Of a stretch of DNA of 64,000 bases, positions 1-64,000 are shown piece by piece. Numbering within the stretch: position 1 is the stretch's first letter; each line of letters starts with the position of its first letter. The notes under the pieces are model-generated. The model was not told the DNA's origin and did no database searches. It saw only the letters and a list, made by a program, of their open reading frames with translations. The stretch covers positions 1 to 64,000 of the forward strand of contig JAFSFC010000016.1 in the NCBI GenBank assembly GCA_017435425.1. Reading direction: 5' to 3'. The DNA comes from Ruminiclostridium sp. GTDB taxonomy: Bacteria; Bacillota; Clostridia; Oscillospirales; Oscillospiraceae. Both the position numbers and the translations under genes were made by a program.

Positions 1-3
1 CAT
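1..3 (-). CDS. Start codon of a gene running off the left edge
   Basis: On the minus strand an ATG (bases 3 to 1) is preceded by a strong ribosome binding site, AAGGAGG at about 13-19, with a normal spacing. Only the start codon lies inside the window, so the product cannot be read. The leader upstream has hairpins of the kind found at IS200/IS605 left ends, so a small TnpA transposase is one possibility, but this is a guess. Confidence 0.55.
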
Positions 4-19
4 CTATTAAAAACCTCCT

Positions 20-142
20 TGTTCCCCTTTGTGATGCGGTCGCCAAACCACCACAAGCGTAACATCGAGGTTTTTATTTTGCCAAGGCTTTTTATCCACC
101 CCTGGTAGAACCAGGGGTTTTCTCTAGCCTAAAGGCGCTAAC
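20..142 (-). mobile_element. Possible IS200/IS605-type left end (hairpin leader)
   Basis: Upstream of the edge gene lie two imperfect hairpins: ACCCCTGG/CCAGGGGT with a five-base loop at 98-118, and a shorter TAGC..GCTA one at about 125-141. A terminator (143-180) insulates them from the neighbouring operon. A subterminal hairpin about 100 bases before a small ORF with a strong RBS is the arrangement of IS200-family elements, which lack inverted repeats. Transposase sequence is needed to decide; this is inference. Confidence 0.3.
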
Positions 143-180
143 AAAAAAAGACCTTCACACAGGGTGTGAAGGTCTTTTTT
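143..180. terminator. Bidirectional terminator
   Basis: Arms AAAAAAGACCTTCACAC and GTGTGAAGGTCTTTTTT around an AGG loop, with A and T runs on both sides. It ends the minus-strand acyltransferase operon whose last stop is at 182. Confidence 0.9.
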
Positions 181-181
181 C

Positions 182-1489
182 TCACTGCCCGATGGCGGCG
201 TATTTGCCCAGCATGTTGTCGGTGGAGCTGTTGTAGATCTGCACCTGATAGATCACATCCTGGATGTTGTAGTCGGCCACCATCTGGGAGATGGTGTTCT
301 TGGTGTACCGGGCGTCCACCCAATACACGTACTCGTAGTGGTCAATGAGGAAGGGGATGAAGGCGTTGCCGTAGGAGTCCTTGACCACCATGACGGCAGA
401 GCCGTCGGTGATGTTGGGGTTGTGGGCGTAGGAGAAGGGTCGGTCGCCCCCCACGAAGGTGGCGTAGAGCTCGCTCTTGGCGTAGCTGGACACGTCGTTG
501 ATGACGAACCAGTCCACCACGGACCCGTTGGTGTAGTGCATGGTCATGGCGTTGGTGCCGTTGGGCACATAGGCCACCACCGTGTCGGGGTTGGCGGTGA
601 GGGCGGCGTTGTTGTTGGAGGAGGAGACGAAGGTCCCCAGGAAGCCGGGGAACTCCATGGTCTGGAAGCCCTCGATGGGGTTGGGCTGGATGCCCTTTTC
701 CTTGCAGAACTCCTCGTAGGCGTAGTAAGCGCCCAGGGCCGTCCAGTGGTGGTCGGTGTGGAAGTAGATGTACTCGGCGTTGTGCTTTTTCAGGTTGTCG
801 AAGGCGGAGACGGTGTGGATGCCCTGGTCCATCTTGCCGTAGATGTAGTCGATGGCGGCCTTCTCGTCGGAGCAGCCCATGTCGTCCAGGACGGTCTGGT
901 CCAGCATGACGCCGGCGCTGATGGGGCAGATCATCACGTACATATTGACCTTATCTTTCACGTTGGCATAGACCTGGTTCATGGTGGCGGCGAACTTGTC
1001 AGCGGCAGGCTGGGTGAAGTAGTACAGGCCGTAGCCGCTGTTTCCGGTGATGTAGATCTGGCCCTGCATCTCACCGATCTCCTTGACGGTGCCGTCGGGT
1101 AAAATCTCCTCCGGTTCTGCCGCCTGGACCTCCTCCCCGGAGGCGTCCGGGTCGGGGATGTCGTCGGCGGTCATGGTCTCGCCCACGATCTGGTCGGACC
1201 GGATGCCGTAGAGGTGTTCCATGGTCTGGCTGCCAGAGATAAGGCCCTCCCGCAGGGGGAAGGTGTCGGCGTACCAGGTGTCGATGTCCTTGAAGTAGCT
1301 GCCGTCCCAGAAGGCAGACCAGGAGAGTTCGGGAAATTCTGCCAGGTCACGCTTTTCCACCACGGAGGTGTCCGGCCGGGCGAACCACAGCAGGCCAATG
1401 AAGCCCATCACGGCCAGCATGAGACCAAAGCCCAGGATCTTGATGCCCCGGACCAGGCCGTTGATCTTTTTGCGTTGTGCTTTGTCCAT
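182..1489 (-). CDS. DHHW family protein (AlgJ/AlgX-like O-acetylation factor)
   Basis: A 435-residue protein with one N-terminal membrane anchor (about residues 15-40) followed by an extracellular SGNH-hydrolase-like domain. It carries the signature HTDHHWT of the DHHW family near the middle, and a later region with Ser-Tyr-Gly-Asn (DSYGN) fits the nucleophile block. These proteins work with MBOAT acyltransferases to move acyl groups onto exported polysaccharide or wall polymers, and the gene follows an MBOAT gene by 19 bases in the same operon. The ATG at 1489 was chosen because AAAGGGGG precedes it at good spacing; an upstream in-frame start would overlap the MBOAT gene. The polymer that is modified cannot be told from sequence. 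Confidence 0.85.
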   Translation of the reverse strand: MDKAQRKKINGLVRGIKILGFGLMLAVMGFIGLLWFARPDTSVVEKRDLAEFPELSWSAFWDGSYFKDIDTWYADTFPLREGLISGSQTMEHLYGIRSDQIVGETMTADDIPDPDASGEEVQAAEPEEILPDGTVKEIGEMQGQIYITGNSGYGLYYFTQPAADKFAATMNQVYANVKDKVNMYVMICPISAGVMLDQTVLDDMGCSDEKAAIDYIYGKMDQGIHTVSAFDNLKKHNAEYIYFHTDHHWTALGAYYAYEEFCKEKGIQPNPIEGFQTMEFPGFLGTFVSSSNNNAALTANPDTVVAYVPNGTNAMTMHYTNGSVVDWFVINDVSSYAKSELYATFVGGDRPFSYAHNPNITDGSAVMVVKDSYGNAFIPFLIDHYEYVYWVDARYTKNTISQMVADYNIQDVIYQVQIYNSSTDNMLGKYAAIGQ

Positions 1490-1508
1490 GTTTTCGGTTC
1501 CCCCTTTC

Positions 1509-2942
1509 TCAGAACTGGAAGTACAGGAAGGGATTGTAGCTGTCACCGGCCAGAGCCATGGCGGAGAGCAGCAGGAGGATCACAGGATGGGCGGCCTCCC
1601 ACACCGCATTCACCCAGAAGAAGACGGTGTTTCTCTTGGAGAGGTTGCCCAGGATGTTCCGGACCATCTTGCCGATGGGGAAGCAGGCGATGGTGCTGAA
1701 GAGCAGGAAGAACATGTTATTCTTGAAGGCCAGGCCCACGGCGGCTCCCGTAAAGCCGTTGCCGTTGAGGCCGAAGAGGCCCTTCACGGCGATGCCCAGG
1801 AGCTCAAAGTCGGTGAACTTAAAGAGGATCCAGCTGAAGAGGACCAGGATAAAGACACCCACGCCCCGGAGGGGCAGGGGCACCCGGTCCAGCTTGTCCT
1901 TCAGCACGAACCGCTCCAGGCCGATGAGGAGACCGAAGTACAGGCCCCACAGGACGAAGTTCCAGCTGGCCCCGTGCCACAGGCCGGTGAGGAACCAGAC
2001 CACGAAGAGGTTCAGCACCTGCCGGGGGACGGCGCAGCGGTTGCCCCCCAGGGGGATGTACACATAGTCCCGGAAGAAGGAGCCCAGGGAGATGTGCCAC
2101 CGCCGCCAGAACTCGCCCACAGAGGTGGACAGGTAGGGGTAGTTGAAGTTCTCCTTGTAGTGGAAGCCGCACATGAGGCCCATGCCGATGGCCATGTCGG
2201 AGTAGGCGGAGAAGTCCAGGTAGATCTGGAGGGTGAAGGCGAAGGCCGCCAGGAGGATGCCCAGGGCAGGAACGGCGGCCAGCTCGGCGGCACCCACCTC
2301 GAAGAAGGTGTCGGCCACGGCGGCGCAGCCGTTGGCCAGGATGGCCTTCTTGGCCAGGCCCACGGTGAACCGGCTCACGCCCCGGCTGATCTCGGCAGGG
2401 GTGGCACGGCGGCGGATGATGTCCTGGTTGATATCCTGATACCGGACGATGGGACCGGCGATGCACTGGTGGAAGAGGCTGGCGTAGAGGAGCAGGACCC
2501 AGTACTTCTCCTGGGCGGGAACCTCCTTCCGGTACACGTCCACCACATAGGAGATGAGCTGGAAGGTGTAGAAGGAGATGCCGATGGGCAGGACGATGTT
2601 GGGGATGTGCTCCGGCACACCGAAGATCCCCTGGAAGGTGGACAGGAAGAAGCCGGTGTACTTGAAGATGCCCAAAATCACCAGGCACAGGGCGATAGTG
2701 AGGATGAGGGCCAGCTTCCGCTCTTTTCCGTCCTCCCGCTTCTGGACCTGGAGGGCTCCCAACCAGCAGATGGCCACCATGGCCAGCAGCAGGAAGAGGT
2801 ACCGGGGGCCGCCCCAGCTGTAGAAGATCATGGAAAAGACCAGCATGGCGATGTTTTTCGCCCTGGGGGTCTTGAGAACGATTTGTGAAATAAGGTTTGC
2901 TGTCAGAAAGAAAAACACGAACAGCATGCTTGCAAATACCAT
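1509..2942 (-). CDS. MBOAT family O-acyltransferase (AlgI/DltB-like)
   Basis: A 477-residue polytopic membrane protein, the usual length for the AlgI/PatA/DltB branch of membrane-bound O-acyltransferases. The motif LTGLWHGASWNF holds the invariant catalytic histidine (about residue 323), and the upstream block FWRRWHISLGSFFRDYVY is typical of the family. It should pass an acyl (often acetyl) group across the membrane to a polymer, with the DHHW protein of the next gene completing transfer. The ATG at 2942 is preferred over one nine bases upstream, because GGAGGG ends directly against the upstream ATG but sits nine bases from this one. Its own promoter and a leader terminator lie upstream, so expression may be attenuated. 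Confidence 0.9.
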   Translation of the reverse strand: MVFASMLFVFFFLTANLISQIVLKTPRAKNIAMLVFSMIFYSWGGPRYLFLLLAMVAICWLGALQVQKREDGKERKLALILTIALCLVILGIFKYTGFFLSTFQGIFGVPEHIPNIVLPIGISFYTFQLISYVVDVYRKEVPAQEKYWVLLLYASLFHQCIAGPIVRYQDINQDIIRRRATPAEISRGVSRFTVGLAKKAILANGCAAVADTFFEVGAAELAAVPALGILLAAFAFTLQIYLDFSAYSDMAIGMGLMCGFHYKENFNYPYLSTSVGEFWRRWHISLGSFFRDYVYIPLGGNRCAVPRQVLNLFVVWFLTGLWHGASWNFVLWGLYFGLLIGLERFVLKDKLDRVPLPLRGVGVFILVLFSWILFKFTDFELLGIAVKGLFGLNGNGFTGAAVGLAFKNNMFFLLFSTIACFPIGKMVRNILGNLSKRNTVFFWVNAVWEAAHPVILLLLSAMALAGDSYNPFLYFQF

Positions 2943-2977
2943 TTGGGACATCCCTCCATTGACGGCCGGATGGGGGC

Positions 2978-3007
2978 AAAAAAAGACAGGCTCCCCGTAA
3001 GAGCCTG
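2978..3007 (-). terminator. Intrinsic terminator inside the MBOAT leader
   Basis: On the minus strand CAGGCTC, a seven-base loop and GAGCCTG are followed by TCTTTTTTT. It lies between the promoter at 3047-3075 and the MBOAT start at 2942, so it could act as an attenuator of this operon. Confidence 0.65.
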
Positions 3008-3046
3008 ACTTGTTTGCGGGACCGGTCCGTCCTTCTCTCGGCCCCT

Positions 3047-3075
3047 ATCTTACTCCCCTTTTCCTTGCATTTCAA
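3047..3075 (-). promoter_or_regulatory. Sigma-A promoter of the MBOAT-DHHW operon
   Basis: Minus strand TTGAAA (3070-3075), 17-base spacer, TAAGAT (3047-3052). Predicted start near 3040, giving a leader of about 98 bases that contains a terminator hairpin. Confidence 0.7.
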
Positions 3076-3100
3076 CACATTTCGACATTTTTCGGCATAC

Positions 3101-3131
3101 AAAAAAGAGCCCGAAAAACAGGCTCTTTTTT
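3101..3131 (-). terminator. Terminator of the MATE gene
   Basis: AAAAAAGAGCC and GGCTCTTTTTT with a nine-base loop, overlapping the stop codon of the minus-strand MATE gene. Confidence 0.9.
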
Positions 3132-4470
3132 ACGTGTTGTGGGAAATGACAAATGCCGTCCCCTCCCGCCGCAGAAGGAAGAGGCCCACGGCGTCGGCGA
3201 AGAACCACCCGATGGGGATGGCCGCCCAGATGACCGTGACCCCCAGGAAGGGGGACAGGGCATAGGCCAGGGCCACACGGGTCCCCAGGGAGCAGACCGT
3301 CAGCACCACCGAAACGGCGGGGCGATCCACCGCCCGGAAGTAGCCGTAGAGCAGAAAGAGGATCCCCAGGGCAAAGTAGAAGGGGGCCTCAATGCGCAGA
3401 AAGCCGGTGCCCACCCCGACGGCCTCCACCGCCTGGGCCCCAGCAAAGAAGGCCATGAGCCGGGGAGCCTGCCAGGCCACCAGAAGGCCCACCGCCAGAC
3501 TGAAGGCGGCGGAGCAGGCCGCCGCCCGGACCACACCTTTTTGGATCCGGTCCCGCCGCCCGGCCCCGTAGTTCTGGCCCACAAAGGTGGAAAAGGCGTT
3601 GCCGAAGTCCTGGATGGGCATGTAGCACAGGGTATCGATCTTGGAGGCCACCGCGAAGGCCGCCATGACCGTGGTGCCGAAGGAGTTCACCAGGCCCTGG
3701 ATGGCCAGGATGCCCCCGTTCATCACCGACTGCTGCAGGCAGGTGAAGAGGGAGAGGCTCAGGATGCTCCGGACGGAGGAGACCTCCCAGGTCCGGTCCT
3801 CCTTCCCCACCCGCAGGTGGGGGACGGTCTTCCAGGCATAGAGGGCCAGGCCCAGGCCGGCGGTATACTGGGAGAGCACAGTGGCCAGGGCCGCACCCAT
3901 GACCCCCAGCCCCATGGGCAGGAGGAAGAGCACATCCAGGCCGATGTTCAGCACCACCGACACCCCCAGGAACTTCAGAGGGGTAACGGAATCCCCCACC
4001 GCCCGCAGGAGGCTGGCAAAGAAATTGTAGAAAAAGGTGGCGGCGATCCCCCAGAAGACCCACCACAGGTAGGTCCGGGCAGGGGCCAGGACCTCCGCCG
4101 GGATGCGCAGGACCTGCAGGATCCAGGGCAGGGCCAGAAAGACCCCCAGGTTCAGCACCAGGGTCAGGCCGCCGATGATGAGAAAGGACTGAAAGATCCC
4201 CTGCCGGAGCCGGGCCATGTCCCGCCGCCCGAACTGGATGGCAAAGTAGGCCGAGCTGCCCATGCAGAGGCCCAGGAGGATGGAGGTCAGGAAGGTCATG
4301 AGAATGTAGGAGGACCCCACCGCCGCCAGGGCGGCTTCCCCCAAAAAACGGCCCACCAGCCAGGTATCCACCAGGTTGTAGAGCTGCTGGAGGAGGTTCC
4401 CGCAGACCAGAGGCAGGGCAAAGAGCAGAAGGCCCTTGGTGATGCCCCCCTGGGTCAGGTCCCCCCTCAT
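3130..4470 (-). CDS. MATE family efflux transporter
   Basis: A 446-residue protein with about twelve membrane helices arranged as two similar halves, the normal length and layout for the multidrug and toxic compound extrusion family. The N-terminus (TQGGITKGLLLFALPLVCGNLLQQLYNLVDTW) is the classic first-helix signature of the NorM/DinF type. Substrate export is driven by sodium or proton gradients in this family; the substrate here is unknown. The start codon overlaps the stop of the upstream gene by four bases (ATGA), so the two are probably translationally coupled. It is unlike the second MATE gene at 12450-13790 in its N-terminal region, so this is not a recent duplication. Confidence 0.93.
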   Translation of the reverse strand: MRGDLTQGGITKGLLLFALPLVCGNLLQQLYNLVDTWLVGRFLGEAALAAVGSSYILMTFLTSILLGLCMGSSAYFAIQFGRRDMARLRQGIFQSFLIIGGLTLVLNLGVFLALPWILQVLRIPAEVLAPARTYLWWVFWGIAATFFYNFFASLLRAVGDSVTPLKFLGVSVVLNIGLDVLFLLPMGLGVMGAALATVLSQYTAGLGLALYAWKTVPHLRVGKEDRTWEVSSVRSILSLSLFTCLQQSVMNGGILAIQGLVNSFGTTVMAAFAVASKIDTLCYMPIQDFGNAFSTFVGQNYGAGRRDRIQKGVVRAAACSAAFSLAVGLLVAWQAPRLMAFFAGAQAVEAVGVGTGFLRIEAPFYFALGILFLLYGYFRAVDRPAVSVVLTVCSLGTRVALAYALSPFLGVTVIWAAIPIGWFFADAVGLFLLRREGTAFVISHNT

Positions 4471-5441
4471 CCCTGCTTCTCCCGGCGCTTGCGCTCCGTG
4501 GCCTTCAGATGGCTGCGGATGGCAAAGCAGAAGGCCGGGTAGATGGCCGGGAAGGCCAGCTCATTCTCCAGGGTGTACCGGAAGAAGTCGAAGAAGAAGA
4601 CATAGGGGCTGTCCAGACGGCCCTGGAGCTTGAAGAGGTCATAGCCCATGGCTCGGATCTGCTGACACTCCCGGGCGGTGAGGGAGGCGTTGCGCCCCTT
4701 GGTGGTCTGCTGCTTGAAGTCGGGGACGAAGGGGCAGCGGTCCAGGAAGTTCACGAACTCCCCGCTCCCCTCGATCATGGCCAGCTGGTCCTTGTGGTTG
4801 GCCAGGTAGTGCTCCCCCCGCTGGTGGCAGTGGTAGACGCACCGCTCGTTGACCATGATCTCGGCCCCCTTCCGGGGGAGCTGGGCCAGCAGGTCGGGCT
4901 CGAAGTTGTCGTCCGGGTGGATCACATACCAGGCATAGCGGTGGGACAGATCCTGGTAGTAGGCCGGGGTCCGGTCCGCCCCGTAGCAGGTCATGATCAC
5001 CGAGGCGTGGAGCTGGATGTTGGGGTAGTTGGTCCGGATGTGGTCCTCCAGCAGAGGGCTTACCACGATGACCCCGCCCCCCAGCTTGTCCAGCAAAGAC
5101 AGGAGGTAGTTCCCCCGGGGGTCTTCCAGGTCCTCCCGGGTCAGCTCCGGGGCGGAGAAGGGCAGCAGGGGGGTGATCCCCCGGTCCACCGCCTTCCGGA
5201 GCTCCGCTTCCAGGTCGGCATCGGTGTAGCCGTGGTCCACCAGAACGGGACGGCCGCAGTTCCACCGAACCTGGGGGGAGCCGTAGATATACTTTACAGG
5301 AATGTCATAGTCAAACTTGGCCTTCACCTGGTCCAGAGCGGCGTAGACCAGGTCGGCATAGAGAAAGAGCCCGGGGACACTGTAGGAGGCACCGGGCATC
5401 AGGGCCGCCGCCTCCCCCTGGGGCAGAATGGGTTCGTACAT
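4467..5441 (-). CDS. Uncharacterised soluble protein with Cys motifs (possible TIM-barrel, U32-like)
   Basis: A 324-residue soluble protein that I do not recognise with certainty. Short beta-alpha repeats (for example LLPFSAPELT, GVIVVSPLLEDHI, IQLHASVIMTCYG, AEIMVNERCVYHC) suggest a TIM-barrel. The cluster NERCVYHCHQRGEHY and a later RCPF are distantly reminiscent of the cysteine-bearing peptidase U32/UbiU-like group, which could bind an iron-sulfur cluster, but the canonical U32 signature is absent. The start at 5441 follows GGAGG with eight-base spacing. It is the first gene of a two-gene operon and its stop overlaps the start of a MATE exporter, which suggests a linked role, for example making or handling what is exported. 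A promoter is visible at 5472-5500. Confidence 0.55.
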   Translation of the reverse strand: MYEPILPQGEAAALMPGASYSVPGLFLYADLVYAALDQVKAKFDYDIPVKYIYGSPQVRWNCGRPVLVDHGYTDADLEAELRKAVDRGITPLLPFSAPELTREDLEDPRGNYLLSLLDKLGGGVIVVSPLLEDHIRTNYPNIQLHASVIMTCYGADRTPAYYQDLSHRYAWYVIHPDDNFEPDLLAQLPRKGAEIMVNERCVYHCHQRGEHYLANHKDQLAMIEGSGEFVNFLDRCPFVPDFKQQTTKGRNASLTARECQQIRAMGYDLFKLQGRLDSPYVFFFDFFRYTLENELAFPAIYPAFCFAIRSHLKATERKRREKQG

Positions 5442-5471
5442 AAAAGAAAACCTCCGAATGTGGTTTTTCTC

Positions 5472-5500
5472 ATTATAACCACCTGGTTGGACAAAAGCAA
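5472..5500 (-). promoter_or_regulatory. Sigma-A promoter of the 5441-3130 operon
   Basis: Minus strand TTGCTT (5495-5500), 17 bases, TATAAT (5472-5477). Confidence 0.6.
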
Positions 5501-5501
5501 G

Positions 5502-5529
5502 GACCCCGCCCCAAAGACAGGGCGGGGTC
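5502..5529 (-). terminator. Terminator of the metal ATPase operon
   Basis: GACCCCGCCC and GGGCGGGGTC arms four bases past the ATPase stop, followed on the minus strand by CTTGCTTTTG. Confidence 0.75.
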
Positions 5530-5533
5530 AGAC

Positions 5534-7408
5534 TCACAGATTTTTCACAAACAATGCCCGGACGGCGTTGAGGACGGCCAGGACCATGACCCCCACGTCG
5601 GCAAAGATGGCCAGCCACATATTGGCCAGGCCCAGGGCCCCCAGGATCAGGCAGATGCCCTTGACCCCGATGGCAAAGAGGATGTTCTGGTAGACGATGG
5701 CCATGCACTTGCGGGCAATGCGGATGGCCTGGGCGACCTTTCTGGGGTCGTCGTCCATGAGGACCACGTCTGCCGCCTCAATGGCGGCGTCAGAGCCCAG
5801 AGCCCCCATGGCGATGCCGATGTCCGCCCGGGACAGGACGGGGGCGTCGTTGATGCCGTCCCCCACAAAGGCCACCTTCCCGGCGGTCTCTGCCAGGATG
5901 GCCTCCACCTGGGAAACCTTATCCCCCGGCAGGAGTTGGCTGCGGACCTCCCGGATACCCAGGGTCTCCGCCACCGTCTGGGCGGCGGCCTCGCTGTCCC
6001 CCGTGAGCATGACGGTGCGGCGCACCCCGGCCCGGGCCAGGGCAGAAATGGCCTCCCTGGCCTGGGGCTTCACCAGGTCGCTGATGACGATGCAGCCCCC
6101 ATAGACCCCGTCCATGGCCAGATAGACCAGGGTGCCCGCCTGGGTGCAGGGGGTGCAGGAGACCCCCTGCTCCTCCATGAGCTTCTGATTGCCCACGGCC
6201 ACAGGGATGCCGTCCACAAGGGCGGTGATCCCCCGGCCGCTGTGCTCCCGGATCTCGGTCACCCGGCTCCGGTCCAGGTCCCTCCCCCAGGCCGACCGGA
6301 GGCTTCGGCTGATGGGGTGGGAGGACCCGCTCTCCGCTAGGGCGGCGTACTCCAACAGCCGGTCCTGGGTGAGTCCTTCCGGATGGATGGCCGTCACCTG
6401 GAAGGTCCCCCGGGTGAGGGTGCCCGTCTTGTCCAGGACCACCACCTCGGTCTTGGCCAGGGCCTCCAGGTAGTTGGAGCCCTTCACCAGGATGCCAGCC
6501 GAGCTGGCCCCGCCGATGCCCCCGAAGAAGGACAGGGGGATGCTCACCACCAGGGCGCAGGGGCAGCTGATGACCAGGAAGGTCAGGGCCCGGTAGACCC
6601 ACTCCCCCCAGTTGGGGTTTGCCCCCAGGACCAGCAGGGTCAGGGGCGGCAGGAGGGCCAGAGCCAGGGCGGCATAGCACACCACCGGGGTGTACACCCG
6701 GGCGAACCGGGAGATGAACTGCTCCGACCGGGACTTCCGGGAGGAGGCGTTCTCCACCAGGTCCAGAATTTTCGCCACGGTGGACTCCTCAAAGGCCTTG
6801 GTGGTCTGAATTTTCAGCAGGCCGGTCAGGTTGATGCACCCGCTGATGACCGCCTGGCCCGGCGCTACATCCCGGGGCAGGCTCTCCCCGGTGAGGGCGG
6901 CGGTGTCCAGAGAGGAGGAACCCTCCACCACCAGGCCGTCAATGGGGACCTTCTCTCCGGGCCGGATCACGATGACCGTGCCCACGGCCACCTCCTCCGG
7001 GTCCACCTGCTCCAGACCCTCCGCCGTCTCGATGTTGGCATAGTCCGGGCGGATGTCCATGAGCTGGCTGATGTTCTTCCGGCTCCGGCCCACGGCATAG
7101 CTCTGGAAGAGCTCGCCAATCTGGTAGAAGAGCATGACGGCGATGGCCTCGGTGTAGTCCCCGTCCCCGGCCAGACCCAGGGCGATGGCACCCAGGGTGG
7201 CCACGGCCATGAGGAAGTTCTCATCAAAGACCTGGCGGTTTTTCACCCCCAGGGCGGCCTTTCGCAGGATGTCGTGGCCGATGATGAGGTAGGGGATCAG
7301 GTACAGCCCAAACCGCAGCCAGCCGGTCACCGGCAGGAAGGCCAGCAGGACCATGAGCCCCGCCGAAATCAGGATGCGGCGGAGGGTCTTTTTCTGCTTT
7401 CTGGTCAT
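5534..7408 (-). CDS. Heavy-metal P1B-type ATPase (Zn/Cd/Co type)
   Basis: A 624-residue P-type ATPase. The membrane CPC motif (SCPCAL, C282-P-C284) marks the P1B class, D326 in DKTGTLT is the phosphorylated aspartate, HPIS and GDGINDAP are the nucleotide-binding and hinge motifs. The last helices (about 580-610) look like the ZntA/CadA group rather than CopA, so Zn, Cd or Co export is likely. Unlike most such pumps it has no N-terminal metal-binding domain; that domain is a separate 72-residue gene four bases upstream. Both are controlled from a promoter with a palindromic operator next to a divergent ArsR gene. The pump would remove toxic divalent metal from the cytoplasm. Confidence 0.93.
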   Translation of the reverse strand: MTRKQKKTLRRILISAGLMVLLAFLPVTGWLRFGLYLIPYLIIGHDILRKAALGVKNRQVFDENFLMAVATLGAIALGLAGDGDYTEAIAVMLFYQIGELFQSYAVGRSRKNISQLMDIRPDYANIETAEGLEQVDPEEVAVGTVIVIRPGEKVPIDGLVVEGSSSLDTAALTGESLPRDVAPGQAVISGCINLTGLLKIQTTKAFEESTVAKILDLVENASSRKSRSEQFISRFARVYTPVVCYAALALALLPPLTLLVLGANPNWGEWVYRALTFLVISCPCALVVSIPLSFFGGIGGASSAGILVKGSNYLEALAKTEVVVLDKTGTLTRGTFQVTAIHPEGLTQDRLLEYAALAESGSSHPISRSLRSAWGRDLDRSRVTEIREHSGRGITALVDGIPVAVGNQKLMEEQGVSCTPCTQAGTLVYLAMDGVYGGCIVISDLVKPQAREAISALARAGVRRTVMLTGDSEAAAQTVAETLGIREVRSQLLPGDKVSQVEAILAETAGKVAFVGDGINDAPVLSRADIGIAMGALGSDAAIEAADVVLMDDDPRKVAQAIRIARKCMAIVYQNILFAIGVKGICLILGALGLANMWLAIFADVGVMVLAVLNAVRALFVKNL

Positions 7409-7412
7409 GGCA

Positions 7413-7631
7413 TTACAGGAAGATCTCGAAGTCGTCGTCCACCTTTTTGCAATTCTTGCGGACGGTCTTCATGACAGCGGCGGGGTCCTGGCCCTCGCCG
7501 AACTCCACCACCATCTTCTGGGTCATGAAGTTCACCACAGCCTCCTTGACGCCCTGGGTCTTGTTGGCGGCGGCCTCCATCTTGTTGGCACAGTTGGCGC
7601 AGTCCACTTCGATTTGATAGGTCTTTTTCAT
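7413..7631 (-). CDS. Stand-alone heavy-metal-associated (HMA) domain protein
   Basis: A 72-residue protein consisting only of one ferredoxin-like HMA domain. The metal ligands are C11 and C14 in VDCANCANKM, and the acidic residue before the motif (D10) is the variant associated with Zn/Cd rather than Cu(I) domains. In relatives this domain is fused to the N-terminus of the metal ATPase; here the two are separate genes four bases apart, so the protein probably acts as a metallochaperone delivering metal to the pump or sensing load. The ATG at 7631 is chosen for its AAGGAGAG ribosome binding site; an upstream in-frame start has none. Confidence 0.88.
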   Translation of the reverse strand: MKKTYQIEVDCANCANKMEAAANKTQGVKEAVVNFMTQKMVVEFGEGQDPAAVMKTVRKNCKKVDDDFEIFL

Positions 7632-7650
7632 GGCAGGTCTCTCCTTTTGT

Positions 7651-7674
7651 TTCAACGATTAAGCAATCGTTGAA
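7651..7674. promoter_or_regulatory. Perfect palindromic operator, probable ArsR/SmtB site
   Basis: Two ten-base arms, TTCAACGATT and AATCGTTGAA, around AAGC. It sits just after the predicted start of the HMA-ATPase transcript and 20 bases before the HMA start codon, with an ArsR gene diverging next door, so repression of the pump operon in the absence of metal is the natural reading. Confidence 0.8.
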
Positions 7675-7686
7675 TATTGCAGTTTG

Positions 7687-7715
7687 AGTGTACCACCCCT
7701 CTCCCCCGCTGTCAA
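7687..7715 (-). promoter_or_regulatory. Sigma-A promoter of the HMA-ATPase operon
   Basis: Minus strand TTGACA (7710-7715), 17-base spacer, TACACT (7687-7692). Confidence 0.85.
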
Positions 7716-7739
7716 GTCCTTCCCTTTGGACCGGGGATG

Positions 7740-7748
7740 TGATATAAT
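7740..7748 (+). promoter_or_regulatory. Extended -10 promoter of the arsR-type gene
   Basis: TGA followed by TATAAT (TATAAT at 7743-7748). No good -35 box; the TG extension can compensate. Confidence 0.6.
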
Positions 7749-7777
7749 GAGAAAAACTCGGAAAGGAGGCCCTGCCC

Positions 7778-8143
7778 ATGCCGCACCCTCACCTGCCCCA
7801 CGACCACGGGCAGAACATGGACCACATCCTGGAACACCTGCCCCAGCCGGAATCTTTCCAGGCGGTGGCCGACCTGAACCGCCTCCTGAGCGACCCCAGC
7901 CGGACCCGGATCTTCTGGCTCCTGTGCCACTGCGAGGTCTGCGTGGCCAACCTTTCCGCCATGGTGGACATGTCCAGCCCGGCGGTCTCCCACCACCTGA
8001 AACAGCTGAAGGCGGCAGGCCTCATCGTCAGCCGCCGGGAGGGCAAGGAGGTCCACTACAAGGCGGCCGACACCCCCACCGCCCGGGCCCTGCACCACAT
8101 GATGGAGACCCTCATGGCCATCTCCTGCCCGGCAGAAGAATAA
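7778..8143 (+). CDS. ArsR/SmtB family metal-sensing repressor
   Basis: A 121-residue winged-helix repressor. The N-terminus is rich in histidine (H3, H5, H8, H10, H16, H20). The helix corresponding to the alpha-3 site has CHCEVC (C50, C52, C55), like the ELCVCD block of CadC/SmtB, and the C-terminal helix DTPTARALHHMMETL keeps Asp and His residues at an alpha-5-like site. The recognition helix is SSPAVSHHLKQLKAAGLI. Cysteine plus histidine ligands fit Cd, Pb or Zn sensing. It diverges from the metal ATPase operon and probably binds the palindrome at 7651-7674. The RBS AAAGGAGG is well placed for the ATG at 7778. Confidence 0.92.
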   Translation: MPHPHLPHDHGQNMDHILEHLPQPESFQAVADLNRLLSDPSRTRIFWLLCHCEVCVANLSAMVDMSSPAVSHHLKQLKAAGLIVSRREGKEVHYKAADTPTARALHHMMETLMAISCPAEE

Positions 8144-8149
8144 AAAGCA

Positions 8150-8176
8150 GGCTCCCTCGTCAGAGGGAGCCTTTTT
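8150..8176 (+). terminator. Terminator of the arsR-type gene
   Basis: GGCTCCCTC, GTCA loop, GAGGGAGCC, TTTTT. Confidence 0.9.
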
Positions 8177-8182
8177 CTCTTT

Positions 8183-8207
8183 TCTCTGTCCGAGAAAAGT
8201 ATTGGTG
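8183..8207. repeat. Left arm of a 25-bp imperfect inverted repeat
   Basis: TCTCTGTCCGAGA then GTATTGGTG; it matches the reverse complement of 8912-8936 at 23 of 25 positions. The pair encloses the AT-rich gene at 8314-8727. Confidence 0.75.
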
Positions 8208-8313
8208 TGTATACCCGACCTTTTAATGAATGCCCATCGAAAAATGAAAGGGACAAGGTGTATTTCAACCTTGCCCCTATGGGTCAGCATTCAGTTCACC
8301 AAATTGGAATTGG

Positions 8314-8727
8314 TCAATCTGTTTTTTCAAAGGAAACAAACTCAATTTGAAGATGAGTTTTCTTGTGTTGGGAAATAGAAAGCGTCAGTTCGTAATTCTC
8401 TATTGTGCCATCCTCATTTACACATTGGAATTTCATTACCCCTTCACCATCCGATAAAGCAATTATATGGAACTCTGAAATAGTTTCAGTTTCAACATCA
8501 TAATCGCTTGCATAGCACTCAGGAGTCTGCGTAATTGACCATTTTTTGCTATTGTTATCATTATTCAAATCTAATATCAGTGAATCACCATCACCACACA
8601 TTGCTGAGTAATTTTCACCATCAATTTCAAATGTTATTGGCTTATATGGCTGATTAAGGACAATCGCCGCTACAGCAACGATGACAATTACTGCAATGAT
8701 CAAAATTATAGATAATTTCTTTTTCAT
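8314..8727 (-). CDS. Small membrane-anchored or secreted protein, AT-rich island
   Basis: A 137-residue protein with lysines, one hydrophobic helix (IILIIAVIVIVAVAAIVL) and then an extracellular beta-rich domain of about 105 residues. Blocks GDSLILDLNNDNNSKKW and a later FHIIALSDGEGVMKFQC faintly resemble the chagasin-type (I42) inhibitor fold, but the NPTTGY loop is not there, so the function is open. Its base composition (clearly AT-rich) is unlike the GC-rich neighbours, which suggests acquisition from elsewhere. The ATG at 8727 has a GGGGG ribosome binding site; an ATG 27 bases upstream has none. The gene lies between the arms of a 25-bp inverted repeat. Confidence 0.7.
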   Translation of the reverse strand: MKKKLSIILIIAVIVIVAVAAIVLNQPYKPITFEIDGENYSAMCGDGDSLILDLNNDNNSKKWSITQTPECYASDYDVETETISEFHIIALSDGEGVMKFQCVNEDGTIENYELTLSISQHKKTHLQIEFVSFEKTD

Positions 8728-8911
8728 AGCTATAACCCCCTTTATCAAATTCAAGTTCGTCTAACTGTTTCATTATTTATGTAGACGAAAAAATCCCCAA
8801 AAGTTCCGAACCACATCTATTTCATAGCATAGTTCTGTCCATTTTTCTCATTCCAGAGACGAGATTTTACAAATTATGCATAACAGTCAGTGAAAATGTA
8901 TATTTTTTGTT

Positions 8912-8936
8912 CACCAATACTCATCTCGGACAGAGA
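8912..8936. repeat. Right arm of the 25-bp imperfect inverted repeat
   Basis: CACCAATAC then TCTCGGACAGAGA, the inverted partner of 8183-8207. It ends eight bases before the stop codon of the next minus-strand gene. No target-site duplication is visible outside the arms. Confidence 0.75.
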
Positions 8937-8943
8937 CTATTTC

Positions 8944-10440
8944 TTAAAACTGCTTGGCGATTCCTTCCTCCACCCAGAACTGAAGGGCCGTCTGGATGGT
9001 TTCAAATCTATAGTTATTCCAGGCCCCGCTCTTTTCGTGCTCTGCGGCAGTCTGGACAGGGAACTGGATCTGGCTCAACGGATGGGTATAGTTCATCCAG
9101 GCATCTACGACCCAACCCTCCTGGCATTCACGAATAGAATAGGAGGCATAGCCCCGGTGATTCTGTCCCTCCCCAGGCAGGGAAAATTCCGCAAACACAT
9201 CTGTGGCCGTATAGGCATCTCCAAACATACTCACCCCAGAATAGGATTCCTCTTCCATGCGGCAGAAGGGGGCCCCGTAGGTCTGGCCGTTCCGGTCATA
9301 CAGGAGTTGTCCAGACCAGTCTCCCACCTTCTCCCATCCCTCACTGTTCCGGTAAGCGGGCCAGAACTGGATGCTCTCCGTCCCCCGGACTCCCGGGTCC
9401 ACCAGCCAGCAGAAGTGGTGGAGGATCTTCCAGGTGTCTTCGTCCAGTCGGACGGCTACATGGGTGATGCGCAGTTCCTCCTCTGCCTCATGGAGGGTCA
9501 CCGTATAGGGGCGGCTCCCCTCCCAGCGGACCTCCTCCCGGTTGCTTTCCGGCGGGTAGATCTCCTGGTCCACCAAAACTTCCGTGGCCTCTGCACAGGT
9601 AAGCAGATCTTCTTCCGTCAGGTCTTCTGCCACCTGGGCGGGCATTCCCAGGTCCACCAGATGGTCCCTGATCTCCTGGTGACCGGTCTCCACAGCCGGG
9701 GTCCATTCCATGGGATAGCTGTCGAAGAAAGCATAACCCACCACCAGCCCCAGGGCCAGAACACCGGCAAAAGCTTTCACCAGCAGGCCGTCCTCCACCC
9801 GGACCGGGGCGGCCTGAACGGCATACCCCGCCTCGTCCAGCTGGGTGGACAGGGTCCACAGGCACCGAAGGATGCAGATGTAGAGCAGCAGGATGATGCC
9901 CCCAATGAGCAGGGGCATATTCCCCACCTCCAGGAGGCCCAGCCAGCAGATAATGGCGTTCCAAACCAAGAGGGCAAAGGCACTGGCAGCCCCGGGGGCC
10001 AGCCCGGCCTTCTTCCGCACGGCCCGGAACCCCAGCCAGAAAAAGAGGTACTGACACAGGTCCACCCCCAGCAGGGGGATGGTATAGCCCAACAAATATT
10101 CCCGGACTGCCCCGCCGTAGATGGTGGCATTGGCCACCAGGGTCACCAGAGTCAGGGCCAGGTTAAAGAGGGAAATCACATAGCACAGCCGGAACCAGAG
10201 GTTCTCCCGCCGGAGGCTCCGGAAGCCCAGCACCAGCAGGACCGAGCCGATGGCCGGCAGGATATACTGCAGGAGCAGGAAGTGCAGGGTGATCCCCTGG
10301 AAGGCAAAGCCAAGAAGGATCCGGTCCATGGCAGTCCGCCAGGGATTGACCCACTTGGTCACGTCGGACGGGGGAGCCTCAGGCAGACTGGTCTCCAGCA
10401 GCAGGTCGAACTCCCGCTCGGTCATGGGTTCCTTACGCAT
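8944..10440 (-). CDS. Multi-pass membrane protein partnered with an ECF sigma factor
   Basis: A 498-residue protein: a cytoplasmic N-terminus of about 45 residues (TEREFDLLLETSLPEAPPSDVTKWVNPW), about six to seven membrane helices (roughly residues 45-275), then a C-terminal extracytoplasmic domain of about 220 residues. The N-terminal segment is like the short sigma-binding heads of clostridial anti-sigma factors. The start ATG (10440) overlaps the sigma gene stop by eight bases, with GGGAGG eight bases ahead. The overlap and layout suggest an anti-sigma or signal-sensing partner of the ECF factor; this is inferred from context, not from a recognised domain. Confidence 0.7.
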   Translation of the reverse strand: MRKEPMTEREFDLLLETSLPEAPPSDVTKWVNPWRTAMDRILLGFAFQGITLHFLLLQYILPAIGSVLLVLGFRSLRRENLWFRLCYVISLFNLALTLVTLVANATIYGGAVREYLLGYTIPLLGVDLCQYLFFWLGFRAVRKKAGLAPGAASAFALLVWNAIICWLGLLEVGNMPLLIGGIILLLYICILRCLWTLSTQLDEAGYAVQAAPVRVEDGLLVKAFAGVLALGLVVGYAFFDSYPMEWTPAVETGHQEIRDHLVDLGMPAQVAEDLTEEDLLTCAEATEVLVDQEIYPPESNREEVRWEGSRPYTVTLHEAEEELRITHVAVRLDEDTWKILHHFCWLVDPGVRGTESIQFWPAYRNSEGWEKVGDWSGQLLYDRNGQTYGAPFCRMEEESYSGVSMFGDAYTATDVFAEFSLPGEGQNHRGYASYSIRECQEGWVVDAWMNYTHPLSQIQFPVQTAAEHEKSGAWNNYRFETIQTALQFWVEEGIAKQF

Positions 10441-10972
10441 ATCCGTCACCTCCCAACCGTTTCCGCAGCTTTTGCTTGATCCGATACAGTCTCCCTTCCA
10501 CCGCCCGCTCTGTCATACCCAGCTCGGCGGCGATCTGGGCGGTGGGCTGGCGGTAGTAGTATTTTCGATAGAAGAGCATCCGCTCCCGGTCCCCCAGATA
10601 CTGCAACGCCTCCACCAGGGCGGCCTGCCGCTCCTGCTGGATGACCCGCTCCTCGGGGGTGGGTTCCGGGGAGGGGATGTCCGGGGTGAGCTCCGTGCTG
10701 TCCTCCCGGCGGAGCTTTCTGGCCCGGTTCAGAGCCTGGTTCCGGGTCACCGCCGTGAGCCAGGTGGTCCAGGAACCTTTCTCCGGGTCGTAGGAGCCCA
10801 CCTTCTCCCACACCGTCATGGCGGTCTCGGAGATACACTCCTCCCGGTCGTGGGTGCCGGGCAGGATGGGGGCGATGATATAGCCCATAAGGGGGGTGAA
10901 CCGCCGGAGGAACTCCTCCATGGCAGTCTCATCCCGGTCCTGCAATCGCCGGACCAGGTCCTGTTCCTTCAT
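10433..10972 (-). CDS. ECF-type RNA polymerase sigma factor
   Basis: A 179-residue sigma-70 family protein with only regions 2 and 4. Region 2 includes HDREECISETAMTVWEKVGSYDP, and region 4 includes GDRERMLFYRKYYYRQPTAQIAAELGMTERAVEGRLYRIKQKLRK with a clear helix-turn-helix. An acidic, proline-rich linker (TPDIPSPEPTPEE) joins them. The ATG at 10972 is chosen for the AAGGAGG seven bases away. The gene overlaps the membrane protein that follows, a usual sigma/anti-sigma arrangement. The regulon cannot be deduced from the window. Confidence 0.92.
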   Translation of the reverse strand: MKEQDLVRRLQDRDETAMEEFLRRFTPLMGYIIAPILPGTHDREECISETAMTVWEKVGSYDPEKGSWTTWLTAVTRNQALNRARKLRREDSTELTPDIPSPEPTPEERVIQQERQAALVEALQYLGDRERMLFYRKYYYRQPTAQIAAELGMTERAVEGRLYRIKQKLRKRLGGDGYA

Positions 10973-11034
10973 ACCATCGCCTCCTTTCTTTGTCTCTATA
11001 CTACCATACACAGGACAGAGGAAAAACCCACGCA

Positions 11035-11063
11035 TTGGAATTTGAAAAAATATGTGGTATACT
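11035..11063 (+). promoter_or_regulatory. Sigma-A promoter of the DUF4317-MATE operon
   Basis: TTGGAA (11035-11040), 17 bases, TATACT (11058-11063). The transcript would run through the palindromic repeat before reaching the gene at 11293. Confidence 0.75.
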
Positions 11064-11094
11064 GTCTGAAACATTCCATGCTTCAGGTAACACC

Positions 11095-11252
11095 AAAGGC
11101 TCCCCTTGATAGGGGAGCTGGATGCGAAGCAGCCTGAGGGGTGCTATCCTTACAGTAAAATTGTCGTACCGGTACGACAGCATACCCTTTGACCCCACAC
11201 CCCTCCGGCTTCGACATTGTCGAAGCCACCTCCCCTCTAAAGGGGAGGCTTT
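11095..11252. repeat. MITE/REP-like palindromic repeat, copy 1
   Basis: About 158 bases with terminal inverted repeats AAAGGCTCCCCT and AGGGGAGGCTTT, an internal hairpin (GGCTTCGACA/TGTCGAAGCC) and a perfect central palindrome around 11162-11179 (TGTCGTACC and GGTACGACA). A second copy is at 61694-61841; the first 55 bases differ at one position. It encodes no protein of its own and lies in the leader of the DUF4317 gene. Confidence 0.88.
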
Positions 11253-11292
11253 GCGCTTTGTATCAGCACCGAACAAGTTCCCGGAGGTCCCC

Positions 11293-12441
11293 ATGAACCA
11301 GAAAGAACTCAACGAGATCCGGCGCCGCATCGCCCCCAACAAGTGCGGCATCAGCAAACTATACGGCTGCTTCGTCAACAACAGCAGCAAGGAGATCATC
11401 TCCCGCATCGACACCTCTCTGGGCCTGCTCAGTGAGTTTGAAAACGAAAAATACCTTTCCCTGCTGAAAAAGGTCCTGTCCGGGGGCCTGGGAAAGAACC
11501 TCATCGACATCACCTTCTCCACCCAGCAGGTGATGAAGGGGGAGGAGCACAAGCTCCTGGCCGACCTGAGAAATTCCGGCCTCAACGACCCTGCCCTCCG
11601 GGAGGCATTCTTCCAGAAGGTCATCTCCGCCGTCACCATGGAGGACACCAACTACCTCATCCTCCTGGCCTACGATGCCTACGACGTGCCCTACAAGGGC
11701 AAGGACGACGTGACCCAGGCAGAGGCCTCGGACACGGTGTACAACTACATCCTCTGCTCGGTCTGCCCTGTGAAGGACGGCAAGCCCGAGCTGGCCTACT
11801 TCCCCGGGGAGAACCAGTTCCACAGCAGCGGCATCAGCCACATCGTCTCTCCCCCTGCCCTGGGCTTCCTCTTCCCCGCCTTTGACGACCGGGCGGCCAA
11901 CATCTACAACGCTCTCTACTACGCCAAGGACCCCAACGAGCTCCACCAGACCTTCATCGACACGGTCTTTGCCACCGAGCCCCCCATGTCCGCCGGCAAG
12001 CAGAAGGAGACCTTCCACTCGGTCCTGTCCGACGCCCTGGATGAGGACTGCAGCTTCGACGTCCTCCAGCAGGTCCACGAGCAGATCCGGGAGGTCATCC
12101 TGGACCACAAGGAGAGCAAGGACCCCAACCCCCTGGAGCTCTCGGCGTCCGACCTGGGGACCATCCTGAAAGGCGGCGGCGTCCCCGGAGAGCGGGTCCA
12201 GGCCTTCCAGCGCAAGTGCGCCCAGGAGTTCGGCCCCGACGCTCCCCTGAAACCCACCAACCTCATCGACAGCAAGAAGTTCACCATCGAGACCCCCCAG
12301 GTGAAGATCTCCGTGGACCCGGAGGCCAGCTACCTGGTGGAGACCCGGGTCATCGGGGGCCGGAAGTACATCCTCATCCCCGCCGACGACGGGGTGGAGG
12401 TCAACGGCATCCCCGTCCAGTTTGCCGAAGGAAAGGAGTAA
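11293..12441 (+). CDS. DUF4317 family protein
   Basis: A 382-residue soluble protein beginning NQKELNEIRRRIAPNKCGISKLYGCFVN, which is the hallmark start of the DUF4317 family common in clostridia. The family has no established function that I know of. No catalytic motif or membrane segment is evident; the C-terminal third is beta-rich. The ATG at 11293 follows GGAGG at five bases; reading further upstream would translate the palindromic repeat and is rejected. It is separated by eight bases from a MATE exporter and likely co-transcribed with it. Confidence 0.85.
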   Translation: MNQKELNEIRRRIAPNKCGISKLYGCFVNNSSKEIISRIDTSLGLLSEFENEKYLSLLKKVLSGGLGKNLIDITFSTQQVMKGEEHKLLADLRNSGLNDPALREAFFQKVISAVTMEDTNYLILLAYDAYDVPYKGKDDVTQAEASDTVYNYILCSVCPVKDGKPELAYFPGENQFHSSGISHIVSPPALGFLFPAFDDRAANIYNALYYAKDPNELHQTFIDTVFATEPPMSAGKQKETFHSVLSDALDEDCSFDVLQQVHEQIREVILDHKESKDPNPLELSASDLGTILKGGGVPGERVQAFQRKCAQEFGPDAPLKPTNLIDSKKFTIETPQVKISVDPEASYLVETRVIGGRKYILIPADDGVEVNGIPVQFAEGKE

Positions 12442-12449
12442 ACTGACCC

Positions 12450-13790
12450 ATGGCCAAACAACCCATCCAGCTCTCCGACCACTTTACTTACGGGCGGCTG
12501 GTCCGGTTCACCCTCCCCTCCATCGCCATGATGATCTTCACCTCCATCTATGGCGTGGTAGACGGCTTCTTCGTGTCCAACTTCGTGGGCAAGACCCACT
12601 TTGCCGCCGTGAACTTCATCTATCCCGTCCTGATGATCCTGGGCTGCCTGGGCTTCATGTTCGGCACCGGCGGCTCGGCATTGGTTGCCATGACCATGGG
12701 CATGGGGGACCGGAAAAAGGCCCGGGAGATCTTCTCCCTTCTCATCTACGTGGCCATCGGCTCCGGTTTGGTCATCGCCGCCCTGGGCATCGCCTTCCTG
12801 CCGGCCATCGCCGCCGCCCTGGGGGCGGAGGGGGAGATGCTGGAAGGGTGTGTCACCTACGGCCGGATCATCCTCCTGGCCGTCCCGGCCTATATGCTCC
12901 AGTACGCCTTCCAGTCCTTCTTCGTCACGGCGGAAAAGCCCCAGCTGGGCCTGGCGGTGACCATCGCCGCCGGGGTCACCAACATGGTGCTGGATGCCCT
13001 GCTGGTGGCCGTTTTCCAGTTTGGCCTGGTGGGTGCCGCCGCCGCCACAGCCCTGAGCCAGGTGGTGGGCGGGGTCATCCCCCTCATTTACTTCGCCCGG
13101 CCCAACACCAGCACCCTCCGGCTGGGCAAGACCAAGTGGGACGGCCGGGCCCTGGGGAAGGCCTGCGTCAACGGCTCTTCCGAGCTCATGACCAACATCG
13201 CCATGTCCCTGGTGAGCATGCTCTACAACATCCAGCTGATGAAGTACGCCGGGGAGAACGGCGTGGCCGCCTATGGCGTCCTCATGTATGTGTGCATGAT
13301 CTTCCTGGCTGTCTTTATTGGCTACACCGTGGGTGTGGCCCCGGTCATCGGCTTCCACTATGGGGCGGCCAACCACGACGAGCTGAAGGGCTTGCGGAAG
13401 AAGAGTTTCCGGATCATCGGCCTGTGTGCCGTGGTTATGTTCCTGCTGGCGGAGTTCCTTCTGGCCGAGCCCCTGGCCGCCCTCTTCGTAGGGTACGACC
13501 CGGAGCTCATGGCCCTGACCCTCCACGCTTTCAAGATCTTCTCCTTCGTCTTCCTCTTTGCGGGCTTTGCCATCTTCGGGTCGGGCTTCTTCACCGCCCT
13601 GAACAACGGCCTCATCTCCGCCCTCATCGCCTTCCTGCGGTCCCTGGTCTTTGAGGCGGGCTTCGTCCTCCTGCTGCCGTTGGTGTTCGGTATGGACGGC
13701 ATCTGGATCTCCACGGCCGCCGCTGAGCTGGTGGCCGCCACCCTGGCCCTGTCCCTCATGGCAGTCTTCCGAAAGAAATACCATTACTAA
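12450..13790 (+). CDS. MATE family efflux transporter
   Basis: A 446-residue, about twelve-helix transporter of the multidrug and toxin extrusion family. FTLPSIAMMIFTSIYGVVDGFFVSNFVG at the start and GGSALVAMTMGMGDRKKAREIF shortly after are typical of the clostridial DinF/MepA-like group. It should export an organic compound using an ion gradient. An AAGGAG ribosome binding site overlaps the end of the DUF4317 gene, so the two are one operon. A strong terminator follows directly. Confidence 0.93.
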   Translation: MAKQPIQLSDHFTYGRLVRFTLPSIAMMIFTSIYGVVDGFFVSNFVGKTHFAAVNFIYPVLMILGCLGFMFGTGGSALVAMTMGMGDRKKAREIFSLLIYVAIGSGLVIAALGIAFLPAIAAALGAEGEMLEGCVTYGRIILLAVPAYMLQYAFQSFFVTAEKPQLGLAVTIAAGVTNMVLDALLVAVFQFGLVGAAAATALSQVVGGVIPLIYFARPNTSTLRLGKTKWDGRALGKACVNGSSELMTNIAMSLVSMLYNIQLMKYAGENGVAAYGVLMYVCMIFLAVFIGYTVGVAPVIGFHYGAANHDELKGLRKKSFRIIGLCAVVMFLLAEFLLAEPLAALFVGYDPELMALTLHAFKIFSFVFLFAGFAIFGSGFFTALNNGLISALIAFLRSLVFEAGFVLLLPLVFGMDGIWISTAAAELVAATLALSLMAVFRKKYHY

Positions 13791-13792
13791 AC

Positions 13793-13822
13793 AAAAACGC
13801 AAGCTTGACAGCTTGCGTTTTT
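13793..13822 (+). terminator. Terminator of the DUF4317-MATE operon
   Basis: AAAAACGCAAGC, TTGACA loop, GCTTGCGTTTTT. The descending arm also holds the -35 box of the next promoter. Confidence 0.92.
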
Positions 13823-13841
13823 GCTATGTAAGCGGTATCAT
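13813..13841 (+). promoter_or_regulatory. Candidate promoter of the glycyl radical enzyme operon
   Basis: TTGCGT (13813-13818), 17 bases, TATCAT (13836-13841). The -35 box is part of the preceding terminator arm. Confidence 0.5.
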
Positions 13842-13879
13842 AAAGTCATACATATTTTATATGGAAGGGAGCTGCCCCT

Positions 13880-16246
13880 ATGCTGACCGACCGCATTGAA
13901 ATGATCCGCCAGAACTACGTCAACGCCAAGCCGGAGATCTCCTGCCAGCGGGCCAAGATCTGGACGGACTCCCATAAAGAGACCGAGGGCCTGCCCGTGT
14001 GCATCCGCCGGGCCCGGGCCTTCTATGACTGCTGTGACCGTCTGGAGGTCCACATCTTCCCCGGCGAGCTGGTGGTGGGCGCCATCGGCGAGTTCCGCAA
14101 GTGCGGCATCCTCACCCCGGAGTTCTCCTGGATGTGGGTGGACCGGGAGATGGACACCTTCGCCACCCGGCCCCAGGACCCCTACCTCATGACCGACGAG
14201 CAGCGGGACTTTGTCCGGAAGGAAATCTTCCCCTACTGGAAGGGCAAGTCCCTGGAGGAGGCCTTCCTGGCCCGCCTGCCCGAGGACACCCGCCGCATCG
14301 GCGTGGACACGGGCATCCTGGACAACGACTCCAAGTGGCGGCAGGCCGTGGGCGAGATCACCCCGGACTACCAGGACGTGCTGTTCAAGAAGGGCTTCGG
14401 GGGCATCATCCGGGAGGCCGAGGAACACATTGCCGGCCTGGATGCCGTGAACCCCGAAGACCTGGAGAAAAAGGACTTCTACCAGTCCATCCTCTGGACC
14501 TCCCAGGGCATCATCCGCTACGCCAACCGGTACGCCGACCGGGCCGAGGAGATGGCCGCCGCAGAGACCGACCCTGTTCGGGCCCAGGAGCTGCGGGTCA
14601 TTGCCGCCAACTGCCGCCGGGTGCCCGAGCATCCCCCGGAGAGCTTCTACGAGGCCATTCAGTTCCTGTGGTTCGTCCAGGTGGGCGGTATCCTGTCGGA
14701 GAACCCCCTGTCCCTGAACCCCGGCCGCTTCGACCAGTACATGGACCCCTATTATGAAGCCGACCTGGCCAAGGGGGCCGTCACCCAGGACTTCGCCCAG
14801 GAGCTCATCGAGGCCCTGTGGCTGAAGTACTCCGAATGGGTGTGGACCATTTCCGCCAACACCGCCGACTATTTTGCCGGGTACAACCAGTTCCAGAACC
14901 TCACCGTGGGCGGCAAGAAGCGGGACGGCAAGGACGGCACCAACCCTGTCACCTTCATGGCCCTGAAGGCCACGGAAGAGGTCAAGACCCACCAGCCCGG
15001 CCTGTCCGTCCGGGTCCATGCCGACTGTCCCAGAGAATTTCTGGACGGGGTGACCCATCTGGTCTCCACCGGTACGGGCTTCCCGGCCATCCACAGCGAC
15101 AGCGTGGGCTACCAGATGCTCCTCAACGCCGGCTATGAGCCCGAGGATGCCCGGGACTGGAACAACTGCGGCTGCGTGGTCCCCCACTTCCGGAAAACCG
15201 GCGAATGGACGGCCGCTGTGAACATGAACTTCGGCTCCGCCCTGGAGTACGCCCTGAACGGGGGCATCAGCCTCATGACCGGGGAGCTGATGGGCCTGGA
15301 GGAGAAGCCCGCCGCCCAGTTTGCCACCTTTGATGAAGTCCTGGCCGCCTTCTACCGCCAGTTTGACAACCTCTGCCGCCACTCCATCATCCTCACGGTG
15401 GAGGCCCAGCGGCTCCACAAGGAGATGGTCCCCCGGCCCTTCCTGTCCTCCTGCATCGAGCACTGCATGGAGTCCGGCAAGGACCTGTCCCAGGGGGGCG
15501 CCAAGTACAACATCGGCCCGGTCATCACCGGCATCGGCCTGGCCGTGGTGGCCAACTCCCTGGCCGCCGTGAAGAAGCTGGTCTTTGAGGACCAGGTCTG
15601 CACCATGGAGACCCTGGTCCAGGCCCTCCGGGCCAACTGGGTGGGCTACGAGGACCTGCAGCAGCAGGCCAAGGCCTGCCCCAAATACGGCAACGACGAC
15701 GACTATGTGGACGACATCGCCATCCAGATCGCCAACCACTTCTACCGGGAGATCCACCAGTACAGGGATATCTTCGGCTCTCCCTTCCTGACCGCCTTCA
15801 TGGGCATCTCCAACTACATCCCCATGGGCCGGGTCCTGGGTGCCACCCCCGACGGCCGCTGCCACGGGGAACCCTCCAGTGAGGGCGTCTCCCCCTTCGT
15901 GGGCACCGACACCTCCACCCCCCTGGCCGCCATGCGGTCCACCGCCAAGCTGAACCAGGAGGTCCACTCGGGCGGCACCCTGCTGAACCTCCGGCTGAAC
16001 CCCGAGCTGGTGGCCACCAAGCGGGGCCAGGCCAACCTGGGGGCCATGGTCCAGACCCTCTTCTCCCTGGGTGCCTTCCACGTCCAGTTCAACTGCATCT
16101 CCTCGGACACCCTCCGGGATGCCCAGGCCCACCCCGAAAACTACAAGGACCTGCTGGTCCGGGTGGCGGGCTACTCCACCCAGTTCGTAAACCTGTCCAG
16201 GTCCATGCAGGATGCCATCATCACCCGGACGGAGCACAGCTATTGA
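13880..16246 (+). CDS. Glycyl radical enzyme of unassigned specificity (PFL/dehydratase superfamily)
   Basis: A 788-residue protein of the usual length for dehydratase/lyase-type glycyl radical enzymes. The C-terminal RVAGYSTQF carries the radical glycine (G764), and the thiyl radical cysteine is C432 in NNCGCVVPHF. Dehydratases and arylacetate decarboxylases of this superfamily normally read GCVE, where the glutamate is a catalytic base; here it is valine (V434), and a second cysteine (C430) sits two residues before. The active-site neighbourhood therefore differs from glycerol, propanediol, choline, isethionate and 4-hydroxyproline enzymes. Pyruvate formate-lyase is also excluded, as it has adjacent Cys-Cys. 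The next gene is its activase, one base downstream. The RBS GGAAGGGAG fits the ATG at 13880. Substrate unknown. Confidence 0.9.
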   Translation: MLTDRIEMIRQNYVNAKPEISCQRAKIWTDSHKETEGLPVCIRRARAFYDCCDRLEVHIFPGELVVGAIGEFRKCGILTPEFSWMWVDREMDTFATRPQDPYLMTDEQRDFVRKEIFPYWKGKSLEEAFLARLPEDTRRIGVDTGILDNDSKWRQAVGEITPDYQDVLFKKGFGGIIREAEEHIAGLDAVNPEDLEKKDFYQSILWTSQGIIRYANRYADRAEEMAAAETDPVRAQELRVIAANCRRVPEHPPESFYEAIQFLWFVQVGGILSENPLSLNPGRFDQYMDPYYEADLAKGAVTQDFAQELIEALWLKYSEWVWTISANTADYFAGYNQFQNLTVGGKKRDGKDGTNPVTFMALKATEEVKTHQPGLSVRVHADCPREFLDGVTHLVSTGTGFPAIHSDSVGYQMLLNAGYEPEDARDWNNCGCVVPHFRKTGEWTAAVNMNFGSALEYALNGGISLMTGELMGLEEKPAAQFATFDEVLAAFYRQFDNLCRHSIILTVEAQRLHKEMVPRPFLSSCIEHCMESGKDLSQGGAKYNIGPVITGIGLAVVANSLAAVKKLVFEDQVCTMETLVQALRANWVGYEDLQQQAKACPKYGNDDDYVDDIAIQIANHFYREIHQYRDIFGSPFLTAFMGISNYIPMGRVLGATPDGRCHGEPSSEGVSPFVGTDTSTPLAAMRSTAKLNQEVHSGGTLLNLRLNPELVATKRGQANLGAMVQTLFSLGAFHVQFNCISSDTLRDAQAHPENYKDLLVRVAGYSTQFVNLSRSMQDAIITRTEHSY

Positions 16247-16247
16247 G

Positions 16248-16988
16248 ATGGGCGGCTACATCATGCAGATCCAGCACTTCTCCGTCAACGACGGAGAGGG
16301 CATCCGGACCAACCTCTTCCTGGCAGGCTGTCCCCTCCGGTGCCCCTGGTGTGCCAACCCCGAGGGACAGACCCTCTGCAACCCCATGACCCGATGGGCC
16401 GAGACCGAAGAAATTCTCCAGGAGGTCCGCCGCCAGGCCATCTTCTACCGGTTCTCCGGGGGCGGGGTGACCTTCACCGGCGGGGAGGCCACCGCCCAGC
16501 CGGAATTTCTGGCGGAACTGGCCGACACCCTCTACGACGAGGGGTACAGCCTGGCCCTGGAGTCCTGCGGCTGGTTCGACTTCCACCGGCTCCGGCCCAC
16601 CCTGGAAAAGATGGACCTCATCTTCCTGGATCTCAAGCACCCGGACCCGGAGGAACACCGGCGGCTCACCGGTCAGGACAACGGCCTCATCCTGGAGAAC
16701 ATGGAAAAGACCGCCCGCCTGGGCATCCCCCTAGTGGTGCGCATCCCGGTGATCCTGGGGATCAACGGCACGGATGATGTGCTTGCAAAGGCCTTTGCCT
16801 TAATCCGGAAAAAAGCGCCCGGTGCCTCTTTGGAGCTTCTCCCCTACCACCGGTTCGGAGAGGAAAAGTACAAGGAGCTGGGTCTGCCTCTGCCTGACCC
16901 GGCTTTTGGCATCCCCACCCGGGAGCAGATGGCACGCTGGGAGGACCAGGCGAAAGCCATGGGCATTTCCGTGGTCTCCTACCGATAA
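16248..16988 (+). CDS. Glycyl radical enzyme activase (radical SAM, compact form)
   Basis: A 246-residue radical SAM protein with the cluster motif C28-P-L-R-C32-P-W-C35 and the activase signature DGEGIRTNLFLAGC. It would use S-adenosylmethionine to abstract hydrogen from Gly764 of the enzyme encoded just upstream. Most activases of dehydratase-type enzymes contain an inserted ferredoxin domain with eight extra cysteines after the NPE block; this protein lacks it (only one more cysteine there), so it resembles the shorter pyruvate formate-lyase activase. The ATG is one base past the stop of the enzyme gene (TGAGATG), with only a weak RBS, implying coupled translation. The operon ends at the terminator 16999-17037. 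Confidence 0.9.
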   Translation: MGGYIMQIQHFSVNDGEGIRTNLFLAGCPLRCPWCANPEGQTLCNPMTRWAETEEILQEVRRQAIFYRFSGGGVTFTGGEATAQPEFLAELADTLYDEGYSLALESCGWFDFHRLRPTLEKMDLIFLDLKHPDPEEHRRLTGQDNGLILENMEKTARLGIPLVVRIPVILGINGTDDVLAKAFALIRKKAPGASLELLPYHRFGEEKYKELGLPLPDPAFGIPTREQMARWEDQAKAMGISVVSYR

Positions 16989-16998
16989 AGAAAAAAAA

Positions 16999-17037
16999 AC
17001 ATGGCCGCAGACCAAATGGTCTGCGGCCATGTTTTTT
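16999..17037. terminator. Bidirectional terminator after the activase gene
   Basis: Long perfect arms ACATGGCCGCAGACC and GGTCTGCGGCCATGT, flanked by A and T runs. Confidence 0.93.
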
Positions 17038-17053
17038 GTGTCGACAAAGAGAA

Positions 17054-17073
17054 AGCACCGCAAATGCGGTGCT
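17054..17073 (-). terminator. Terminator of tRNA-Val copy 1
   Basis: AGCACCGC, four-base loop, GCGGTGCT, then TTCTCTTTG on the minus strand. Confidence 0.7.
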
Positions 17074-17074
17074 C

Positions 17075-17151
17075 TGGTGGACGATACAGGACTTGAACCT
17101 GTGACCTCCCGCACGTCAAGCGGATGCTCATACCAGCTGAGCTAATCGTCC
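17075..17151 (-). tRNA. tRNA-Val (anticodon GAC), copy 1
   Basis: A 77-base cloverleaf with encoded CCA. Acceptor GGACGAT pairs with ATCGTCC, the anticodon loop is TTGACGT giving GAC, and the T loop is TTCAAGT between ACAGG and CCTGT. The gene at 19526-19602 is identical. A perfect-looking promoter precedes it. Confidence 0.95.
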
Positions 17152-17172
17152 ATTTCTCGCGGAACGAATTGT

Positions 17173-17201
17173 AGTATATCCTATCCTGTTCTCTTTGTCA
17201 A
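17173..17201 (-). promoter_or_regulatory. Promoter of tRNA-Val copy 1
   Basis: Minus strand TTGACA (17196-17201), 17 bases, TATACT (17173-17178). Confidence 0.9.
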
Positions 17202-17225
17202 GAACTATTTTAAATTTTTTCAAAA

Positions 17226-17255
17226 AAGAAGTCCCTGTTCAAACAGGGACTTCTT
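17226..17255 (-). terminator. Terminator of the surface protein gene
   Basis: AAGAAGTCCCTG and CAGGGACTTCTT arms followed by TTTTTT on the minus strand, seven bases past the stop at 17263. Confidence 0.9.
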
Positions 17256-17262
17256 GGGCAGG

Positions 17263-19290
17263 TTATTCACTGAACCACTTCCGCAGGAGCAGGCCGGCTG
17301 CGGTAAGCATGCCAACCACGGCGATGAGGGCCAGAGCGGTGGGGGTCTGTTCGTCCCACAGGGTGCGGGGCACATCCTCCTCTTCCACTTCGATCTCCTC
17401 CATCTCCTCCAGGAAGAGGGAATCCTCGGCGGCTGCCTCTTCCTCAAAGAAGAAGGGCTCTTCCTCGTAGGTGCCGGTCTCCAGGAAGATATCCTCCTCC
17501 GGCTCATTTACACCGGCGGTCTGGCTGCTGGTGCTGGGTTTCTTGGTGGTCGTGGTGGTGTTCTTTTTGGTGGTGGTATTCTTCTTCGTGGTGGTGTTCT
17601 TTTTGGTCGTCGTGGTTTTATTGGCGGTGGTGACCGTTTTGGCTGTCAGGGTGTAGGTCCCTGCCTGGTTGATGGGGAAGGAGGCCATCTTGGCCTTGCT
17701 GTCATAGGTCACCTTGGGGGAGAGCTTACCGGAGAGGTCCTTGCAGGTGAGGGTCTTGTTCTTGGCCAGGGTATAGCCCATCTTCACCACAGAGCCCTTC
17801 AGGTCGGTGATGACCTTGCCCCCGGCGTTGACCACCACCTGGACGGTGCCGGTCTTGGGAATAGTCAGGGAGACGGTGATGAGATCGGCATCCTTCAGCT
17901 TCAGGTCGGTCAGAAGCTGGGAGGGGATCTCCAGGGTGCCCCCCTTCAGTTCGAAGGCAACGGTCTTGCCCTTGGCGATCTTCTCTGCCAGGCTCTTGCC
18001 GGAGAGGGTGATGTAGGTATCGGTGACGATATCCTGGGGGACCTCCACCTCAGGCTGGGGCTCCTGCTCGGGTTCGGGTTCCGGCTGGGGCTTCACTTCG
18101 GGCTTTTCGCCGATCTTCAGCTCGGCGGGGATCTTGCCCTCGGCCTTCTCTGCCAGCCCGGTTACGTTCTCGGGGATGGTGATGTACAGGGGATCGGTGG
18201 TCTTGTCCTGGGCCTCCCCGGAGGCTTCATCCACATAGTTCAGGCGGAAGGTGTAGGTCTCCTTGGCGGGGATCTTGGTCAGGTCCAGGATGAGGGCGGC
18301 AGGGACCTTCTCGGTCTTTTCCTCGGTCTTGGCCTCGACCTTGTCTCCGGTCTTGGTCTGGTCCTTGGTCTCTTCCTGCTTGGCGGTATCCGCCTTCCCT
18401 TCCTCCACCTTCTTCTCTTCGGGCTTCTGGTAGGTGTACCAGCTCTCGTCGCAGGCCGTCCACTTGCCGTCCTGTTCCATCTCCAGCACGGCCTTGGTGA
18501 CCTTCTGGCTGTCATAGATCCACTGGAAGGTCAGCTTGCCCTCCTTGGTCAGGCCGGTGGGAGCCACCAGCTGGATGCTGTCGGCGGGCATCACGTAAAC
18601 AGTGTGCTCCACGGTCCTGTCTGCCTCGGCCACCTTGATCCAGTCGGGCTGGTCCTTCAGGGTGCCTGTAATGGTGGCCTTGCCGGTGACACTGGTGTCC
18701 ACCTTGGACACATCCCAGTCCCACTTCCATGCATCGGTGGAGAGGACATAGCCGGTCTGGCCCACACTGTAGCGCAGGTCAGAGGTGGTGATGGTCAGCT
18801 CAGACAGCGGCTCCTTGCTGTCCTTGGCGATAAGGACGTCCTGCAGCCCATGCTGCTGAAGGGACTTCACTTCCAGGACCGCCTTGGTCCCCTTCCGGAA
18901 GACCGGATAGGTGACCTTGCCGTCAAAGCCCTCGGCCAGGGACTGGTCCTTGGCTAAGACAGGGGTGCCGGTGACCTGGTGGAGGCCGGCCTTTTTCAGG
19001 GCAGACGCACTGACCTCCCATTTCAGGTCGGCCGAATGCTTCCCGCCTTTTTCATCGGCATACTGCCCGGTTTTGGGCAGAGCGCTCTCTTTCAGGCTCT
19101 CATTCTTTTCCAGCACCAGGACCTGGTCCACATGGGGCCAGAAGTCCTGTTCTTTGTCTTCGTATACGCTCTTGAGCACCACCGGCTGAGGGGTGGTGGT
19201 CTGGGCCCCGGAGCCCACTGCCTGGGCGCCTGCACTGCCCAGCACCGCAACGGCCAGAGCCAGAGCCATACCTCTCTTCAAAATTTCCAT
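17263..19290 (-). CDS. Cell-surface protein with Thr/Lys stalk and acidic tail
   Basis: A 675-residue exported protein. A signal peptide (residues 1-25, ALALAVAVLGSAGAQA) is followed by about 530 residues of beta-rich extracellular sequence, interrupted by a Lys/Glu-rich linker (EEKKVEEGKADTAKQEE) and a Pro-Glu stretch (KPEVKPQPEPEPEQEPQP). Near the C-terminus is a stalk of TTTKKN repeats (17540-17625), then an acidic segment rich in Glu and Phe, then one membrane helix and RKWFSE. There is no LPXTG sorting signal, so it is probably held by the C-terminal helix. Ligand or role is unknown. The ATG at 19290 has AGGAGG seven bases upstream. It sits between two identical tRNA-Val genes on the same strand. 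Confidence 0.85.
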   Translation of the reverse strand: MEILKRGMALALAVAVLGSAGAQAVGSGAQTTTPQPVVLKSVYEDKEQDFWPHVDQVLVLEKNESLKESALPKTGQYADEKGGKHSADLKWEVSASALKKAGLHQVTGTPVLAKDQSLAEGFDGKVTYPVFRKGTKAVLEVKSLQQHGLQDVLIAKDSKEPLSELTITTSDLRYSVGQTGYVLSTDAWKWDWDVSKVDTSVTGKATITGTLKDQPDWIKVAEADRTVEHTVYVMPADSIQLVAPTGLTKEGKLTFQWIYDSQKVTKAVLEMEQDGKWTACDESWYTYQKPEEKKVEEGKADTAKQEETKDQTKTGDKVEAKTEEKTEKVPAALILDLTKIPAKETYTFRLNYVDEASGEAQDKTTDPLYITIPENVTGLAEKAEGKIPAELKIGEKPEVKPQPEPEPEQEPQPEVEVPQDIVTDTYITLSGKSLAEKIAKGKTVAFELKGGTLEIPSQLLTDLKLKDADLITVSLTIPKTGTVQVVVNAGGKVITDLKGSVVKMGYTLAKNKTLTCKDLSGKLSPKVTYDSKAKMASFPINQAGTYTLTAKTVTTANKTTTTKKNTTTKKNTTTKKNTTTTTKKPSTSSQTAGVNEPEEDIFLETGTYEEEPFFFEEEAAAEDSLFLEEMEEIEVEEEDVPRTLWDEQTPTALALIAVVGMLTAAGLLLRKWFSE
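17540..17625. repeat. Short tandem repeat coding a Thr/Lys stalk
   Basis: Degenerate 15-18 base units within the surface protein gene that encode NTTTKK. Such repeats can change in number by slippage, so stalk length may vary between strains. Confidence 0.75.
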
Positions 19291-19493
19291 ATGGGTTCCT
19301 CCTGTTGGGGAATCAGTCAGGGCAGGCATACCCGCCCACAGTAATCTAATGATATTATAGCAGAGAACCTCTTCCCTGCATAGGCTTTTTATAAAATCTT
19401 AAGAAAATAAAAAAGGCACCTGCCGAAGCAAGTGTTTCTTCCTCAGTGCAAACCCTCGCAGGGCGCCCAGGGCAGCGGGTCCCTCAAGTCAAA

Positions 19494-19526
19494 AAAAGAA
19501 AACGGCATCGCCTAAGCGATGCCGTT
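19494..19526 (-). terminator. Terminator of tRNA-Val copy 2
   Basis: AACGGCATCGC, CTAA, GCGATGCCGTT; on the minus strand it is followed by TTCTTTTTTTG. The arm touches the encoded CCA end. Confidence 0.85.
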
Positions 19527-19602
19527 GGTGGACGATACAGGACTTGAACCTGTGACCTCCCGCACGTCAAGCGGATGCTCATACCAGCTGAGCTAATCGT
19601 CC
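19526..19602 (-). tRNA. tRNA-Val (anticodon GAC), copy 2
   Basis: Identical over all 77 bases to the gene at 17075-17151, with encoded CCA and anticodon GAC. The leader also resembles that of copy 1 (GCGGAACGA..TTGTA), so gene and promoter were probably duplicated together. Confidence 0.95.
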
Positions 19603-19631
19603 ATTTGTCTGTCCCCTGCGGAACGATTTGT

Positions 19632-19660
19632 ATCATACCCCATAGACTGCAATTTGTCAA
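19632..19660 (-). promoter_or_regulatory. Promoter of tRNA-Val copy 2
   Basis: Minus strand TTGACA (19655-19660), 17 bases, TATGAT (19632-19637). Confidence 0.88.
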
Positions 19661-19689
19661 CACCTTTTTTCAAAAAAGTTTAATTTCCT

Positions 19690-19718
19690 TTGACAGAGCC
19701 TGTGCATCCCCCTATAAT
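19690..19718 (+). promoter_or_regulatory. Sigma-A promoter of the AlbA_2 gene
   Basis: TTGACA (19690-19695), 17 bases, TATAAT (19713-19718); consensus in both boxes. It diverges from the tRNA promoter with 29 bases between the two -35 boxes. Confidence 0.92.
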
Positions 19719-19752
19719 ATAGGAAAGAACATTTGGCAGGAGGGACCTTCCC

Positions 19753-21135
19753 ATGATCGACCTGAACAACATCGTGCGCTACCACGAAAACAACCGCATC
19801 GAGGCCAAGAAGGCCGCCGGCGGCTTCCCCACCAGCCTTTGGGAGACCTACTCTGCCTTTGCCAACACCATCGGCGGTCTCATCCTCCTGGGCGTGGAGG
19901 AGTCCCGGGACAAGCAATTCACCATCACCGGCGTTCCCGATGCCCAGGGCTATGCCGACACTATCTGGCAGACCGTGGGGGACCCTGCCCAGGTCAGTGC
20001 CAACATCCTTCGTCCGGAGGATGTAGCCGTCCACACCATCGACGGGAAAGACGTCCTGGTGGTCCATGTGCCCCGGGCAGACCGGCGGCAGCGCCCGGTT
20101 TATGTGGGAAACAGTCCTTTCACCGGCTCCTACCGCCGGGACGGCGAGGGAGATTACCACTGCTCTGCCGATGAGGTCCGGGCCATGCTCCGGGACCGGG
20201 AGGATGCCCCTGCGGACCTGGCCGTGCTGGAGGCTCGCTCCCTGGCCGATCTCTCCCCCGAGACCCTTCGCCAGTACCGTTGGCTGGTGGTCATGCGCCA
20301 GACCGAACACCCCTGGAACACCCTGCCCGACAACGATTTCCTGGCCAAAGCCGGGGCTCTGGGCCGGGGCAAGGACGGGGCCTTCCACCCCACCCTGGCA
20401 GGCCTGCTCCTTCTGGGCAAACGCGGGGCCATCCGTGAGGTCTTCCCCCACTGCAAGATCACCTATGAGGAGGCCGACACCGGCTTCACCCTGGCCACCC
20501 ACCGGCCGGAGAACCCGGAGAACCTCCTGGACTTCTACCTGGCAGTGGCCCGCCGCCTGGACGCCGTGTCCGCCCTGCTGAACCAGGACCTGGAGGAACA
20601 GTTCGAGCTGGCCTCTGCCATGAAGGAGGCCGTGCTGAACGCCATCCTTCACGCCGACTACTTCGCCCCCGGCGGCCTCACCATCCGCCGGACCCACGAG
20701 ACCCTCCAGGTGGAGAACGCCGGCCTGCTCCGTGTGACCCCTGACCAGGCCAAAACCGGCGGCTCCGCCGACCCCCGCAACCGGACCCTTACCAGCCTGT
20801 TTTCCCTGGTGAAGATGGCCTCCGGTCAGGGCCAGGGCCTGAAGAGCATTTATAAGACCTGGGCACGCCGGGGCTGGAACTCCCCCACCCTGTCCGAAGG
20901 GTTCAAGACGGGCATCACCAGCCTGTCCCTCCCCCTCCCCCGCCGGGCCTTCTCCCGGGAGGAGATGACCCGCCAGCTCATCGTGGAATACCTGACCGAC
21001 GAGGTCTTTGCCACCGAGGATATGCTGGCCAAGGGTTTGGGCCTGTCCACAAGGGAGGTCCGCACGGCCCTGGACCAGCTGCTGGAACAAGAATTCATTG
21101 TAGAACGGCCCAAGGGCTACCGCCTGCGGTCATAA
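19753..21135 (+). CDS. AlbA_2 (Schlafen-type) ATP-binding/DNA-binding regulator
   Basis: A 460-residue protein. The N-terminal domain (NRIEAKKAAGGFPTSLWETYSAFANTIGGLILLGVEE) is the AlbA_2 domain, in which the E-x-K and N-T-x-G-G-x-I-x-x-G motifs bind nucleotide. The middle (about 230-400) contains EQFELASAMKEAVLNAILHADY, as in proteins once annotated as RecG-like putative helicases, and the C-terminus ends in a winged helix (TEDMLAKGLGLSTREVRTALDQLLEQEFI). It is therefore probably a nucleotide-responsive transcription regulator or nucleic-acid-binding protein. It stands alone with its own strong promoter and terminator. AGGAGGG precedes the ATG. Confidence 0.85.
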   Translation: MIDLNNIVRYHENNRIEAKKAAGGFPTSLWETYSAFANTIGGLILLGVEESRDKQFTITGVPDAQGYADTIWQTVGDPAQVSANILRPEDVAVHTIDGKDVLVVHVPRADRRQRPVYVGNSPFTGSYRRDGEGDYHCSADEVRAMLRDREDAPADLAVLEARSLADLSPETLRQYRWLVVMRQTEHPWNTLPDNDFLAKAGALGRGKDGAFHPTLAGLLLLGKRGAIREVFPHCKITYEEADTGFTLATHRPENPENLLDFYLAVARRLDAVSALLNQDLEEQFELASAMKEAVLNAILHADYFAPGGLTIRRTHETLQVENAGLLRVTPDQAKTGGSADPRNRTLTSLFSLVKMASGQGQGLKSIYKTWARRGWNSPTLSEGFKTGITSLSLPLPRRAFSREEMTRQLIVEYLTDEVFATEDMLAKGLGLSTREVRTALDQLLEQEFIVERPKGYRLRS

Positions 21136-21139
21136 CGAA

Positions 21140-21173
21140 AAAAAGGAAGGAACCTCTCGGTTCCTTCCTTTTT
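21140..21173. terminator. Bidirectional terminator
   Basis: AAAAAGGAAGGAACC and GGTTCCTTCCTTTTT between converging genes. Confidence 0.93.
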
Positions 21174-21176
21174 CTG

Positions 21177-21656
21177 TTACGATTCATTGACCAATTTCCC
21201 CGTAATATGCTCCGGGGCAAGCTCCAGGCACAGCACATGCTTTGCCGCCGTCTCGATCTCGTGTTCGATATATCCCCCATCATCGGTAAACTTCCGGGCC
21301 AGACCCCGGATCATCTCCAGGGCGTGGGCCTGGTCTTCCACCACCCGGATGCGGCCGAAAACGATGACACTGCGGATGTTCAGGGCCCACTCCCCTTCCC
21401 GGCGGAAGCCCTGGTCGTACACGCACAGGGACACCTTGTCATGGGCCCGGATGGCATCCAGCCGGTGGCCTTCCCGGGCGGTATGGAAATAGAGTTTTCC
21501 GTTCTCCGGACAGTAGTAGTGATTCACCGGCATGCCGTAGGGGTAATCCCCCTCTCCCAGCACCGACAGGACCCCTCGGGGCTCCCTGGTCAGGATCTCA
21601 ATGCACGCCTCCCGGGATAAGGCCTGCTTCTTTCGCCGCATAGGCCGAAACTCCAT
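21177..21656 (-). CDS. FMN-binding split-barrel protein (PPOX/NimA-like)
   Basis: A 159-residue protein beginning with FRPMRRKKQALSREACIEIL, the typical start of the NimA-like pyridoxamine 5'-phosphate oxidase-related family. GVLSVLGEGDYPYGMPVNHYYCPENGKLYFHTAREGHRLDAI is the flavin-binding split-barrel core. Members bind FMN or heme and reduce small molecules, including nitroimidazoles, but the true substrate here is unknown. The gene is 15 bases downstream of a LuxR-type regulator and is probably its partner in a two-gene operon. GGAGGGGG precedes the ATG closely. A related protein is at 40862-41335. Confidence 0.88.
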   Translation of the reverse strand: MEFRPMRRKKQALSREACIEILTREPRGVLSVLGEGDYPYGMPVNHYYCPENGKLYFHTAREGHRLDAIRAHDKVSLCVYDQGFRREGEWALNIRSVIVFGRIRVVEDQAHALEMIRGLARKFTDDGGYIEHEIETAAKHVLCLELAPEHITGKLVNES

Positions 21657-21671
21657 GGTACCCCCTCCTTG

Positions 21672-22835
21672 TTATCCGGTGGTATTCTGGTCCTTCAAAA
21701 TGGGCTGCAGGTGCATGAGCAGGTCCACCTTGTTGTTGACCTCAAACTTCTTATAAATGTTGGCGATGTGGGTGCGGACGGTATAGATGCTGATATGAAG
21801 CTCCTCGGCGATCTGCTCGTTCTTCATGCCGGAGGCCAGGTAATAGACGATCCGCCGCTCCTGCTGGGTCAGGGAGTTGTAGGGGTGATCCGTGCTCTTG
21901 GGCATCTCCTTGGTGTGGCAGGTCAGAAGCATCAGATGCCAGGTCTGGATGAGGCCGGCGGCGTTGGAGGACAGGAAGGTGGTGTGGTAGACCGCAATGT
22001 CCCCTGCCAGAGAGGTGATAGTCTGGCTGCTGCCCCCGTGGATGCTCAGCCGGCCGCTGAGCTCGTTGACCATGGTCTGGACCTCCCGGAACTGGGGGTC
22101 CCCCTGGTAGTTGCTCTGGAGGAAGCTCCCCTGGTTGTGCCGGTGCTGATCCAGAAAGATCTGGCTGATCTCCCGGGCCGCCTTGTTGCACTGCATGACG
22201 GTCATCTCCTGGTTCAGGATCACCGCCCCCTGCTTGCCCTCCTGGAAGAAGAGCTTGAAGTTATCGTGGAAGCGGCCCTCACCGCTGTGGCGGAGGTAGG
22301 TCTGGTAGTTGGCCTCCACCAGAGCACAGAGGTACTCCAGCAGGACCCGTTCTTCCTCGGTAAACTTTCCTTCGCTCTTGGAACGGAACAGGCCCATGGA
22401 GCCGATGACCCAGTCGCCGGTGTAGAAAAAGAGAACGGCCTGATAGTACATATCCTCCCCGGCCATATGGATGCCGTAGGGGGTCCGCTCGTAGTCCTCA
22501 AAGGACATGACATCGTCGGTAAAGAGCACCCGCTTGCCCTTGAGCCGGCTGGGGAGGTTCACATATCGGAAGATGTCGTGCTGGTAGACCCGCTCCTTAT
22601 AGTCGTGCATGGGGCCGTAGCGGATACCGTAGGTGATATAGCTGCTGACAGTTCCCTTCCTCCGGTGGGTGCTGCCGGGAAATGGCACCGCCCCCGGGAA
22701 GAAGATGCTCCGCCGGATGCCGAAGTATTTATCGAAGAGGGACAGGACCTTTTTGGGGAAGTTCTCGTTGTCCCGGGCGATGTCCAGGGCAAAGGCCATG
22801 GCGGCCTCCCTCCACTTTTCCGGTATTTTATGCAT
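21672..22835 (-). CDS. LuxR-type transcription regulator with sensory N-terminus
   Basis: A 387-residue regulator. The last 65 residues are a LuxR/GerE helix-turn-helix (SLTQQERRIVYYLASGMKNEQIAEELHISIYTVRTHIANIYKKF). The first 300 look like a GAF-type then PAS-type sensory region (VLLEYLCALVEANYQTYL; GAVILNQEMTVMQCNKAAREI) with no receiver aspartate, so it is not a classical response regulator. Signal unknown. The ATG at 22835 has AGGAGGGG; an upstream in-frame start lacks one. It is followed by the FMN-binding protein gene. Confidence 0.88.
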   Translation of the reverse strand: MHKIPEKWREAAMAFALDIARDNENFPKKVLSLFDKYFGIRRSIFFPGAVPFPGSTHRRKGTVSSYITYGIRYGPMHDYKERVYQHDIFRYVNLPSRLKGKRVLFTDDVMSFEDYERTPYGIHMAGEDMYYQAVLFFYTGDWVIGSMGLFRSKSEGKFTEEERVLLEYLCALVEANYQTYLRHSGEGRFHDNFKLFFQEGKQGAVILNQEMTVMQCNKAAREISQIFLDQHRHNQGSFLQSNYQGDPQFREVQTMVNELSGRLSIHGGSSQTITSLAGDIAVYHTTFLSSNAAGLIQTWHLMLLTCHTKEMPKSTDHPYNSLTQQERRIVYYLASGMKNEQIAEELHISIYTVRTHIANIYKKFEVNNKVDLLMHLQPILKDQNTTG

Positions 22836-22921
22836 GATTCCCCTCCTTTTTACTGCAAAGCCTGGAAAAACCCTTCTATTTTTGCAGTTTTTCCGCCACT
22901 TTCCAGTCATAAGCTATCCTG

Positions 22922-22950
22922 ATTATACATATTTTGTACCAAAATCGCAA
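22922..22950 (-). promoter_or_regulatory. Promoter of the LuxR-PPOX operon
   Basis: Minus strand TTGCGA (22945-22950), 17 bases, TATAAT (22922-22927). Confidence 0.7.
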
Positions 22951-23004
22951 GCTTTTCTCCACAAAACGTACCAGTAAATTTTTCACCTCTTTTTCGACTT
23001 ATCC

Positions 23005-23032
23005 TTGACACTACTTTGATTGGGTGTATAAT
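23005..23032 (+). promoter_or_regulatory. Promoter of the thiolase gene
   Basis: TTGACA (23005-23010), 16 bases, TATAAT (23027-23032). Confidence 0.88.
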
Positions 23033-23056
23033 ATAAACATCCGTGAATTGGATCGT

Positions 23057-23079
23057 GTACATTTTAGTGTAAAATGAAC
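23057..23079. promoter_or_regulatory. Palindromic operator candidate in the thiolase leader
   Basis: Ten-base arms with nine matches, core CATTTTA-GTG-TAAAATG, positioned 17-40 bases after the predicted transcription start. The spacing suits a repressor roadblock. No regulator gene is adjacent. Confidence 0.6.
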
Positions 23080-23105
23080 AAATAGAGTAATAGGAGGAAT
23101 CTCAA

Positions 23106-24323
23106 ATGAGAGAAGTCGTTATCGTCAGCGCATGCCGTACTGCCATTGGTAAGTTCCAGGGTCAGTTCAAGGACGTGACCGCTCGTGAGCTGGCTGTCCA
23201 CGCCGGTAAGGAAGCCATCGCCCGTGCAGGCGTTGACATCAACCTGATCGACGAGATCGTCATGGGCGAGTGCTATCCCCACATGCAGGGCTCCCTGCCC
23301 GCACGTCAGGTCTCCATGCGCATTGGCCTGCCCATCGAGAGCTCCGCTGTCACCGTGAACCAGAACTGCGCTTCCGGTATGCGTGCTATGGAGATCGCCT
23401 GCCACAACGTTATGCTGGGCAAGACCGAGATCGGTCTGGTCGTTGGCGTTGAGAACATGACCCAGGCTCCCTTCATGCTGCCCAAGGCACGTATGGGCTA
23501 CCGCATGGGCGATATCCCCACCGGCGGTTCCGCTGCTCTGTACGACGCCATGCTGCACGACGCACTGTATGACTCCCTGGTCCCCGGCCACATGGGCGTC
23601 ACCGCTGACAACGTGGCAAAGCTGTGCGGCGTCACCCGTCAGGAGTGCGACGAGCTGGCAGTCATCTCCCACAACCGCGCTTGCGCAGCCATCGACGGCG
23701 GCAAGTTCGTCAAGGAGATCGTTCCCTACGTCATCCAGAAGAAGAAGGGCGACCTGATCATCGACACCGATGAGCACCCCATCCGCAACTGCAACTATGA
23801 GACCCTGTCCAAGATGAAGCCCGTCTTCACTCCCGACGGCGTCACCACCGCTGCCAACGCTTCCGGCATCAACGACGGCGCTGCTGCTGCTGTCATCATG
23901 TCCGCTGACAAGGCCAAGGAGCTGGGCCTGAAGCCCATGGCTAAGCTGCTGTACAGCTGCTCCGCAGGCGTCGAGCCCAAGTACATGGGCATCGGCCCCG
24001 CATACGCCATCCCCAAGTGCCTGAAGGGCGCTGGTCTGGACTTCAGCGACGTCGATTACTGGGAGATCAACGAGGCATTCGCTGCTCAGTTCCTGGGCGT
24101 CGGCAAGAAGCTGAAGGAAGAGCGCGGCTGGAACATCGACCTGGCTAAGACCAACCTGAACGGTTCCGGTATCGCTCTGGGTCACCCCATCGGCTGCACC
24201 GGCCTGCGTATCATCGTCTCCATGCTGCACGAGATGGAGCGTCAGGGCACCACCATCGGCGGCGCATCCCTGTGCGTCGGCGGCGGCCCCGCTATGGCAT
24301 CCCTGTGGAGCCGCGACGTCTAA
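23106..24323 (+). CDS. Acetyl-CoA acetyltransferase (thiolase)
   Basis: A 405-residue type II thiolase. C88 in NQNCASGM is the acyl-accepting cysteine, INEAFAAQ and GHPIGCTG (H360) complete the active site, and C390 in CVGGGPA is the second catalytic cysteine. In this kind of anaerobe it condenses two acetyl-CoA for butyrate formation, or cleaves acetoacetyl-CoA. The rest of the butyrate genes are not adjacent. Codon use (GCT, CGT, GTC, AAG) differs from GC-rich neighbours and fits strong expression. Promoter near consensus, AGGAGG ribosome binding site, a 17-base core palindrome in the leader and a strong terminator make it a well-defined monocistronic unit. Confidence 0.95.
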   Translation: MREVVIVSACRTAIGKFQGQFKDVTARELAVHAGKEAIARAGVDINLIDEIVMGECYPHMQGSLPARQVSMRIGLPIESSAVTVNQNCASGMRAMEIACHNVMLGKTEIGLVVGVENMTQAPFMLPKARMGYRMGDIPTGGSAALYDAMLHDALYDSLVPGHMGVTADNVAKLCGVTRQECDELAVISHNRACAAIDGGKFVKEIVPYVIQKKKGDLIIDTDEHPIRNCNYETLSKMKPVFTPDGVTTAANASGINDGAAAAVIMSADKAKELGLKPMAKLLYSCSAGVEPKYMGIGPAYAIPKCLKGAGLDFSDVDYWEINEAFAAQFLGVGKKLKEERGWNIDLAKTNLNGSGIALGHPIGCTGLRIIVSMLHEMERQGTTIGGASLCVGGGPAMASLWSRDV

Positions 24324-24354
24324 TCCGTCGTCCCCACAAAGACCATGCTTTCAC

Positions 24355-24388
24355 AAGGACCCGGGTCATAAGACCCGGGTCCTTTTTT
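24355..24388 (+). terminator. Thiolase terminator
   Basis: AAGGACCCGGGT and ACCCGGGTCCTT with T run. Confidence 0.93.
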
Positions 24389-24420
24389 ACTCTTGACTTC
24401 CACATTTTACCAATCATTTG

Positions 24421-24446
24421 CCTGTCACAATGCAAATTGTGGCAGG
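24421..24446. promoter_or_regulatory. Inverted repeat upstream of the SulP gene
   Basis: CCTGTCACAAT, GCAA, ATTGTGGCAGG; ten of eleven pairs match. It lies about 40 bases upstream of the SulP -35 box, where an activator could bind. No T run follows, so it is not a terminator. Confidence 0.45.
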
Positions 24447-24486
24447 ACAATCCGTTTTTCCCGTTGAAAACTGGCAGGATGTAGCA

Positions 24487-24515
24487 TTGTTTTCTACAAA
24501 AAGTGGTGGTATCAT
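24487..24515 (+). promoter_or_regulatory. Promoter of the SulP gene
   Basis: TTGTTT (24487-24492), 17 bases, TATCAT (24510-24515). Confidence 0.6.
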
Positions 24516-24578
24516 AGCTCTTGCGCAAATTATTCACACTTTATTCACAAAATCACACAGAAATGAAGGGATTTTTAC

Positions 24579-26240
24579 ATGAAACCGTTCCACCCCATGC
24601 TGTTTACCACCCTGCGCAGCTACAGCAAGGAAACCTTTGTCAAAGACCTGATCTCCGGCATCATCGTGGCCATCATCGCCCTGCCTCTGTCCATCGCACT
24701 GGCCCTGGCCTCCGGCGTGGGTCCTGAGGAAGGTCTGTACACCGCCATCATCGCCGGCTTCCTGATCTCTGCCTTCGGCGGCAGCACCGTCCAGATCTCC
24801 GGTCCCACGGCGGCCTTTGCCACCATCGTGGCGGGCATCGTTGCCACCTACGGTCTCTCCGGACTGGCCCTGGCCACTCTCATGGCAGGCATCATCCTGA
24901 TCATCATGGGTCTGTGCAAGTTCGGCAACCTCATTAAGTTTATTCCCTACACCATCACCACCGGCTTTACCGCCGGTATCGCCGTGACCATCCTCATCGG
25001 CCAGCTGAAGGACTTCATGGGCCTGACCTTCGCCCCCCATATGTCCCCCGTGGAGACCATGGAGAAGCTGGAGTGCGTCATCCTGAGCCTGCCCACGCTG
25101 AACCTGTGGGCTGTTCTGGTGGGTGCCATCTGCCTGGTGGTCCTGGTCCTGTGGCCCAAGGTCAGCAAGCGCATCCCCGGCTCTCTCATCGCCGTGCTGG
25201 TGGGCATCGCCCTGGTGAAGTTCCTGGACCTGCCTGTAAACACCATCGGCGACCTGTATGAGGTCAGTTCCGCCCTGCCCAAGCCCCAGCTGCCCGACTT
25301 CAGCATCAACATGGCGGTCACCATCGCCCCCGAGGCCTTCACCATCGCCATCCTGGCTGCCATCGAGTCCCTGCTTTCCTGCGTGGTGGCCGACGGCATG
25401 ACCAACACCAAGCACCGCTCCAACACCGAGCTCATCGCCCAGGGTATCGGCAACATGGGCTCTGCCCTCATGGGCGGTATTCCCGCCACCGGCGCCATCG
25501 CCCGCACCGCCGCCAACATCAACAACGGCGGCAAGACCCCCATCTCCGGCATGGTCCACGCCCTGGTCCTGATGCTGATCCTGGTGGTCCTGATGCCCTA
25601 TGCCGCTCTGATCCCCATGCCCACCATCGCCGCCATCCTGTTCCAGGTGGCCTACAACATGTGCCAGTGGAGACCCTTCCTCCACCTGGTGAAGACCGCT
25701 CCCAAGTCTGACGTTCTGGTCCTGGTGCTGACCTTTGCCCTGACCGTCATTTTCGACCTGGTCGTGGCCATCGAAGTGGGTCTGCTGCTGGCCTGCCTGC
25801 TGTTCATGAAGCGCATGAGCGAGGAGACCGAGGTCCGCGGCTGGAAGTATGCCGAGGATGAGAAGGAGGAAGACCCCTTCCACCCCCTGCTGCCCATTCC
25901 CAAGGATGTCCGTGTCTACGACATCAACGGCCCCCTGTTCTTCGGTGCCGCCGGCCGGATCGCCGACATCAGCGTGAAGACCTACACCAAGGTCCTGATC
26001 CTGCGTATGGGCGGCGTGCCTGCCATCGACGCCACCGCCATGAACAGTCTGGATGCACTCCGCATGCGCTGTGAAAAGCAGGGCATCGAGCTGATCTTCT
26101 CCCACCTGGGCGAACAGCCTATGCGCACCATGATCAAGTTCGGCATGGTGGACAAGATGGGTCTGGATCACTTCTGCCCCCACCTGGAGGATGCCCTCCG
26201 TCTGGCCAGAAAGGTCACCGGCGAGCACTCTCACGTTTAA
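24579..26240 (+). CDS. SulP family anion transporter with STAS domain
   Basis: A 553-residue protein with about 11-14 helices (residues 20-420) and a C-terminal STAS domain (about 445-545). The SulP signature region is present: GGSTVQISGPTAAFATIVAGIV and GLLALA-type repeats of the elevator fold. SulP transporters carry sulfate, bicarbonate, or dicarboxylates; substrate cannot be set here. The STAS domain has DINGPLFFGAAGRI and AIDATAMNSLDALR, typical of regulatory or partner-binding roles. The gene stands alone with promoter and terminator. Many codons are of the highly expressed type. Confidence 0.92.
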   Translation: MKPFHPMLFTTLRSYSKETFVKDLISGIIVAIIALPLSIALALASGVGPEEGLYTAIIAGFLISAFGGSTVQISGPTAAFATIVAGIVATYGLSGLALATLMAGIILIIMGLCKFGNLIKFIPYTITTGFTAGIAVTILIGQLKDFMGLTFAPHMSPVETMEKLECVILSLPTLNLWAVLVGAICLVVLVLWPKVSKRIPGSLIAVLVGIALVKFLDLPVNTIGDLYEVSSALPKPQLPDFSINMAVTIAPEAFTIAILAAIESLLSCVVADGMTNTKHRSNTELIAQGIGNMGSALMGGIPATGAIARTAANINNGGKTPISGMVHALVLMLILVVLMPYAALIPMPTIAAILFQVAYNMCQWRPFLHLVKTAPKSDVLVLVLTFALTVIFDLVVAIEVGLLLACLLFMKRMSEETEVRGWKYAEDEKEEDPFHPLLPIPKDVRVYDINGPLFFGAAGRIADISVKTYTKVLILRMGGVPAIDATAMNSLDALRMRCEKQGIELIFSHLGEQPMRTMIKFGMVDKMGLDHFCPHLEDALRLARKVTGEHSHV

Positions 26241-26250
26241 TTCCCTTTTC

Positions 26251-26285
26251 AAGCCCTTTCGTACTCGGTACGAAAGGGCTTTTTC
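26251..26285 (+). terminator. SulP gene terminator
   Basis: AAGCCCTTTCGTAC, TCG, GTACGAAAGGGCTT, TTT. Confidence 0.93.
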
Positions 26286-26286
26286 G

Positions 26287-26315
26287 TTGCAATCTACCAT
26301 AGGATACGGTATAAT
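26287..26315 (+). promoter_or_regulatory. Promoter of prmA
   Basis: TTGCAA (26287-26292), 17 bases, TATAAT (26310-26315). Confidence 0.8.
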
Positions 26316-26350
26316 AAAGATTACTGAATTTACAACAAGGAGGGCCATCC

Positions 26351-27295
26351 ATGGACAGCATGTGGCTTGAAATCGTATTAAACGCAAAATCCGAGGAGCT
26401 GGACCTCATCAGCGCCACCCTCATTGCCAACGGCGTGCCCGGTCTGGCCGTGGAGGAGGAAGAGGAGTTCCGCACCTTCCTGGAAGAGAACCGCCAGTAT
26501 TGGGACTACGTGGACGACGAACTCATGGAGCAGATGAAGGGGGTCTCCCGCATCAAGTTCTATGTGACCGATGACGCCGACGGCCAGAAGCAGCTGGCCC
26601 AGTACCTGAAGGGCATCGACCTGCCCTACACCTCCGTCCGCCTGCGGGAGTATGATTGGGCCCACAGCTGGCAGAAGTACTACCGTCCCCTGGCCATCGG
26701 CAAGACCATCTACATCGTGCCCGAATGGGAGCGTGACACCGCCCAGATCCCCGAGGGCTGCACCTCCATCCTGATGAACCCCGGCCTCACCTTCGGCACC
26801 GGCTCCCACGCCTCCACCCAGCTCTGCCTGGAGGGCATCGAGGAGTTCATCCTCCCCGGCAAGTCCGTCCTGGACCTGGGCTGCGGCTCGGGCATCCTGG
26901 CCATCGCCGCCCTGCGGCTGGGCGCCTCCCACGCCACCGGCGTGGACATCGACCCCAAGGCTGTGGACGTTTCCTATGAAAACGCCGAGCTCAACGGCAT
27001 CGGCAAAGACCGCTGCCGCTTCCTGGCCGGCAACGTCATCGCCGACAAGTCCCTGGTGGCCGAGCTGAAGGAGCTGAAGGCCCCTCTGGTCCTGGCCAAC
27101 ATCGTGGCCGATGTCATCATCCCCCTGGCCCCTGTGGTCCCCGAGCTGCTGGCCGAGGGCGGCACCTTCGTGTGCTCCGGCATCATCGACAAGCGGGGGG
27201 ACGAGGTGGCCGCCGCCCTGGAAAAGAACGGCCTGAAGGTCATCCGCCGCTTTGAAAAGAACGGCTGGATCGCCCTGGCCGCACAGGTGGGCTGA
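26351..27295 (+). CDS. prmA: Ribosomal protein L11 methyltransferase
   Basis: A 314-residue protein matching PrmA. The N-terminal domain is a small ferredoxin-like L11-binding unit, followed by NPGLTFGTGSHASTQLCL and the SAM-binding motif DLGCGSGILAIAALRLGA, then LANIVADVIIPLAP which carries the substrate-binding N-I motif. It trimethylates L11. The start follows GGAGGG. It is two bases upstream of a metallophosphoesterase gene (TGA GC ATG), so the pair is an operon. Confidence 0.95.
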   Translation: MDSMWLEIVLNAKSEELDLISATLIANGVPGLAVEEEEEFRTFLEENRQYWDYVDDELMEQMKGVSRIKFYVTDDADGQKQLAQYLKGIDLPYTSVRLREYDWAHSWQKYYRPLAIGKTIYIVPEWERDTAQIPEGCTSILMNPGLTFGTGSHASTQLCLEGIEEFILPGKSVLDLGCGSGILAIAALRLGASHATGVDIDPKAVDVSYENAELNGIGKDRCRFLAGNVIADKSLVAELKELKAPLVLANIVADVIIPLAPVVPELLAEGGTFVCSGIIDKRGDEVAAALEKNGLKVIRRFEKNGWIALAAQVG

Positions 27296-27297
27296 GC

Positions 27298-28392
27298 ATG
27301 GATAAAAAAGCTGTGGTCCGCCCCATCCACCTGCCCAAGGGCAGGCGGGTGCTGGTCATCAGCGATATCCACGGCAATCTGCCCTATCTGAAAGGCCTGC
27401 TGGACAAAGCAGGCTTTTCTTCTCAGGATATCCTGATCGTCCTGGGGGACATTCTGGAAAAATCCACCGGAGGCCTGGACACTCTCCGGTATCTCATGGA
27501 CCTGGCCAAGACCCACACCGTCCACTTCGTCCAGGGCAACTGCGACGCCACCCCCCTGGGCTTTCTCAGCGGCCAGTGGCCCGACGAGATCGCCGCCCGG
27601 TACGGGGGCTTCTGGAAAGACAAGGCCACCTGGGTGTACATGGCCCATCAGATCGGGGTCCCCATCGAGAGCGTGGAGGACTATCCCGCCGCCCGGAAGG
27701 CCATCCAGGAAGCCTACCCCGAAGAGCTGGCCTTCCTGGAGTCCATGCCCACCATTCTGGTCAACGACGACTACCTCTTCGTCCACGGTGGGGTTCCCCG
27801 GGAGGACCGGCTGGAAGAGCTGGGGGCCTGGGAGTGCATGAAGAACGACGACTTCCTCAACCAGGATCTCTTTTTCCACCGCTGGGTCATCGTGGGCCAC
27901 TGGCCGGTGGCCCTGTATGACGGTCAGATCACCCAGGCAAATCCCCTGGTCCGGGCCCGGCAGCACATCGTCTCCATTGACGGCGGCTGTACCCTGAAGA
28001 CCGACGGCCAGCTCAACGCCCTGATCCTGCCGGAAGAACCGGGCGGAGAGTTTTCCTGGGTCTCCTACGACGGCTTCCCCACCATCACCGCTCTGGAGGA
28101 CCAGGCCCCCTCCCCCGACCCCCTGAACATCCGCTGGGGCCACAGCAACATTGAGATCCTGGAGCCCGGCGAGGAGTTCACCCTGGTCCGCCATGTGGAG
28201 TCCGGCCGGGAGCTTCCCGTCCTCACCGACACCATCCAGACCGGCATCTTCGGCCTCACCTGCAAGGACACCACCGACTACCTCCTGCCCGTCAAAAAAG
28301 GCGACATCCTCTCCCTGGTCCGCAAGACCTCCCGGGGGGCCATCGTGAAAAAGGACGGGGTCACCGGCTGGTATCTGGGAAGTTTCACCTGA
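27298..28392 (+). CDS. Metallophosphoesterase with C-terminal SH3-like domain
   Basis: A 364-residue protein. The calcineurin-like core has SDIHGNL, GDILEKS, GNCD and a late GHWPV, the metal ligands of the PPP-type fold, with H-G-G-V following (LFVHGGVP). The last 70 residues (TIQTGIFGLTCKDTTDYLLPVKKGDILSLVRKTSRGAIVKKDGVTGWYLG) look like an SH3-like module. It could be a protein or nucleotide phosphatase; substrate not evident. Cotranscribed with prmA. Confidence 0.85.
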   Translation: MDKKAVVRPIHLPKGRRVLVISDIHGNLPYLKGLLDKAGFSSQDILIVLGDILEKSTGGLDTLRYLMDLAKTHTVHFVQGNCDATPLGFLSGQWPDEIAARYGGFWKDKATWVYMAHQIGVPIESVEDYPAARKAIQEAYPEELAFLESMPTILVNDDYLFVHGGVPREDRLEELGAWECMKNDDFLNQDLFFHRWVIVGHWPVALYDGQITQANPLVRARQHIVSIDGGCTLKTDGQLNALILPEEPGGEFSWVSYDGFPTITALEDQAPSPDPLNIRWGHSNIEILEPGEEFTLVRHVESGRELPVLTDTIQTGIFGLTCKDTTDYLLPVKKGDILSLVRKTSRGAIVKKDGVTGWYLGSFT

Positions 28393-28453
28393 CAGGCCCT
28401 GTATCCCCTCCCCTTTTCGTTTATTTTTTCTATGCCCCAAGGCCCTAAAAACC

Positions 28454-28482
28454 TTGACTTTCTGTGTCAGTCTTGGTATAAT
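28454..28482 (+). promoter_or_regulatory. Promoter of the rplU operon
   Basis: TTGACT (28454-28459), 17 bases, TATAAT (28477-28482). Confidence 0.9.
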
Positions 28483-28489
28483 TTCAGAG

Positions 28490-28583
28490 CCGCTTTGAAT
28501 GGGTGATAAGTGGACTGCGAGATGTAGTCCCCAGTCCCGCCCCCGACAGCGAGCCCGTAATTAAGGAAAGAGGTGCAACAAGC
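28490..28583 (+). promoter_or_regulatory. Leader of rplU, possible L21 autoregulatory element
   Basis: About 95 bases of transcribed leader containing the hairpin GGACT..AGTCC (28512-28530) and a C-rich stretch. Firmicutes rplU operons often carry an L21 leader motif at this place; I could not match the consensus base by base. Confidence 0.4.
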
Positions 28584-28892
28584 ATGCATGCAATCATCGA
28601 GACCGGTGGTAAGCAGTACAAGGTCGCAGAAGGCGATGTCCTGTTCATCGAGAAGCTGAACAACGAGGCAGGCGACGAGATCAAGTTCGACAAGGTTCTG
28701 GCTATCCTGGGTGACGAGCCCAAGTTCGGCACTCCCGTGGTGGAAGGCGCTTCCGTCGATGCTTCCGTCGTCAAGAACGGCAAGGGCAAGAAGGTCGTCA
28801 TCTTCAAGTACAAGCCCAAGAAGGGCTACCGCCTGCGTCAGGGCCATCGTCAGCCCTACACCAAGGTTGAAATTAAGAAGATCAACGCTTAA
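28584..28892 (+). CDS. rplU: 50S ribosomal protein L21
   Basis: A 102-residue protein of normal L21 length, beginning [18 protein letters not shown] and ending with the conserved [17 protein letters not shown]. It binds 23S rRNA in the large subunit. It starts the usual Gram-positive order rplU-prp-rpmA-obgE. The start ATG was set by homology and by AAAGAGGTG nine bases upstream. Stop and next start overlap by one base (TAATG). Confidence 0.97.
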
Positions 28893-29221
28893 TGACAACC
28901 GCATCCTTCGCAACTGACGGCAGCCGTATCGTCTCCTTCACCGTGAAGGGGCACAGCGGACTGGCCGAATCCGGGGAGGATATCCTTTGCGCCGCAGTCA
29001 CCAGCGCCGTCCGCCTCACCGAGTGCGCCATCAATGACGTGCTGGGGCTGGAAGCAGCTGTGAAGGTCAGCGAAAAGGATGCATCCATTACCCTGAAACT
29101 CCCCCGCAACCTGGAGGGAGAGGCCGACCAGGTCTGCCAGACCCTTCTGGCTTCCCTGATGGTCTACTTCGTTCAGCTGCAGGAGGAATACCCTGAAAAC
29201 ATTACTGTCATGGAGGTGTAA
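28892..29221 (+). CDS. prp: Ribosomal-processing cysteine protease
   Basis: A 109-residue protein of the YsxB/Prp family. The catalytic pair is H21 in KGHSG and C33 in [10 protein letters not shown]. Prp removes the N-terminal extension of L27; the next gene encodes an L27 with exactly such an extension. Position between rplU and rpmA is conserved in Firmicutes with extended L27. Overlaps rplU by one base. Confidence 0.95.
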
Positions 29222-29225
29222 CCTA

Positions 29226-29513
29226 ATGCTTCATATCGGACTGCAGTTCTTCGCACATAAGAAGGGCGTTGGCTCCACTCGTAACGGCCGTGACTCTATG
29301 GCTCAGCGTCTGGGCGTCAAGCGCGGCGATGGTCAGTTTGTTCTGGCCGGCAACATCCTGGTCCGTCAGCGTGGTACTCACATTCACCCCGGCGTGAACG
29401 TGGGCATCGGCAAGGACGACACCCTGTTTGCACTGAAGGACGGTCGCGTCAAGTTTGAGCGACTGGGCAAGGACCGCAAGCAGGTCTCCATCGTGGAGGC
29501 TGTTGCAGAGTAA
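29226..29513 (+). CDS. rpmA: 50S ribosomal protein L27 with cleavable N-terminus
   Basis: A 95-residue protein. The first nine residues, MLHIGLQFF, precede [15 protein letters not shown], so cleavage between F9 and A10 by Prp gives the mature N-terminus that reaches the peptidyl transferase centre. This is the established Gram-positive arrangement. Confidence 0.97.
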
Positions 29514-29533
29514 TCTGCCGTAATACGCAACCA

Positions 29534-29559
29534 AAGCCCCGACCAAACGGTCGGGGCTT
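29534..29559 (+). terminator. Hairpin between rpmA and obgE
   Basis: AAGCCCCGACC, AAAC, GGTCGGGGCTT. The T tract is poor (CACTTTTC), so it may only partly terminate and lower obgE expression. Confidence 0.6.
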
Positions 29560-29592
29560 CACTTTTCAACCACACAGATCGAGAGGTACCTA

Positions 29593-30873
29593 ATGGCTAA
29601 CCAATTTATTGATACCGCCCGCATCCTGGTTCGTTCCGGTGCCGGCGGCAACGGCGCGGTGGCCTTCCACCGGGAAAAGTATATCGCCAACGGCGGTCCC
29701 GACGGCGGTGACGGCGGCCGGGGCGGCGACATCATCATCCAGGCCGACCCCCGCATGACCACCCTGATGGACTTCCGCTACAAGCGCAAGTATGTGGCAG
29801 AGAACGGCGGCAACGGCGCAGGCAAGAACTGCACCGGTAAGGACGGCGCTCCCCTGGTCATCAAGGTCCCTCGCGGTACCGTCATCCGGGACGCCGAGAC
29901 CAAGGAGATCATCCGGGACATGTCCGACGATGAGGCCTTCGTCCTGTGCCGGGGCGGCAACGGCGGCTGGGGCAACAAGCGCTTTGCCACCCCCACCCGT
30001 CAGACCCCCCAGTTCGCCAAGGCAGGCCTGCCCGGCAAGGAGCGGAACATCCTGCTGGAGCTGAAGCTTCTGGCTGACGTGGGTCTGGTGGGTTTCCCCA
30101 ACGTGGGCAAGTCCACCCTGCTGTCTGTGGCCACCAAGGCCCGTCCCAAGATCGCCAACTACCACTTCACCACCCTCTTCCCCAACCTGGGTGTGGTCTT
30201 TGTGGATGACGGCGTGTCCTTCGTCATGGCTGACATCCCCGGCATCATCGAGGGGGCTGCCGAGGGCGCTGGTCTGGGCCACGACTTCCTGCGCCACATC
30301 GACCGCTGCCGCCTCCTGATCCACGTGGTGGACGTGTCCGGCAGCGAGGGCCGGGACCCCGTGGAGGACTTCGACGCCATCTGCGCCGAGCTCCAGGAGT
30401 ACAGCCCCGACCTGGCCAGCCGCAAGATGCTGGTGGTGGCCAACAAGACCGACATCCTGGAGGACCGGGAACTGCTGGAGAAGCTTAAGGCCCACGTGGA
30501 GGCCAAGGGCCTGCGGTTCTTCGAAATGTCCGCCGCCGCCCACATGGGCGTTCGGGAGCTCATGAAGGCCGCCGCAGGCGAGCTGGCTCACCTGCCCCCC
30601 GTCATCACCTACGAGCCCGAGTACGTGGAGCGTCCCCCTCAGGTGGACACCTCCGAGCCCCTCACCATCACCCACGAGGACGATGTGTGGATGGTGGACG
30701 GCCCCTGGCTCCAGAAGATCATGGCCAACGTCAACTTCTCCAACTACGAGTCCAGAAACTGGTTCGACCGGATGCTCCGCACCGCCGGCGTCTTCGACCG
30801 CCTGGAGGAGATGGGCATCAAGGACGGCGACCTGGTCTGCCTGTACAACATGGAATTCGAATATCAGCGTTAA
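29593..30873 (+). CDS. obgE: GTPase Obg
   Basis: A 426-residue protein with the three Obg domains. The glycine-rich N-terminal fold (GAGGNGAVAFHREKY, GGDGGRGGDI) spans residues 1-158. The GTPase domain has GFPNVGKSTL, DIPGIIEG and NKTDI, and the last 70 residues form the OCT domain. Obg acts in ribosome assembly and stress control. The gene follows rpmA as expected, after a weak terminator; AGAGGT is its RBS. Confidence 0.97.
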   Translation: MANQFIDTARILVRSGAGGNGAVAFHREKYIANGGPDGGDGGRGGDIIIQADPRMTTLMDFRYKRKYVAENGGNGAGKNCTGKDGAPLVIKVPRGTVIRDAETKEIIRDMSDDEAFVLCRGGNGGWGNKRFATPTRQTPQFAKAGLPGKERNILLELKLLADVGLVGFPNVGKSTLLSVATKARPKIANYHFTTLFPNLGVVFVDDGVSFVMADIPGIIEGAAEGAGLGHDFLRHIDRCRLLIHVVDVSGSEGRDPVEDFDAICAELQEYSPDLASRKMLVVANKTDILEDRELLEKLKAHVEAKGLRFFEMSAAAHMGVRELMKAAAGELAHLPPVITYEPEYVERPPQVDTSEPLTITHEDDVWMVDGPWLQKIMANVNFSNYESRNWFDRMLRTAGVFDRLEEMGIKDGDLVCLYNMEFEYQR

Positions 30874-30883
30874 TGCCAAAAAA

Positions 30884-30917
30884 GGCGTTCTGCAAACAAT
30901 TTGCAGAACGCCCTTTT
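30884..30917 (+). terminator. obgE terminator
   Basis: GGCGTTCTGCAAA, CAA, TTTGCAGAACGCC, CTTTTAT. Confidence 0.92.
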
Positions 30918-30928
30918 ATATTTAATCG

Positions 30929-31059
30929 GTCCCGCAGGGACACCAAAACTGCCCCAAAGGGGCAATTTCACTCGGCCAAAGGCCGAATTCCACACGCTGT
31001 AAGCGTATTTCACTGAGCCATCGGCTCAATTTCACTTGCGGCTGCGGCAGCAGCCGCAA
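30929..31059. repeat. Array of six short hairpins with AATTTCACT spacers
   Basis: Six perfect hairpins follow one another: GTCCC/GGGAC (30929-30941), TGCCCC/GGGGCA (30950-30964), TCGGCC/GGCCGA (30972-30986), ACGCT/AGCGT (30994-31006), TGAGCC/GGCTCA (31014-31028), TTGCGGCTG/CAGCCGCAA (31036-31059). Most are separated by variants of AATTTCACT, while the stems all differ. The last two lie inside the coding region of the HAD gene. Confidence 0.85.
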
Positions 31060-31822
31060 TATCCCCTACGCCGTTCAGGATCAGGCGGGGACGGTAGGGG
31101 AACCGCTCCACGGTCTCCCGGGTGCTGACCCCGGAGAGGACCAGCACGGTGTCCAGGCCGGTCTCGATGCCGGCCACCATATCGGTGTCCATCCGGTCGC
31201 CGATCATGACGGCATCCTGGGACCGGACCCCCAGCAGGTTCAGGCCGGTGCGCATCATGAGGGGGTTGGGCTTGCCCACATAGTAGGCCTCCACCCCGGT
31301 GGTAAGCTCGATGGGTGCCACCAGAGCCCGGCAGGCGGGGATGATGCCGCTCTCGGAGGGGGCGGTCAGGTCGGTGTTGGTGCCGATGAGCCGGGCGCCC
31401 CGCTGGATGCAGCGGACAGCCTGGCAGATCTTATCGTAGTTATAGTTGCTCCCCTCGCCCACAATGACGTAGTCGGGGTTGTTCTCATCGTAGGTAATGC
31501 CCTGCTCATAGAGGGCATGGAAAAGGCCGGGCTCGCCAATGACGAAAGCCCGGGCACCGGGCATCTGCCGGGCCACGAAGCGGGCGGTGGCCAGAGCGCT
31601 GGTGTAAAAATGCTTCTCGTCGATGTCCAGGCCCATCTTGGCCAGCTTCTGCTGGAGCTCTCGAGGGGTTTTGCCGGAGCCGTTGGTCAGGAAGAGGAAC
31701 TCCTTCCCCTCCCGCTGGAGCCATGCCACAAACTCGTGGACCCCGGGCAGGATCCGGTTTCCGTGGTAGATGACACCGTCCATATCGCAGATGAAGCCCT
31801 TCTTGTTTCGTAACTGTTCCAT
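31010..31822 (-). CDS. HAD-IIA family phosphatase (NagD-like)
   Basis: A 270-residue sugar-phosphatase-like protein. Motif I is FICDMDGVIYHG, motif II FLTNGSGK, motif III region VGKPNPLMM and motif IV GDRMDTDMVAG. The cap domain between motifs II and III (about 80-180) is the C2 type of NagD/p-nitrophenyl phosphatase members. Cytoplasmic; substrate unknown. Its last sixteen or so residues (alanine run then SEIEPMAQ) are encoded by two hairpins of the array at 30929-31059 and are probably not part of the fold. AAAGGAGA precedes the ATG. Confidence 0.92.
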   Translation of the reverse strand: MEQLRNKKGFICDMDGVIYHGNRILPGVHEFVAWLQREGKEFLFLTNGSGKTPRELQQKLAKMGLDIDEKHFYTSALATARFVARQMPGARAFVIGEPGLFHALYEQGITYDENNPDYVIVGEGSNYNYDKICQAVRCIQRGARLIGTNTDLTAPSESGIIPACRALVAPIELTTGVEAYYVGKPNPLMMRTGLNLLGVRSQDAVMIGDRMDTDMVAGIETGLDTVLVLSGVSTRETVERFPYRPRLILNGVGDIAAAAAAASEIEPMAQ

Positions 31823-31994
31823 AGTATTCTCCTTTCGGCCTCCCTTGGGCCTTTTCCTTTATCGTTCTTTATCACGATCTCATTGTAACCTGTTCTGTGT
31901 TAAATCTGCCATCAGGACCGGGTTAAATCTTTGAAAAATCTTGAGTTGATTTTACCGGGACCTTCCTGACATGACTGTGAGGATATCACCAAAT

Positions 31995-32026
31995 AAAAAA
32001 GAACTTTCCGGGGAAGGTTCTTTTTT
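31995..32026 (-). terminator. Terminator of the 34316-32031 operon
   Basis: AAAAAAGAAC..TTCC and GGAAGGTTCTTTTTT arms, one wobble pair. Confidence 0.88.
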
Positions 32027-32030
32027 GTCT

Positions 32031-32363
32031 TTATTCCTCATCAATCCGCTCGAGCTTGAAGATCACCGGGCGGATGCCGTCGTTGCAGCAGGTGATCATC
32101 ACCTTTTCATCCTTGCTCCAGCCGTGCATGATGGACCCGCCCTGGAGGGCGGCGTACACATAGTGACTGATGGCGTCCCAGGCCTCGGCGCAGAACTTAC
32201 CGTCCAGCATGGTCAGGTAGTTCTCCTTGTCCACGATAAACTCCTGCCCCTCCTCAAACCGGGCGCAGGGGCCCACCTGGGGGTTGGACAGGTACTGGTC
32301 CGCCAGGTCCTGGTAGTAGTCCTTTTTCAGAACGGTGATCTTACATTTGCTCTTCCATGCCAT
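32031..32363 (-). CDS. TIGR04076 family protein
   Basis: A 110-residue protein with the family features: KCKITVLKKD at the start, GPCARFEEGQEFIV, FCAEAWDAISHYVYAL-like middle and a conserved ITCCNDGIRPVIFKLERI end. The function of this family is not established. It lies 15 bases downstream of an enoate reductase-like flavoenzyme, in the same operon, which may hint at a metabolic partner role. The many cysteines suggest metal or cluster binding, but this is inference. Confidence 0.85.
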   Translation of the reverse strand: MAWKSKCKITVLKKDYYQDLADQYLSNPQVGPCARFEEGQEFIVDKENYLTMLDGKFCAEAWDAISHYVYAALQGGSIMHGWSKDEKVMITCCNDGIRPVIFKLERIDEE

Positions 32364-32378
32364 GATCGATTCCTCCTG

Positions 32379-34316
32379 TTACAGATTTCGTGCCCCATGA
32401 TAGCCGGTGTGGATGGCATCCCAGATCTGCCCGCCGTGGGTCCGGTCACCCATAGAGATGACCTTGTCGCAGACGGTCTTCAACTCCTCCCCATAGGGGT
32501 CAGCAGGCTTGGTGCCCAGGGCCAGGACCACCCGGTCACAGGGGTATACATATTCCTCTCCGGTCTGGGAATCCACGAACCAGATCCGGTCGGTGCCGAT
32601 CCTGGTCAGGGTGCGGTTCACCAGAAGCATCACGTTGTTGGGCTCCAGCACCGCCGTGATGGCGTTGCGGTTGGACCCCAGGACCCCAGGGGCCAGCCGG
32701 GGGGCCGCCTCCAGCACCAGGACGGCATTGTCCTTCTCCCGCTGGGAGAGAAGCTCAGCGGTCTCCAGGCCGGTCATACCGGAGCCCACCACCACGATGC
32801 TCTCCTCCACCGGGCAGATCTTCCCGGAGATGATTTCCGGCGGGGTGCACACCATGGGGCTGTCGGTTCCCTCAATGGAGACAGGGATGGCAGGCACGCC
32901 GCCGGTGGCATCCAGAAGGGCATAGGGGGCCATAGCCCGCAATTCTTCCACAGCCGGTGCATAACTGAGGCGGAATTCCACCCCGGCCTGGGTACAGCGG
33001 CGGATCAGGCTGTCCAGCAGACCCTGGATGCGCTCCTTCCGGGGGGTCCTGGCCGCCAGCTTCAGCTGGCCGCCCAGGCTGTCGCTCTTCTCAAAGAGGA
33101 CCACACGGAATCCCCGCCGGGCAGCCACCCAGGCGGCCTCCAGACCGGCGGGACCGCCTCCCAGGACCACCACCAGCCGTCCGTCTCCATCCTCTTTCAG
33201 GGGCGGCAGAAGGGCCTCGTAGCCGGTCTCCGGGTTCACGGCGCAGGTGATGTGGCCTTCCTCGTAGTACTTGCCCAGGCAGGCCATGCAGGCGATACAG
33301 GGCATGATCTCTTCATCCCGTTCGGACAGAGCCTTGTTGGTCCACTCCGGGTCGGCCAGGTGGCAGCGGACGGAACCGGCAAAGTCCAGGATCCCCTCCG
33401 CCAGCAGCTTTTCCCCGAAGGCAGGCTCCCGGATCATGGACACCGCCAGGACGGGGATGTTCACTGCCCCCTTGACAGCCTTGGCCAGGTGCTTCCGCCA
33501 GCCCTGACGGAAGTTCATGGGCTCCATGCTCTGGCTGAGCTTGCTGGTGGTGCCGGAGGCCGAGGCGTTGATGGCGTCCACCCCCCAGCTCTCCAGCATC
33601 TGGCAGATCTTCACACCGGTGTCCGGATGGTAGCCGTTGACCCCGATATATTCCTCGATGGACACCCGGAACATCAGTGGGAAGTCCCGGCCGCAGGTGG
33701 CCCGGATGGCCTCCACGATCTCCTTCAGGATACGGGTGCGGTTTTCCAGGCTGCCGCCGTACTGGTCGGTCCGCTGGTTGGTGACCGGGCTCAGGAAGCT
33801 GTGGAGGAGGTAGTGGTGGGCGGCGTGGATCTCCACCCCGTCAAAGCCCGCCTCCTTCACCCGCCGGGCGGCCTGGCCGAACTTCTGGACGATGTCGTGG
33901 ATCTCCTCCAGGGTCACCGCCCGGGCCCCCTTCCGACCCTTGGTGTCGCTGGCAGAGATCAGATCCTTGGGGTTCAGCTTGGGATCGGCGTTGGCGCCGG
34001 GGTGGAAGAGCTGGGCAAAGATCTTGGTCCCGTAGGGGTGGATGCGGTCGGCCAGCAGCCGGAAAGAGGGGATGTTCTCCTCCCGGGCGGCGTTCAGCTC
34101 CCGGTAGAAGAGGACGCCCCGGTCCTCATCCACGCAGACCATCTCAGTGATGATGAGGCCCACACCGCCTCGGGCACGGGCTTCGTAGTAGGCCAGCATG
34201 TCCTCGGTCATGGTGCCGTCAGGCTCCGACAGGGAGGCCGAGGCCGCCGTCATGGCCATGCGGTTTTTGATGGTCAGGGAACCGATCTTCCCCGGGGATG
34301 CAAGGTGGGTATACAT
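32379..34316 (-). CDS. NADH:flavin oxidoreductase, 2-enoate reductase-like
   Basis: A 645-residue Fe-S flavoenzyme. Residues 1-370 form the Old Yellow Enzyme FMN barrel (VEIHAAHHYLLHSFLSPVTNQRTDQYGG is the substrate/FMN block). A four-cysteine [4Fe-4S] motif follows (CIACMACLGKYYEEGHITC), then an FAD/NAD(P) domain with VVLGGGPAGLEAAWVAARRG and VVVGSGMTGLETAELL. This build matches 2-enoate reductase, 2,4-dienoyl-CoA reductase and the bile-acid BaiCD/BaiH group; substrate cannot be chosen without comparison. The ATG at 34316 follows AAGGGAG. A TIGR04076 gene is co-transcribed. Confidence 0.9.
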   Translation of the reverse strand: MYTHLASPGKIGSLTIKNRMAMTAASASLSEPDGTMTEDMLAYYEARARGGVGLIITEMVCVDEDRGVLFYRELNAAREENIPSFRLLADRIHPYGTKIFAQLFHPGANADPKLNPKDLISASDTKGRKGARAVTLEEIHDIVQKFGQAARRVKEAGFDGVEIHAAHHYLLHSFLSPVTNQRTDQYGGSLENRTRILKEIVEAIRATCGRDFPLMFRVSIEEYIGVNGYHPDTGVKICQMLESWGVDAINASASGTTSKLSQSMEPMNFRQGWRKHLAKAVKGAVNIPVLAVSMIREPAFGEKLLAEGILDFAGSVRCHLADPEWTNKALSERDEEIMPCIACMACLGKYYEEGHITCAVNPETGYEALLPPLKEDGDGRLVVVLGGGPAGLEAAWVAARRGFRVVLFEKSDSLGGQLKLAARTPRKERIQGLLDSLIRRCTQAGVEFRLSYAPAVEELRAMAPYALLDATGGVPAIPVSIEGTDSPMVCTPPEIISGKICPVEESIVVVGSGMTGLETAELLSQREKDNAVLVLEAAPRLAPGVLGSNRNAITAVLEPNNVMLLVNRTLTRIGTDRIWFVDSQTGEEYVYPCDRVVLALGTKPADPYGEELKTVCDKVISMGDRTHGGQIWDAIHTGYHGARNL

Positions 34317-34372
34317 AGAGGGATTCTCCCTTCGACTCGTTGTTTTCTCCATTCTACCGGGTTTCCGGGCAA

Positions 34373-34399
34373 AAAACAAGAGCGAGGAACCCTCCTCGC
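34373..34399 (-). terminator. Terminator of the alarmone synthetase-AKR operon
   Basis: GCGAGGA, four-base loop, TCCTCGC, then TCTTGTTTTTTG on the minus strand. Confidence 0.85.
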
Positions 34400-34407
34400 C
34401 CTTGGGC

Positions 34408-35250
34408 TCAAAAATCAATTTCGTCCGGGTCGTGGGAGGTTGCCGTGGGGGGCATGCCCGTCAGGATGGCCATATCCTCCGCCGTGATGGCAAAATCAAA
34501 GACCTTGGCATTCTCCCGGATGCGGTCCGGGGTAACGGACTTGGGCAGGGGGACAATATCCCGCTGGAGGCACCAGCGGATACACAGTTGAGCCACAGAG
34601 ACCCCGTACTTGGCCGCCATCTCGGTCAGGAGAGGGTGGTCCAGGAGCTTTCCCCGTCCCATGGGGGACCAGGCCTCCACCAGGATGCCCCGTTCCTGAC
34701 ACCAGGCAATGGTCTCCTTCTGGGGCTGGCCGGGGTGGCACTCGATCTGGTTGACCATGGGCGGCACGTCGGTTTTCATCAGAGCCTCCAGGTGACGGGG
34801 CTTGAAGTTGGATACGCCGATGGCCCGAATTTTCCCCAGGCTGTGGAGTTCCCGGAAGGCCTTCCAGGTATCCACGTTGATAGCCTCCCAGTTGGGATAC
34901 TGCCTGGGGATGGCAGGCCAGTGGATGAGGCACAGGTCCACATAGTCCAGACCCAGACGCTCCAGGCTGGCCAGGATAGAGGCTTTTGCCTTCTCATAGC
35001 CCCGCTGGGTGTTCCACACCTTGGTGGTCACGAAGAGTTCCTCCCGGGGGATGCCGCTCTTGCGGATGGCCCGGCCCACGCCTCCTTCGTTGCCGTAAAA
35101 GGCAGCCGTGTCGATGTGGCGGTAGCCCGCCTCCAGGGCAGCCAGGACGGAGGCCTCTGCCACCTCCCCTTCCGGGGTCTTGTAGGTGCCAAAGCCCAGC
35201 CGGGGCATTTCTACCCCATTACGCAGGGTACAGGTGTCTTGCAGGGTCAT
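34408..35250 (-). CDS. Aldo/keto reductase (second of a tandem pair)
   Basis: A 280-residue NADPH-dependent reductase of the AKR barrel family. GFGTYKTPEGE at the start, HIDTAAFYGNEGGVG (catalytic D and Y), TTKVWN (catalytic K) and LCLIHWP (catalytic H) are present, and the C-terminal LPKSVTPDRIRENAKVFDF binds the cofactor phosphate. It is similar throughout to the upstream neighbour, so the two arose by tandem duplication. The start overlaps the neighbour's stop (TGATG). Confidence 0.93.
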   Translation of the reverse strand: MTLQDTCTLRNGVEMPRLGFGTYKTPEGEVAEASVLAALEAGYRHIDTAAFYGNEGGVGRAIRKSGIPREELFVTTKVWNTQRGYEKAKASILASLERLGLDYVDLCLIHWPAIPRQYPNWEAINVDTWKAFRELHSLGKIRAIGVSNFKPRHLEALMKTDVPPMVNQIECHPGQPQKETIAWCQERGILVEAWSPMGRGKLLDHPLLTEMAAKYGVSVAQLCIRWCLQRDIVPLPKSVTPDRIRENAKVFDFAITAEDMAILTGMPPTATSHDPDEIDF

Positions 35251-36098
35251 CAGAAGTCCACCTCATCGGGGTCCAGGCCGGACCAGCCCACGTTCTCCAT
35301 GGCATCCATCTTCGCCATGTCCTCATCGCTGATCTGGAAATCAAAGACCTTTGCATTCTCCTGGATGCGGGAGGGGGTCACGGACTTGGGCAGGGGCAAA
35401 AAGCCCTTCTGGAGGCACCAGCGGATACAGACCTGGGCCACAGACTTGCCGTACTTGGCGGCCAGCTCACCCAGGAGGGGATGGTCCAGCAGACGGCCGC
35501 AGCCCAGGGGGCTCCAGGCCTCCAGGAGGATGCCGTGCTCCTGGCACAGATCCACGGTCTCCTGCTGGGTCATGCCGGGGTGGAGCTCGATCTGGTTGAC
35601 CATGGGCTTGACCTCAGCATCCAGCAGGGCCTGCAGGTGGCGGGGCTTAAAGTTGGACACGCCGATGGCCCGGATCTTCCCCTCCTTGTACAGGTCGGTG
35701 AGGGCCTGCCAGGTGCTCTGGTTCAGCTCCTCCCAGTTGTCCACACGGTGGGGTGCGGCCGGCCAGTGGATGAGGACCATATCCAGGTAGTCCAGGCCCA
35801 GACGCTCCAGGCTCTTTTCCACAGATTCCCGGGTCTTGTCATAGCCCCGCTTGTTGTTCCAGATCTTGGTGGTCACAAAGATCTCTTCCCGGGGCACGCC
35901 GCTCTCCCGGATGCCCTGGCCCACACCGGGCTCGTTCTTGTAAATGGATGCAGTGTCGATGTGGCGATAACCGGCAGCCAGCGCGGCCTTCACGGCCTCT
36001 GCCGCCACCTGACCATCAGGGGTCTGCCAGGTGCCAAAGCCCACCCAGGGAATGGTCACGCCGTTGGAGAGGGTATAAACGTCCGTCAAAGTCTTCAT
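35250..36098 (-). CDS. Aldo/keto reductase (first of a tandem pair)
   Basis: A 282-residue AKR family reductase with GFGTWQTPDGQ, HIDTASIYKNEPGVG, TTKIWN, LIHWP and the NADPH-binding LPKSVTPSRIQENAKVFDF. It probably reduces small aldehydes or keto compounds. The ATG at 36098 has GGAGG seven bases upstream, whereas an ATG six bases earlier would abut the RBS. It lies 17 bases downstream of a small alarmone synthetase gene, so all three genes form one transcription unit. Confidence 0.93.
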   Translation of the reverse strand: MKTLTDVYTLSNGVTIPWVGFGTWQTPDGQVAAEAVKAALAAGYRHIDTASIYKNEPGVGQGIRESGVPREEIFVTTKIWNNKRGYDKTRESVEKSLERLGLDYLDMVLIHWPAAPHRVDNWEELNQSTWQALTDLYKEGKIRAIGVSNFKPRHLQALLDAEVKPMVNQIELHPGMTQQETVDLCQEHGILLEAWSPLGCGRLLDHPLLGELAAKYGKSVAQVCIRWCLQKGFLPLPKSVTPSRIQENAKVFDFQISDEDMAKMDAMENVGWSGLDPDEVDF

Positions 36099-36115
36099 GG
36101 TCATTCCTCCTTGTA

Positions 36116-36907
36116 TCAGTCCATGGTCAGGTCCACCCGGCTGAACCGCTCCAGCATCAGTTCCTCCTCGGTGGGGGTGTCGGCGGTCTGCTCGATCCGC
36201 TGACGGAGTCTGAGCATCCGCATATCGGTGTCCTGGATCACGTCGGCAATATCTTTCAACTCTGCCGCAATGGCCTCCTGGTTGGGCAGCTGCTCCTGCT
36301 TGTATTTCAGGTGGTGCTCCAGACTGGCCCAGAAGTCCATGGCAATGGTGCGGATCTGGACCTCCACCTTCACCCGCCGCCGCTTCTGGGCGAAGAAGAC
36401 CGGCACGGTGATGATGAGGTGGAGGCTCCGGTAGCCGTTGGGCTTGGGGTTTTCGATGTAGTCCTTCTTCTCCAGGAGCCTCACATCATCCTGACCCAGC
36501 AGGGCGTTGGCGATGCGGTAGATGTCGTCCTGGTAGGAGCAGATGACCCGGACACCGGCCACGTCGTTCAGGTTTTTCTCGATACTCTCCAGGGTCACCG
36601 GGAGGCCCCGGCGGTTGAGTTTTTCCGTGATGCTGGCCGTGCTTTTCAGCCGGGTGGTGACCGCACTGATGGGGTTTCTCTGGTTGCGGACGTTGAACTC
36701 GGTGTTGAGCACGTCAAACTTGGTCTGGACCTCTTTCATGGCACAGGTGTAGCCCAGGAGCATCTCCTGATACTTCACCACCGTGCCGATGATCTCCTTG
36801 GAGCGAGGCTGGCTCAGGTCCAGACCCTCTCCCCAGGGGCTCATGACGGTCTCCAAGCTCCCCGTGTCCTCCCGGAGCCACAGGCCGTTGTTTTCTGTTC
36901 GTTCCAT
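36116..36907 (-). CDS. Small (p)ppGpp synthetase (RelQ/YjbM-like)
   Basis: A 263-residue protein with only the RelA/SpoT synthetase domain. The key region is NDVAGVRVICSYQDDIYRIANAL and the later NPKPNGYRSLHLIITVP with VEVQIRTIAMDFWASLEHHLKYK, which carry the nucleotide and metal ligands. No hydrolase, TGS or ACT domain, so it is a small alarmone synthetase that makes (p)ppGpp. AGGAGA is the RBS. Its operon with two aldo/keto reductases suggests a stress-related unit. Confidence 0.92.
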   Translation of the reverse strand: MERTENNGLWLREDTGSLETVMSPWGEGLDLSQPRSKEIIGTVVKYQEMLLGYTCAMKEVQTKFDVLNTEFNVRNQRNPISAVTTRLKSTASITEKLNRRGLPVTLESIEKNLNDVAGVRVICSYQDDIYRIANALLGQDDVRLLEKKDYIENPKPNGYRSLHLIITVPVFFAQKRRRVKVEVQIRTIAMDFWASLEHHLKYKQEQLPNQEAIAAELKDIADVIQDTDMRMLRLRQRIEQTADTPTEEELMLERFSRVDLTMD

Positions 36908-37022
36908 AGGTTTCTCCTGTTATGTCCAGGGCCAAAGCCCTTTGATTGCTCTCTATGATAAAAGTATACCATATCACAAACCGTTGTTGATTGCTTTTTT
37001 GTAAAAATCCTGCACTTTTTAC

Positions 37023-37046
37023 AAAGAAATACGGCCTGAAGGCTGC
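37023..37046. repeat. Inverted copy of an rpsI 3' segment
   Basis: These 24 bases match the reverse complement of 37332-37355 inside rpsI at 23 positions and would read KYGLKAA on the plus strand. The two arms stand 285 bases apart. Confidence 0.85.
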
Positions 37047-37060
37047 CCAACGACAGAAAA

Positions 37061-37088
37061 AGACTGCCGTCCAAATGGACGGCAGTCT
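37061..37088 (-). terminator. Second terminator-like hairpin past rpsI
   Basis: AGACTGCCGTCC, AAAT, GGACGGCAGTCT, followed on the minus strand by TTTTTC. With the sequence next to it (GATATT..AATATCAGTCCTTGGA) it parallels the true rpsI end. Confidence 0.8.
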
Positions 37089-37253
37089 GAAGAAACGATA
37101 TTGGAAAATATCAGTCCTTGGACACCGAGCCGCAGCGAGGCGTCTCGGAGGCCAACCGCCCCATTAGGGCGGCTCTTAGGCCGGAGAGGAACTGAGGGAG
37201 TGCGACGTGCGCACGTCGTGCTCGTTTCGGCCATGCACTCTGTTGAAACAAAA

Positions 37254-37281
37254 AGAATGCCACCCAAACGGGTGGCATTCT
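37254..37281 (-). terminator. rpsI terminator
   Basis: AGAATGCCACCC, AAAC, GGGTGGCATTCT, then TTTTTG on the minus strand. Confidence 0.9.
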
Positions 37282-37300
37282 GAATAAGCTTTGATAAATA

Positions 37301-37705
37301 TCAGCGCTTGGAGAACTGGGGAGCACGACGTGCAGCCTTCAGGCCGTACTTCTTTCTCTCCTTCATTCTGGGGTCGCGGGTCAGGAAACCAGCAGCCTTC
37401 AGAGCGGGACGGTACTCAGCGTCCATCTCCAGCAGAGCACGAGCGATGCCGTGACGGATAGCGCCAGCCTGGCCGGTAACGCCGCCGCCGGAAACGGTAG
37501 CAACGATGTCGACCTTGCCCACCAGACCAGTGGTCTCCAGGGGCTGACGGACGATCAGCTTCAGGGTCTCCAGACCGAAGTAGTCATCCATCTCACGGCC
37601 GTTGATGGTGACGGAACCGGTGCCGTTGGGGAACAGGTGGACACGGGCGACGGAAGACTTCCGGCGGCCGGTGCCATAATGATAGGGCTTCTTGCTCTTA
37701 TACAT
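37301..37705 (-). CDS. rpsI: 30S ribosomal protein S9
   Basis: A 134-residue protein, normal for S9, with [20 protein letters not shown], the glycine-rich [19 protein letters not shown] and the invariant C-terminal QFSKR that reaches the P site. It follows rplM by 14 bases in the conserved L13-S9 order. The segment coding KKYGLKAA is repeated in inverted orientation beyond the stop. Confidence 0.97.
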
Positions 37706-37719
37706 AGTCTAGTTCCTCC

Positions 37720-38151
37720 TTATTCTGCGGCCCACAGTTCGGGCTTCTGTGCTGCGTGGATGTGCTCAGCGCCGCGGAAAATCTTCAGGCGGGTCAGAGA
37801 ATCCTTGGTGATGATGTTGCGGGGCATCATGCCGCGGACAGCAACCTTCATAGCCAGCTCGGGCTTCTCCTTCATCAGCTTGCCGTACTTGGTTTCCTTC
37901 AGGCCGCCGACGTAACCGGAGTGGGTGCGGTAGAACTTCTGCTCCAGCTTCTTGCCGGTCAGAACTGCCTTCTCAGCGTTGATGACGATGACGAAATCGC
38001 CGCAGTCAGCATGGGGGGTGTACTCGGGCTTATGCTTGCCGCGCAGCAGGGTAGCTGCCTGAGCTGCGGTCTTACCGAGGGGCTTGCCAGCAGCGTCAAG
38101 GATGTACCACTTGCGCTCGATGTTGCCCTTGTTAGCCATAAAAGTGGACAT
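37720..38151 (-). CDS. rplM: 50S ribosomal protein L13
   Basis: A 143-residue protein with the L13 features RKWYILDAAGKPLGKTAAQAATLLRGKHKPEYTP, YRTHSGYVGGLKE and MMPRN. Early assembly protein of the large subunit. It is first in the rplM-rpsI operon. GGAGG is followed by the ATG at a normal distance. The 125-base leader may bind L13. Confidence 0.97.
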   Translation of the reverse strand: MSTFMANKGNIERKWYILDAAGKPLGKTAAQAATLLRGKHKPEYTPHADCGDFVIVINAEKAVLTGKKLEQKFYRTHSGYVGGLKETKYGKLMKEKPELAMKVAVRGMMPRNIITKDSLTRLKIFRGAEHIHAAQKPELWAAE

Positions 38152-38276
38152 AGGGTCGAACCTCCAATTAAAATTTCTTATCCAGTGAACGGGCCTTTCC
38201 CGGCTTTACAAACCGGCCAGTTTGCCTTTATAATGCTTAAAAAAAGCCGGGGCAAAAGGGAGCCGTTTTTTCAGCG
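38152..38276 (-). promoter_or_regulatory. rplM leader, possible L13 autoregulatory element
   Basis: A structured leader with AAAGCCGG/CCGGCTTT-type complementary stretches (GCCCCGGCTTTTTTTAAGC and GGCCGGTTTGTAAAGCCGGG). Firmicutes rplM genes often carry an L13 leader motif here; consensus not checked. Confidence 0.45.
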
Positions 38277-38282
38277 GACCTT

Positions 38283-38311
38283 ATTATAGTACAGGGGAAG
38301 TCCAATGTCAA
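38283..38311 (-). promoter_or_regulatory. Promoter of rplM-rpsI
   Basis: Minus strand TTGACA (38306-38311), 17 bases, TATAAT (38283-38288); full consensus. Confidence 0.95.
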
Positions 38312-38433
38312 CGACTTTTCAAAAATTTTTGATTTATCCCGATGAATTCTCTTGAATCCTCCCTTATTCTCCCCCATTCTCTCGATATCTCTGTTTCGAT
38401 TTTCATTTTTTGTGTTTTAGGAGCGTACAGACC

Positions 38434-39174
38434 ATGAAAAAGATCCTCTCCCTCCTGCGCCGGTGCGTGGAAGACTACGATATGATCCAGGATGGCGACC
38501 GGGTAGCCGTGGGTGTCTCCGGGGGCAAAGACTCCTTGATTTTATTGGCTTCCCTGGCCCGTCTGGCCCAGTTCTATCCCAAGAAATTCACCGTGGAGGC
38601 CTTCACGGTGGACATGGGGATCGACGGCATGGACCTCTCCCCCATCCGGTCCTTCTGTGACGAACTGGGGGTCCCCTGCCACATCATCCCCACCCAGATC
38701 AACAAGGTCATTTTTGAGACCCGGAAGGAGAAGAATCCCTGCGCCCTCTGCGCCAAGATGCGCAAGGGCTCCCTCCACGAGGCCATCCTGGCCGAGGGCT
38801 TCCACAAGGTGGCCCTGGGCCACCACTACGACGATGCCGTAGAGACCTTCTTTCTCTCTCTCTTCTACGAGGGTCGTCTGTCCTGCTTCCATCCGGTGAC
38901 CTATCTGGACCGGGCCGACGTGACCCAGATCCGCCCCCTGCTCTATGTCAGCGAGAACATGGTCCGGGAGGCCGCCCAGCGGCTGGCCCTGCCCGTGGTC
39001 CACAACCCCTGCCCCGCCGACGGCAACACCAAGCGCCAGGAGGTCAAGGATCTCATCGCCCAGCTGGAGGAGCGTTATCCCAAATTAAAGGAGTACGTCT
39101 TCTCCTCCATGCAGCGGCTCCCCCTGCCCAACTGGGGGCCCATTGAGTTGAAGCGGCGGCCGCCTACGGAATAA
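38434..39174 (+). CDS. tRNA 2-thiocytidine biosynthesis protein, TtcA-like
   Basis: A 246-residue PP-loop ATPase. VGVSGGKDSLILL is the ATP pyrophosphatase loop, C-A-L-C in NPCALCAKMRKG and the later HNPCPADG supply cysteines for the Fe-S centre, and LGHHYDDAVETFFLSLFYEGRL is the TtcA block. It would thiolate C32 of tRNA or a related position; clostridial paralogues may have different targets. The ATG at 38434 is preceded by AGGAG at ten bases. No operon partners. Confidence 0.88.
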   Translation: MKKILSLLRRCVEDYDMIQDGDRVAVGVSGGKDSLILLASLARLAQFYPKKFTVEAFTVDMGIDGMDLSPIRSFCDELGVPCHIIPTQINKVIFETRKEKNPCALCAKMRKGSLHEAILAEGFHKVALGHHYDDAVETFFLSLFYEGRLSCFHPVTYLDRADVTQIRPLLYVSENMVREAAQRLALPVVHNPCPADGNTKRQEVKDLIAQLEERYPKLKEYVFSSMQRLPLPNWGPIELKRRPPTE

Positions 39175-39218
39175 CCCGTATTTTAAGGAATCTTTAAGAT
39201 TTGTTCACGGTATGTTCA

Positions 39219-39247
39219 TTGTCTTTTCGTGGGAAATATGCTATTTT
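39219..39247 (+). promoter_or_regulatory. Candidate promoter of the lipoprotein gene
   Basis: TTGTCT (39219-39224), 17 bases, TATTTT (39242-39247). Confidence 0.45.
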
Positions 39248-39294
39248 TACCTTAGAAAGCAGTTTTTACCGGCAACTCCGAAGGAGGTATCCCC

Positions 39295-40032
39295 ATGAAA
39301 AAGCAATGGACGATCCTGCCCACTCTGCTGTGTCTGCTGCTCCTGTCCGCTTGCGGCGGAGAAGAAACTGGCACCTGGACCCCTGTGGAAGATTTCACCT
39401 TCAGCCTGGAGGCTGCCGCAGGCGTGGGTCCTGACACCGAGCTTTTTGACCCCGGTGACTTTGATCCTTCCGTTATCAACGACCCCGACCATACCTATAA
39501 CCCCAAAGGCTGGCTGGACGAAAACACCGTCCTGTGTACCCGCTATGACAGCGACAGCTACACCAACAAAGAAATGGTGGCCGTGACTCTGGATGGTCAG
39601 GTCTCTCTGCTGGATGTTGACATCGACACCTACACCATGGTCACCGCCCAGAATGGCGTGGTGGTCTACGCCGGTTATTATGAGACCATTCTGAATGAAG
39701 GTGTCACCTTCGCCCGGTGGGATGGTGACGAGTCTTTGGCCCCCATTCACCAATTTGAAGAGGGAACGGCCATCAGTTTTCAGCAGTTTTTCAGCCCCGA
39801 CGGCACCAAAGCAGTCATGAGCTGGATCCCGGAGGTCCCCGACACCGACTGGAAGGTGCGGATCATCGACCTGGAAACCGGAGACTACCAGGATGTGACC
39901 CCGCCGGAGATCGAAAGTGATGAACCCATCATCCTCTTCTCCCATTGGATAGATGACAGCACCCTTCTCATCACAGCCTCTGATATGCTCCCCGACGGCT
40001 ACACCGCCGCCTGGGAATATACCCTCCCCTAA
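39295..40032 (+). CDS. Lipoprotein of unknown function
   Basis: A 245-residue lipoprotein. The signal sequence ends in the lipobox LLLSAC, so C19 or so is lipidated. The rest has repeats such as FFSPDGTKAVMSWI and WIDDSTLLITASDML that resemble beta-propeller blades of WD40/TolB-like proteins. No enzyme motif. AAGGAGG precedes the ATG. Single gene between a TtcA-like gene and a Crp/Fnr gene. Confidence 0.8.
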   Translation: MKKQWTILPTLLCLLLLSACGGEETGTWTPVEDFTFSLEAAAGVGPDTELFDPGDFDPSVINDPDHTYNPKGWLDENTVLCTRYDSDSYTNKEMVAVTLDGQVSLLDVDIDTYTMVTAQNGVVVYAGYYETILNEGVTFARWDGDESLAPIHQFEEGTAISFQQFFSPDGTKAVMSWIPEVPDTDWKVRIIDLETGDYQDVTPPEIESDEPIILFSHWIDDSTLLITASDMLPDGYTAAWEYTLP

Positions 40033-40042
40033 GTACAGCAAC

Positions 40043-40068
40043 GCCCCCGACCATCGGTCGGGGGCTTG
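40043..40068. terminator. Terminator between converging genes
   Basis: GCCCCCGACC, ATC, GGTCGGGGGC, TTGTTT. Confidence 0.85.
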
Positions 40069-40070
40069 TT

Positions 40071-40739
40071 TCAGTTCCAGGGATTTAATAAGGTAAAGGT
40101 CCGTTTGTCAAAGGAAATGATCCCCTCGTCCCGGAGCCTGGACAGCTCCCGGGTCATGGCCGACCGGTCGGTGCAGAGATACTCCGCCAGTTCCGTCCGG
40201 CCCATGGGGATGGTGAAGGTCAGGCTCCCGGTCCGCTCGGCCTGGCGGGTCAGGTAGGTCAGGAGTTTCTCCCGGATGGAGGTCCGGGAGGTGACCTCCA
40301 GCTTCTCAATGAGTTCCAGGTTCTTTTCTGCGATGAGCTCCACCATGTTCTCGATCATCCGGTGGTGGAACCGGCAGACCAGCTTGCAGGCGTGGAGGAT
40401 GCGGTCATAGTCCAAAATCAGCACCCGGAAGGCATCCCGCACCCGGAAGGCCACCGTCCGGTTCCGGGCCTGGAGACAGGAGTAGGTCTCTCCGAAGAGG
40501 TTGCCCACGGTGAGAAGGGTCAGGATAGATTTCTTGCCAAAGTAGTCCTCACTGATCATCTCCACGGACCCCTCCAGCACCACCCCCATAAGGGGCTTAC
40601 CCCCGGAGGTGGTCTCGATAAACTCCCCCCGCTGGGCAGTGAGGACCCGGGCAGACAGACACTTGAGCATGGCCGCCAGGTCCTTGGGTTCGATCTGTCG
40701 GAACAGGGGGCACTCTGCCACCAGCTTTTCAACATCCAT
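40071..40739 (-). CDS. Crp/Fnr family transcription regulator
   Basis: A 222-residue regulator. The N-terminal cyclic-nucleotide-like barrel includes EFIETTSGGKPLMGVVLEGSVEMISEDYFGKK, and the C-terminal helix-turn-helix is MGRTELAEYLCTDRSAMTRELSRLRDEGII. No four-cysteine Fe-S cluster of classical Fnr at the N-terminus, though cysteines occur in the coiled-coil zone (HACKLVCRF). The ATG at 40739 is chosen by GGAGG; a GTG nine bases upstream is less likely. It diverges from an FMN-binding protein, the likely target, with a small inverted repeat in between. Confidence 0.9.
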   Translation of the reverse strand: MDVEKLVAECPLFRQIEPKDLAAMLKCLSARVLTAQRGEFIETTSGGKPLMGVVLEGSVEMISEDYFGKKSILTLLTVGNLFGETYSCLQARNRTVAFRVRDAFRVLILDYDRILHACKLVCRFHHRMIENMVELIAEKNLELIEKLEVTSRTSIREKLLTYLTRQAERTGSLTFTIPMGRTELAEYLCTDRSAMTRELSRLRDEGIISFDKRTFTLLNPWN

Positions 40740-40761
40740 ACGGAACACCTCCTTTGCCTCT

Positions 40762-40790
40762 AGTGTAAATTATTTCGACCCATGATGCAA
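40762..40790 (-). promoter_or_regulatory. Promoter of the Crp/Fnr gene
   Basis: Minus strand TTGCAT (40785-40790), 17 bases, TACACT (40762-40767). Confidence 0.7.
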
Positions 40791-40801
40791 CTGCAACAGT
40801 T
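40789..40801. promoter_or_regulatory. Inverted repeat, possible Crp/Fnr operator
   Basis: AACTG, CAA, CAGTT. It abuts the -35 box of the regulator gene and lies about 20 bases upstream of a TAAAAT (40821-40826) facing the FMN-protein gene. Short, so tentative. Confidence 0.35.
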
Positions 40802-40861
40802 TCCTTTTTTCGGTCCTGCTAAAATAAAACTGCCATATTTTTGAATCCGGAGGTTTTCCTT

Positions 40862-41335
40862 ATGAATCAGCATCCCATGCACAAGGCCGATCGTCAGCTC
40901 TCCCCCGAGGAGACCCTGACTATCCTGAAGAAGGGCGACCACGGCACCCTGTCTGTCAACGGCGACGACGGCTACCCCTATGCCACCCCCGTGAACTACA
41001 TCGTGGTGAACGACACCGTGTACATCCACTCCGCTCCCTACGGCTACAAGATGGAGTGCCTGGAAAAGAGCAAGAAGTGCTGCTTCTCCGCCATCGTGTC
41101 CGCCGAGATCATCCCCAGCAAGATCACCGCTACCTTTGAGAGCGTGATCATCACCGGCGATGTGGCTCTGGTCTCCGACCAGGCTGAAAAGCGCACCGCT
41201 CTGGAAGCTTTTGTCACCCAGAAGCACCCCGGCTTTGAGGACGTGGGCTTCAAGATGATCGATAAGATGATCGACAAGACCGCTCTCCTGCGCATCGACG
41301 CCAAGGAAATGACCGGCAAGGCTTACAGAGGCTGA
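40862..41335 (+). CDS. FMN-binding split-barrel protein (PPOX family)
   Basis: A 157-residue protein of the pyridoxamine 5'-phosphate oxidase-like family: HGTLSVNGDDGYPYATPVNYIVVNDTVYIHSAPYGYKMECL is the flavin-binding core. Possible role in reduction of small compounds. The ATG at 40862 follows GGAGG at eight bases. Codon use is of the highly expressed type. It is divergent from the Crp/Fnr gene, which suggests control by that regulator. A relative is at 21177-21656. Confidence 0.88.
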   Translation: MNQHPMHKADRQLSPEETLTILKKGDHGTLSVNGDDGYPYATPVNYIVVNDTVYIHSAPYGYKMECLEKSKKCCFSAIVSAEIIPSKITATFESVIITGDVALVSDQAEKRTALEAFVTQKHPGFEDVGFKMIDKMIDKTALLRIDAKEMTGKAYRG

Positions 41336-41350
41336 TGTCTTCCACAGCCA

Positions 41351-41387
41351 ACCCCCGCAGGACCAAACACGGTTCTGCGGGGGTTTT
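41351..41387 (+). terminator. Terminator of the PPOX gene
   Basis: AACCCCCGCAGGACC and GGTTCTGCGGGGGTT with T run; also faces the AraC-type gene. Confidence 0.9.
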
Positions 41388-41392
41388 TCTTT

Positions 41393-42124
41393 TTATTTGG
41401 AAGTTGTATCTCTTCTGCTGGGAACACCATCCCGATATTCTCTGGGTGTAATTCCCTTTTCCGCCCGAAACTGTTGAATAAAATAGCTCTGAGAACAGAA
41501 TCCCAGAGACACACTGATCTCTGCCCCGGTCATCTCGGTATGTTCCAACAAAACACAGGCCCGGCGCACCCGTTCCTGCCGTATATACTGCCCCACACTG
41601 ATTCCCGTGCATCGGAGGAAGCGGCGTTGGAGCGTGGAGGCCGACACCTGACATTGTTCCGCCAGTTCTTCCACGGAAAGTTTCTCATCGATATGACTAT
41701 GGATGTATTCCAGCGCACGCCGAACTCGCAGAGGTTTTTCCTTCAGTTTTCGGATCTCTTTTACCTGTCGGGCAAATTCGATCATCATTTCCTTCTGAAG
41801 TTCCCGGATTTCCAGCACGGTTTCTTTTTTCCTCTGTTCAAAGTCAAAATATGCACAAATTTTCTGCCCGGCTTCCATAGAGAGTCCGCCCGCATAAGCC
41901 GAATAGTAGGCTAGGCTCAGATTAAACAAAAAGATATTGTGGGCATGTTCCAGATCCAGCATCACGCTGTCACAGTATTGGTCATACCCATCGTCAAGGC
42001 CCAGGAGCAGACTGTCTGTATCCCCTGCACGAATGAATTCCAAAAGGTCCTCCCGAAAGTCGAAGGGGACCGTATAGGGCTGCTTATGGGTCAGCAGCCT
42101 GGGTTCTGCTTCTTGATATGCCAT
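41393..42124 (-). CDS. AraC family transcription regulator
   Basis: A 243-residue protein. The C-terminal 100 residues form two helix-turn-helices (EKLSVEELAEQCQVSASTLQRRFLRCTGISVGQYIRQERVRRA and MTGAEISVSLGFCSQSYFIQQFRAEKGITPREYR). The N-terminal 130 residues are the sensing part, without a recognisable fold. AGGCGG precedes the ATG at 42124. The gene is divergent from an SDR gene. Both are lower in GC than neighbours, which suggests a shared history. Confidence 0.9.
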   Translation of the reverse strand: MAYQEAEPRLLTHKQPYTVPFDFREDLLEFIRAGDTDSLLLGLDDGYDQYCDSVMLDLEHAHNIFLFNLSLAYYSAYAGGLSMEAGQKICAYFDFEQRKKETVLEIRELQKEMMIEFARQVKEIRKLKEKPLRVRRALEYIHSHIDEKLSVEELAEQCQVSASTLQRRFLRCTGISVGQYIRQERVRRACVLLEHTEMTGAEISVSLGFCSQSYFIQQFRAEKGITPREYRDGVPSRRDTTSK

Positions 42125-42190
42125 ACAACAAACCGCCTGTATTCTTATAGTATTGCGCGATTCATTATATATCATCCCGGCTACTCTGTC

Positions 42191-42196
42191 TATAAT
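42191..42196 (+). promoter_or_regulatory. -10 box of the SDR gene
   Basis: TATAAT with no fair -35 box at the right distance, as seen for activator-dependent promoters; the AraC-type gene is next to it. Confidence 0.5.
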
Positions 42197-42228
42197 AAGA
42201 GTATCTTATTAGAAAGGGAGTTGAACCC

Positions 42229-42999
42229 ATGGAAAAGCTGAAAAATAGAGTTGCCATTGTTACCGGTGCAAGTTCCGGTGTCGGATACGGCTGTGCCCTT
42301 CGATATGCCTATGAAGGTGCAACCGTCGTTGCCTGTGCCCGCAGACTGGAAAACCTGGAGTTCTTGGCCAAAGAAGCCCAGGAAAAAAACTACCCCGGCA
42401 AAATCGTTCCCATGGTCTGTGATATCGCAAAAGAAGATGACTTGGACCGGGTAGTAAACACCACCATCGAATACTTCGGCAAAATCGACATCCTTGCCTG
42501 CATTGCTCAGGGCGGTCTTACTCTGCTGTCCAACGTCGAAAACACTCCCGCTGAGAATGCACGTATCCTCTTTGACCAAGGCCCGATCTACACCATGCTC
42601 ATGATCCAAAAGTGCCTGCCTCATATGAAAAAGGCCGGCTACGGCCGCATCATCACCTGTGCCTCTGCTGCCGGTGTTTCCCCCGTGGATAACACAGTTC
42701 CATATGGCATGGCGAAAGCAGCCATTATTTCTCTGACCCGCAACGCCGCCCGGGAACTGGGCCAGTACGGAATCACCACCAACTGCTTCCTGCCGGTGGT
42801 CAAGTCCGAAGCCCCCTCCAACCGAGGCACCTCCAAGGAAGAACAGGATGCCTACGTAGCCGCTATGATCCCCATGAAGTATCTCGGCACTTCCTTCGAC
42901 GACTGCGCTCCCGTTCTCGTCTTTATTGCCAGTGAGGAGGCCAAGTATTTCAATGGTCAGGTAGTTGGCACCGACGGCGGTCTGGTTCCCCTGGTATAA
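42229..42999 (+). CDS. Short-chain dehydrogenase/reductase
   Basis: A 256-residue SDR. TGASSGVGYGCA is the dinucleotide-binding loop, the usual NAG block is replaced by CIAQGG, and the catalytic triad is serine in CASAAG and Y-G-M-A-K (VPYGMAKAA). CARRLENL after beta-2 favours NADP(H). Substrate unknown; sterol or bile-acid hydroxysteroid dehydrogenases of gut anaerobes share this size, but I cannot assign it. It has AAAGGGAG before the ATG and is divergent from an AraC-type regulator. Confidence 0.9.
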   Translation: MEKLKNRVAIVTGASSGVGYGCALRYAYEGATVVACARRLENLEFLAKEAQEKNYPGKIVPMVCDIAKEDDLDRVVNTTIEYFGKIDILACIAQGGLTLLSNVENTPAENARILFDQGPIYTMLMIQKCLPHMKKAGYGRIITCASAAGVSPVDNTVPYGMAKAAIISLTRNAARELGQYGITTNCFLPVVKSEAPSNRGTSKEEQDAYVAAMIPMKYLGTSFDDCAPVLVFIASEEAKYFNGQVVGTDGGLVPLV

Positions 43000-43013
43000 C
43001 TCTTTCTCAAACA

Positions 43014-43054
43014 AAAAATCTCCTCCGAATCCTTCCGATTCGGGGGAGATTTTT
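43014..43054. terminator. Bidirectional terminator between SDR gene and mgtE
   Basis: AAAAATCTCC.CCGAATC and GATTCGG.GGAGATTTTT with CTTCC loop. Confidence 0.92.
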
Positions 43055-44440
43055 TTAGATCCCAAGAATGAGTTTTGCCACCTGGAAATACAGGAGCAGG
43101 GTGGTCACGTCCACCACAGTGGAAATGAAGGGGCTGGCCATGACGGCAGGGTCCAGATGGATCTTCTCTGCCAGCAGGGGCAGGACACAGCCCACGGTCT
43201 TGGCACACAGAACGGTGAGGACCATGGTCACGCAAATGACCGCCGCCACCCAGGCATCCACGCCGGTGTTGCCCAGAAGCATCCGGTCCACCACCAGGAG
43301 CTTGACAAAGTTGCAGGCTGCCAGGGTCACACCGCAGAGGACACCCACACGGATCTCCTTCCAGATGACCCGGACAGTGTCGCTGAACTCCACCTCACCC
43401 AGGGACAGGGCACGGATGACCGCCACAGAGGACTGGGTGCCGCTGTTGCCGCCGGTACCGGTCAGCATAGGAATGAAGGCGATGAGGGCGGAGCAGGCCG
43501 CCAGGGAGCTCTCAAAGCCCGTCAGGACCATACTGGTCAGGGTGGCCGAGAGCATCAGGATGAGCAGCCAAGGCACACGGGACTTCCAGGTCTCGAAGAC
43601 ACCGGTGCGCAGGTAGGGCTTGTCCGAGGGGGTCATACCGGCCAGCAGCTCGAAGTCCTCGGTGGTCTCTTCCTGCAGGACGTCGATGGCGTCGTCGATG
43701 GTGACGATGCCCACCAGGCGGTTTTCCTGGTCCACCACAGGGATGGCGGCCCAGTCATACTTGGCCATCATCTGGACCACGCTCTCCTGGTCCTCCAGGG
43801 TGCTCACGGAGATGACGTTGTCCTCCATGATGTCCTCCACCTTGTCATCCTCCTCCGCCAGGAGCAGGGTGCGCAGGGTGACCATACCCACCAGTTTTCG
43901 GTTGTTATCGGTGACGTAGCAGGTGTAGATGGTCTCCTTGTCCACACCGGTCCGTCGGATGCGCTTGATGGCCTCCTCAGCGGTCATGACGGGGCGGAGG
44001 CTCACATACTCCGTGGTCATGATGCTGCCGGCGCTGTCCTCCGGGTACTTGAGGATCTCGTTGATCATCTTGCGCATTTCGGGGTCGGCCTGCTTCAGGA
44101 TACGCTTGACCACATTGGCCGGCATCTCCTCCACCAGGTCGACGGCGTCGTCCACGTACAGCTCGTCGACGACTTCTTTCAGTTCGTTGTCGGAAAAGCC
44201 CTGGATCAACAGTTCCTGGGCCTCCGGTTCCATTTCAACAAAGGTCTCCGCTGCCAGTTCCTTGGGCAAAAGCCGGAACAGCAGGGGGAGCTTTTCTTCG
44301 GGCAGGTCCTCGAAGAGCGCCGCGATATCCGAGGCGTTCATGGTCACGAGGATGTCCCGCAGGGTCGTGTACTTTTTTGCCTCCACCAGGGCGGCCAGGG
44401 TCTCCCCCAAAGTCACGATGATTCTGTCTCTGTCTGCCAT
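43055..44440 (-). CDS. mgtE: Magnesium transporter MgtE
   Basis: A 461-residue MgtE. The N-domain (residues 1-130, LFEDLPEEKLPLLFRLLPKELAAETF) and two CBS domains (PEDSAGSIMTTEYVSLRP onward) bind Mg2+ as a gate, followed by five helices with the pore signature PMLTGTGGNSGTQSS. The ATG at 44440 has AGGAG at eight bases; an ATG six bases upstream is too near the RBS. Expression is probably Mg2+-controlled by the M-box-like leader upstream. Confidence 0.96.
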   Translation of the reverse strand: MADRDRIIVTLGETLAALVEAKKYTTLRDILVTMNASDIAALFEDLPEEKLPLLFRLLPKELAAETFVEMEPEAQELLIQGFSDNELKEVVDELYVDDAVDLVEEMPANVVKRILKQADPEMRKMINEILKYPEDSAGSIMTTEYVSLRPVMTAEEAIKRIRRTGVDKETIYTCYVTDNNRKLVGMVTLRTLLLAEEDDKVEDIMEDNVISVSTLEDQESVVQMMAKYDWAAIPVVDQENRLVGIVTIDDAIDVLQEETTEDFELLAGMTPSDKPYLRTGVFETWKSRVPWLLILMLSATLTSMVLTGFESSLAACSALIAFIPMLTGTGGNSGTQSSVAVIRALSLGEVEFSDTVRVIWKEIRVGVLCGVTLAACNFVKLLVVDRMLLGNTGVDAWVAAVICVTMVLTVLCAKTVGCVLPLLAEKIHLDPAVMASPFISTVVDVTTLLLYFQVAKLILGI

Positions 44441-44464
44441 TGGCATCTCCTCCCAGCTTTTTTC

Positions 44465-44642
44465 GTTTCAGGACGCCTACCACGCGCCCAGTTTCCCAGC
44501 AAGAAGTAAGACACAAGCCCTGGCCGTTATTTACAGGGGCCAAATGGACGCCCACAAGGGCGGTTCATCCGTCCGCTGATGTTTTCGGCCTGCCATAGTG
44601 CCGTTACTACCGCCTGCGTCCATTGGTTCCACCTCACTTTTT
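44465..44642 (-). promoter_or_regulatory. M-box-like Mg2+ riboswitch leader of mgtE
   Basis: On the minus strand the leader reads GTGAGGTGGAACCAATGG then ACGCAGGC, close to the 5' core of the M-box (ykoK) element (GTGAGGCTCC..ATGGACACAGGC), followed by paired blocks GCAGGCCGAAAACATC and GCGGTTCATCCGTCC. Its place before a Mg2+ transporter supports the call. The expected expression-platform terminator is not obvious, so control may act on translation. Confidence 0.7.
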
Positions 44643-44650
44643 CACAGCAA

Positions 44651-44679
44651 AATTAAGCCCCTGGGAAAGGGGCTTAATT
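44651..44679. promoter_or_regulatory. Palindrome at the mgtE transcription start
   Basis: AATTAAGCCCC and GGGGCTTAATT around a seven-base spacer. The predicted start (about 44675) falls inside the right arm, so it may be a DNA operator or a 5' hairpin. Confidence 0.5.
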
Positions 44680-44680
44680 C

Positions 44681-44709
44681 ATTATAGTAGTATAAAAATT
44701 TTTTGTCAA
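44681..44709 (-). promoter_or_regulatory. Promoter of mgtE
   Basis: Minus strand TTGACA (44704-44709), 17 bases, TATAAT (44681-44686). Confidence 0.92.
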
Positions 44710-44744
44710 CCGGAAATCCACTCCATATATTCCCAGGCAGAAAA

Positions 44745-44779
44745 GGACCATCCCTCCCGAAAATCGGAAGGGATGGTTC
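44745..44779 (-). terminator. Flavodoxin gene terminator
   Basis: GGACCATCCCTCC and GGAAGGGATGGTTC arms; TTTTC follows on the minus strand. Confidence 0.85.
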
Positions 44780-44822
44780 AGATATCACAACGCTGAGATC
44801 GACTTTTTTGACAGCCTAAGAC

Positions 44823-45242
44823 TCAGGCGTTGGCCAGGGCAGCACCCAGGTCGCGGCACTTCTGCTTGCCGTCGGAGTCGGGATGCAGGTTCACGATGAG
44901 GCCCTCAGCGCACAGGATGGCACCGGCTTCCTTGGTGCGTTCTTCCCAGTCACGCATCCATTGGCCGTCGCCCCAGTCATAGGAGCCGAACAAGACCACC
45001 TTCTTGCCGGAGAGCTTGCCTTCCAGCGCAGTGAAGAAGGGCTCAAAGGCCTCCTCCTCCAGGACCTCATCGCCCATGGAGGGGCAGCCCAGAGCCAGAC
45101 GGTCGTAAGCGGCAGCTTCGTCGGCGTTGGTATCCAGGACGTTGATCAGCTTAGCCTGATTGCCGGTGCCTGCCACCACTTCCGCTGCCATGGCAGCGGT
45201 GTTGCCGGTGCCGGACCAAAAAATAACAGCCATAGTTTCCAT
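44823..45242 (-). CDS. Flavodoxin
   Basis: A 139-residue short-chain flavodoxin. MAVIFWSGTGNTAAMAAEV is the FMN phosphate loop and VLFGSYDWGDGQWMRDWEER the flavin-ring loop. Flavodoxins replace ferredoxin as electron carriers when iron is short. The start ATG (45242) follows AAGGAG. Upstream, the promoter overlaps a GTTAGC/GCTAAC palindrome of the kind bound by DtxR/IdeR-type iron repressors, which fits iron-dependent repression. Confidence 0.94.
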   Translation of the reverse strand: METMAVIFWSGTGNTAAMAAEVVAGTGNQAKLINVLDTNADEAAAYDRLALGCPSMGDEVLEEEAFEPFFTALEGKLSGKKVVLFGSYDWGDGQWMRDWEERTKEAGAILCAEGLIVNLHPDSDGKQKCRDLGAALANA

Positions 45243-45332
45243 AAATATGATCTCCTTGATAAGTAAACTGACAGATCCCCGTTTCCCTTCTGCCCTGCAG
45301 CGGCAGAGGAAACCCAGGTACAACTCCAACAA

Positions 45333-45347
45333 TTAGCACAAACTAAC
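45333..45347. promoter_or_regulatory. Weak third GTTAGC-type palindrome in the flavodoxin leader
   Basis: TTAGC, ACAA, ACTAAC; same spacing as the two strong sites but two mismatches. Confidence 0.4.
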
Positions 45348-45386
45348 TGTTGGGCAAATAAAAAAGGCTTGCCTCTATCTTTATTG

Positions 45387-45402
45387 GTTAGCATACGCTA
45401 AC
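45387..45402. promoter_or_regulatory. GTTAGC-N4-GCTAAC operator at the flavodoxin promoter
   Basis: Perfect 16-base palindrome with ATAC centre. It begins nine bases downstream of the -10 box (45412-45417), so a bound repressor would block transcription. The half site resembles the DtxR/IdeR family consensus (TTAGGTTAG..CTAACCTAA). Confidence 0.75.
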
Positions 45403-45411
45403 TTCAATGTC

Positions 45412-45417
45412 AGTATA
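45412..45417 (-). promoter_or_regulatory. -10 box of the flavodoxin promoter
   Basis: Minus strand TATACT; the -35 region is weak. Confidence 0.6.
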
Positions 45418-45482
45418 GCAGTTTTGTTCTCTTCCATCTACTCCATTCAGCCATTTTTTCAGTTTGTTTTCTCTGTAAAGCC

Positions 45483-45516
45483 AAAACCACCCCGCCGGGA
45501 TAGGCAGGGTGGTTTT
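45483..45516 (-). terminator. Terminator-like hairpin of the candidate sRNA
   Basis: AAAACCACCCTGCC and GGCGGGGTGGTTTT arms on the minus strand, followed by GGCTTTAC; the T run is inside the stem end. Confidence 0.65.
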
Positions 45517-45621
45517 GAACAAAAAAGGAACGTGTAAAAATATGCTTGTCCAAAAGGAGAGAGTCCCGGTTCCGGGGAGCACCGGCCCCGGGACAAAGAG
45601 AAGGGCACATCTTCGATTTTG

Positions 45622-45637
45622 GTTAGCATCAGCTAAC
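45622..45637. promoter_or_regulatory. GTTAGC-N4-GCTAAC operator, second strong site
   Basis: Perfect 16-base palindrome with ATCA centre, nine bases downstream of a minus-strand TATACT (45647-45652). Confidence 0.75.
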
Positions 45638-45646
45638 TCCGAGAGC

Positions 45647-45652
45647 AGTATA
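45647..45652 (-). promoter_or_regulatory. -10 box of the candidate sRNA promoter
   Basis: Minus strand TATACT, same distance to its operator as in the flavodoxin promoter; -35 weak (TGGAAT at 45670-45675). Confidence 0.5.
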
Positions 45653-45730
45653 CCACCGATCAGATGGGAATTCCACTCCATTTGGGCGCTTCCACCGAAA
45701 AAGTCTTTCGCTTATTTGTTCAAAACTCCC

Positions 45731-45760
45731 TTGGACCGACGGGCCGATTTTTGCTATACT
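45731..45760 (+). promoter_or_regulatory. Promoter of the CarD-type gene
   Basis: TTGGAC (45731-45736), 18 bases, TATACT (45755-45760). Confidence 0.7.
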
Positions 45761-45775
45761 ATTTACCATAAGTAT

Positions 45776-45810
45776 GGTCTGACAGAACATGGCTGTCAGA
45801 CCCCTTTTTT
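45776..45810 (+). terminator. Terminator in the CarD leader (attenuator candidate)
   Basis: GGTCTGACAG, AACATGG loop, CTGTCAGACC, then CCTTTTTT. It lies between promoter and gene and begins about ten bases after the predicted transcription start. Confidence 0.75.
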
Positions 45811-45833
45811 CTATTCCCGGAAGGAGGCCCAAT

Positions 45834-46346
45834 ATGGCAGAAGCATACCGAAAGGGCGACTACGTCAGCTACTCCTGCAGCGGCGTATGCCGCATCGACG
45901 ACATCCGGCAGGAGTCTGCCGGCAAGGGGGAAACCAAAACCTTTTACATCCTGAAACCCGTGGCCGACCCGGGCTCCACCATTTTTGTGCCCACCAGCAG
46001 CCCGGTCCTCCTGGCCAAGATGCAGCGGCTGCCCAACAAGGAAGAGGCAGACGGGATGATCCTCGCTACCAAAAAAGACCAGATGGCCTGGATCGATGAC
46101 CGCAAGGTCCGGGCCGCCGCCTTTCAGGCCGTCATCAAGGCCTGCGACCTGAAGGAGCTCCTGGATCTGGTGGCCTGCATCTACCAAAAGCGGGCCGACC
46201 TGGCTGCCAAGGGCAAGAAGCTGGCCGCCTCGGATGAGAGCACCCTACGTCGGGCAGAAGCCCTCATCGAGAACGAACTCTCCTTTGTCCTCCAGCTGAA
46301 AGGGGATCAGGTAGGGGCCTACATCCGAGAAAAGCTGGGGATTTGA
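45834..46346 (+). CDS. CarD family transcription factor
   Basis: A 170-residue protein. The N-terminal 60 residues (AYRKGDYVSYSCSGVCRIDDIRQ and KTFYILKPVADPGSTIFVPT) are the CarD/CdnL RNA-polymerase-interacting Tudor-like domain, the rest is the helical DNA-binding half (ALIENELSFVLQLKGDQVGAYIREKLG). CarD proteins stabilise open complexes, often at rRNA promoters. AAGGAGG fits the ATG at 45834. The leader contains a strong terminator hairpin, so the gene may be attenuated. Confidence 0.92.
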   Translation: MAEAYRKGDYVSYSCSGVCRIDDIRQESAGKGETKTFYILKPVADPGSTIFVPTSSPVLLAKMQRLPNKEEADGMILATKKDQMAWIDDRKVRAAAFQAVIKACDLKELLDLVACIYQKRADLAAKGKKLAASDESTLRRAEALIENELSFVLQLKGDQVGAYIREKLGI

Positions 46347-46351
46347 GCGCA

Positions 46352-46387
46352 AAAAATTCCGCTCGCCGTTTGGCGAGCGGAATTTTT
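46352..46387. terminator. Bidirectional terminator between CarD gene and htpG
   Basis: AAAAATTCCGCTCGCC, GTTT, GGCGAGCGGAATTTTT. Confidence 0.94.
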
Positions 46388-46392
46388 ATGCT

Positions 46393-48300
46393 TTACTTCA
46401 TCAGGCTGCAGACCAGTTCTGCGTAGCGGGCGGGATCGGGCACGGGCAGGTCGGCGATGATGAGGGCCTGGTTGTACAGGACCTCGGCATAGGTGGCGGC
46501 CAGCTCCTTGTCGTTCTCGTAAGCGGTGCACAGAGCCTGGAAGGCGGTGGCGTTGGGGTTGATCTCCAGGACGCGGTCGGCGCGCATGGGGTAGTCGCCC
46601 CGCATCTTGTGGAAGTACTTCTCCATTTCCAGGGAGATGGGGCCCTCGGCGGTCAGGCAGACGGTGCCGCTCTGGAGGATGGTGGACACACGGACCTTGG
46701 AAACATGCTCCTTCAGGGTCTCCTGAACGAACTCCAGGACCTCCTTGTGGTCCTTCTCAGCCTGCTCGGCAGAGGCCTTCTCGGCATCGGTGACAGGCAG
46801 AGCGTCCTCGCTGGCCACAGACACGAAGGGCTTGCCCTCGGCGTTCTCCAGCATCTGCAGGACGATCTCGTCCTCGGCCACGGTCAGGTACAGGACCTCG
46901 TAACCGGCCTTCAGGACACGCTCGGCCTGGGGCATCTTGGCGGCGTTCTCCACGCTGTCGCCGCAGACGTAGTAGATCTTCTCCTGGGAGGCGGGCATGC
47001 GCTCCACGTACTCCTTCAGAGACACTAACTTGTTCTCCTTGGAGGACCAGAAGAGCATCAGGTCACGGATGGCGTCACGGGCCTCGCCGTAGGAGTTCAT
47101 CAGGGCGTACTTGAAGTTCATGCCGAAGGCAGTCCAGAACTTCTCATACTTCTCCCGGTCGTCCTTCATGAGCTTCACCAGCTCAGCCTTGATCTTCTTC
47201 TCAATGTTGTTGGCGATGACCTTCAGCTGACGGTCGTGCTGGAGCATTTCGCGGGAGATGTTCAGGGAGACATCGGGGGTGTCCACGATGCCCTGGACGA
47301 AGCCGAAGTGGTCGGGCAGCAGGTCGGGGCAGCGGTCCATGATCATGACGCCGGAGGAGTACAGCTGCAGGCCCTTCTTGAACTCGGTGGTGTAGAAGTT
47401 CATGGGCAGCTGGCTGGGGATGTACAGCAGAGCCTTGTACTCGAAGTTGCCCTCAGCGGCCACCTGGAGGGACAGGAGGGGATCCTGCCAGTCGCCGAAC
47501 TTGCTCTTGTAGAACTCGTTCTTGTCCTCGTCGGTGACCTGGCTCTTGGGCTTCTGCCAGATGGGCACCATGGAGTTGATGGTCTCCCACTCCTTGACCA
47601 TCTCGTACTCGGGCTTGTAGTCCTCACCGGCATCCTCGGGCTTGGGCTTCATGTGGCTGCGCTCCATCTCCATGCGGATGGGGTAGCGGATGTAGTCGGA
47701 GTACTTCTGGATCAGGGTGGACAGGAAGTAGGGGCGCAGGTACTCGCTGTACTCGGCCTCTTCGCTGTTCTCCTTGATGGTCATGATGATGTCGGTACCC
47801 ACGGTCTCCTTCTCACAGGGCTCGATGGTGTAGCCGTCCACGCCCTCGGACTCCCACTTGAATGCGGTGTCGGAGCCGTAGGCCTTAGAGATGACAGTGA
47901 CCTTGTCGGCCACCATGAAGGCGGAGTAGAAGCCCACGCCGAACTGGCCGATGATGTCCAGCTCTGCGTCGTCTGCGTTCTCGGTCTCCTTCTTAAACTG
48001 CAGGGAGCCGCTCTTGGCGATGGTGCCCAGGTTGTTCTCCATCTCCTCCTGGGTCATGCCGATGCCGTTGTCGGAAACGGTCAGGGTGCGGGCGTCCTTG
48101 TCGGGGGTGACCACGATCTTGAAGTCATCCCGGTTCAGGCCCACGCCCTCGTCGGTGAGGGCCTTGTAGGCCAGCTTGTCGATGGCGTCGCTGGCGTTGG
48201 AAATGATCTCCCGCAGGAAGATCTCCTTATGAGTATAAATGGAATTGATCATGAGATCCATGAGCCGCTGGGATTCGGCCTTAAACTGTTTCTTTTCCAT
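46393..48300 (-). CDS. htpG: Molecular chaperone HtpG (Hsp90)
   Basis: A 635-residue Hsp90. The GHKL ATPase domain carries NASDAIDK, DNGIGM and GQFGVGFYSAF; the middle domain includes GVMIMDRCPDLLPDHFGFVQGIVD; the C-terminal dimerisation domain follows. The ATG at 48300 is used because the codon further upstream (TTG) lies in the RBS. A CIRCE palindrome overlaps the start of transcription, so HrcA should repress it and heat shock should induce it. Confidence 0.97.
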   Translation of the reverse strand: MEKKQFKAESQRLMDLMINSIYTHKEIFLREIISNASDAIDKLAYKALTDEGVGLNRDDFKIVVTPDKDARTLTVSDNGIGMTQEEMENNLGTIAKSGSLQFKKETENADDAELDIIGQFGVGFYSAFMVADKVTVISKAYGSDTAFKWESEGVDGYTIEPCEKETVGTDIIMTIKENSEEAEYSEYLRPYFLSTLIQKYSDYIRYPIRMEMERSHMKPKPEDAGEDYKPEYEMVKEWETINSMVPIWQKPKSQVTDEDKNEFYKSKFGDWQDPLLSLQVAAEGNFEYKALLYIPSQLPMNFYTTEFKKGLQLYSSGVMIMDRCPDLLPDHFGFVQGIVDTPDVSLNISREMLQHDRQLKVIANNIEKKIKAELVKLMKDDREKYEKFWTAFGMNFKYALMNSYGEARDAIRDLMLFWSSKENKLVSLKEYVERMPASQEKIYYVCGDSVENAAKMPQAERVLKAGYEVLYLTVAEDEIVLQMLENAEGKPFVSVASEDALPVTDAEKASAEQAEKDHKEVLEFVQETLKEHVSKVRVSTILQSGTVCLTAEGPISLEMEKYFHKMRGDYPMRADRVLEINPNATAFQALCTAYENDKELAATYAEVLYNQALIIADLPVPDPARYAELVCSLMK

Positions 48301-48331
48301 TTCGTAAAATGCCTCCAAAAAGGGTAATAGT

Positions 48332-48358
48332 TTAGCACTCTTCTCTCAAGAGTGCTAA
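48332..48358. promoter_or_regulatory. CIRCE element (HrcA operator)
   Basis: TTAGCACTC, nine bases, GAGTGCTAA: a perfect match to the CIRCE consensus, immediately after the htpG -10 box. Confidence 0.96.
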
Positions 48359-48361
48359 CCT

Positions 48362-48390
48362 ATTATGCGCCAGAGGCCTGAAAAATGCAA
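48362..48390 (-). promoter_or_regulatory. Promoter of htpG
   Basis: Minus strand TTGCAT (48385-48390), 17 bases, CATAAT (48362-48367). Confidence 0.8.
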
Positions 48391-48437
48391 GCCCTTTTTT
48401 GAAAATTTTACACTTTTTAAAGATAGTGCTAAAGAAA

Positions 48438-48475
48438 TCCCCCTGCGATGGTCCAAAGGGACCTCGCAGGGGGGG
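48438..48475 (-). terminator. Terminator of the 48884-48486 gene
   Basis: TCCCCCTGCGA and TCGCAGGGGGG arms with inner pairing GGTCC/GGACC. Confidence 0.75.
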
Positions 48476-48485
48476 CTGCAAACAG

Positions 48486-48884
48486 TTACATCTTGTTGGT
48501 CTTGGCTGCGTAGTACACAAACGCAGGCACGATGTAGAGAGCCACCATGGTGAGGAAGACTCTCTTGGCCCAGGGCAGGGCTTCGGGGCCCAGCACCACC
48601 AGAGCGCCGAAGAAGAGGAGCTGCAGGACCGAGCAGGCCATGGAGATGGTGACCGTCTTCTTCAGGGGATCCCCCTCGGTCTCGCGGCTGATGCCGGCGA
48701 TCTTGACCAGCAGGACCAGCTGCACTACGCTCATGACGACGAAGAATACATACAGCCCACGGAAGGGGATGATGGCATAATTGGAAAAGAGGCCCAGCAC
48801 CCAGACAATGGCACCGAGGAAGGTAGCCGTCTTGGCCAGCTGGAAGGCACTCATTTTGGTTTTGTTGGATTTCATGGGATCCAT
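48486..48884 (-). CDS. Four-helix membrane protein, unknown
   Basis: A 132-residue integral membrane protein with about four helices (residues 18-38, 40-62, 78-100, 106-126) and short charged ends. No known motif. The start is taken as the ATG at 48884 behind AAAGGTAGGAT; a second ATG three codons on (48875) is possible. It is a single gene with its own terminator. Possibly related to DUF-type small integral proteins of clostridia, which is not a functional statement. Confidence 0.75.
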   Translation of the reverse strand: MDPMKSNKTKMSAFQLAKTATFLGAIVWVLGLFSNYAIIPFRGLYVFFVVMSVVQLVLLVKIAGISRETEGDPLKKTVTISMACSVLQLLFFGALVVLGPEALPWAKRVFLTMVALYIVPAFVYYAAKTNKM

Positions 48885-48980
48885 ATCCTACCTTTCAAAA
48901 ATATCGTGTATTCATTATGCATGGATACCGTTGAAAATGCAAGGGTTTTCCTTCATTTTTCGCATTTCCTACCACATTTG

Positions 48981-49010
48981 TTGACAGTATAGCAAGGGAT
49001 GTCATATAAT
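48981..49010 (+). promoter_or_regulatory. Promoter of the 49048 gene
   Basis: TTGACA (48981-48986), 18 bases, TATAAT (49005-49010). Confidence 0.88.
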
Positions 49011-49047
49011 TATAAATAAGGTACACCCCCGAAAAAAGGAGGTTTCC

Positions 49048-49440
49048 ATGAAAGCGATCAAGCGCCGCCTCATTCCCATTCTCTGCCTGCTCTTTACCAT
49101 AGGGCTGGCCATCCTGGGTCAGTTCAAAGAGGTGTCCGTCTTTGATGTGGTCCTTCCCGACTCCCCTCCCACCGCCCAGCAGGCCATGGAGGACGGGAAC
49201 TTCACCTGGGATCAGGCGGAGAACACCTACTTCCTCCAAATCGAAAACACCGGAGAGGCATCCGTGGATGCCCATGTGAAATACGGCTTCCCCTGGCCGG
49301 GCTACATTCTGACCATCGCCCCCGGCGACACCTGGGAGCTGGCGGTGGAAAACGCCCGCCACCGGACCCACACCATTACCTTTGAAACGGAAGAGGACAC
49401 CCCCACCGGCACGGTGGCGGTATGGTCCATCACCCATTAA
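49048..49440 (+). CDS. Small exported protein, unknown
   Basis: A 130-residue protein with an N-terminal signal anchor (RRLIPILCLLFTIGLAIL) and a beta-rich extracellular part (YFLQIENTGEASVDAHVKYGFPWPGYILTIAPGDTWELAVENARHRTHTITFETEE), likely one immunoglobulin-like fold. No function known. It has a near-consensus promoter and AGGAGG RBS. Confidence 0.75.
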   Translation: MKAIKRRLIPILCLLFTIGLAILGQFKEVSVFDVVLPDSPPTAQQAMEDGNFTWDQAENTYFLQIENTGEASVDAHVKYGFPWPGYILTIAPGDTWELAVENARHRTHTITFETEEDTPTGTVAVWSITH

Positions 49441-49621
49441 CACGCAAGTCCCCGGCGGTCAAAAGACCGCCGGGGACAAATCTTTAACCCTCGCAGAGTT
49501 TCGCCACCGCAGTGGCGAAATAAAATTCGATCCGTTTTTTGGCGCGACATGTGCGTGCCAAAAAACACTTCGCGGCCTGCCAGTGTGCCCAAAGGGCGCG
49601 CGCAGCAGGCCGCGATCCCTC
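49441..49621. other. Structured intergenic region with four hairpins
   Basis: After the 49440 stop come hairpins at 49448-49477 (GTCCCCGGCGGTC/GACCGCCGGGGAC), 49499-49520 (TTTCGCCAC/GTGGCGAAA), 49535-49565 (TTTTTTGGC/GCCAAAAAA) and 49571-49614 (CGCGGCCTGC/GCAGGCCGCG with inner GCCC/GGGC). None has an ORF; the arrangement could be an RNA or stacked terminators. Confidence 0.6.
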
Positions 49622-49659
49622 AAAAAACCATGGCACTCGGTAGAATGCCATGGTTTTTT
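49622..49659. terminator. Bidirectional terminator next to recG
   Basis: AAAAAACCATGGCA and TGCCATGGTTTTTT with a ten-base loop. Confidence 0.93.
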
Positions 49660-49661
49660 CC

Positions 49662-51725
49662 TTAGTTGAAGATATCCCGGTTCTCCCGGAAGAGCTGTTC
49701 CACCCTGGCTCGAAGAGGTTCGTGGTCGGGGCGGGTCAGGTCCGGGTCTTTGGCCAGCAGGGCCCGGGCGGCGTCCTGGGCCTGGTGGAGCAGGCGCATA
49801 TCCCCCTCCAGGCTGGCCAGCTTCAGCTGGGGCAGGCCGTGCTGCCGGGAGCCGAAGAAGTCGCCGGGACCACGTAGTTTCAGGTCCTCCTCGGCAATGA
49901 GGAAGCCATCGGTGGTGGCGCAGAGGGTTTTTAATCGCTTCCGGGTCATTTCGTTTCGATTGTCGGAGATGAGGACACAGTAGGACTGGTGCTGTCCTCG
50001 GCCCACCCGGCCTCGCAGCTGGTGGAGCTGACTGAGGCCGAACCGGTCGGCGTTCTCAATGATCATCAGGGAGGCATTAGGCACATCCACCCCCACCTCG
50101 ATGACGGTGGTAGACACCAGCACGTCGGTCTGGCCCGATGCAAAGGCGGCCATGACGGCCTGCTTGTCCGCCACCTTCATCTTGCCGTGGACGATGGCCA
50201 CCTTCAGGTCGGGGAAGACCTTCTGCTGGAGGGTCCGGCCGAACTGCTCGGCCGCCTTCATGCCCTCCTCGTCCTCCTGGTCCACCGCCGGGCAGACGAT
50301 GTACACCTGCCGCCCCAGGCCCACCTGCTTTCGCACAAAGCCATAGAGCCGCTGGCGCTTGTCCTCCCCGATGAGCATGGTGTCCACAGGGGTGCGGCCC
50401 GGAGGCAGCTGGTCGATGACCGACAGGTCCAGGTCCCCGTAGATCATCAGGGCCAGGGTCCGGGGAATGGGGGTTGCCGACATGACCAGCACATGGGGCC
50501 GGAAGGTCCCGCCGCTCTTGGCGGAGAGGGCCGCCCGCTGGTCCACACCGAACCGGTGCTGCTCGTCGGTGACCACCAGACCCAGCCGCCGGAATGCCAC
50601 CCCCTCGCTGAGGAGGGCGTGGGTGCCCACGATCAGGTCGATCTCTCCGTCCTCCAGAGCCTCCCGGCACTTTCGCTTCTGGGCAGCAGTCATGGACCCG
50701 GTGAGCAGGGCGATCCGCATGCCCGTCCCTCCCAGCAGGGTCTCCATGGTTTTCAAATGCTGCTGGGCCAGCAGCTCCGTGGGGGCCATGAGAGCGGACT
50801 GGCAGCCGTTCTCCCAGGCCAGGAAGGCGCAGGCGGCGGCCACCACGGTCTTACCCGAGCCCACGTCACCCTGGAGCAGGCGGTTCATGGGGACCGGCTG
50901 GGCCAGGTCCTCCGCCGCCTCCCGGGCGGAACGGAGCTGGGCATCGGTGAGAGTAAAGGGCAGGCTTTGGGTAAAGCCCGCCAGGTTTTGTTTGGCAAAG
51001 GGGATGGCCTCGTGCTGGGACCGCCGCCCCCGGATGAGGGTCAGCCCCAGGTTCAGGCAGAAAAGCTCTTCAAACATGAGCCGCCGCCGGGCGCTTTGCA
51101 GTTCCTCCCAGGACTGGGGAAAGTGAATCGCCCGGTAGGAAAACTCTGCGGGAGCCAGTTGGTTCTCCCGGCGGATGTCCTCCGGCAGGGTCTCCCGAAT
51201 TTGCGGTACGCACAGGGCGGCGTTCCGCTGGAGACTGGCCATCAGCTTGGCGGAGATCCCCGCCGTCAGGGGGTACACAGGCATGATGCCTCCGGTGAAG
51301 GCGGAGCTCCCCTCCTTTTCAAAAACCGGGTTGGCCATCTGCCGGCGGAACCCGCTGCCCCCGGTAAGCTTGCCATAGAAGGAATAGGTCTCCCCCGGCT
51401 GCAGCAGTTTGCTGACATAGGACTGGTTGAAAAAGGTCACATCCACCTGGGCAGTTCCGTCCACCACCCGTCCCTTGGTCAGCTCCATTCCCTTTCGGAT
51501 GTAGCTGGTCCGGAAGGGCTCGGCCACCATGGCGGCGAAGCACACCGGCTCCTCCAGAGGAAGGGTCCAGATGTTCTCCCGGACCGTCCGGTCCTCGTAG
51601 TCCCGGGGAAAGTAGGCCAACAGGTCGGCCACCGTGCAGAGGCCCAGCTTGGCCAGGGCGGCTTCCCGGGCGGGACCGATGCCGGGGAGTTGGGAAAGAG
51701 GGGTGTGCAGGGCAAGCTCTGCCAT
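49662..51725 (-). CDS. recG: ATP-dependent DNA helicase RecG
   Basis: A 687-residue helicase. The N-terminal wedge has an OB fold (VDVTFFNQSYVSKLLQPGETYSFYGKL), the helicase core has RLLQGDVGSGKT (Walker A), VVTDEQHRFG (DExH), VMSATPIPRT and QLRGRVGRG, then the C-terminal hook. It remodels stalled forks and Holliday junctions. The ATG at 51725 follows GGAGG at seven bases. Single gene with terminator. Confidence 0.97.
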   Translation of the reverse strand: MAELALHTPLSQLPGIGPAREAALAKLGLCTVADLLAYFPRDYEDRTVRENIWTLPLEEPVCFAAMVAEPFRTSYIRKGMELTKGRVVDGTAQVDVTFFNQSYVSKLLQPGETYSFYGKLTGGSGFRRQMANPVFEKEGSSAFTGGIMPVYPLTAGISAKLMASLQRNAALCVPQIRETLPEDIRRENQLAPAEFSYRAIHFPQSWEELQSARRRLMFEELFCLNLGLTLIRGRRSQHEAIPFAKQNLAGFTQSLPFTLTDAQLRSAREAAEDLAQPVPMNRLLQGDVGSGKTVVAAACAFLAWENGCQSALMAPTELLAQQHLKTMETLLGGTGMRIALLTGSMTAAQKRKCREALEDGEIDLIVGTHALLSEGVAFRRLGLVVTDEQHRFGVDQRAALSAKSGGTFRPHVLVMSATPIPRTLALMIYGDLDLSVIDQLPPGRTPVDTMLIGEDKRQRLYGFVRKQVGLGRQVYIVCPAVDQEDEEGMKAAEQFGRTLQQKVFPDLKVAIVHGKMKVADKQAVMAAFASGQTDVLVSTTVIEVGVDVPNASLMIIENADRFGLSQLHQLRGRVGRGQHQSYCVLISDNRNEMTRKRLKTLCATTDGFLIAEEDLKLRGPGDFFGSRQHGLPQLKLASLEGDMRLLHQAQDAARALLAKDPDLTRPDHEPLRARVEQLFRENRDIFN

Positions 51726-51821
51726 ATGCTGACCTCCTTTTCGCAAGAAAATCGGCTCCCTCTGACGAGGGAGGCATATAGTTTTGATTATTGTACCACA
51801 AAACCCACCCATCCACAATGT

Positions 51822-52343
51822 TCATCCGAATAGAATCCGCACCGTCAAGGCCCCGAAAAAGAACCCCGCCAGGTCGGCGCACAGGGCGGCCGGAACGGCG
51901 TACCGGGTCTTTTTGATCCCCGCCGCCCCGAAATACACAGCGATGGTATAAAAGGTGGTCTCGGTGGACCCCAGCATCACCGCCGCCGTCCGGCCGATGA
52001 GGGAGTCCGGCCCGTAGGTGGTGATGAGCTCCGACCCCACCCCCAGGGCGGCGCTGCCGCTGATGGGCCGCATCAGCATAAGGCCCATGGTCTCAGGGGG
52101 GATCCCCAGAAAGCCCAGGAGGGGGCCCAATGCCTGGGCCGTCAGATCCAGTCCCCCGGAGGCCCGGAGCATAGCCACCACAGTCAGAAGAGTCACCAGG
52201 GCGGGCAGGATACGCCATAAAATTTCCAGCCCCTTGGCCGCTCCCTGGAGAAGGGCGTCGTACACATCCACCCCCCTGGCCATGCCGTAGCAGGACACCC
52301 CGGCGATGATCCCCGGCACCAGCAAGTCCAAAACCACCTGCAT
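51822..52343 (-). CDS. spmB: Spore maturation protein B
   Basis: A 173-residue membrane protein of the nucleoside-recognition (Gate) domain family, with the SpmB signature ELITTYGPDSLIGRTAAVMLGSTETTFYTIAVYFGAAGIKKTRYAVPAALCADLAG. SpmA and SpmB help dehydrate the spore core. The ATG at 52343 lies two bases after the spmA stop and has GGAGGG in front. Confidence 0.95.
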   Translation of the reverse strand: MQVVLDLLVPGIIAGVSCYGMARGVDVYDALLQGAAKGLEILWRILPALVTLLTVVAMLRASGGLDLTAQALGPLLGFLGIPPETMGLMLMRPISGSAALGVGSELITTYGPDSLIGRTAAVMLGSTETTFYTIAVYFGAAGIKKTRYAVPAALCADLAGFFFGALTVRILFG

Positions 52344-52345
52344 CC

Positions 52346-52924
52346 TCAGTCCCTCCATAGTTTGCCCAAAAGTTTGGCCGCCGTGATCCCCACCGCCACC
52401 GACAGCAGGGAAGTCACCCAAACCGCCGGCAGGATGTCGAAGGGGGTCTCACATCCTGCCGCCAGCCGCACCGCCGCCACGGTGGTGGGGATGAGCTGGA
52501 TGGAGGCCGTGTTGCACACCACCAGCATGCACAGGCTGTCCGAGGCCACCCCGGGGGTCCGGCGGCTCATCCGTCGGGCGGCCTCCAGGCCAAGGGGGGT
52601 GGCAGCGTTCCCCAGCCCCAGAAGGTTGGCAGAGACATTGGCGGCGATGGTGTCCATGACCCCTTTGTCCCCGGCAAAGTCCGGATAGAGCCGACGGAGG
52701 ACAGGCCGGAACAGCTTGGCCAGCTTCCCTGCCAGCCCCGCCCGGTCCATGACCTCCATGACCCCCATCCACAGGCACAGGACCCCCGCCATGGAGATCC
52801 CCAGCTGGATGGCCTGGGCCGCCCCCTCCATGGCCGCCGGGGCCAGGGCGGCCTGATTCCCCAGAACCAGGGCACACACCAGGGAGAGGGCGGTCATTCC
52901 CGTCCAGATCACAGTCATCGCCAT
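52346..52924 (-). CDS. spmA: Spore maturation protein A
   Basis: A 192-residue membrane protein with SpmA features AGLAGKLAKLFRPVLRRLYPDF and DTIAANVSANLLGLGNAATPLGLEAARRM and SIQLIPTT. It pairs with SpmB. The ATG at 52924 follows GAGGAGA. The spmA-spmB order and the two-base gap are as in Bacillus. Their presence shows that the organism sporulates or derives from spore formers. Confidence 0.95.
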   Translation of the reverse strand: MAMTVIWTGMTALSLVCALVLGNQAALAPAAMEGAAQAIQLGISMAGVLCLWMGVMEVMDRAGLAGKLAKLFRPVLRRLYPDFAGDKGVMDTIAANVSANLLGLGNAATPLGLEAARRMSRRTPGVASDSLCMLVVCNTASIQLIPTTVAAVRLAAGCETPFDILPAVWVTSLLSVAVGITAAKLLGKLWRD

Positions 52925-53032
52925 AGAGCCTTTCTCCTCGCTTTCGAATCTTTTTCCATACCATATGTTGGAAAACTGGAAAGAATTCCAGCCTTTTTTG
53001 TCTTTCTTTTCCAACCAAACGACAATTTTCGA

Positions 53033-53060
53033 TTGACTTCTAAATACGATTTGTTATAAT
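53033..53060 (+). promoter_or_regulatory. Promoter of the AbrB-type gene
   Basis: TTGACT (53033-53038), 16 bases, TATAAT (53055-53060). The leader is about 115 bases. Confidence 0.8.
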
Positions 53061-53182
53061 TAAGTTGTTTCCAAGAGTTTTTGTGTTTTTTTGCCGTTTT
53101 TCACCCCGCCGGAGAGAGAGCCTGTCGGGCTTGGATATAGAGAGAAAAACGGCCAATCCGGGAAAGGAAGTGCTTCACACAC

Positions 53183-53425
53183 ATGAAATCCACAGGTATT
53201 GTCCGCCGGGTCGACGAACTGGGGCGTATCGTCCTCCCCATCGAACTGCGCCGCACGCTGAACATTGCAGAGAAGGATTCCCTGGAGATCTATGTTGACG
53301 GGTCCTCCATCATGCTGAAGAAATATCAGCCTGCCTGCATCTTCTGCGACAGCGCCAAGGACATCTCCACTTTTAAGGGCAAGAACATCTGCGCTGCCTG
53401 TCTGAAGGAGCTGCTCCACAAGTAA
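53183..53425 (+). CDS. AbrB/SpoVT-type transition regulator with zinc-ribbon-like tail
   Basis: An 80-residue protein. Residues 1-46 are the swapped-hairpin AbrB DNA-binding fold (STGIVRRVDELGRIVLPIELRRTLNIAEKDSLEIYVDG). The tail has two CxxC pairs (C52/C55 and C70/C73), probably binding zinc, as in many clostridial AbrB proteins. Such regulators control stationary-phase and sporulation genes. RBS GGAAG eleven bases ahead. It stands alone. Confidence 0.92.
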   Translation: MKSTGIVRRVDELGRIVLPIELRRTLNIAEKDSLEIYVDGSSIMLKKYQPACIFCDSAKDISTFKGKNICAACLKELLHK

Positions 53426-53471
53426 TCTTGACCATTCCCCACCTTCACACACACCACCACAACACAGAAAC

Positions 53472-53511
53472 AAAGAAAATCGCATTCCCTCCCGGGAATG
53501 CGATTTTCTTT
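53472..53511 (+). terminator. Terminator of the AbrB-type gene
   Basis: AAAGAAAATCGCATTCCC, four-base loop, GGGAATGCGATTTTCTTT. Confidence 0.94.
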
Positions 53512-53589
53512 GTCGTTGGATTGACCGTTTTCGCCAAAAATAACAGTATACAATTTGTAGTTGTCAGAAACTGCAAGAAAAGGAAGGGC

Positions 53590-54432
53590 TCAGCCCTCGT
53601 CCTTCCGGGCAATGGCCAGGTCGTACAGGGCCTTCTTGGAGAGTTTGTAAGCGGCAGCCACCTGCTTTACAGCGTCCCGGGTGGAAGCCCCTTCCGCCTG
53701 GAGTTTATCCACCAGCTCCAGGCCGTCCTCCAGGGTATACTCCTCCTCCTGGCTGGGGGCCGCACCCTCGATGACCAGGACGAACTCCCCCTTGGGGGGA
53801 TTGGCGGCGTAGTGCTGGACGGCTCCCCCGAGGGTGGTCCGCAGGACCTCCTCGTGGAGCTTGGTGAGCTCCCGGCACAGGCTGATGCGGCGGTCCGGAC
53901 CAAAGGCGGCCATGAGATCGCTCAGGGTGGGCAGGAGCTTGTGGGGGGCCTCATGGAAGACCATGGTCCGCTCCTCCTTCTGGAGGCTTTCCAGGTGGGC
54001 CCGGCGGTTCTTTTTATTCATGGGCAGAAAGCCCTCAAAGGTGAACCGGGTGGTGGGCAGGCCCGAGACCGCCAGGGCGTTCACAAAGGCGCAGGCCCCG
54101 GGAATGGGCACCACCGGGATGTTCTGGGCGGCACACTGGGCCACCAGCTCCTCGCCGGGGTCGCTGATGGCAGGGGTGCCGGCGTCGGTGACCAGGGCGC
54201 AGCTCTCCCCGGCCAGCAGACGGGAGACCAGCTCATCCCCCCGGGTGTCGGAATTGTGGCGGTGATAGCTCACCATGGGCTTCTTGATGTCCAGGTGGTT
54301 CAGGAGCTTCACCGTCACCCGGGTGTCCTCTGCGGCGATGAAATCCACCGCCCGCAGGGTGTCAGCCGCCCGAAGGGTCATGTCGCCCAGGTTCCCGATG
54401 GGGGTGGCGACCAGATATAAGGTTCCTGCCAT
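53590..54432 (-). CDS. rsmI: 16S rRNA (cytidine1402-2'-O)-methyltransferase
   Basis: A 280-residue methyltransferase of the RsmI/tetrapyrrole methylase fold: GTLYLVATPIGNLGDMTLRA, AAEDTRVTVKLLNHL, SYHRHN and VTDAGTPAISDPGEELV are invariant RsmI blocks. It modifies C1402 in the decoding centre. The ATG at 54432 follows GAGGAGG at eight bases. Last gene of a four-gene operon starting with nrdG. Confidence 0.96.
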   Translation of the reverse strand: MAGTLYLVATPIGNLGDMTLRAADTLRAVDFIAAEDTRVTVKLLNHLDIKKPMVSYHRHNSDTRGDELVSRLLAGESCALVTDAGTPAISDPGEELVAQCAAQNIPVVPIPGACAFVNALAVSGLPTTRFTFEGFLPMNKKNRRAHLESLQKEERTMVFHEAPHKLLPTLSDLMAAFGPDRRISLCRELTKLHEEVLRTTLGGAVQHYAANPPKGEFVLVIEGAAPSQEEEYTLEDGLELVDKLQAEGASTRDAVKQVAAAYKLSKKALYDLAIARKDEG

Positions 54433-54445
54433 GATGGCGTCCTCC

Positions 54446-55096
54446 TCATGCTTCATTGTCGATTTGGTAGTGGTTGGGTAAGATATCCAGGCCGGGGCCG
54501 CCGTCCTTCACGCACTCCACCAGCACAGCGTAGGGGGGCTTGGACCGGTCGTAATTCAGCAGCTGCATCCGCTTGGGGGTGAGCCGGGCCTTTTCCAGAG
54601 CGGAGAAGAGCTCGGCCAGCCGCTCGGGCCGGTAGACCAGGGCAAACCGCCCGCCGGTGCGGGTGAGCCGTCCTGCCGTCTGGCACAGATCCTCCACGGA
54701 ACAGGTCTCATCCATCCGGGCGGTGCCGCCGGATGCCCCCGAGCCGGTCCGGAAGTAGGGCGGATTGGAGACCACCAGATGGAAGTGGTCCGCCGGGACC
54801 AAGCTTTTATCCCGCAGGTCCCCGTGGATCACCTGCCCGGACAGGCCGTTGTCCGCCAGATTCTTCTGGGCCAGTTGGGCGGCCCCGGGGTTGATCTCGA
54901 TGCCCGTCCGCTCCAGCCGTTCCTCCCGTTGGGACAGCAGCAGGAGCAGGGAGCCCACGCCGGTCCCCAGGTCACAGACCTTCCAGTTGGGCTTCAGGGT
55001 GCAGAACCGGGACAGGAGCACGCTGTCCCGCCCCAGCTTGAAAAACTCGTCCGACTGGGTCAGCTGATAGCTGCCCAGGTATTCCACAGAGATCAT
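54446..55096 (-). CDS. tRNA1(Val) (adenine37-N6)-methyltransferase-like
   Basis: A 216-residue Rossmann methyltransferase. CDLGTGVGSLLLLLS is the SAM loop and VSNPPYFRTGSG the N6-adenine NPPY motif. YQLTQSDEFFKLGRDSVLLSRF at the start is the TrmN6/YfiC-type opening. It may methylate tRNA-Val, and this chromosome has two copies of a tRNA-Val gene nearby, but that is coincidence unless shown. It overlaps the Nudix gene by four bases (ATGA). Confidence 0.88.
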   Translation of the reverse strand: MISVEYLGSYQLTQSDEFFKLGRDSVLLSRFCTLKPNWKVCDLGTGVGSLLLLLSQREERLERTGIEINPGAAQLAQKNLADNGLSGQVIHGDLRDKSLVPADHFHLVVSNPPYFRTGSGASGGTARMDETCSVEDLCQTAGRLTRTGGRFALVYRPERLAELFSALEKARLTPKRMQLLNYDRSKPPYAVLVECVKDGGPGLDILPNHYQIDNEA

Positions 55097-55731
55097 GTCG
55101 TCTCCTCCTCTGCCAGCTTTCGCAGATGGTCCAGGAACCACCGGGTCATGCGGCCGGTGAGCCCCCAGATAATGTGGCCCTCATACTCATAGATGGGAAT
55201 ATCCATCCACCCGCTCCGCCATTGATATCCCTCCGGGAAGCCCACCTTGGCAAAGGGGAAGGTGTCATCGGACTCGAACTTCACCGGATAGCGGTAGACC
55301 TCCTCCTCATAGTCCAGCAGGAAGTCCAGGGGCACACAGAAGGTGTTCTTCACCTCGGAGGCGCTCTCCTTCAGCTTCTCCACCGCCTCGGGCTTGATGG
55401 ATGCCAGGAAGGGATAGATCACCCGGTCGCTGATGTCCTGGACCACGTCCAGGGGGGCAAGGATCTCGATGTCCTCGGCGGGGATACCCAGTTCCTCCCA
55501 GGTCTCCCGGATGGCCGTGTCCACGGGCTTCTCCCCTTTCTCCCGCCGTCCGCCGGGGAAGCAGACCTCTCCCGGCTGGTGGCCCACCAGGGTCTCCGCC
55601 CGGGTCTCGTAGAGGAGGCAGAGCTTGCCCTCCTGCTCCACCAGGGGCAGAAGGACGGCATATTCACTCACCGTGCACTGGAGGCCCAGCTCCCGGTTCT
55701 GAAAATAAGTTTTCATGCGGTCAATGTTCAT
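55093..55731 (-). CDS. Nudix hydrolase (CoA pyrophosphatase-like)
   Basis: A 212-residue hydrolase. The Nudix box is GGRREKGEKPVDTAIRETWEELG (G-x5-E-x7-RE-x2-EE-x-G). The preceding VGHQPGEVCFPG is the CoA pyrophosphatase-type loop (NudL/CoAse UPF0035 pattern). It would hydrolyse CoA or acyl-CoA diphosphate bonds. RBS GGAGG before the ATG at 55731. Operon with nrdG upstream. Confidence 0.9.
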   Translation of the reverse strand: MNIDRMKTYFQNRELGLQCTVSEYAVLLPLVEQEGKLCLLYETRAETLVGHQPGEVCFPGGRREKGEKPVDTAIRETWEELGIPAEDIEILAPLDVVQDISDRVIYPFLASIKPEAVEKLKESASEVKNTFCVPLDFLLDYEEEVYRYPVKFESDDTFPFAKVGFPEGYQWRSGWMDIPIYEYEGHIIWGLTGRMTRWFLDHLRKLAEEETT

Positions 55732-55740
55732 AGGGCCTCC

Positions 55741-56268
55741 TCAGGATTCGGGCACGGTAAACTTGGCCAGCAGGTCGGGCTGGGACCACAGGACCACTCT
55801 GCCCTGGGCCAGGCTCTCCTTCACCCGGATGAGCCGCTGGTTACGGCTGCCCCGGAAGCGGAGCTCGTAGGACTTCTCCTTCTGGATAAAGGGGCCATCC
55901 ACCAGCACATCGGTCTGACGAAGAAGGGTCTGCCAGCCGGGGTCCTCACTGGCTAAGATATGTTCAAAGGTGTAGCCGGAATAGGTCCAGACCGACCAAC
56001 CCACAGCATGGGCGGCCTCGGCCAACTTGGCGCAGTCCGCCGCCTGGGCGAAGGGCTCGCCCCCGGAGAGGGTCAGCCCCTCGATGAGGGGGTTCTTCCC
56101 CATCATGGCGATCAGGTCCTCCACGGGGGTCTCCTGGCCCCCCTGGGGATCGTGGGTGTCCGGGTTGTGGCAGCCGGGGCAGTGGTGGGGACAGCCCTGG
56201 GTGAAGATGGTGAACCGCAGACCGGGCCCATCCACGATGGAGTCATTCACGGTGTTGGCGATACGCAT
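55741..56268 (-). CDS. nrdG: Anaerobic ribonucleotide reductase activase
   Basis: A 175-residue radical SAM protein with IVDGPGLRFTIFTQGCPHHCPGCHNPDTHDP (CxxxCxxC cluster motif) and the glycine-rich LTLSGGEPFAQ. It generates the glycyl radical in NrdD. No nrdD lies next to it, so the reductase must be elsewhere. It begins an operon with the Nudix, methyltransferase and rsmI genes. AAAGGGG is the RBS. Confidence 0.92.
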   Translation of the reverse strand: MRIANTVNDSIVDGPGLRFTIFTQGCPHHCPGCHNPDTHDPQGGQETPVEDLIAMMGKNPLIEGLTLSGGEPFAQAADCAKLAEAAHAVGWSVWTYSGYTFEHILASEDPGWQTLLRQTDVLVDGPFIQKEKSYELRFRGSRNQRLIRVKESLAQGRVVLWSQPDLLAKFTVPES

Positions 56269-56317
56269 GCCGCCACCCCTTTCAAGTAAGATTCTTAATG
56301 AAATATGATATCATATT

Positions 56318-58915
56318 TTGCGCTTCGAAACAAGGCTCATACCCCTGCGCCCACCCCTGGATTTTAGGGCAGGACGCCGGAAGAAGGTTCTGGCACTGGT
56401 TCTGGCAATGGCTATGTCTCTGTCCCTGGCTGTTACCGCTGGTGCTGCGTTCAACGATCAGGATAAGATCGTGAACACCGAGGCTGTTGACATGTGCTCC
56501 GCACTGAACATCATCAACGGCTACACCGACGGTTCCTTCAAGCCCGAGGGCAATGTCACCCGCGCAGAAGCTGCAAAGATGATCACCATTGCTCTGAACG
56601 GCGGCAAGGAGCCCACCCTGTCCGCATCTTCCACCCCCACCTACTCCGACATCGCTGGCCACTGGGCTGCAAAGTACATCGAGTACTGCACCTCTCTGGG
56701 CATCGTTGCTGGTGACGGCGCTGGCAAGTTCAACCCCAACGGCAACGTGAAGGCTGTTGAGCTGGCTAAGATGCTGCTGATCGCTATCGGCTACAGCGCA
56801 GACGCTGAGAAGTTCGTCGGCGCAAACTGGGACACCAACGTGAACGTCGTTGCTTCCCAGAAGGACCTGTACGAGGAGCTGGAGTCCATCGACCCCTCCG
56901 TCGCTGCTACCCGCGACACCGCTGCTCAGATGGTCTGGAACGCTCTGAACATCCTGATGGTTGAGTATGACTACAAGCTGACCACCGTGAACGGCACCCT
57001 GACTTCCGAGCTGGTTGTTAAGGACATCCCCTACACCACCCTGCTGACCAAGAAGTTCGACACCAAGTCCACCGAGGGTACCACCGGTATCATGACCGGC
57101 GCTTCCTACAACACCACTAAGGAAGAGTACACCTACACCGTCCAGGCTCTGACTGCCGACCACGCTCTGGCTGCTGCTCAGACCTATGTCACTGAGGCTG
57201 ACTACACTGCTCTGATTGGCCACAACGTTACTTTCGTCGTCGAGAATGACAATGACGTCTACGGCGCATTTACCGCTGACAGCATCGTTCTGGCTTCCGG
57301 CATCGTTGGCGACATCGATGTTGCTACCTACGCCAACAACACCATCGAAATTGCTGATGTTGAGTACGACGTTGACGCTGATGTCACTGGCATCAAGATT
57401 GGCGTTGCAAACCACGCATACACCTGGACCAAGCTGGGCTCCGCAGCTGATCTGACTAATGCTACTATCGTGGCTCCCTATGATACCTTCACTGCTATCG
57501 ACTGGGATGATGACGCTGACATCGATCTGATTGCAGTTGTCCCCGTTGTCCTGAAGGACGTCAGCTATGTTGGCTCCGACTACGTCAAGTTCTCTGGCGA
57601 TGCTAACAAGTATGAGATCAGCGAAGAAGACTGGGCTGCATACGAAGGCATCGAGAAGGAAGACGTCGTTATTGTTTCTGGCGATGCTTCCCTGAAGACC
57701 CTGGGCACCATCTCTGAGCTGGAAGTTCAGACCGGCAAGGTTTCCGCTGTTAAGGCCAAGACTGCTGTCATCGGCGGCGAGACCTACAACTTCACCCAGG
57801 TGGCCACCAATGCTACCATGAAGACCACCTACCTGGATCAGGAGATCGAGTTCTACGTTGTCAATGGTTACCTGGTCAAGGAGATCACCACTGATACCTC
57901 TGTTTCTGTGAGCGACTTCGCAGTCGTTACCGACGCTGTTTCCAGCGCAGCTATCGGCGGCACCTATGACGTCGAACTGCTGTATGCTGACGGCACCACC
58001 GAGGTTGTTAAGGGCGCAGCTCCCTACACCTCTCTGATTGGCAAGATGGTCAAGTTCGATGAGGATGACGGCAAGTACACCCTGACCGAGGTTGTCGTGG
58101 CTGACCTGGCTGACTTCGATGCAGAGGCAGTTGATCAGACCCGTACCGACAATGTTGCAAACGGCATTGCAGGCGCATGGTCCAAGGCTGCCAGCGCTTC
58201 CGATGCTGATGCCAAGATCGGCGGTTACAAGATTGCAGCTGACGCTGTTGTCTTTGTGTTCGATGGTGAGGACTACACCGTTGAGACCGGCGCTACCGTC
58301 TCCAAGGTTACCGATGATAACGCTAAGGTCTTTGCTTATGGCGCAGACAAGAATGCAACCAACGCTTACTATGTTTCCTTCGCATTCGTTCAGACCTCCG
58401 GCGTCTCCGCATCCGACATCATGTACGGCTATGTCGTCTCCGAAGTTTCCTCCATTAAGGATTCTGACGGCGAGTATGAGACCGCTACCGTTTGGAACGG
58501 CTCCGAGTCTGTTGAGCTGACCACCGATAATGGCATTACCTTTGCTGGTGCAACCGAAGGTCGCATCATTGCCTACAAGCTGAACGCTGAAGGTGCTGTT
58601 TCCTATGTCGCAACTGTTGACTCTCTGGGCGGTGTGCTGGGCACTCTGACCATCATTGATGGTGATGACCTCACTATCAACGGCAACCCCTATGAGATTG
58701 ACGAAGATACCGTCATCCTGTACGTTGACGCTAGCGAGAAGGAAGCTGCTACTAATGGCTCCCTGAACGTTGCTGACGAAGCTCCCACTGCTTCTGGCAC
58801 TGGCATCCTGAACGGCTACTTCACCAACGTTTATGTCTACAACCAGGCTGGCACCGACTCTGCCATCGAGCTGCTGGTTGTTGACATTGACAACGACTGG
58901 ATGGGCGTTCAGTAA
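56318..58915 (+). CDS. SLH-domain surface (S-layer-type) protein, start not defined
   Basis: An open frame of about 865 codons. Residues 20-46 (KKVLALVLAMAMSLSLAVTAGAA) are a signal peptide. Two SLH domains follow (about 48-92 with GYTDGSFKPEGNVTRAEAAKMI; 105-155 with YSDIAGHWAAKYIEY) and a weak third, then about 650 residues of acidic, Thr/Val-rich beta sequence. SLH repeats bind secondary wall polymer, so the protein coats the cell. Codons (GCT, GTT, GAC) and lower GC fit strong expression, yet no ATG/GTG with RBS precedes the signal peptide: the only upstream starts are a TTG at 56318 without RBS, and internal ATGs (56407) lie within the signal. See findings. Confidence 0.8.
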   Translation: MRFETRLIPLRPPLDFRAGRRKKVLALVLAMAMSLSLAVTAGAAFNDQDKIVNTEAVDMCSALNIINGYTDGSFKPEGNVTRAEAAKMITIALNGGKEPTLSASSTPTYSDIAGHWAAKYIEYCTSLGIVAGDGAGKFNPNGNVKAVELAKMLLIAIGYSADAEKFVGANWDTNVNVVASQKDLYEELESIDPSVAATRDTAAQMVWNALNILMVEYDYKLTTVNGTLTSELVVKDIPYTTLLTKKFDTKSTEGTTGIMTGASYNTTKEEYTYTVQALTADHALAAAQTYVTEADYTALIGHNVTFVVENDNDVYGAFTADSIVLASGIVGDIDVATYANNTIEIADVEYDVDADVTGIKIGVANHAYTWTKLGSAADLTNATIVAPYDTFTAIDWDDDADIDLIAVVPVVLKDVSYVGSDYVKFSGDANKYEISEEDWAAYEGIEKEDVVIVSGDASLKTLGTISELEVQTGKVSAVKAKTAVIGGETYNFTQVATNATMKTTYLDQEIEFYVVNGYLVKEITTDTSVSVSDFAVVTDAVSSAAIGGTYDVELLYADGTTEVVKGAAPYTSLIGKMVKFDEDDGKYTLTEVVVADLADFDAEAVDQTRTDNVANGIAGAWSKAASASDADAKIGGYKIAADAVVFVFDGEDYTVETGATVSKVTDDNAKVFAYGADKNATNAYYVSFAFVQTSGVSASDIMYGYVVSEVSSIKDSDGEYETATVWNGSESVELTTDNGITFAGATEGRIIAYKLNAEGAVSYVATVDSLGGVLGTLTIIDGDDLTINGNPYEIDEDTVILYVDASEKEAATNGSLNVADEAPTASGTGILNGYFTNVYVYNQAGTDSAIELLVVDIDNDWMGVQ

Positions 58916-58960
58916 TCTACTCTGAATCCCTGATTCAGTGTTAGATTCCTAACAAGTTTT

Positions 58961-58991
58961 ACAAGCCCCCGGGCATTGCTCGGGGGCTTGT
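58961..58991 (+). terminator. Terminator of the SLH gene
   Basis: ACAAGCCCCCG and CGGGGGCTTGT arms with T following. Confidence 0.88.
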
Positions 58992-59028
58992 TCCATATCC
59001 TAGCTATTATCTTATAAGGAGGCTCCCA

Positions 59029-59370
59029 ATGAAACGATTTCTCGCCCTGCTCCTGTCCCTTGTTCTGACCCTGACCCTCTGCGCCTGCGGGGGCGGGGAA
59101 GACACCGCTCATGTGGGCACCTACGACTGCACCTCCGTCACCATGGGTGACGTGGTCATCGACACCATCGAAGGCTCCCTGGACCTCCAGAAGGGCGGCA
59201 AGGGCACCCTCACCCTCTCCGGTGAGTCCTACTCCCTGACCCACACCCTGGAAGAAGGCACCCTCACCCTGACCATCGACGGCCAGGACGCCACCGGCAC
59301 CTACGCCGACGGCACCATCACCGTGGACCTCTTCGGCGCCACCTGCACCTTCGAACCCTCCGCCGAATGA
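59029..59370 (+). CDS. Small lipoprotein
   Basis: A 113-residue lipoprotein with lipobox LTLCAC near residue 18. The mature part is beta-rich and rich in Thr/Gly (GTLTLSGESYSLTHTLEEGTLTLTIDGQDATGTYADGTITVDL), a common lipocalin-like or META-type build of small clostridial lipoproteins. Function unknown. AAGGAGG precedes the ATG. It may be a companion of the surface protein upstream but has its own terminator. Confidence 0.82.
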   Translation: MKRFLALLLSLVLTLTLCACGGGEDTAHVGTYDCTSVTMGDVVIDTIEGSLDLQKGGKGTLTLSGESYSLTHTLEEGTLTLTIDGQDATGTYADGTITVDLFGATCTFEPSAE

Positions 59371-59375
59371 CCCCC

Positions 59376-59403
59376 AACACCCCCGATCTTCGGGGGTGTT
59401 TTT
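59376..59403 (+). terminator. Terminator of the small lipoprotein gene
   Basis: AACACCCCCGA, TCT, TCGGGGGTGTT, TTT. Confidence 0.92.
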
Positions 59404-59528
59404 CTATCCAGAGATATAGAAACCCTTCAGGGGGCGGGCGGATGTGGTCATCCGCCCCTACAATGGGTTGTTCCACAAACTTACGCCACGGGTCAACCCG
59501 CCACGTTCCCCCTCATCAGAACAAGCAA
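59404..59528. other. Intergenic stretch with a palindrome GGGCGGATG/CATCCGCCC
   Basis: No gene. A 27-base hairpin (about 59434-59456) with GGGCGGATG and CATCCGCCC arms is REP-like. Confidence 0.45.
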
Positions 59529-59554
59529 AAGGCACCTTCCTGAGAAGGTGCCTT
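59529..59554 (-). terminator. Terminator of the M50-type protease gene
   Basis: AAGGCACCTTC, CTGA, GAAGGTGCCTT, followed by TTTGC on the minus strand. Confidence 0.88.
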
Positions 59555-59588
59555 GATTATTATCCGCTTCCATATTAAAATAATGGCA

Positions 59589-60728
59589 TCACTCTACCCG
59601 GGCTTTGGCCAGGTCCATGAGCTCCCGCTCGCCCTCCCACTCCACAGGGTAGGGGTAGGACTTGCCAACCTTTCGGAACAGCCCTTCGAGCTTCTCTGCC
59701 TTGGCCCGGTCCCCCTCGCCCAGCAATGCGTAGGCGTACTGGGTGCGCAGGACGGAAGGGTACTTTTTCATACTCTTCATGAACTTCCTCTGGCCCTTGG
59801 TGAGCATCCGCTCCAACCGATCGGGCCGGTTCTCAAAGAGAAGCTCGCAGTAAATGAGATCGCAGGTCAGCAGGTTGTGGTAGATCCCCATGAGGGCGTT
59901 TTTTCCGGAAATCAGCTTTGCCATTTCCTCTCGGGCGGCCTGGAACCGATGCTCATCCATGAGTCGGTTGCACCGAAAGACCGCCAGCACAGCCACAAGA
60001 CTGTTCTTCATCCCCTCTTCATCCGGGGCCTCAAACCATTCTTCCGGCATATCCCTCAGCCGGACCCCTTGGGCCTGCATGGCCGCCATCTTCATCTGGA
60101 TCCAGAAGGATCGCAGAGCGGCCGGGTCCTTGCCCAGAGCCAGGGCGTTGTGGCCGTCGTTGTCCACGGCCCCCAGCCGCAGGGGGATGCCGTTCACCAG
60201 AGCATAGATGACCCCGATGAGGGAGAACATCAGAAAAACCACCGGCCAGAAGGCCATCCCCTGGGTAAGCCGCCACAGAAGAATACCCAGTGAGGCGGAG
60301 AGCAGATTCAGGATAGAGCCCCCCAGGTTGTACAGGACCACCGGGAGCTTCCCGTCCACCATGTCGGGCGGGTCCATGAGGCACTGGCCCCCGGTGCCCG
60401 CCAGGGAGAGCCGCCGGAACCGGAGCTTCCCATCCTGGCGGATCCACATAAAACTGGCCACCCGGAAGGAAGAGAAGCGATAGCCCGACAGGAGGCCGAA
60501 CACCAGGTGCCCGCCCTCGTGGATGACGATCTGCAGGACCAGCAGGAGATACAGCACCAGGATCATCCCGGCGAAATAGAACAGAGTCTGACCGGGGCTT
60601 GTGTCCGGCCCGGCGATGGTGTCCATATGCTGGGCGATCATCACCCCGCAGACCCCGCCCAGGACCAGAAAGACCAGGAACATCAGGGCCCCCTGCCAGG
60701 AGATTTTTCGTTTTTTCTTTTTCGCCAC
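59589..60728 (-). CDS. M50-type membrane metalloprotease
   Basis: A 379-residue protein with at least five helices. H70-E-G-G-H74 in QIVIHEGGHLVFGLLSGY is the zinc site in a membrane helix, as in site-2 proteases; a later NLGGSILNLLSASLGILL may hold the third ligand, though the usual LDG is not evident. The C-terminal 150 residues are soluble and TPR-like. It could act on anti-sigma or membrane substrates. The start is GTG (60728) with GGAGGG in front. Confidence 0.75.
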   Translation of the reverse strand: MAKKKKRKISWQGALMFLVFLVLGGVCGVMIAQHMDTIAGPDTSPGQTLFYFAGMILVLYLLLVLQIVIHEGGHLVFGLLSGYRFSSFRVASFMWIRQDGKLRFRRLSLAGTGGQCLMDPPDMVDGKLPVVLYNLGGSILNLLSASLGILLWRLTQGMAFWPVVFLMFSLIGVIYALVNGIPLRLGAVDNDGHNALALGKDPAALRSFWIQMKMAAMQAQGVRLRDMPEEWFEAPDEEGMKNSLVAVLAVFRCNRLMDEHRFQAAREEMAKLISGKNALMGIYHNLLTCDLIYCELLFENRPDRLERMLTKGQRKFMKSMKKYPSVLRTQYAYALLGEGDRAKAEKLEGLFRKVGKSYPYPVEWEGERELMDLAKARVE

Positions 60729-60804
60729 GGTGCATCCCTCCCAGAATATTCTGGTTTTATTATAGCACGATACCCCTACTGATTCAATAGGAAGGAGGCC
60801 GGCC

Positions 60805-61758
60805 ATGCGCAGGCTCACACTGCCCATCACCCCCGCCCTGGCGGGGAAAGACGTCAACACCCTTCTGCGGAAGGAGCTGAAGCTGTCCGGCTCCAGTGTC
60901 CGCCGGGCCAAGACCCTGCCGGACGGCATCCTCCTGGACGGCCAGCCGGTCTTCACCAACGCCCGGGCGGGCGAGGGCCAGACCCTTTCCGTCTTTGTGG
61001 GGGACACCGTCCTCAGCCAGCAGATCGAACCGGTGACGGGTCCCCTGGACATCCTCTACGAGGACGAGGACCTGCTCCTTATCAATAAAGACGGCCGGAC
61101 CCCCGTCCACCCCAGCCAGGGCCACCACGGGGACACCCTGGCCAACTTCCTCATGGCATACTATGAGGCCATCGGCCTCCGTGCCGCTTTCCATCCCGTG
61201 AACCGTCTGGACCGGGGGACCTCCGGCCTCATGGCGGTGGCCAAGCACCCCCACGCCCACGAGCTGCTTCAGCAGCAGCTCCAGGACGGGCGGCTGACCA
61301 GGACCTACCTGGCCGTCTGCGAAGGGGTGCCGGAGTCCCTGGCCGGGGTGGTCGACGCCCCCATCGCCCGGGAGCCCGGTTCCGTCCTGCGGCGGATGGT
61401 CTCCCCGGAGGGAGCCGCCGCCCGGACCCATTACGAGGTGCTGGAACAGGCCAATGGGCGCAGTCTGGTCCGTCTCCGGCTGGAGACCGGCCGCACCCAC
61501 CAGATCCGGGTCCACATGACCCACCTGGGCTGTCCCCTGGTGGGGGATTTCCTCTACGGGGAAGAGACCCAGGAACTGCCTGACCGCTTTGCCCTCCACT
61601 CGGCCTCCATTCGGCTGTATCAGCCCATCACCGGGGAGGAACTTTCCCTGACCAGCCCTTTGCCCCCGGATTTAGCAAGGCTTCTCCCAGGAAAAAGGCT
61701 CCCCTTGATAGGGGAGCTGGGTGCGAAGCAGCCTGAGGGGTGCTATCCTGCCAGATAG
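60805..61758 (+). CDS. RluA family pseudouridine synthase
   Basis: A 317-residue synthase. An S4-like start (DVNTLLRKELKLSGSSVRRAKTLPDGILLDGQPV) is followed by HPVNRLDRGTSGLMAVAKH, in which the aspartate of RLDRGTSG is catalytic, and RTHQIRVHMTHLGCPLVGDFLYG. Target rRNA or tRNA position not set. The last 20 residues (R298 to R317) are encoded by the palindromic repeat at 61694-61841 and are not part of the fold. Confidence 0.93.
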   Translation: MRRLTLPITPALAGKDVNTLLRKELKLSGSSVRRAKTLPDGILLDGQPVFTNARAGEGQTLSVFVGDTVLSQQIEPVTGPLDILYEDEDLLLINKDGRTPVHPSQGHHGDTLANFLMAYYEAIGLRAAFHPVNRLDRGTSGLMAVAKHPHAHELLQQQLQDGRLTRTYLAVCEGVPESLAGVVDAPIAREPGSVLRRMVSPEGAAARTHYEVLEQANGRSLVRLRLETGRTHQIRVHMTHLGCPLVGDFLYGEETQELPDRFALHSASIRLYQPITGEELSLTSPLPPDLARLLPGKRLPLIGELGAKQPEGCYPAR

Positions 61759-61841
61759 CTTGTCGTATCGGTACGACAGCATGCCCTTAGACCCCGCACC
61801 CCTCCGCCCCTTTGGGGCACCTCCCCTCACAGGGGAGGCTA
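61694..61841. repeat. MITE/REP-like palindromic repeat, copy 2
   Basis: About 148 bases, ends AAAGGCTCCCCT and AGGGGAGGCT, central palindrome TGTCGTAtCGgTACGACA. It is the same element as at 11095-11252 with one difference in the first 55 bases and a different internal arm (GCCCCTTTGGGGC). It overlaps the RluA stop, giving an in-frame tail. Confidence 0.88.
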
Positions 61842-61874
61842 ATAAACAGTATGATGAAACCAGGAGGAACTGCC

Positions 61875-62900
61875 GTGAATCCTTTATCCAACCTTCCCAT
61901 CCCCCTGCTGGCCTGGTACCGGGACAACGCCCGGGACCTGCCCTGGCGTCGGGACCCGGACCCCTACCGGGTGTGGGTCTCCGAGATCATGCTCCAGCAG
62001 ACCCGGGTGGCTGCCGTGCTGGGCTACTTCCAGCGGTTCATGGAGGCCTTCCCCACGGTCCGTGACCTGGCGGAGGCCCCGGAGGACCAGCTCATGAAGC
62101 TCTGGCAGGGCCTGGGCTACTACAGCCGGGCCCGGAACCTGCAAAAAGCCGCCCGGCAGATCATGACCGACTTCGGCGGGGCCTTCCCCACCGATTACAA
62201 AGAAATTTGCTCTCTGGCCGGGGTGGGGGACTATACCGCCTCGGCCCTGGCCTCCATCTGCTTCGGCCAGCCCACCCCCGCTGTGGACGGGAACCTCCTG
62301 CGGGTCACTGCCCGCATCCTGGCCGACGACACCGACATCACCACCGCCAAGGGCAAGAAGCACTTCACGGACGCCCTGGCCCGGATCATCCCCCTGGAGG
62401 AGCCGGGAAAGTTCAACCAAGCCATGATGGACCTGGGGGCTATGGTCTGCCTGCCCAACGGGGCACCCCTCTGCGACAAGTGTCCGGCGGCGGACTTCTG
62501 CCAGGCCCGCATCCAGGGCCGCACCGGGGAACTCCCCGTCCGCCCCGCCAAAAAGCCCCGAAAAATTGAGGACCGAAAGGTCTTCTTCCTGTTTCACCAG
62601 GGGAAGGTGGCTCTCCGCCGCCGTCCCGCCAAGGGTCTGCTGGCCGGGTTGTGGGAGTACCCCAATACCCTGGCGGAAGAAGCCCCGCCCATGCCGAACC
62701 TGGAACCGGAGTTCGCCGGGACGGGAGTCCACATTTTCACCCACGTGGAGTGGCGGATGACCGCCTGGAAGGCCCAGCTGCCCACCGCCGACCTGCCCGA
62801 GGGCTGGGTCTGGGCAGACAAGGCCGCCCTGGCCGCCCGGTACGCTGTCCCCAGCGCCTTCGCCCCCTTCCAAGCCCTGGTGGAGGAGGAATTGCCATGA
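61875..62900 (+). CDS. mutY: A/G-specific adenine glycosylase
   Basis: A 341-residue MutY. The helix-hairpin-helix LAGVGDYTASALASICFGQPTPAVDGNLLRV includes the catalytic aspartate (VDGN), and CLPNGAPLCDKCPAADFC is the [4Fe-4S] loop (C-x7-C-x2-C-x5-C, one longer than the E. coli spacing; a common clostridial form). The last 110 residues are a Nudix-like 8-oxoG-binding domain. It removes A opposite 8-oxoG. The start is GTG (61875) with AGGAGG. Its stop overlaps the next ATG. Confidence 0.95.
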   Translation: MNPLSNLPIPLLAWYRDNARDLPWRRDPDPYRVWVSEIMLQQTRVAAVLGYFQRFMEAFPTVRDLAEAPEDQLMKLWQGLGYYSRARNLQKAARQIMTDFGGAFPTDYKEICSLAGVGDYTASALASICFGQPTPAVDGNLLRVTARILADDTDITTAKGKKHFTDALARIIPLEEPGKFNQAMMDLGAMVCLPNGAPLCDKCPAADFCQARIQGRTGELPVRPAKKPRKIEDRKVFFLFHQGKVALRRRPAKGLLAGLWEYPNTLAEEAPPMPNLEPEFAGTGVHIFTHVEWRMTAWKAQLPTADLPEGWVWADKAALAARYAVPSAFAPFQALVEEELP

Positions 62901-63781
62901 CCTTCGACATGACCCGCTGCACCCTCTGCCCCCGGCAGTGCAAGGCTGACCGCACCCAGGGGAAGGGCCGCTGCCGGATGCCCGATCGCCCCGTTCTGGC
63001 CCGGGCCGCCCTCCACCACTGGGAGGAGCCGCCCCTGTCCGGCACCCGGGGGGCCGGCACCGTCTTCTTCTCCGGCTGCTCCCTGGGATGCATTTTCTGC
63101 CAGAACGACTCCATCAGCCAGCAGGACTTCGGCAAGGAAATTTCGGTGGCCCGGCTCCGGGAGATCTTTTTTGAACTGGTGAAAGCCGGGGCTCACAACA
63201 TCGACCTGGTGAATCCCACCCACTACGCCCACGTGGTGGCCGAGGCTCTGACCGAACCCCTGCCCGTGCCGGTGGTCTGGAACTCCGGGGGCTACGACCG
63301 GGTGGAGACCCTCCAGGCCCTGGAGGGCAAAATTCAAATTTATCTGCCCGACTATAAGTATCCCGACCCCGCTGGGGCGAAGAAATACGCCATGGCGGAG
63401 GACTACCCCGAGGCTGCCCAGTCCGCCATCCGGGAGATGGTCCGCCAGACCGGGCCCTATGAGCTGGACGAAGATGGCATCCTGCAAAAAGGTGTCATCA
63501 TCCGCCATCTCATCCTGCCCGGCCGCCTGGAACAGGCCAAGGCGGTCATGGACTGGGTGGCCGAGACCTTCCCGCCACACACGGTTCTGTTCTCCCTCAT
63601 GAGCCAGTACACCCCCTGGGGCAGGGCGGCGGAGTATCCCGAACTGAACCGCCGCCTGCGCAAGAGCGAGATCCGGGCGGCTGCCGCCTACATGGCCAAC
63701 CTGGGCCTGGACGGCTTCTCCCAGGAGGAGAGCGCCGCCCGGGCCGAGTACATCCCCAACTTTGATTTAACTGGCCTGTAA
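62897..63781 (+). CDS. Radical SAM protein of the PflX/COG1313 group
   Basis: A 294-residue radical SAM protein. The N-terminal cysteine set (CTLCPRQCKADRTQGKGRCRM) is followed by EEPPLSGTRGAGTVFFSGCSLGCIFCQN, whose CxxxCxxC binds the SAM cluster. These are annotated as PflA-like, but no substrate is known. It overlaps mutY by four bases (ATGA). It is different from the activase at 16248. Confidence 0.88.
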   Translation: MTFDMTRCTLCPRQCKADRTQGKGRCRMPDRPVLARAALHHWEEPPLSGTRGAGTVFFSGCSLGCIFCQNDSISQQDFGKEISVARLREIFFELVKAGAHNIDLVNPTHYAHVVAEALTEPLPVPVVWNSGGYDRVETLQALEGKIQIYLPDYKYPDPAGAKKYAMAEDYPEAAQSAIREMVRQTGPYELDEDGILQKGVIIRHLILPGRLEQAKAVMDWVAETFPPHTVLFSLMSQYTPWGRAAEYPELNRRLRKSEIRAAAAYMANLGLDGFSQEESAARAEYIPNFDLTGL

Positions 63782-63786
63782 TTTTT

Positions 63787-63816
63787 GTATAAGAAACCTC
63801 CCTTCGGGTAAGAATA
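63787..63816 (+). promoter_or_regulatory. Sigma-F-type promoter
   Basis: GTATA (63787-63791), 15 bases, GGTAAGAATA (63807-63816), which matches the sigma-F consensus (GYATA, GGNNANAHTR) in every defined position. It lies about 50 bases before a SpoIIQ-like gene start. Confidence 0.8.
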
Positions 63817-63864
63817 GCCTGTGAAGAGGCCTCCCGCCGAGGCCCAAACAGTTCAGGAGGTTTC
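63793..63864. repeat. GAAACCTCC / GGAGGTTTC inverted repeat around the leader
   Basis: Nine-base perfect arms at 63793-63801 and 63856-63864; the right arm is the RBS of the next gene. It would hide the RBS only in transcripts that read through from upstream, since the sigma-F start falls between the arms. Confidence 0.5.
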
Positions 63865-63866
63865 CT

Positions 63867-64000
63867 ATGAAGCAAAAACGCACCCAGCAGCGGGGCGACT
63901 TTATCGAGGGCAAGGGCTTTTACATAGTCCTGTTCCTCTGCGTCGCCGCAATTGGAATTTCGGGCTATTATCTCTTTGGCAGTCTGGCCGGTCCCGCCGG
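63867..64000 (+). CDS. SpoIIQ-like sporulation protein, N-terminal part (truncated by window)
   Basis: Only 44 codons are present: a charged start (KQKRTQQRGDFIEGKGF) then one membrane helix (YIVLFLCVAAIGISGYYLF). This is the usual beginning of the SpoIIQ/M23 peptidase-like proteins in clostridia, and a sigma-F-type promoter precedes it, as is true for spoIIQ. The peptidase domain is outside the window, so the identity is inference. RBS AGGAGG. Confidence 0.6.
   Translation, partial: MKQKRTQQRGDFIEGKGFYIVLFLCVAAIGISGYYLFGSLAGPA

Follow-up and report, generated by a model that had tools for sequence, protein, structure and literature searches.

The short region between an mgtE gene (43055..44446, minus strand) and a CarD-like gene (45834..46346, plus strand) raises the question of what controls two minus-strand promoters that carry the same palindrome, and what is made from the one that lies farther from the gene behind them. 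The original prediction was that a DtxR/IdeR-type iron switch governs both, with flavodoxin as the product of one promoter (P2) and an iron-stress small RNA as the product of the other (P1). We re-examined this within the window, by which we mean the whole stretch of 64,000 nucleotides that was analysed, and against the rest of the genome and its relatives.

Checking of the positions showed that the arrangement predicted for the two promoters is exact in every respect. At P2, the −10 hexamer TATACT (45412..45417, minus strand; read from 45417 to 45412) is followed by exactly 9 bases (45411-45403) and then by the box GTTAGCATACGCTAAC (45387..45402). At P1, the same hexamer (45647..45652, minus strand; read from 45652 to 45647) is followed by exactly 9 bases (45646-45638) and then by the box GTTAGCATCAGCTAAC (45622..45637). 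Both 16-base boxes are perfect DtxR-type palindromes of the form GTTAGC-N4-GCTAAC, and the spacing between them is 235 bases. Both hexamers are of the extended type TGnTATACT (TGCTATACT at P2 and TGGTATACT at P1), and inspection of the sequence revealed no recognisable TTGACA at either promoter.

The weaker third site that had also been predicted is present at 45332-45347 with two mismatches, but it is not significant alone, because the signal at this level is near background (24 sites genome-wide with up to two mismatches vs 17 for the control). It lies in the flavodoxin leader, within a 28-nt inverted repeat (CCAACAATTAGCACAAACTAACTGTTGG, 45326..45353). The leaders of two boxed flavodoxin genes, that of the window and that of locus L064, both have such a degenerate box as part of a longer inverted repeat; the two belong to different lineages and have the A/G mismatch at the same position.

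The exact box was found at six sites in the 2.2067 Mb assembly, where about 0.13 would be expected by chance for 12 fixed bases, and the reversed-pattern control gave none. These six sites make up three pairs, one at the window locus and the others on contigs C27 and C69. When the half-sites GTTAGC and GCTAAC were allowed to stand 0-12 bases apart, N4 was the sole spacer found in 922 kb (42% of the genome); the classical core GTTAGSCTAAC and the 19-bp box TTAGGTTAGSCTAACCTAA were not found in 922 kb of the genome. The box was present in 13 of the 16 genomes of the genus, the studied one counted, and the control matches were 0 in all of them. On these comparisons we take the boxes to be real and to form a regulon.

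Its other members were as follows. The exact pair on C27 (C27:19109 and 19187) lies upstream of a 1118-aa secreted SLH-domain protein, and that on C69 (C69:134913 and 135003) has a MATE transporter on one side and, on the other, a DUF2325 gene which is cut by the contig end. Boxes with one mismatch were found upstream of feoB (C34:6931), with two-mismatch sites upstream of feoA; upstream of an AraC-type gene followed by a DUF6110 gene and a heavy-metal P-type ATPase (C1:88659 and 88710); and upstream of a short Cys-rich/HMA protein (C12:7650). Two further one-mismatch boxes precede a polyferredoxin (C60:13578), in a less convincing place upstream of the apparent promoter, and the only DtxR-family gene of the genome (C17:104573), without clear promoter overlap. 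A ZnuA-type gene had only a two-mismatch box, at its start codon. In the clear cases the box is positioned at or just past the −10 hexamer (for example TACAAT-2-box on C1, TATTAT-3-box on C12, TAAACT-8-box on C69), so that a repressor sitting there would prevent initiation. In congeners, boxes precede feoB, DUF2325 and another flavodoxin type.

DUF2325-type genes were boxed repeatedly (L008:8914-9152, L116, L122, L125, L127 and L094), and they may encode an iron-stress protein. In several congeners the DUF2325 leader has a hairpin of similar form, GCGTCC-loop-GGACGC, between two boxes. The boxed operon of the small AraC-type gene, DUF6110 and the ATPase (L018:6716-9715) likewise carries a strong terminator-like hairpin, CTGCGGATGCCGCAG-T7, between its two boxes and before the genes.

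Profile searches showed that the genome has a single match to PF02742 over the cut-off, in an ORF that also has PF01325. The protein, encoded on contig C17, is a DtxR-family member of 120 aa with both DtxR domains and without the SH3-like third domain. No protein of the Fur family exceeded the Pfam threshold in the genome, where one match fell below it, and control by Fur was rejected on this ground. It is almost certain that the box is read by this sole DtxR-type repressor. The genome scan proposed with the original prediction, for boxes near feoB and other iron genes, was thus answered positively: boxes occur at feoB, at other metal genes and at the sole DtxR gene, and the box is spread through the genus. 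The iron-switch reading is strongly supported, and we hold a DtxR-type metal regulon to be highly probable.

The product of P2 was confirmed. The gene at 44823..45242 (minus strand), with an ATG start at 45242, the Shine-Dalgarno sequence AAGGAG and a leader of about 160 nt, encodes a true short-chain flavodoxin (TIGR01753/PF00258), which scored 129.7 bits against TIGR01753 (cut-off 123). This flavodoxin was found in none of the 15 other congeners. In one of them (G012), the conserved slot flanked by mgtE and the CarD-like gene holds a flavodoxin of another type, which is encoded on the opposite strand with two exact boxes before it (L114:1501-2009); we read this as a non-orthologous replacement under the same control. 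Another congener (G010) has a flavodoxin of the G012 type, also with two boxes. Among 80 flavodoxin loci of other genomes, mostly Clostridia, five were boxed (a site with no more than one mismatch in the 500 bases upstream), vs 0.04 expected from shuffles, and at locus L094 a boxed DUF2325-flavodoxin operon unites two members of the regulon. Given the two congeners, the five of 80 loci and L094, control of flavodoxin by GTTAGC-N4-GCTAAC has arisen or been kept repeatedly. Box, regulon, regulator and flavodoxin can all be regarded as established by comparison, and repression by iron is predicted from the sequence.

From P1, a candidate iron-repressed small RNA of about 155 nt is predicted (45483..45638, minus strand). 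It had been described as an ORF-free transcript with a terminator-like end. The first part held, since no ORF starting inside it closes before the hairpin; the second held in part. The 14-bp hairpin at its 3′ end (45483..45516) was called terminator-like for the minus strand, although other bases break up its U-tract (UUUUGGCUUU). No other minus-strand unit that the hairpin could terminate is apparent, and the CarD-like gene points the other way. The RNA strand folds at −75.1 kcal/mol, vs −48.3 for shuffles (z −6.9), with much of this strength owed to the terminator and other GC-rich palindromes. The ensemble calculation left three minus-strand stretches exposed: R1 (45595..45604, the UUCUCUUUG region), C/U-rich and unpaired; R2 (45551..45562, CUCUCUCCUUUU), C/U-rich, anti-Shine-Dalgarno-like and mostly unpaired; and R3 (45517..45535, ACACGUUCCUUUUUUGUUC), unpaired and placed just before the terminator. 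All three are C/U-rich and have an anti-Shine-Dalgarno character. It is this anatomy, namely a regulated extended −10, a length of about 155 nt, the fold, the hairpin and the exposed C/U stretches, that supports a small RNA. A discrete P1 transcript is fairly likely, and its ends are those predicted from the promoter and the hairpin.

P1 might instead serve flavodoxin itself, as the start of an alternative long leader; iron would then repress two promoters in tandem, P1 and P2, and the hairpin would be an attenuator with partial read-through. P1 does lie on the flavodoxin strand, with the same box and with flavodoxin downstream, and the imperfect U-tract would suit such read-through. Elsewhere, too, the first box is separated from the gene by a terminator-like hairpin, namely at the AraC/ATPase operon of C1 (CTGCGGATGCCGCAG-T7), at C27 (hairpin and T-run) and at L115 in a congener. 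However, P1 is unnecessary for flavodoxin because P2, with its own −10 and box, sits downstream of the hairpin. A leader that begins at P1 would moreover extend over about 400 nt before it reaches the start codon, and no alternative antiterminator pairing was put forward. We consider this leader possible but doubtful.

The two promoters share a second element upstream. It starts 30 nt before the −10 in both cases, as AATGGAGTAGA at P2 (45437..45447, minus strand) and as AATGGAGTGGA at P1 (45672..45682, minus strand; extended match CCAAATGGAGTGGAAT, 45670-45685). Its consensus, AAYGGAGTRGA, lies 30-31 bases before the −10 at P1, at P2 and at the promoter of the SLH-domain protein on C27 (L007:9060-9070, plus strand), and the P1 and C27 elements are identical at 15 of 16 bases (CCAAAYGGAGTGGAAT). 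The 11-base pattern has four copies genome-wide, of which three are those at the boxed promoters named here; the pattern was derived from those three, so the count alone is no test. What is telling is its matched position at all three. A search near the boxes of congeners gave no close match. A near copy (ATGGAGTGGATTTCC) was observed at 44730 (minus strand) of the window, just upstream of the TTGACA promoter of mgtE.

The promoters of P1, P2 and C27 are without TTGACA, while those of C1, C69 and feoA have it and that of C12 has TTGACT. This suggests that AAYGGAGTRGA may be the site of a co-activator. The boxed AraC-type gene of C1 encodes a protein of 131 aa that consists of the DNA-binding domain only; within the genus it was found in this genome only, the other matches being stretches of larger proteins with 32-40% identity. 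A feed-forward loop, in which the DtxR-type protein would repress an AraC-type activator together with the targets of that activator, is a testable idea. The most far-reaching version, that Clostridia have a DtxR-controlled, trans-acting iron-sparing sRNA and that the AAYGGAGTRGA promoters (of the sRNA, of flavodoxin and of one SLH protein) are activated by the boxed AraC-type protein of C1 in feed-forward fashion, is offered as a tentative proposal.

A different explanation sees P1 as a remnant. An iron-regulated promoter would have been duplicated and its gene then lost or replaced, so that a short, functionless transcript is left. P1 and P2 have upstream element, −10, spacing and box in common, all at equal offsets, and the slot has been remodelled: the flavodoxin that G012 has there is of another type and lies on the other strand. 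The sequence of the candidate RNA is not conserved either: it was matched in none of the 15 congeners and in none of 300 genomes of the family. Two matches of 22-24 nt in other families (L030 and L031) are antisense to the ribosome-binding sites of unrelated genes and were judged to be due to chance. In Rfam, no family exceeded the gathering threshold for the candidate RNA; RsaE alone was matched, at 25.2 bits vs 79. The RsaE/RoxS match covers the full model (window 45483-45616, minus strand), probably by way of the C/U-rich stretch and the terminator. Against a remnant, maintenance is suggested by an intact promoter, by a box free of mismatches and by a strong fold with a terminator-like end, although selection finds no support in an orthologue, none having been found. 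A remnant thus seems unlikely to us, if credible.

If P1 does yield a small RNA, its targets might be recognised by the exposed stretches. The search for such targets, which had been suggested as a check, gave no clear support. Genome-wide, complements of R2 were no commoner than those of the control (29 vs 34), and R3 behaved likewise. The best R2 complement outside the locus is the Shine-Dalgarno sequence of an L-serine dehydratase beta gene, which ranked third for R2 in a duplex ranking of 798 ribosome-binding sites in 42% of the genome. L-serine dehydratases of this class are iron-sulphur dependent enzymes. The top-ranked sites showed no enrichment for Fe-S proteins, either by a CxxCxxC proxy or by the Pfam names of top matches vs random controls, and the top target lists also include genes for a tRNA synthetase, a TetR protein, a CoA-transferase and EutA. 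The serine dehydratase and DUF2229-type matches near the top of the ranking are suggestive only. The iron-stress sRNA of the original prediction thus kept its fitting anatomy and found no backing from conservation in relatives, from an Rfam family or from Fe-S targets. That it acts in trans is a conjecture to which we give slightly less than even chances, and its action on particular targets can be suggested weakly at most.

The metal sensed by the repressor bears on the whole reading. Its residues M9, C100, E103 and H104 align with Met10, Cys102, Glu105 and His106 of IdeR, which we take to be the primary metal ligands there, and two ligands of the ancillary site of IdeR, Glu83 and His98, are replaced by T and S. 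Among solved structures, that of E. coli MntR (2h09) is the closest in sequence, and the match to NF008273 is below the cut-off. The regulator could accordingly be an MntR-type manganese sensor, with a regulon for Mn/Fe uptake in place of an iron switch. Because the best relative is MntR and two ancillary ligands are missing, a manganese role keeps some probability, and the box differs from the classical DtxR core. But in the alignment the M and C of the primary site belong to the iron type seen in DtxR/IdeR, and the targets include feoA, feoB and flavodoxin. Iron is favoured by the primary ligands as well as by the targets; a manganese sensor is improbable, and iron is probably the main signal.

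Our preferred reading, the iron switch with flavodoxin and a small RNA, can then be put as follows. The metal-loaded 120-aa DtxR-family repressor would bind GTTAGC-N4-GCTAAC and cover the start region of the two minus-strand units between mgtE and carD. When iron is present, P1 and P2 would both be shut. When it is absent, P2 would yield flavodoxin, which is able to replace ferredoxin, and P1 would yield an RNA of about 155 nt that stops at the hairpin 45516-45483. This RNA would most likely be an iron-sparing sRNA whose exposed C/U-rich stretches pair with Shine-Dalgarno regions, so that translation of dispensable iron proteins is lowered, as by FsrA and IsrR. The model as a whole, from DtxR switch to iron-sparing sRNA, is one that we moderately favour. 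That P1 encodes a small protein, for which there are open frames of 56 and 66 aa from 45629 and 45610, was rejected as very improbable, as both frames stay open across the terminator hairpin and lack a Shine-Dalgarno sequence.

Two known systems come close to the regulator and its box. E. coli MntR (PDB 2h09) is likewise a short two-domain protein, and the TAGC-N4-GCTA geometry presumably resembles the E. coli MntR box; in contrast to MntR, the primary ligands here are M and C and not the Mn-type set, and the targets are iron genes. The DtxR/IdeR regulons of Actinobacteria share with ours a DtxR-family repressor, iron-type primary ligands and a palindrome of GTTAG/CTAAC halves at the promoters of iron genes. 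The Actinobacterial consensus is TTAGGTTAG(G/C)CTAACCTAA, with the halves 1 bp apart (C. glutamicum DtxR, PMC1382209; IdeR, PMC8464063), whereas here they are N4 apart and the regulator is without the SH3-like domain and two ancillary ligands. We regard it as a DtxR/IdeR-type regulon, by all appearances a new one, whose operator is spaced differently; for Clostridia, a literature search of partial coverage gave no account of a GTTAGC-N4-GCTAAC operator or of an sRNA of this sort.

The candidate RNA also has counterparts. MrsI of M. tuberculosis is an IdeR-boxed, iron-sparing sRNA of about 100 nt with a 6-nt seed (PMC8628891). The two are alike in having an IdeR/DtxR-type promoter box, but MrsI is actinobacterial, and a relation in sequence was probed only by the Rfam scan. 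FsrA and IsrR are iron-sparing sRNAs of Firmicutes under the control of Fur; IsrR of S. aureus is 174 nt long, iron-repressed, with a box at its promoter and C-rich unpaired regions, and FsrA of B. subtilis uses a C-rich motif to pair with Shine-Dalgarno sequences (PMC9410917). The candidate RNA resembles them in its C/U-rich open segments; unlike them, it is under a DtxR-type box, and no sequence match was found. The literature search, with its partial coverage, gave no DtxR-class iron-sparing sRNA for Firmicutes.

The regulon part by itself is a useful annotation and is not surprising. It defines, from sequence alone, an iron regulon and its operator for a genus of Clostridia; the gut-type bacterium studied has no Fur over the threshold in its genome. 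P1 adds a concrete candidate for an iron-sparing sRNA of Firmicutes that is controlled by DtxR rather than by Fur. Should this RNA exist, the same solution would have been reached independently once more, beside RyhB, PrrF, FsrA, IsrR and MrsI.
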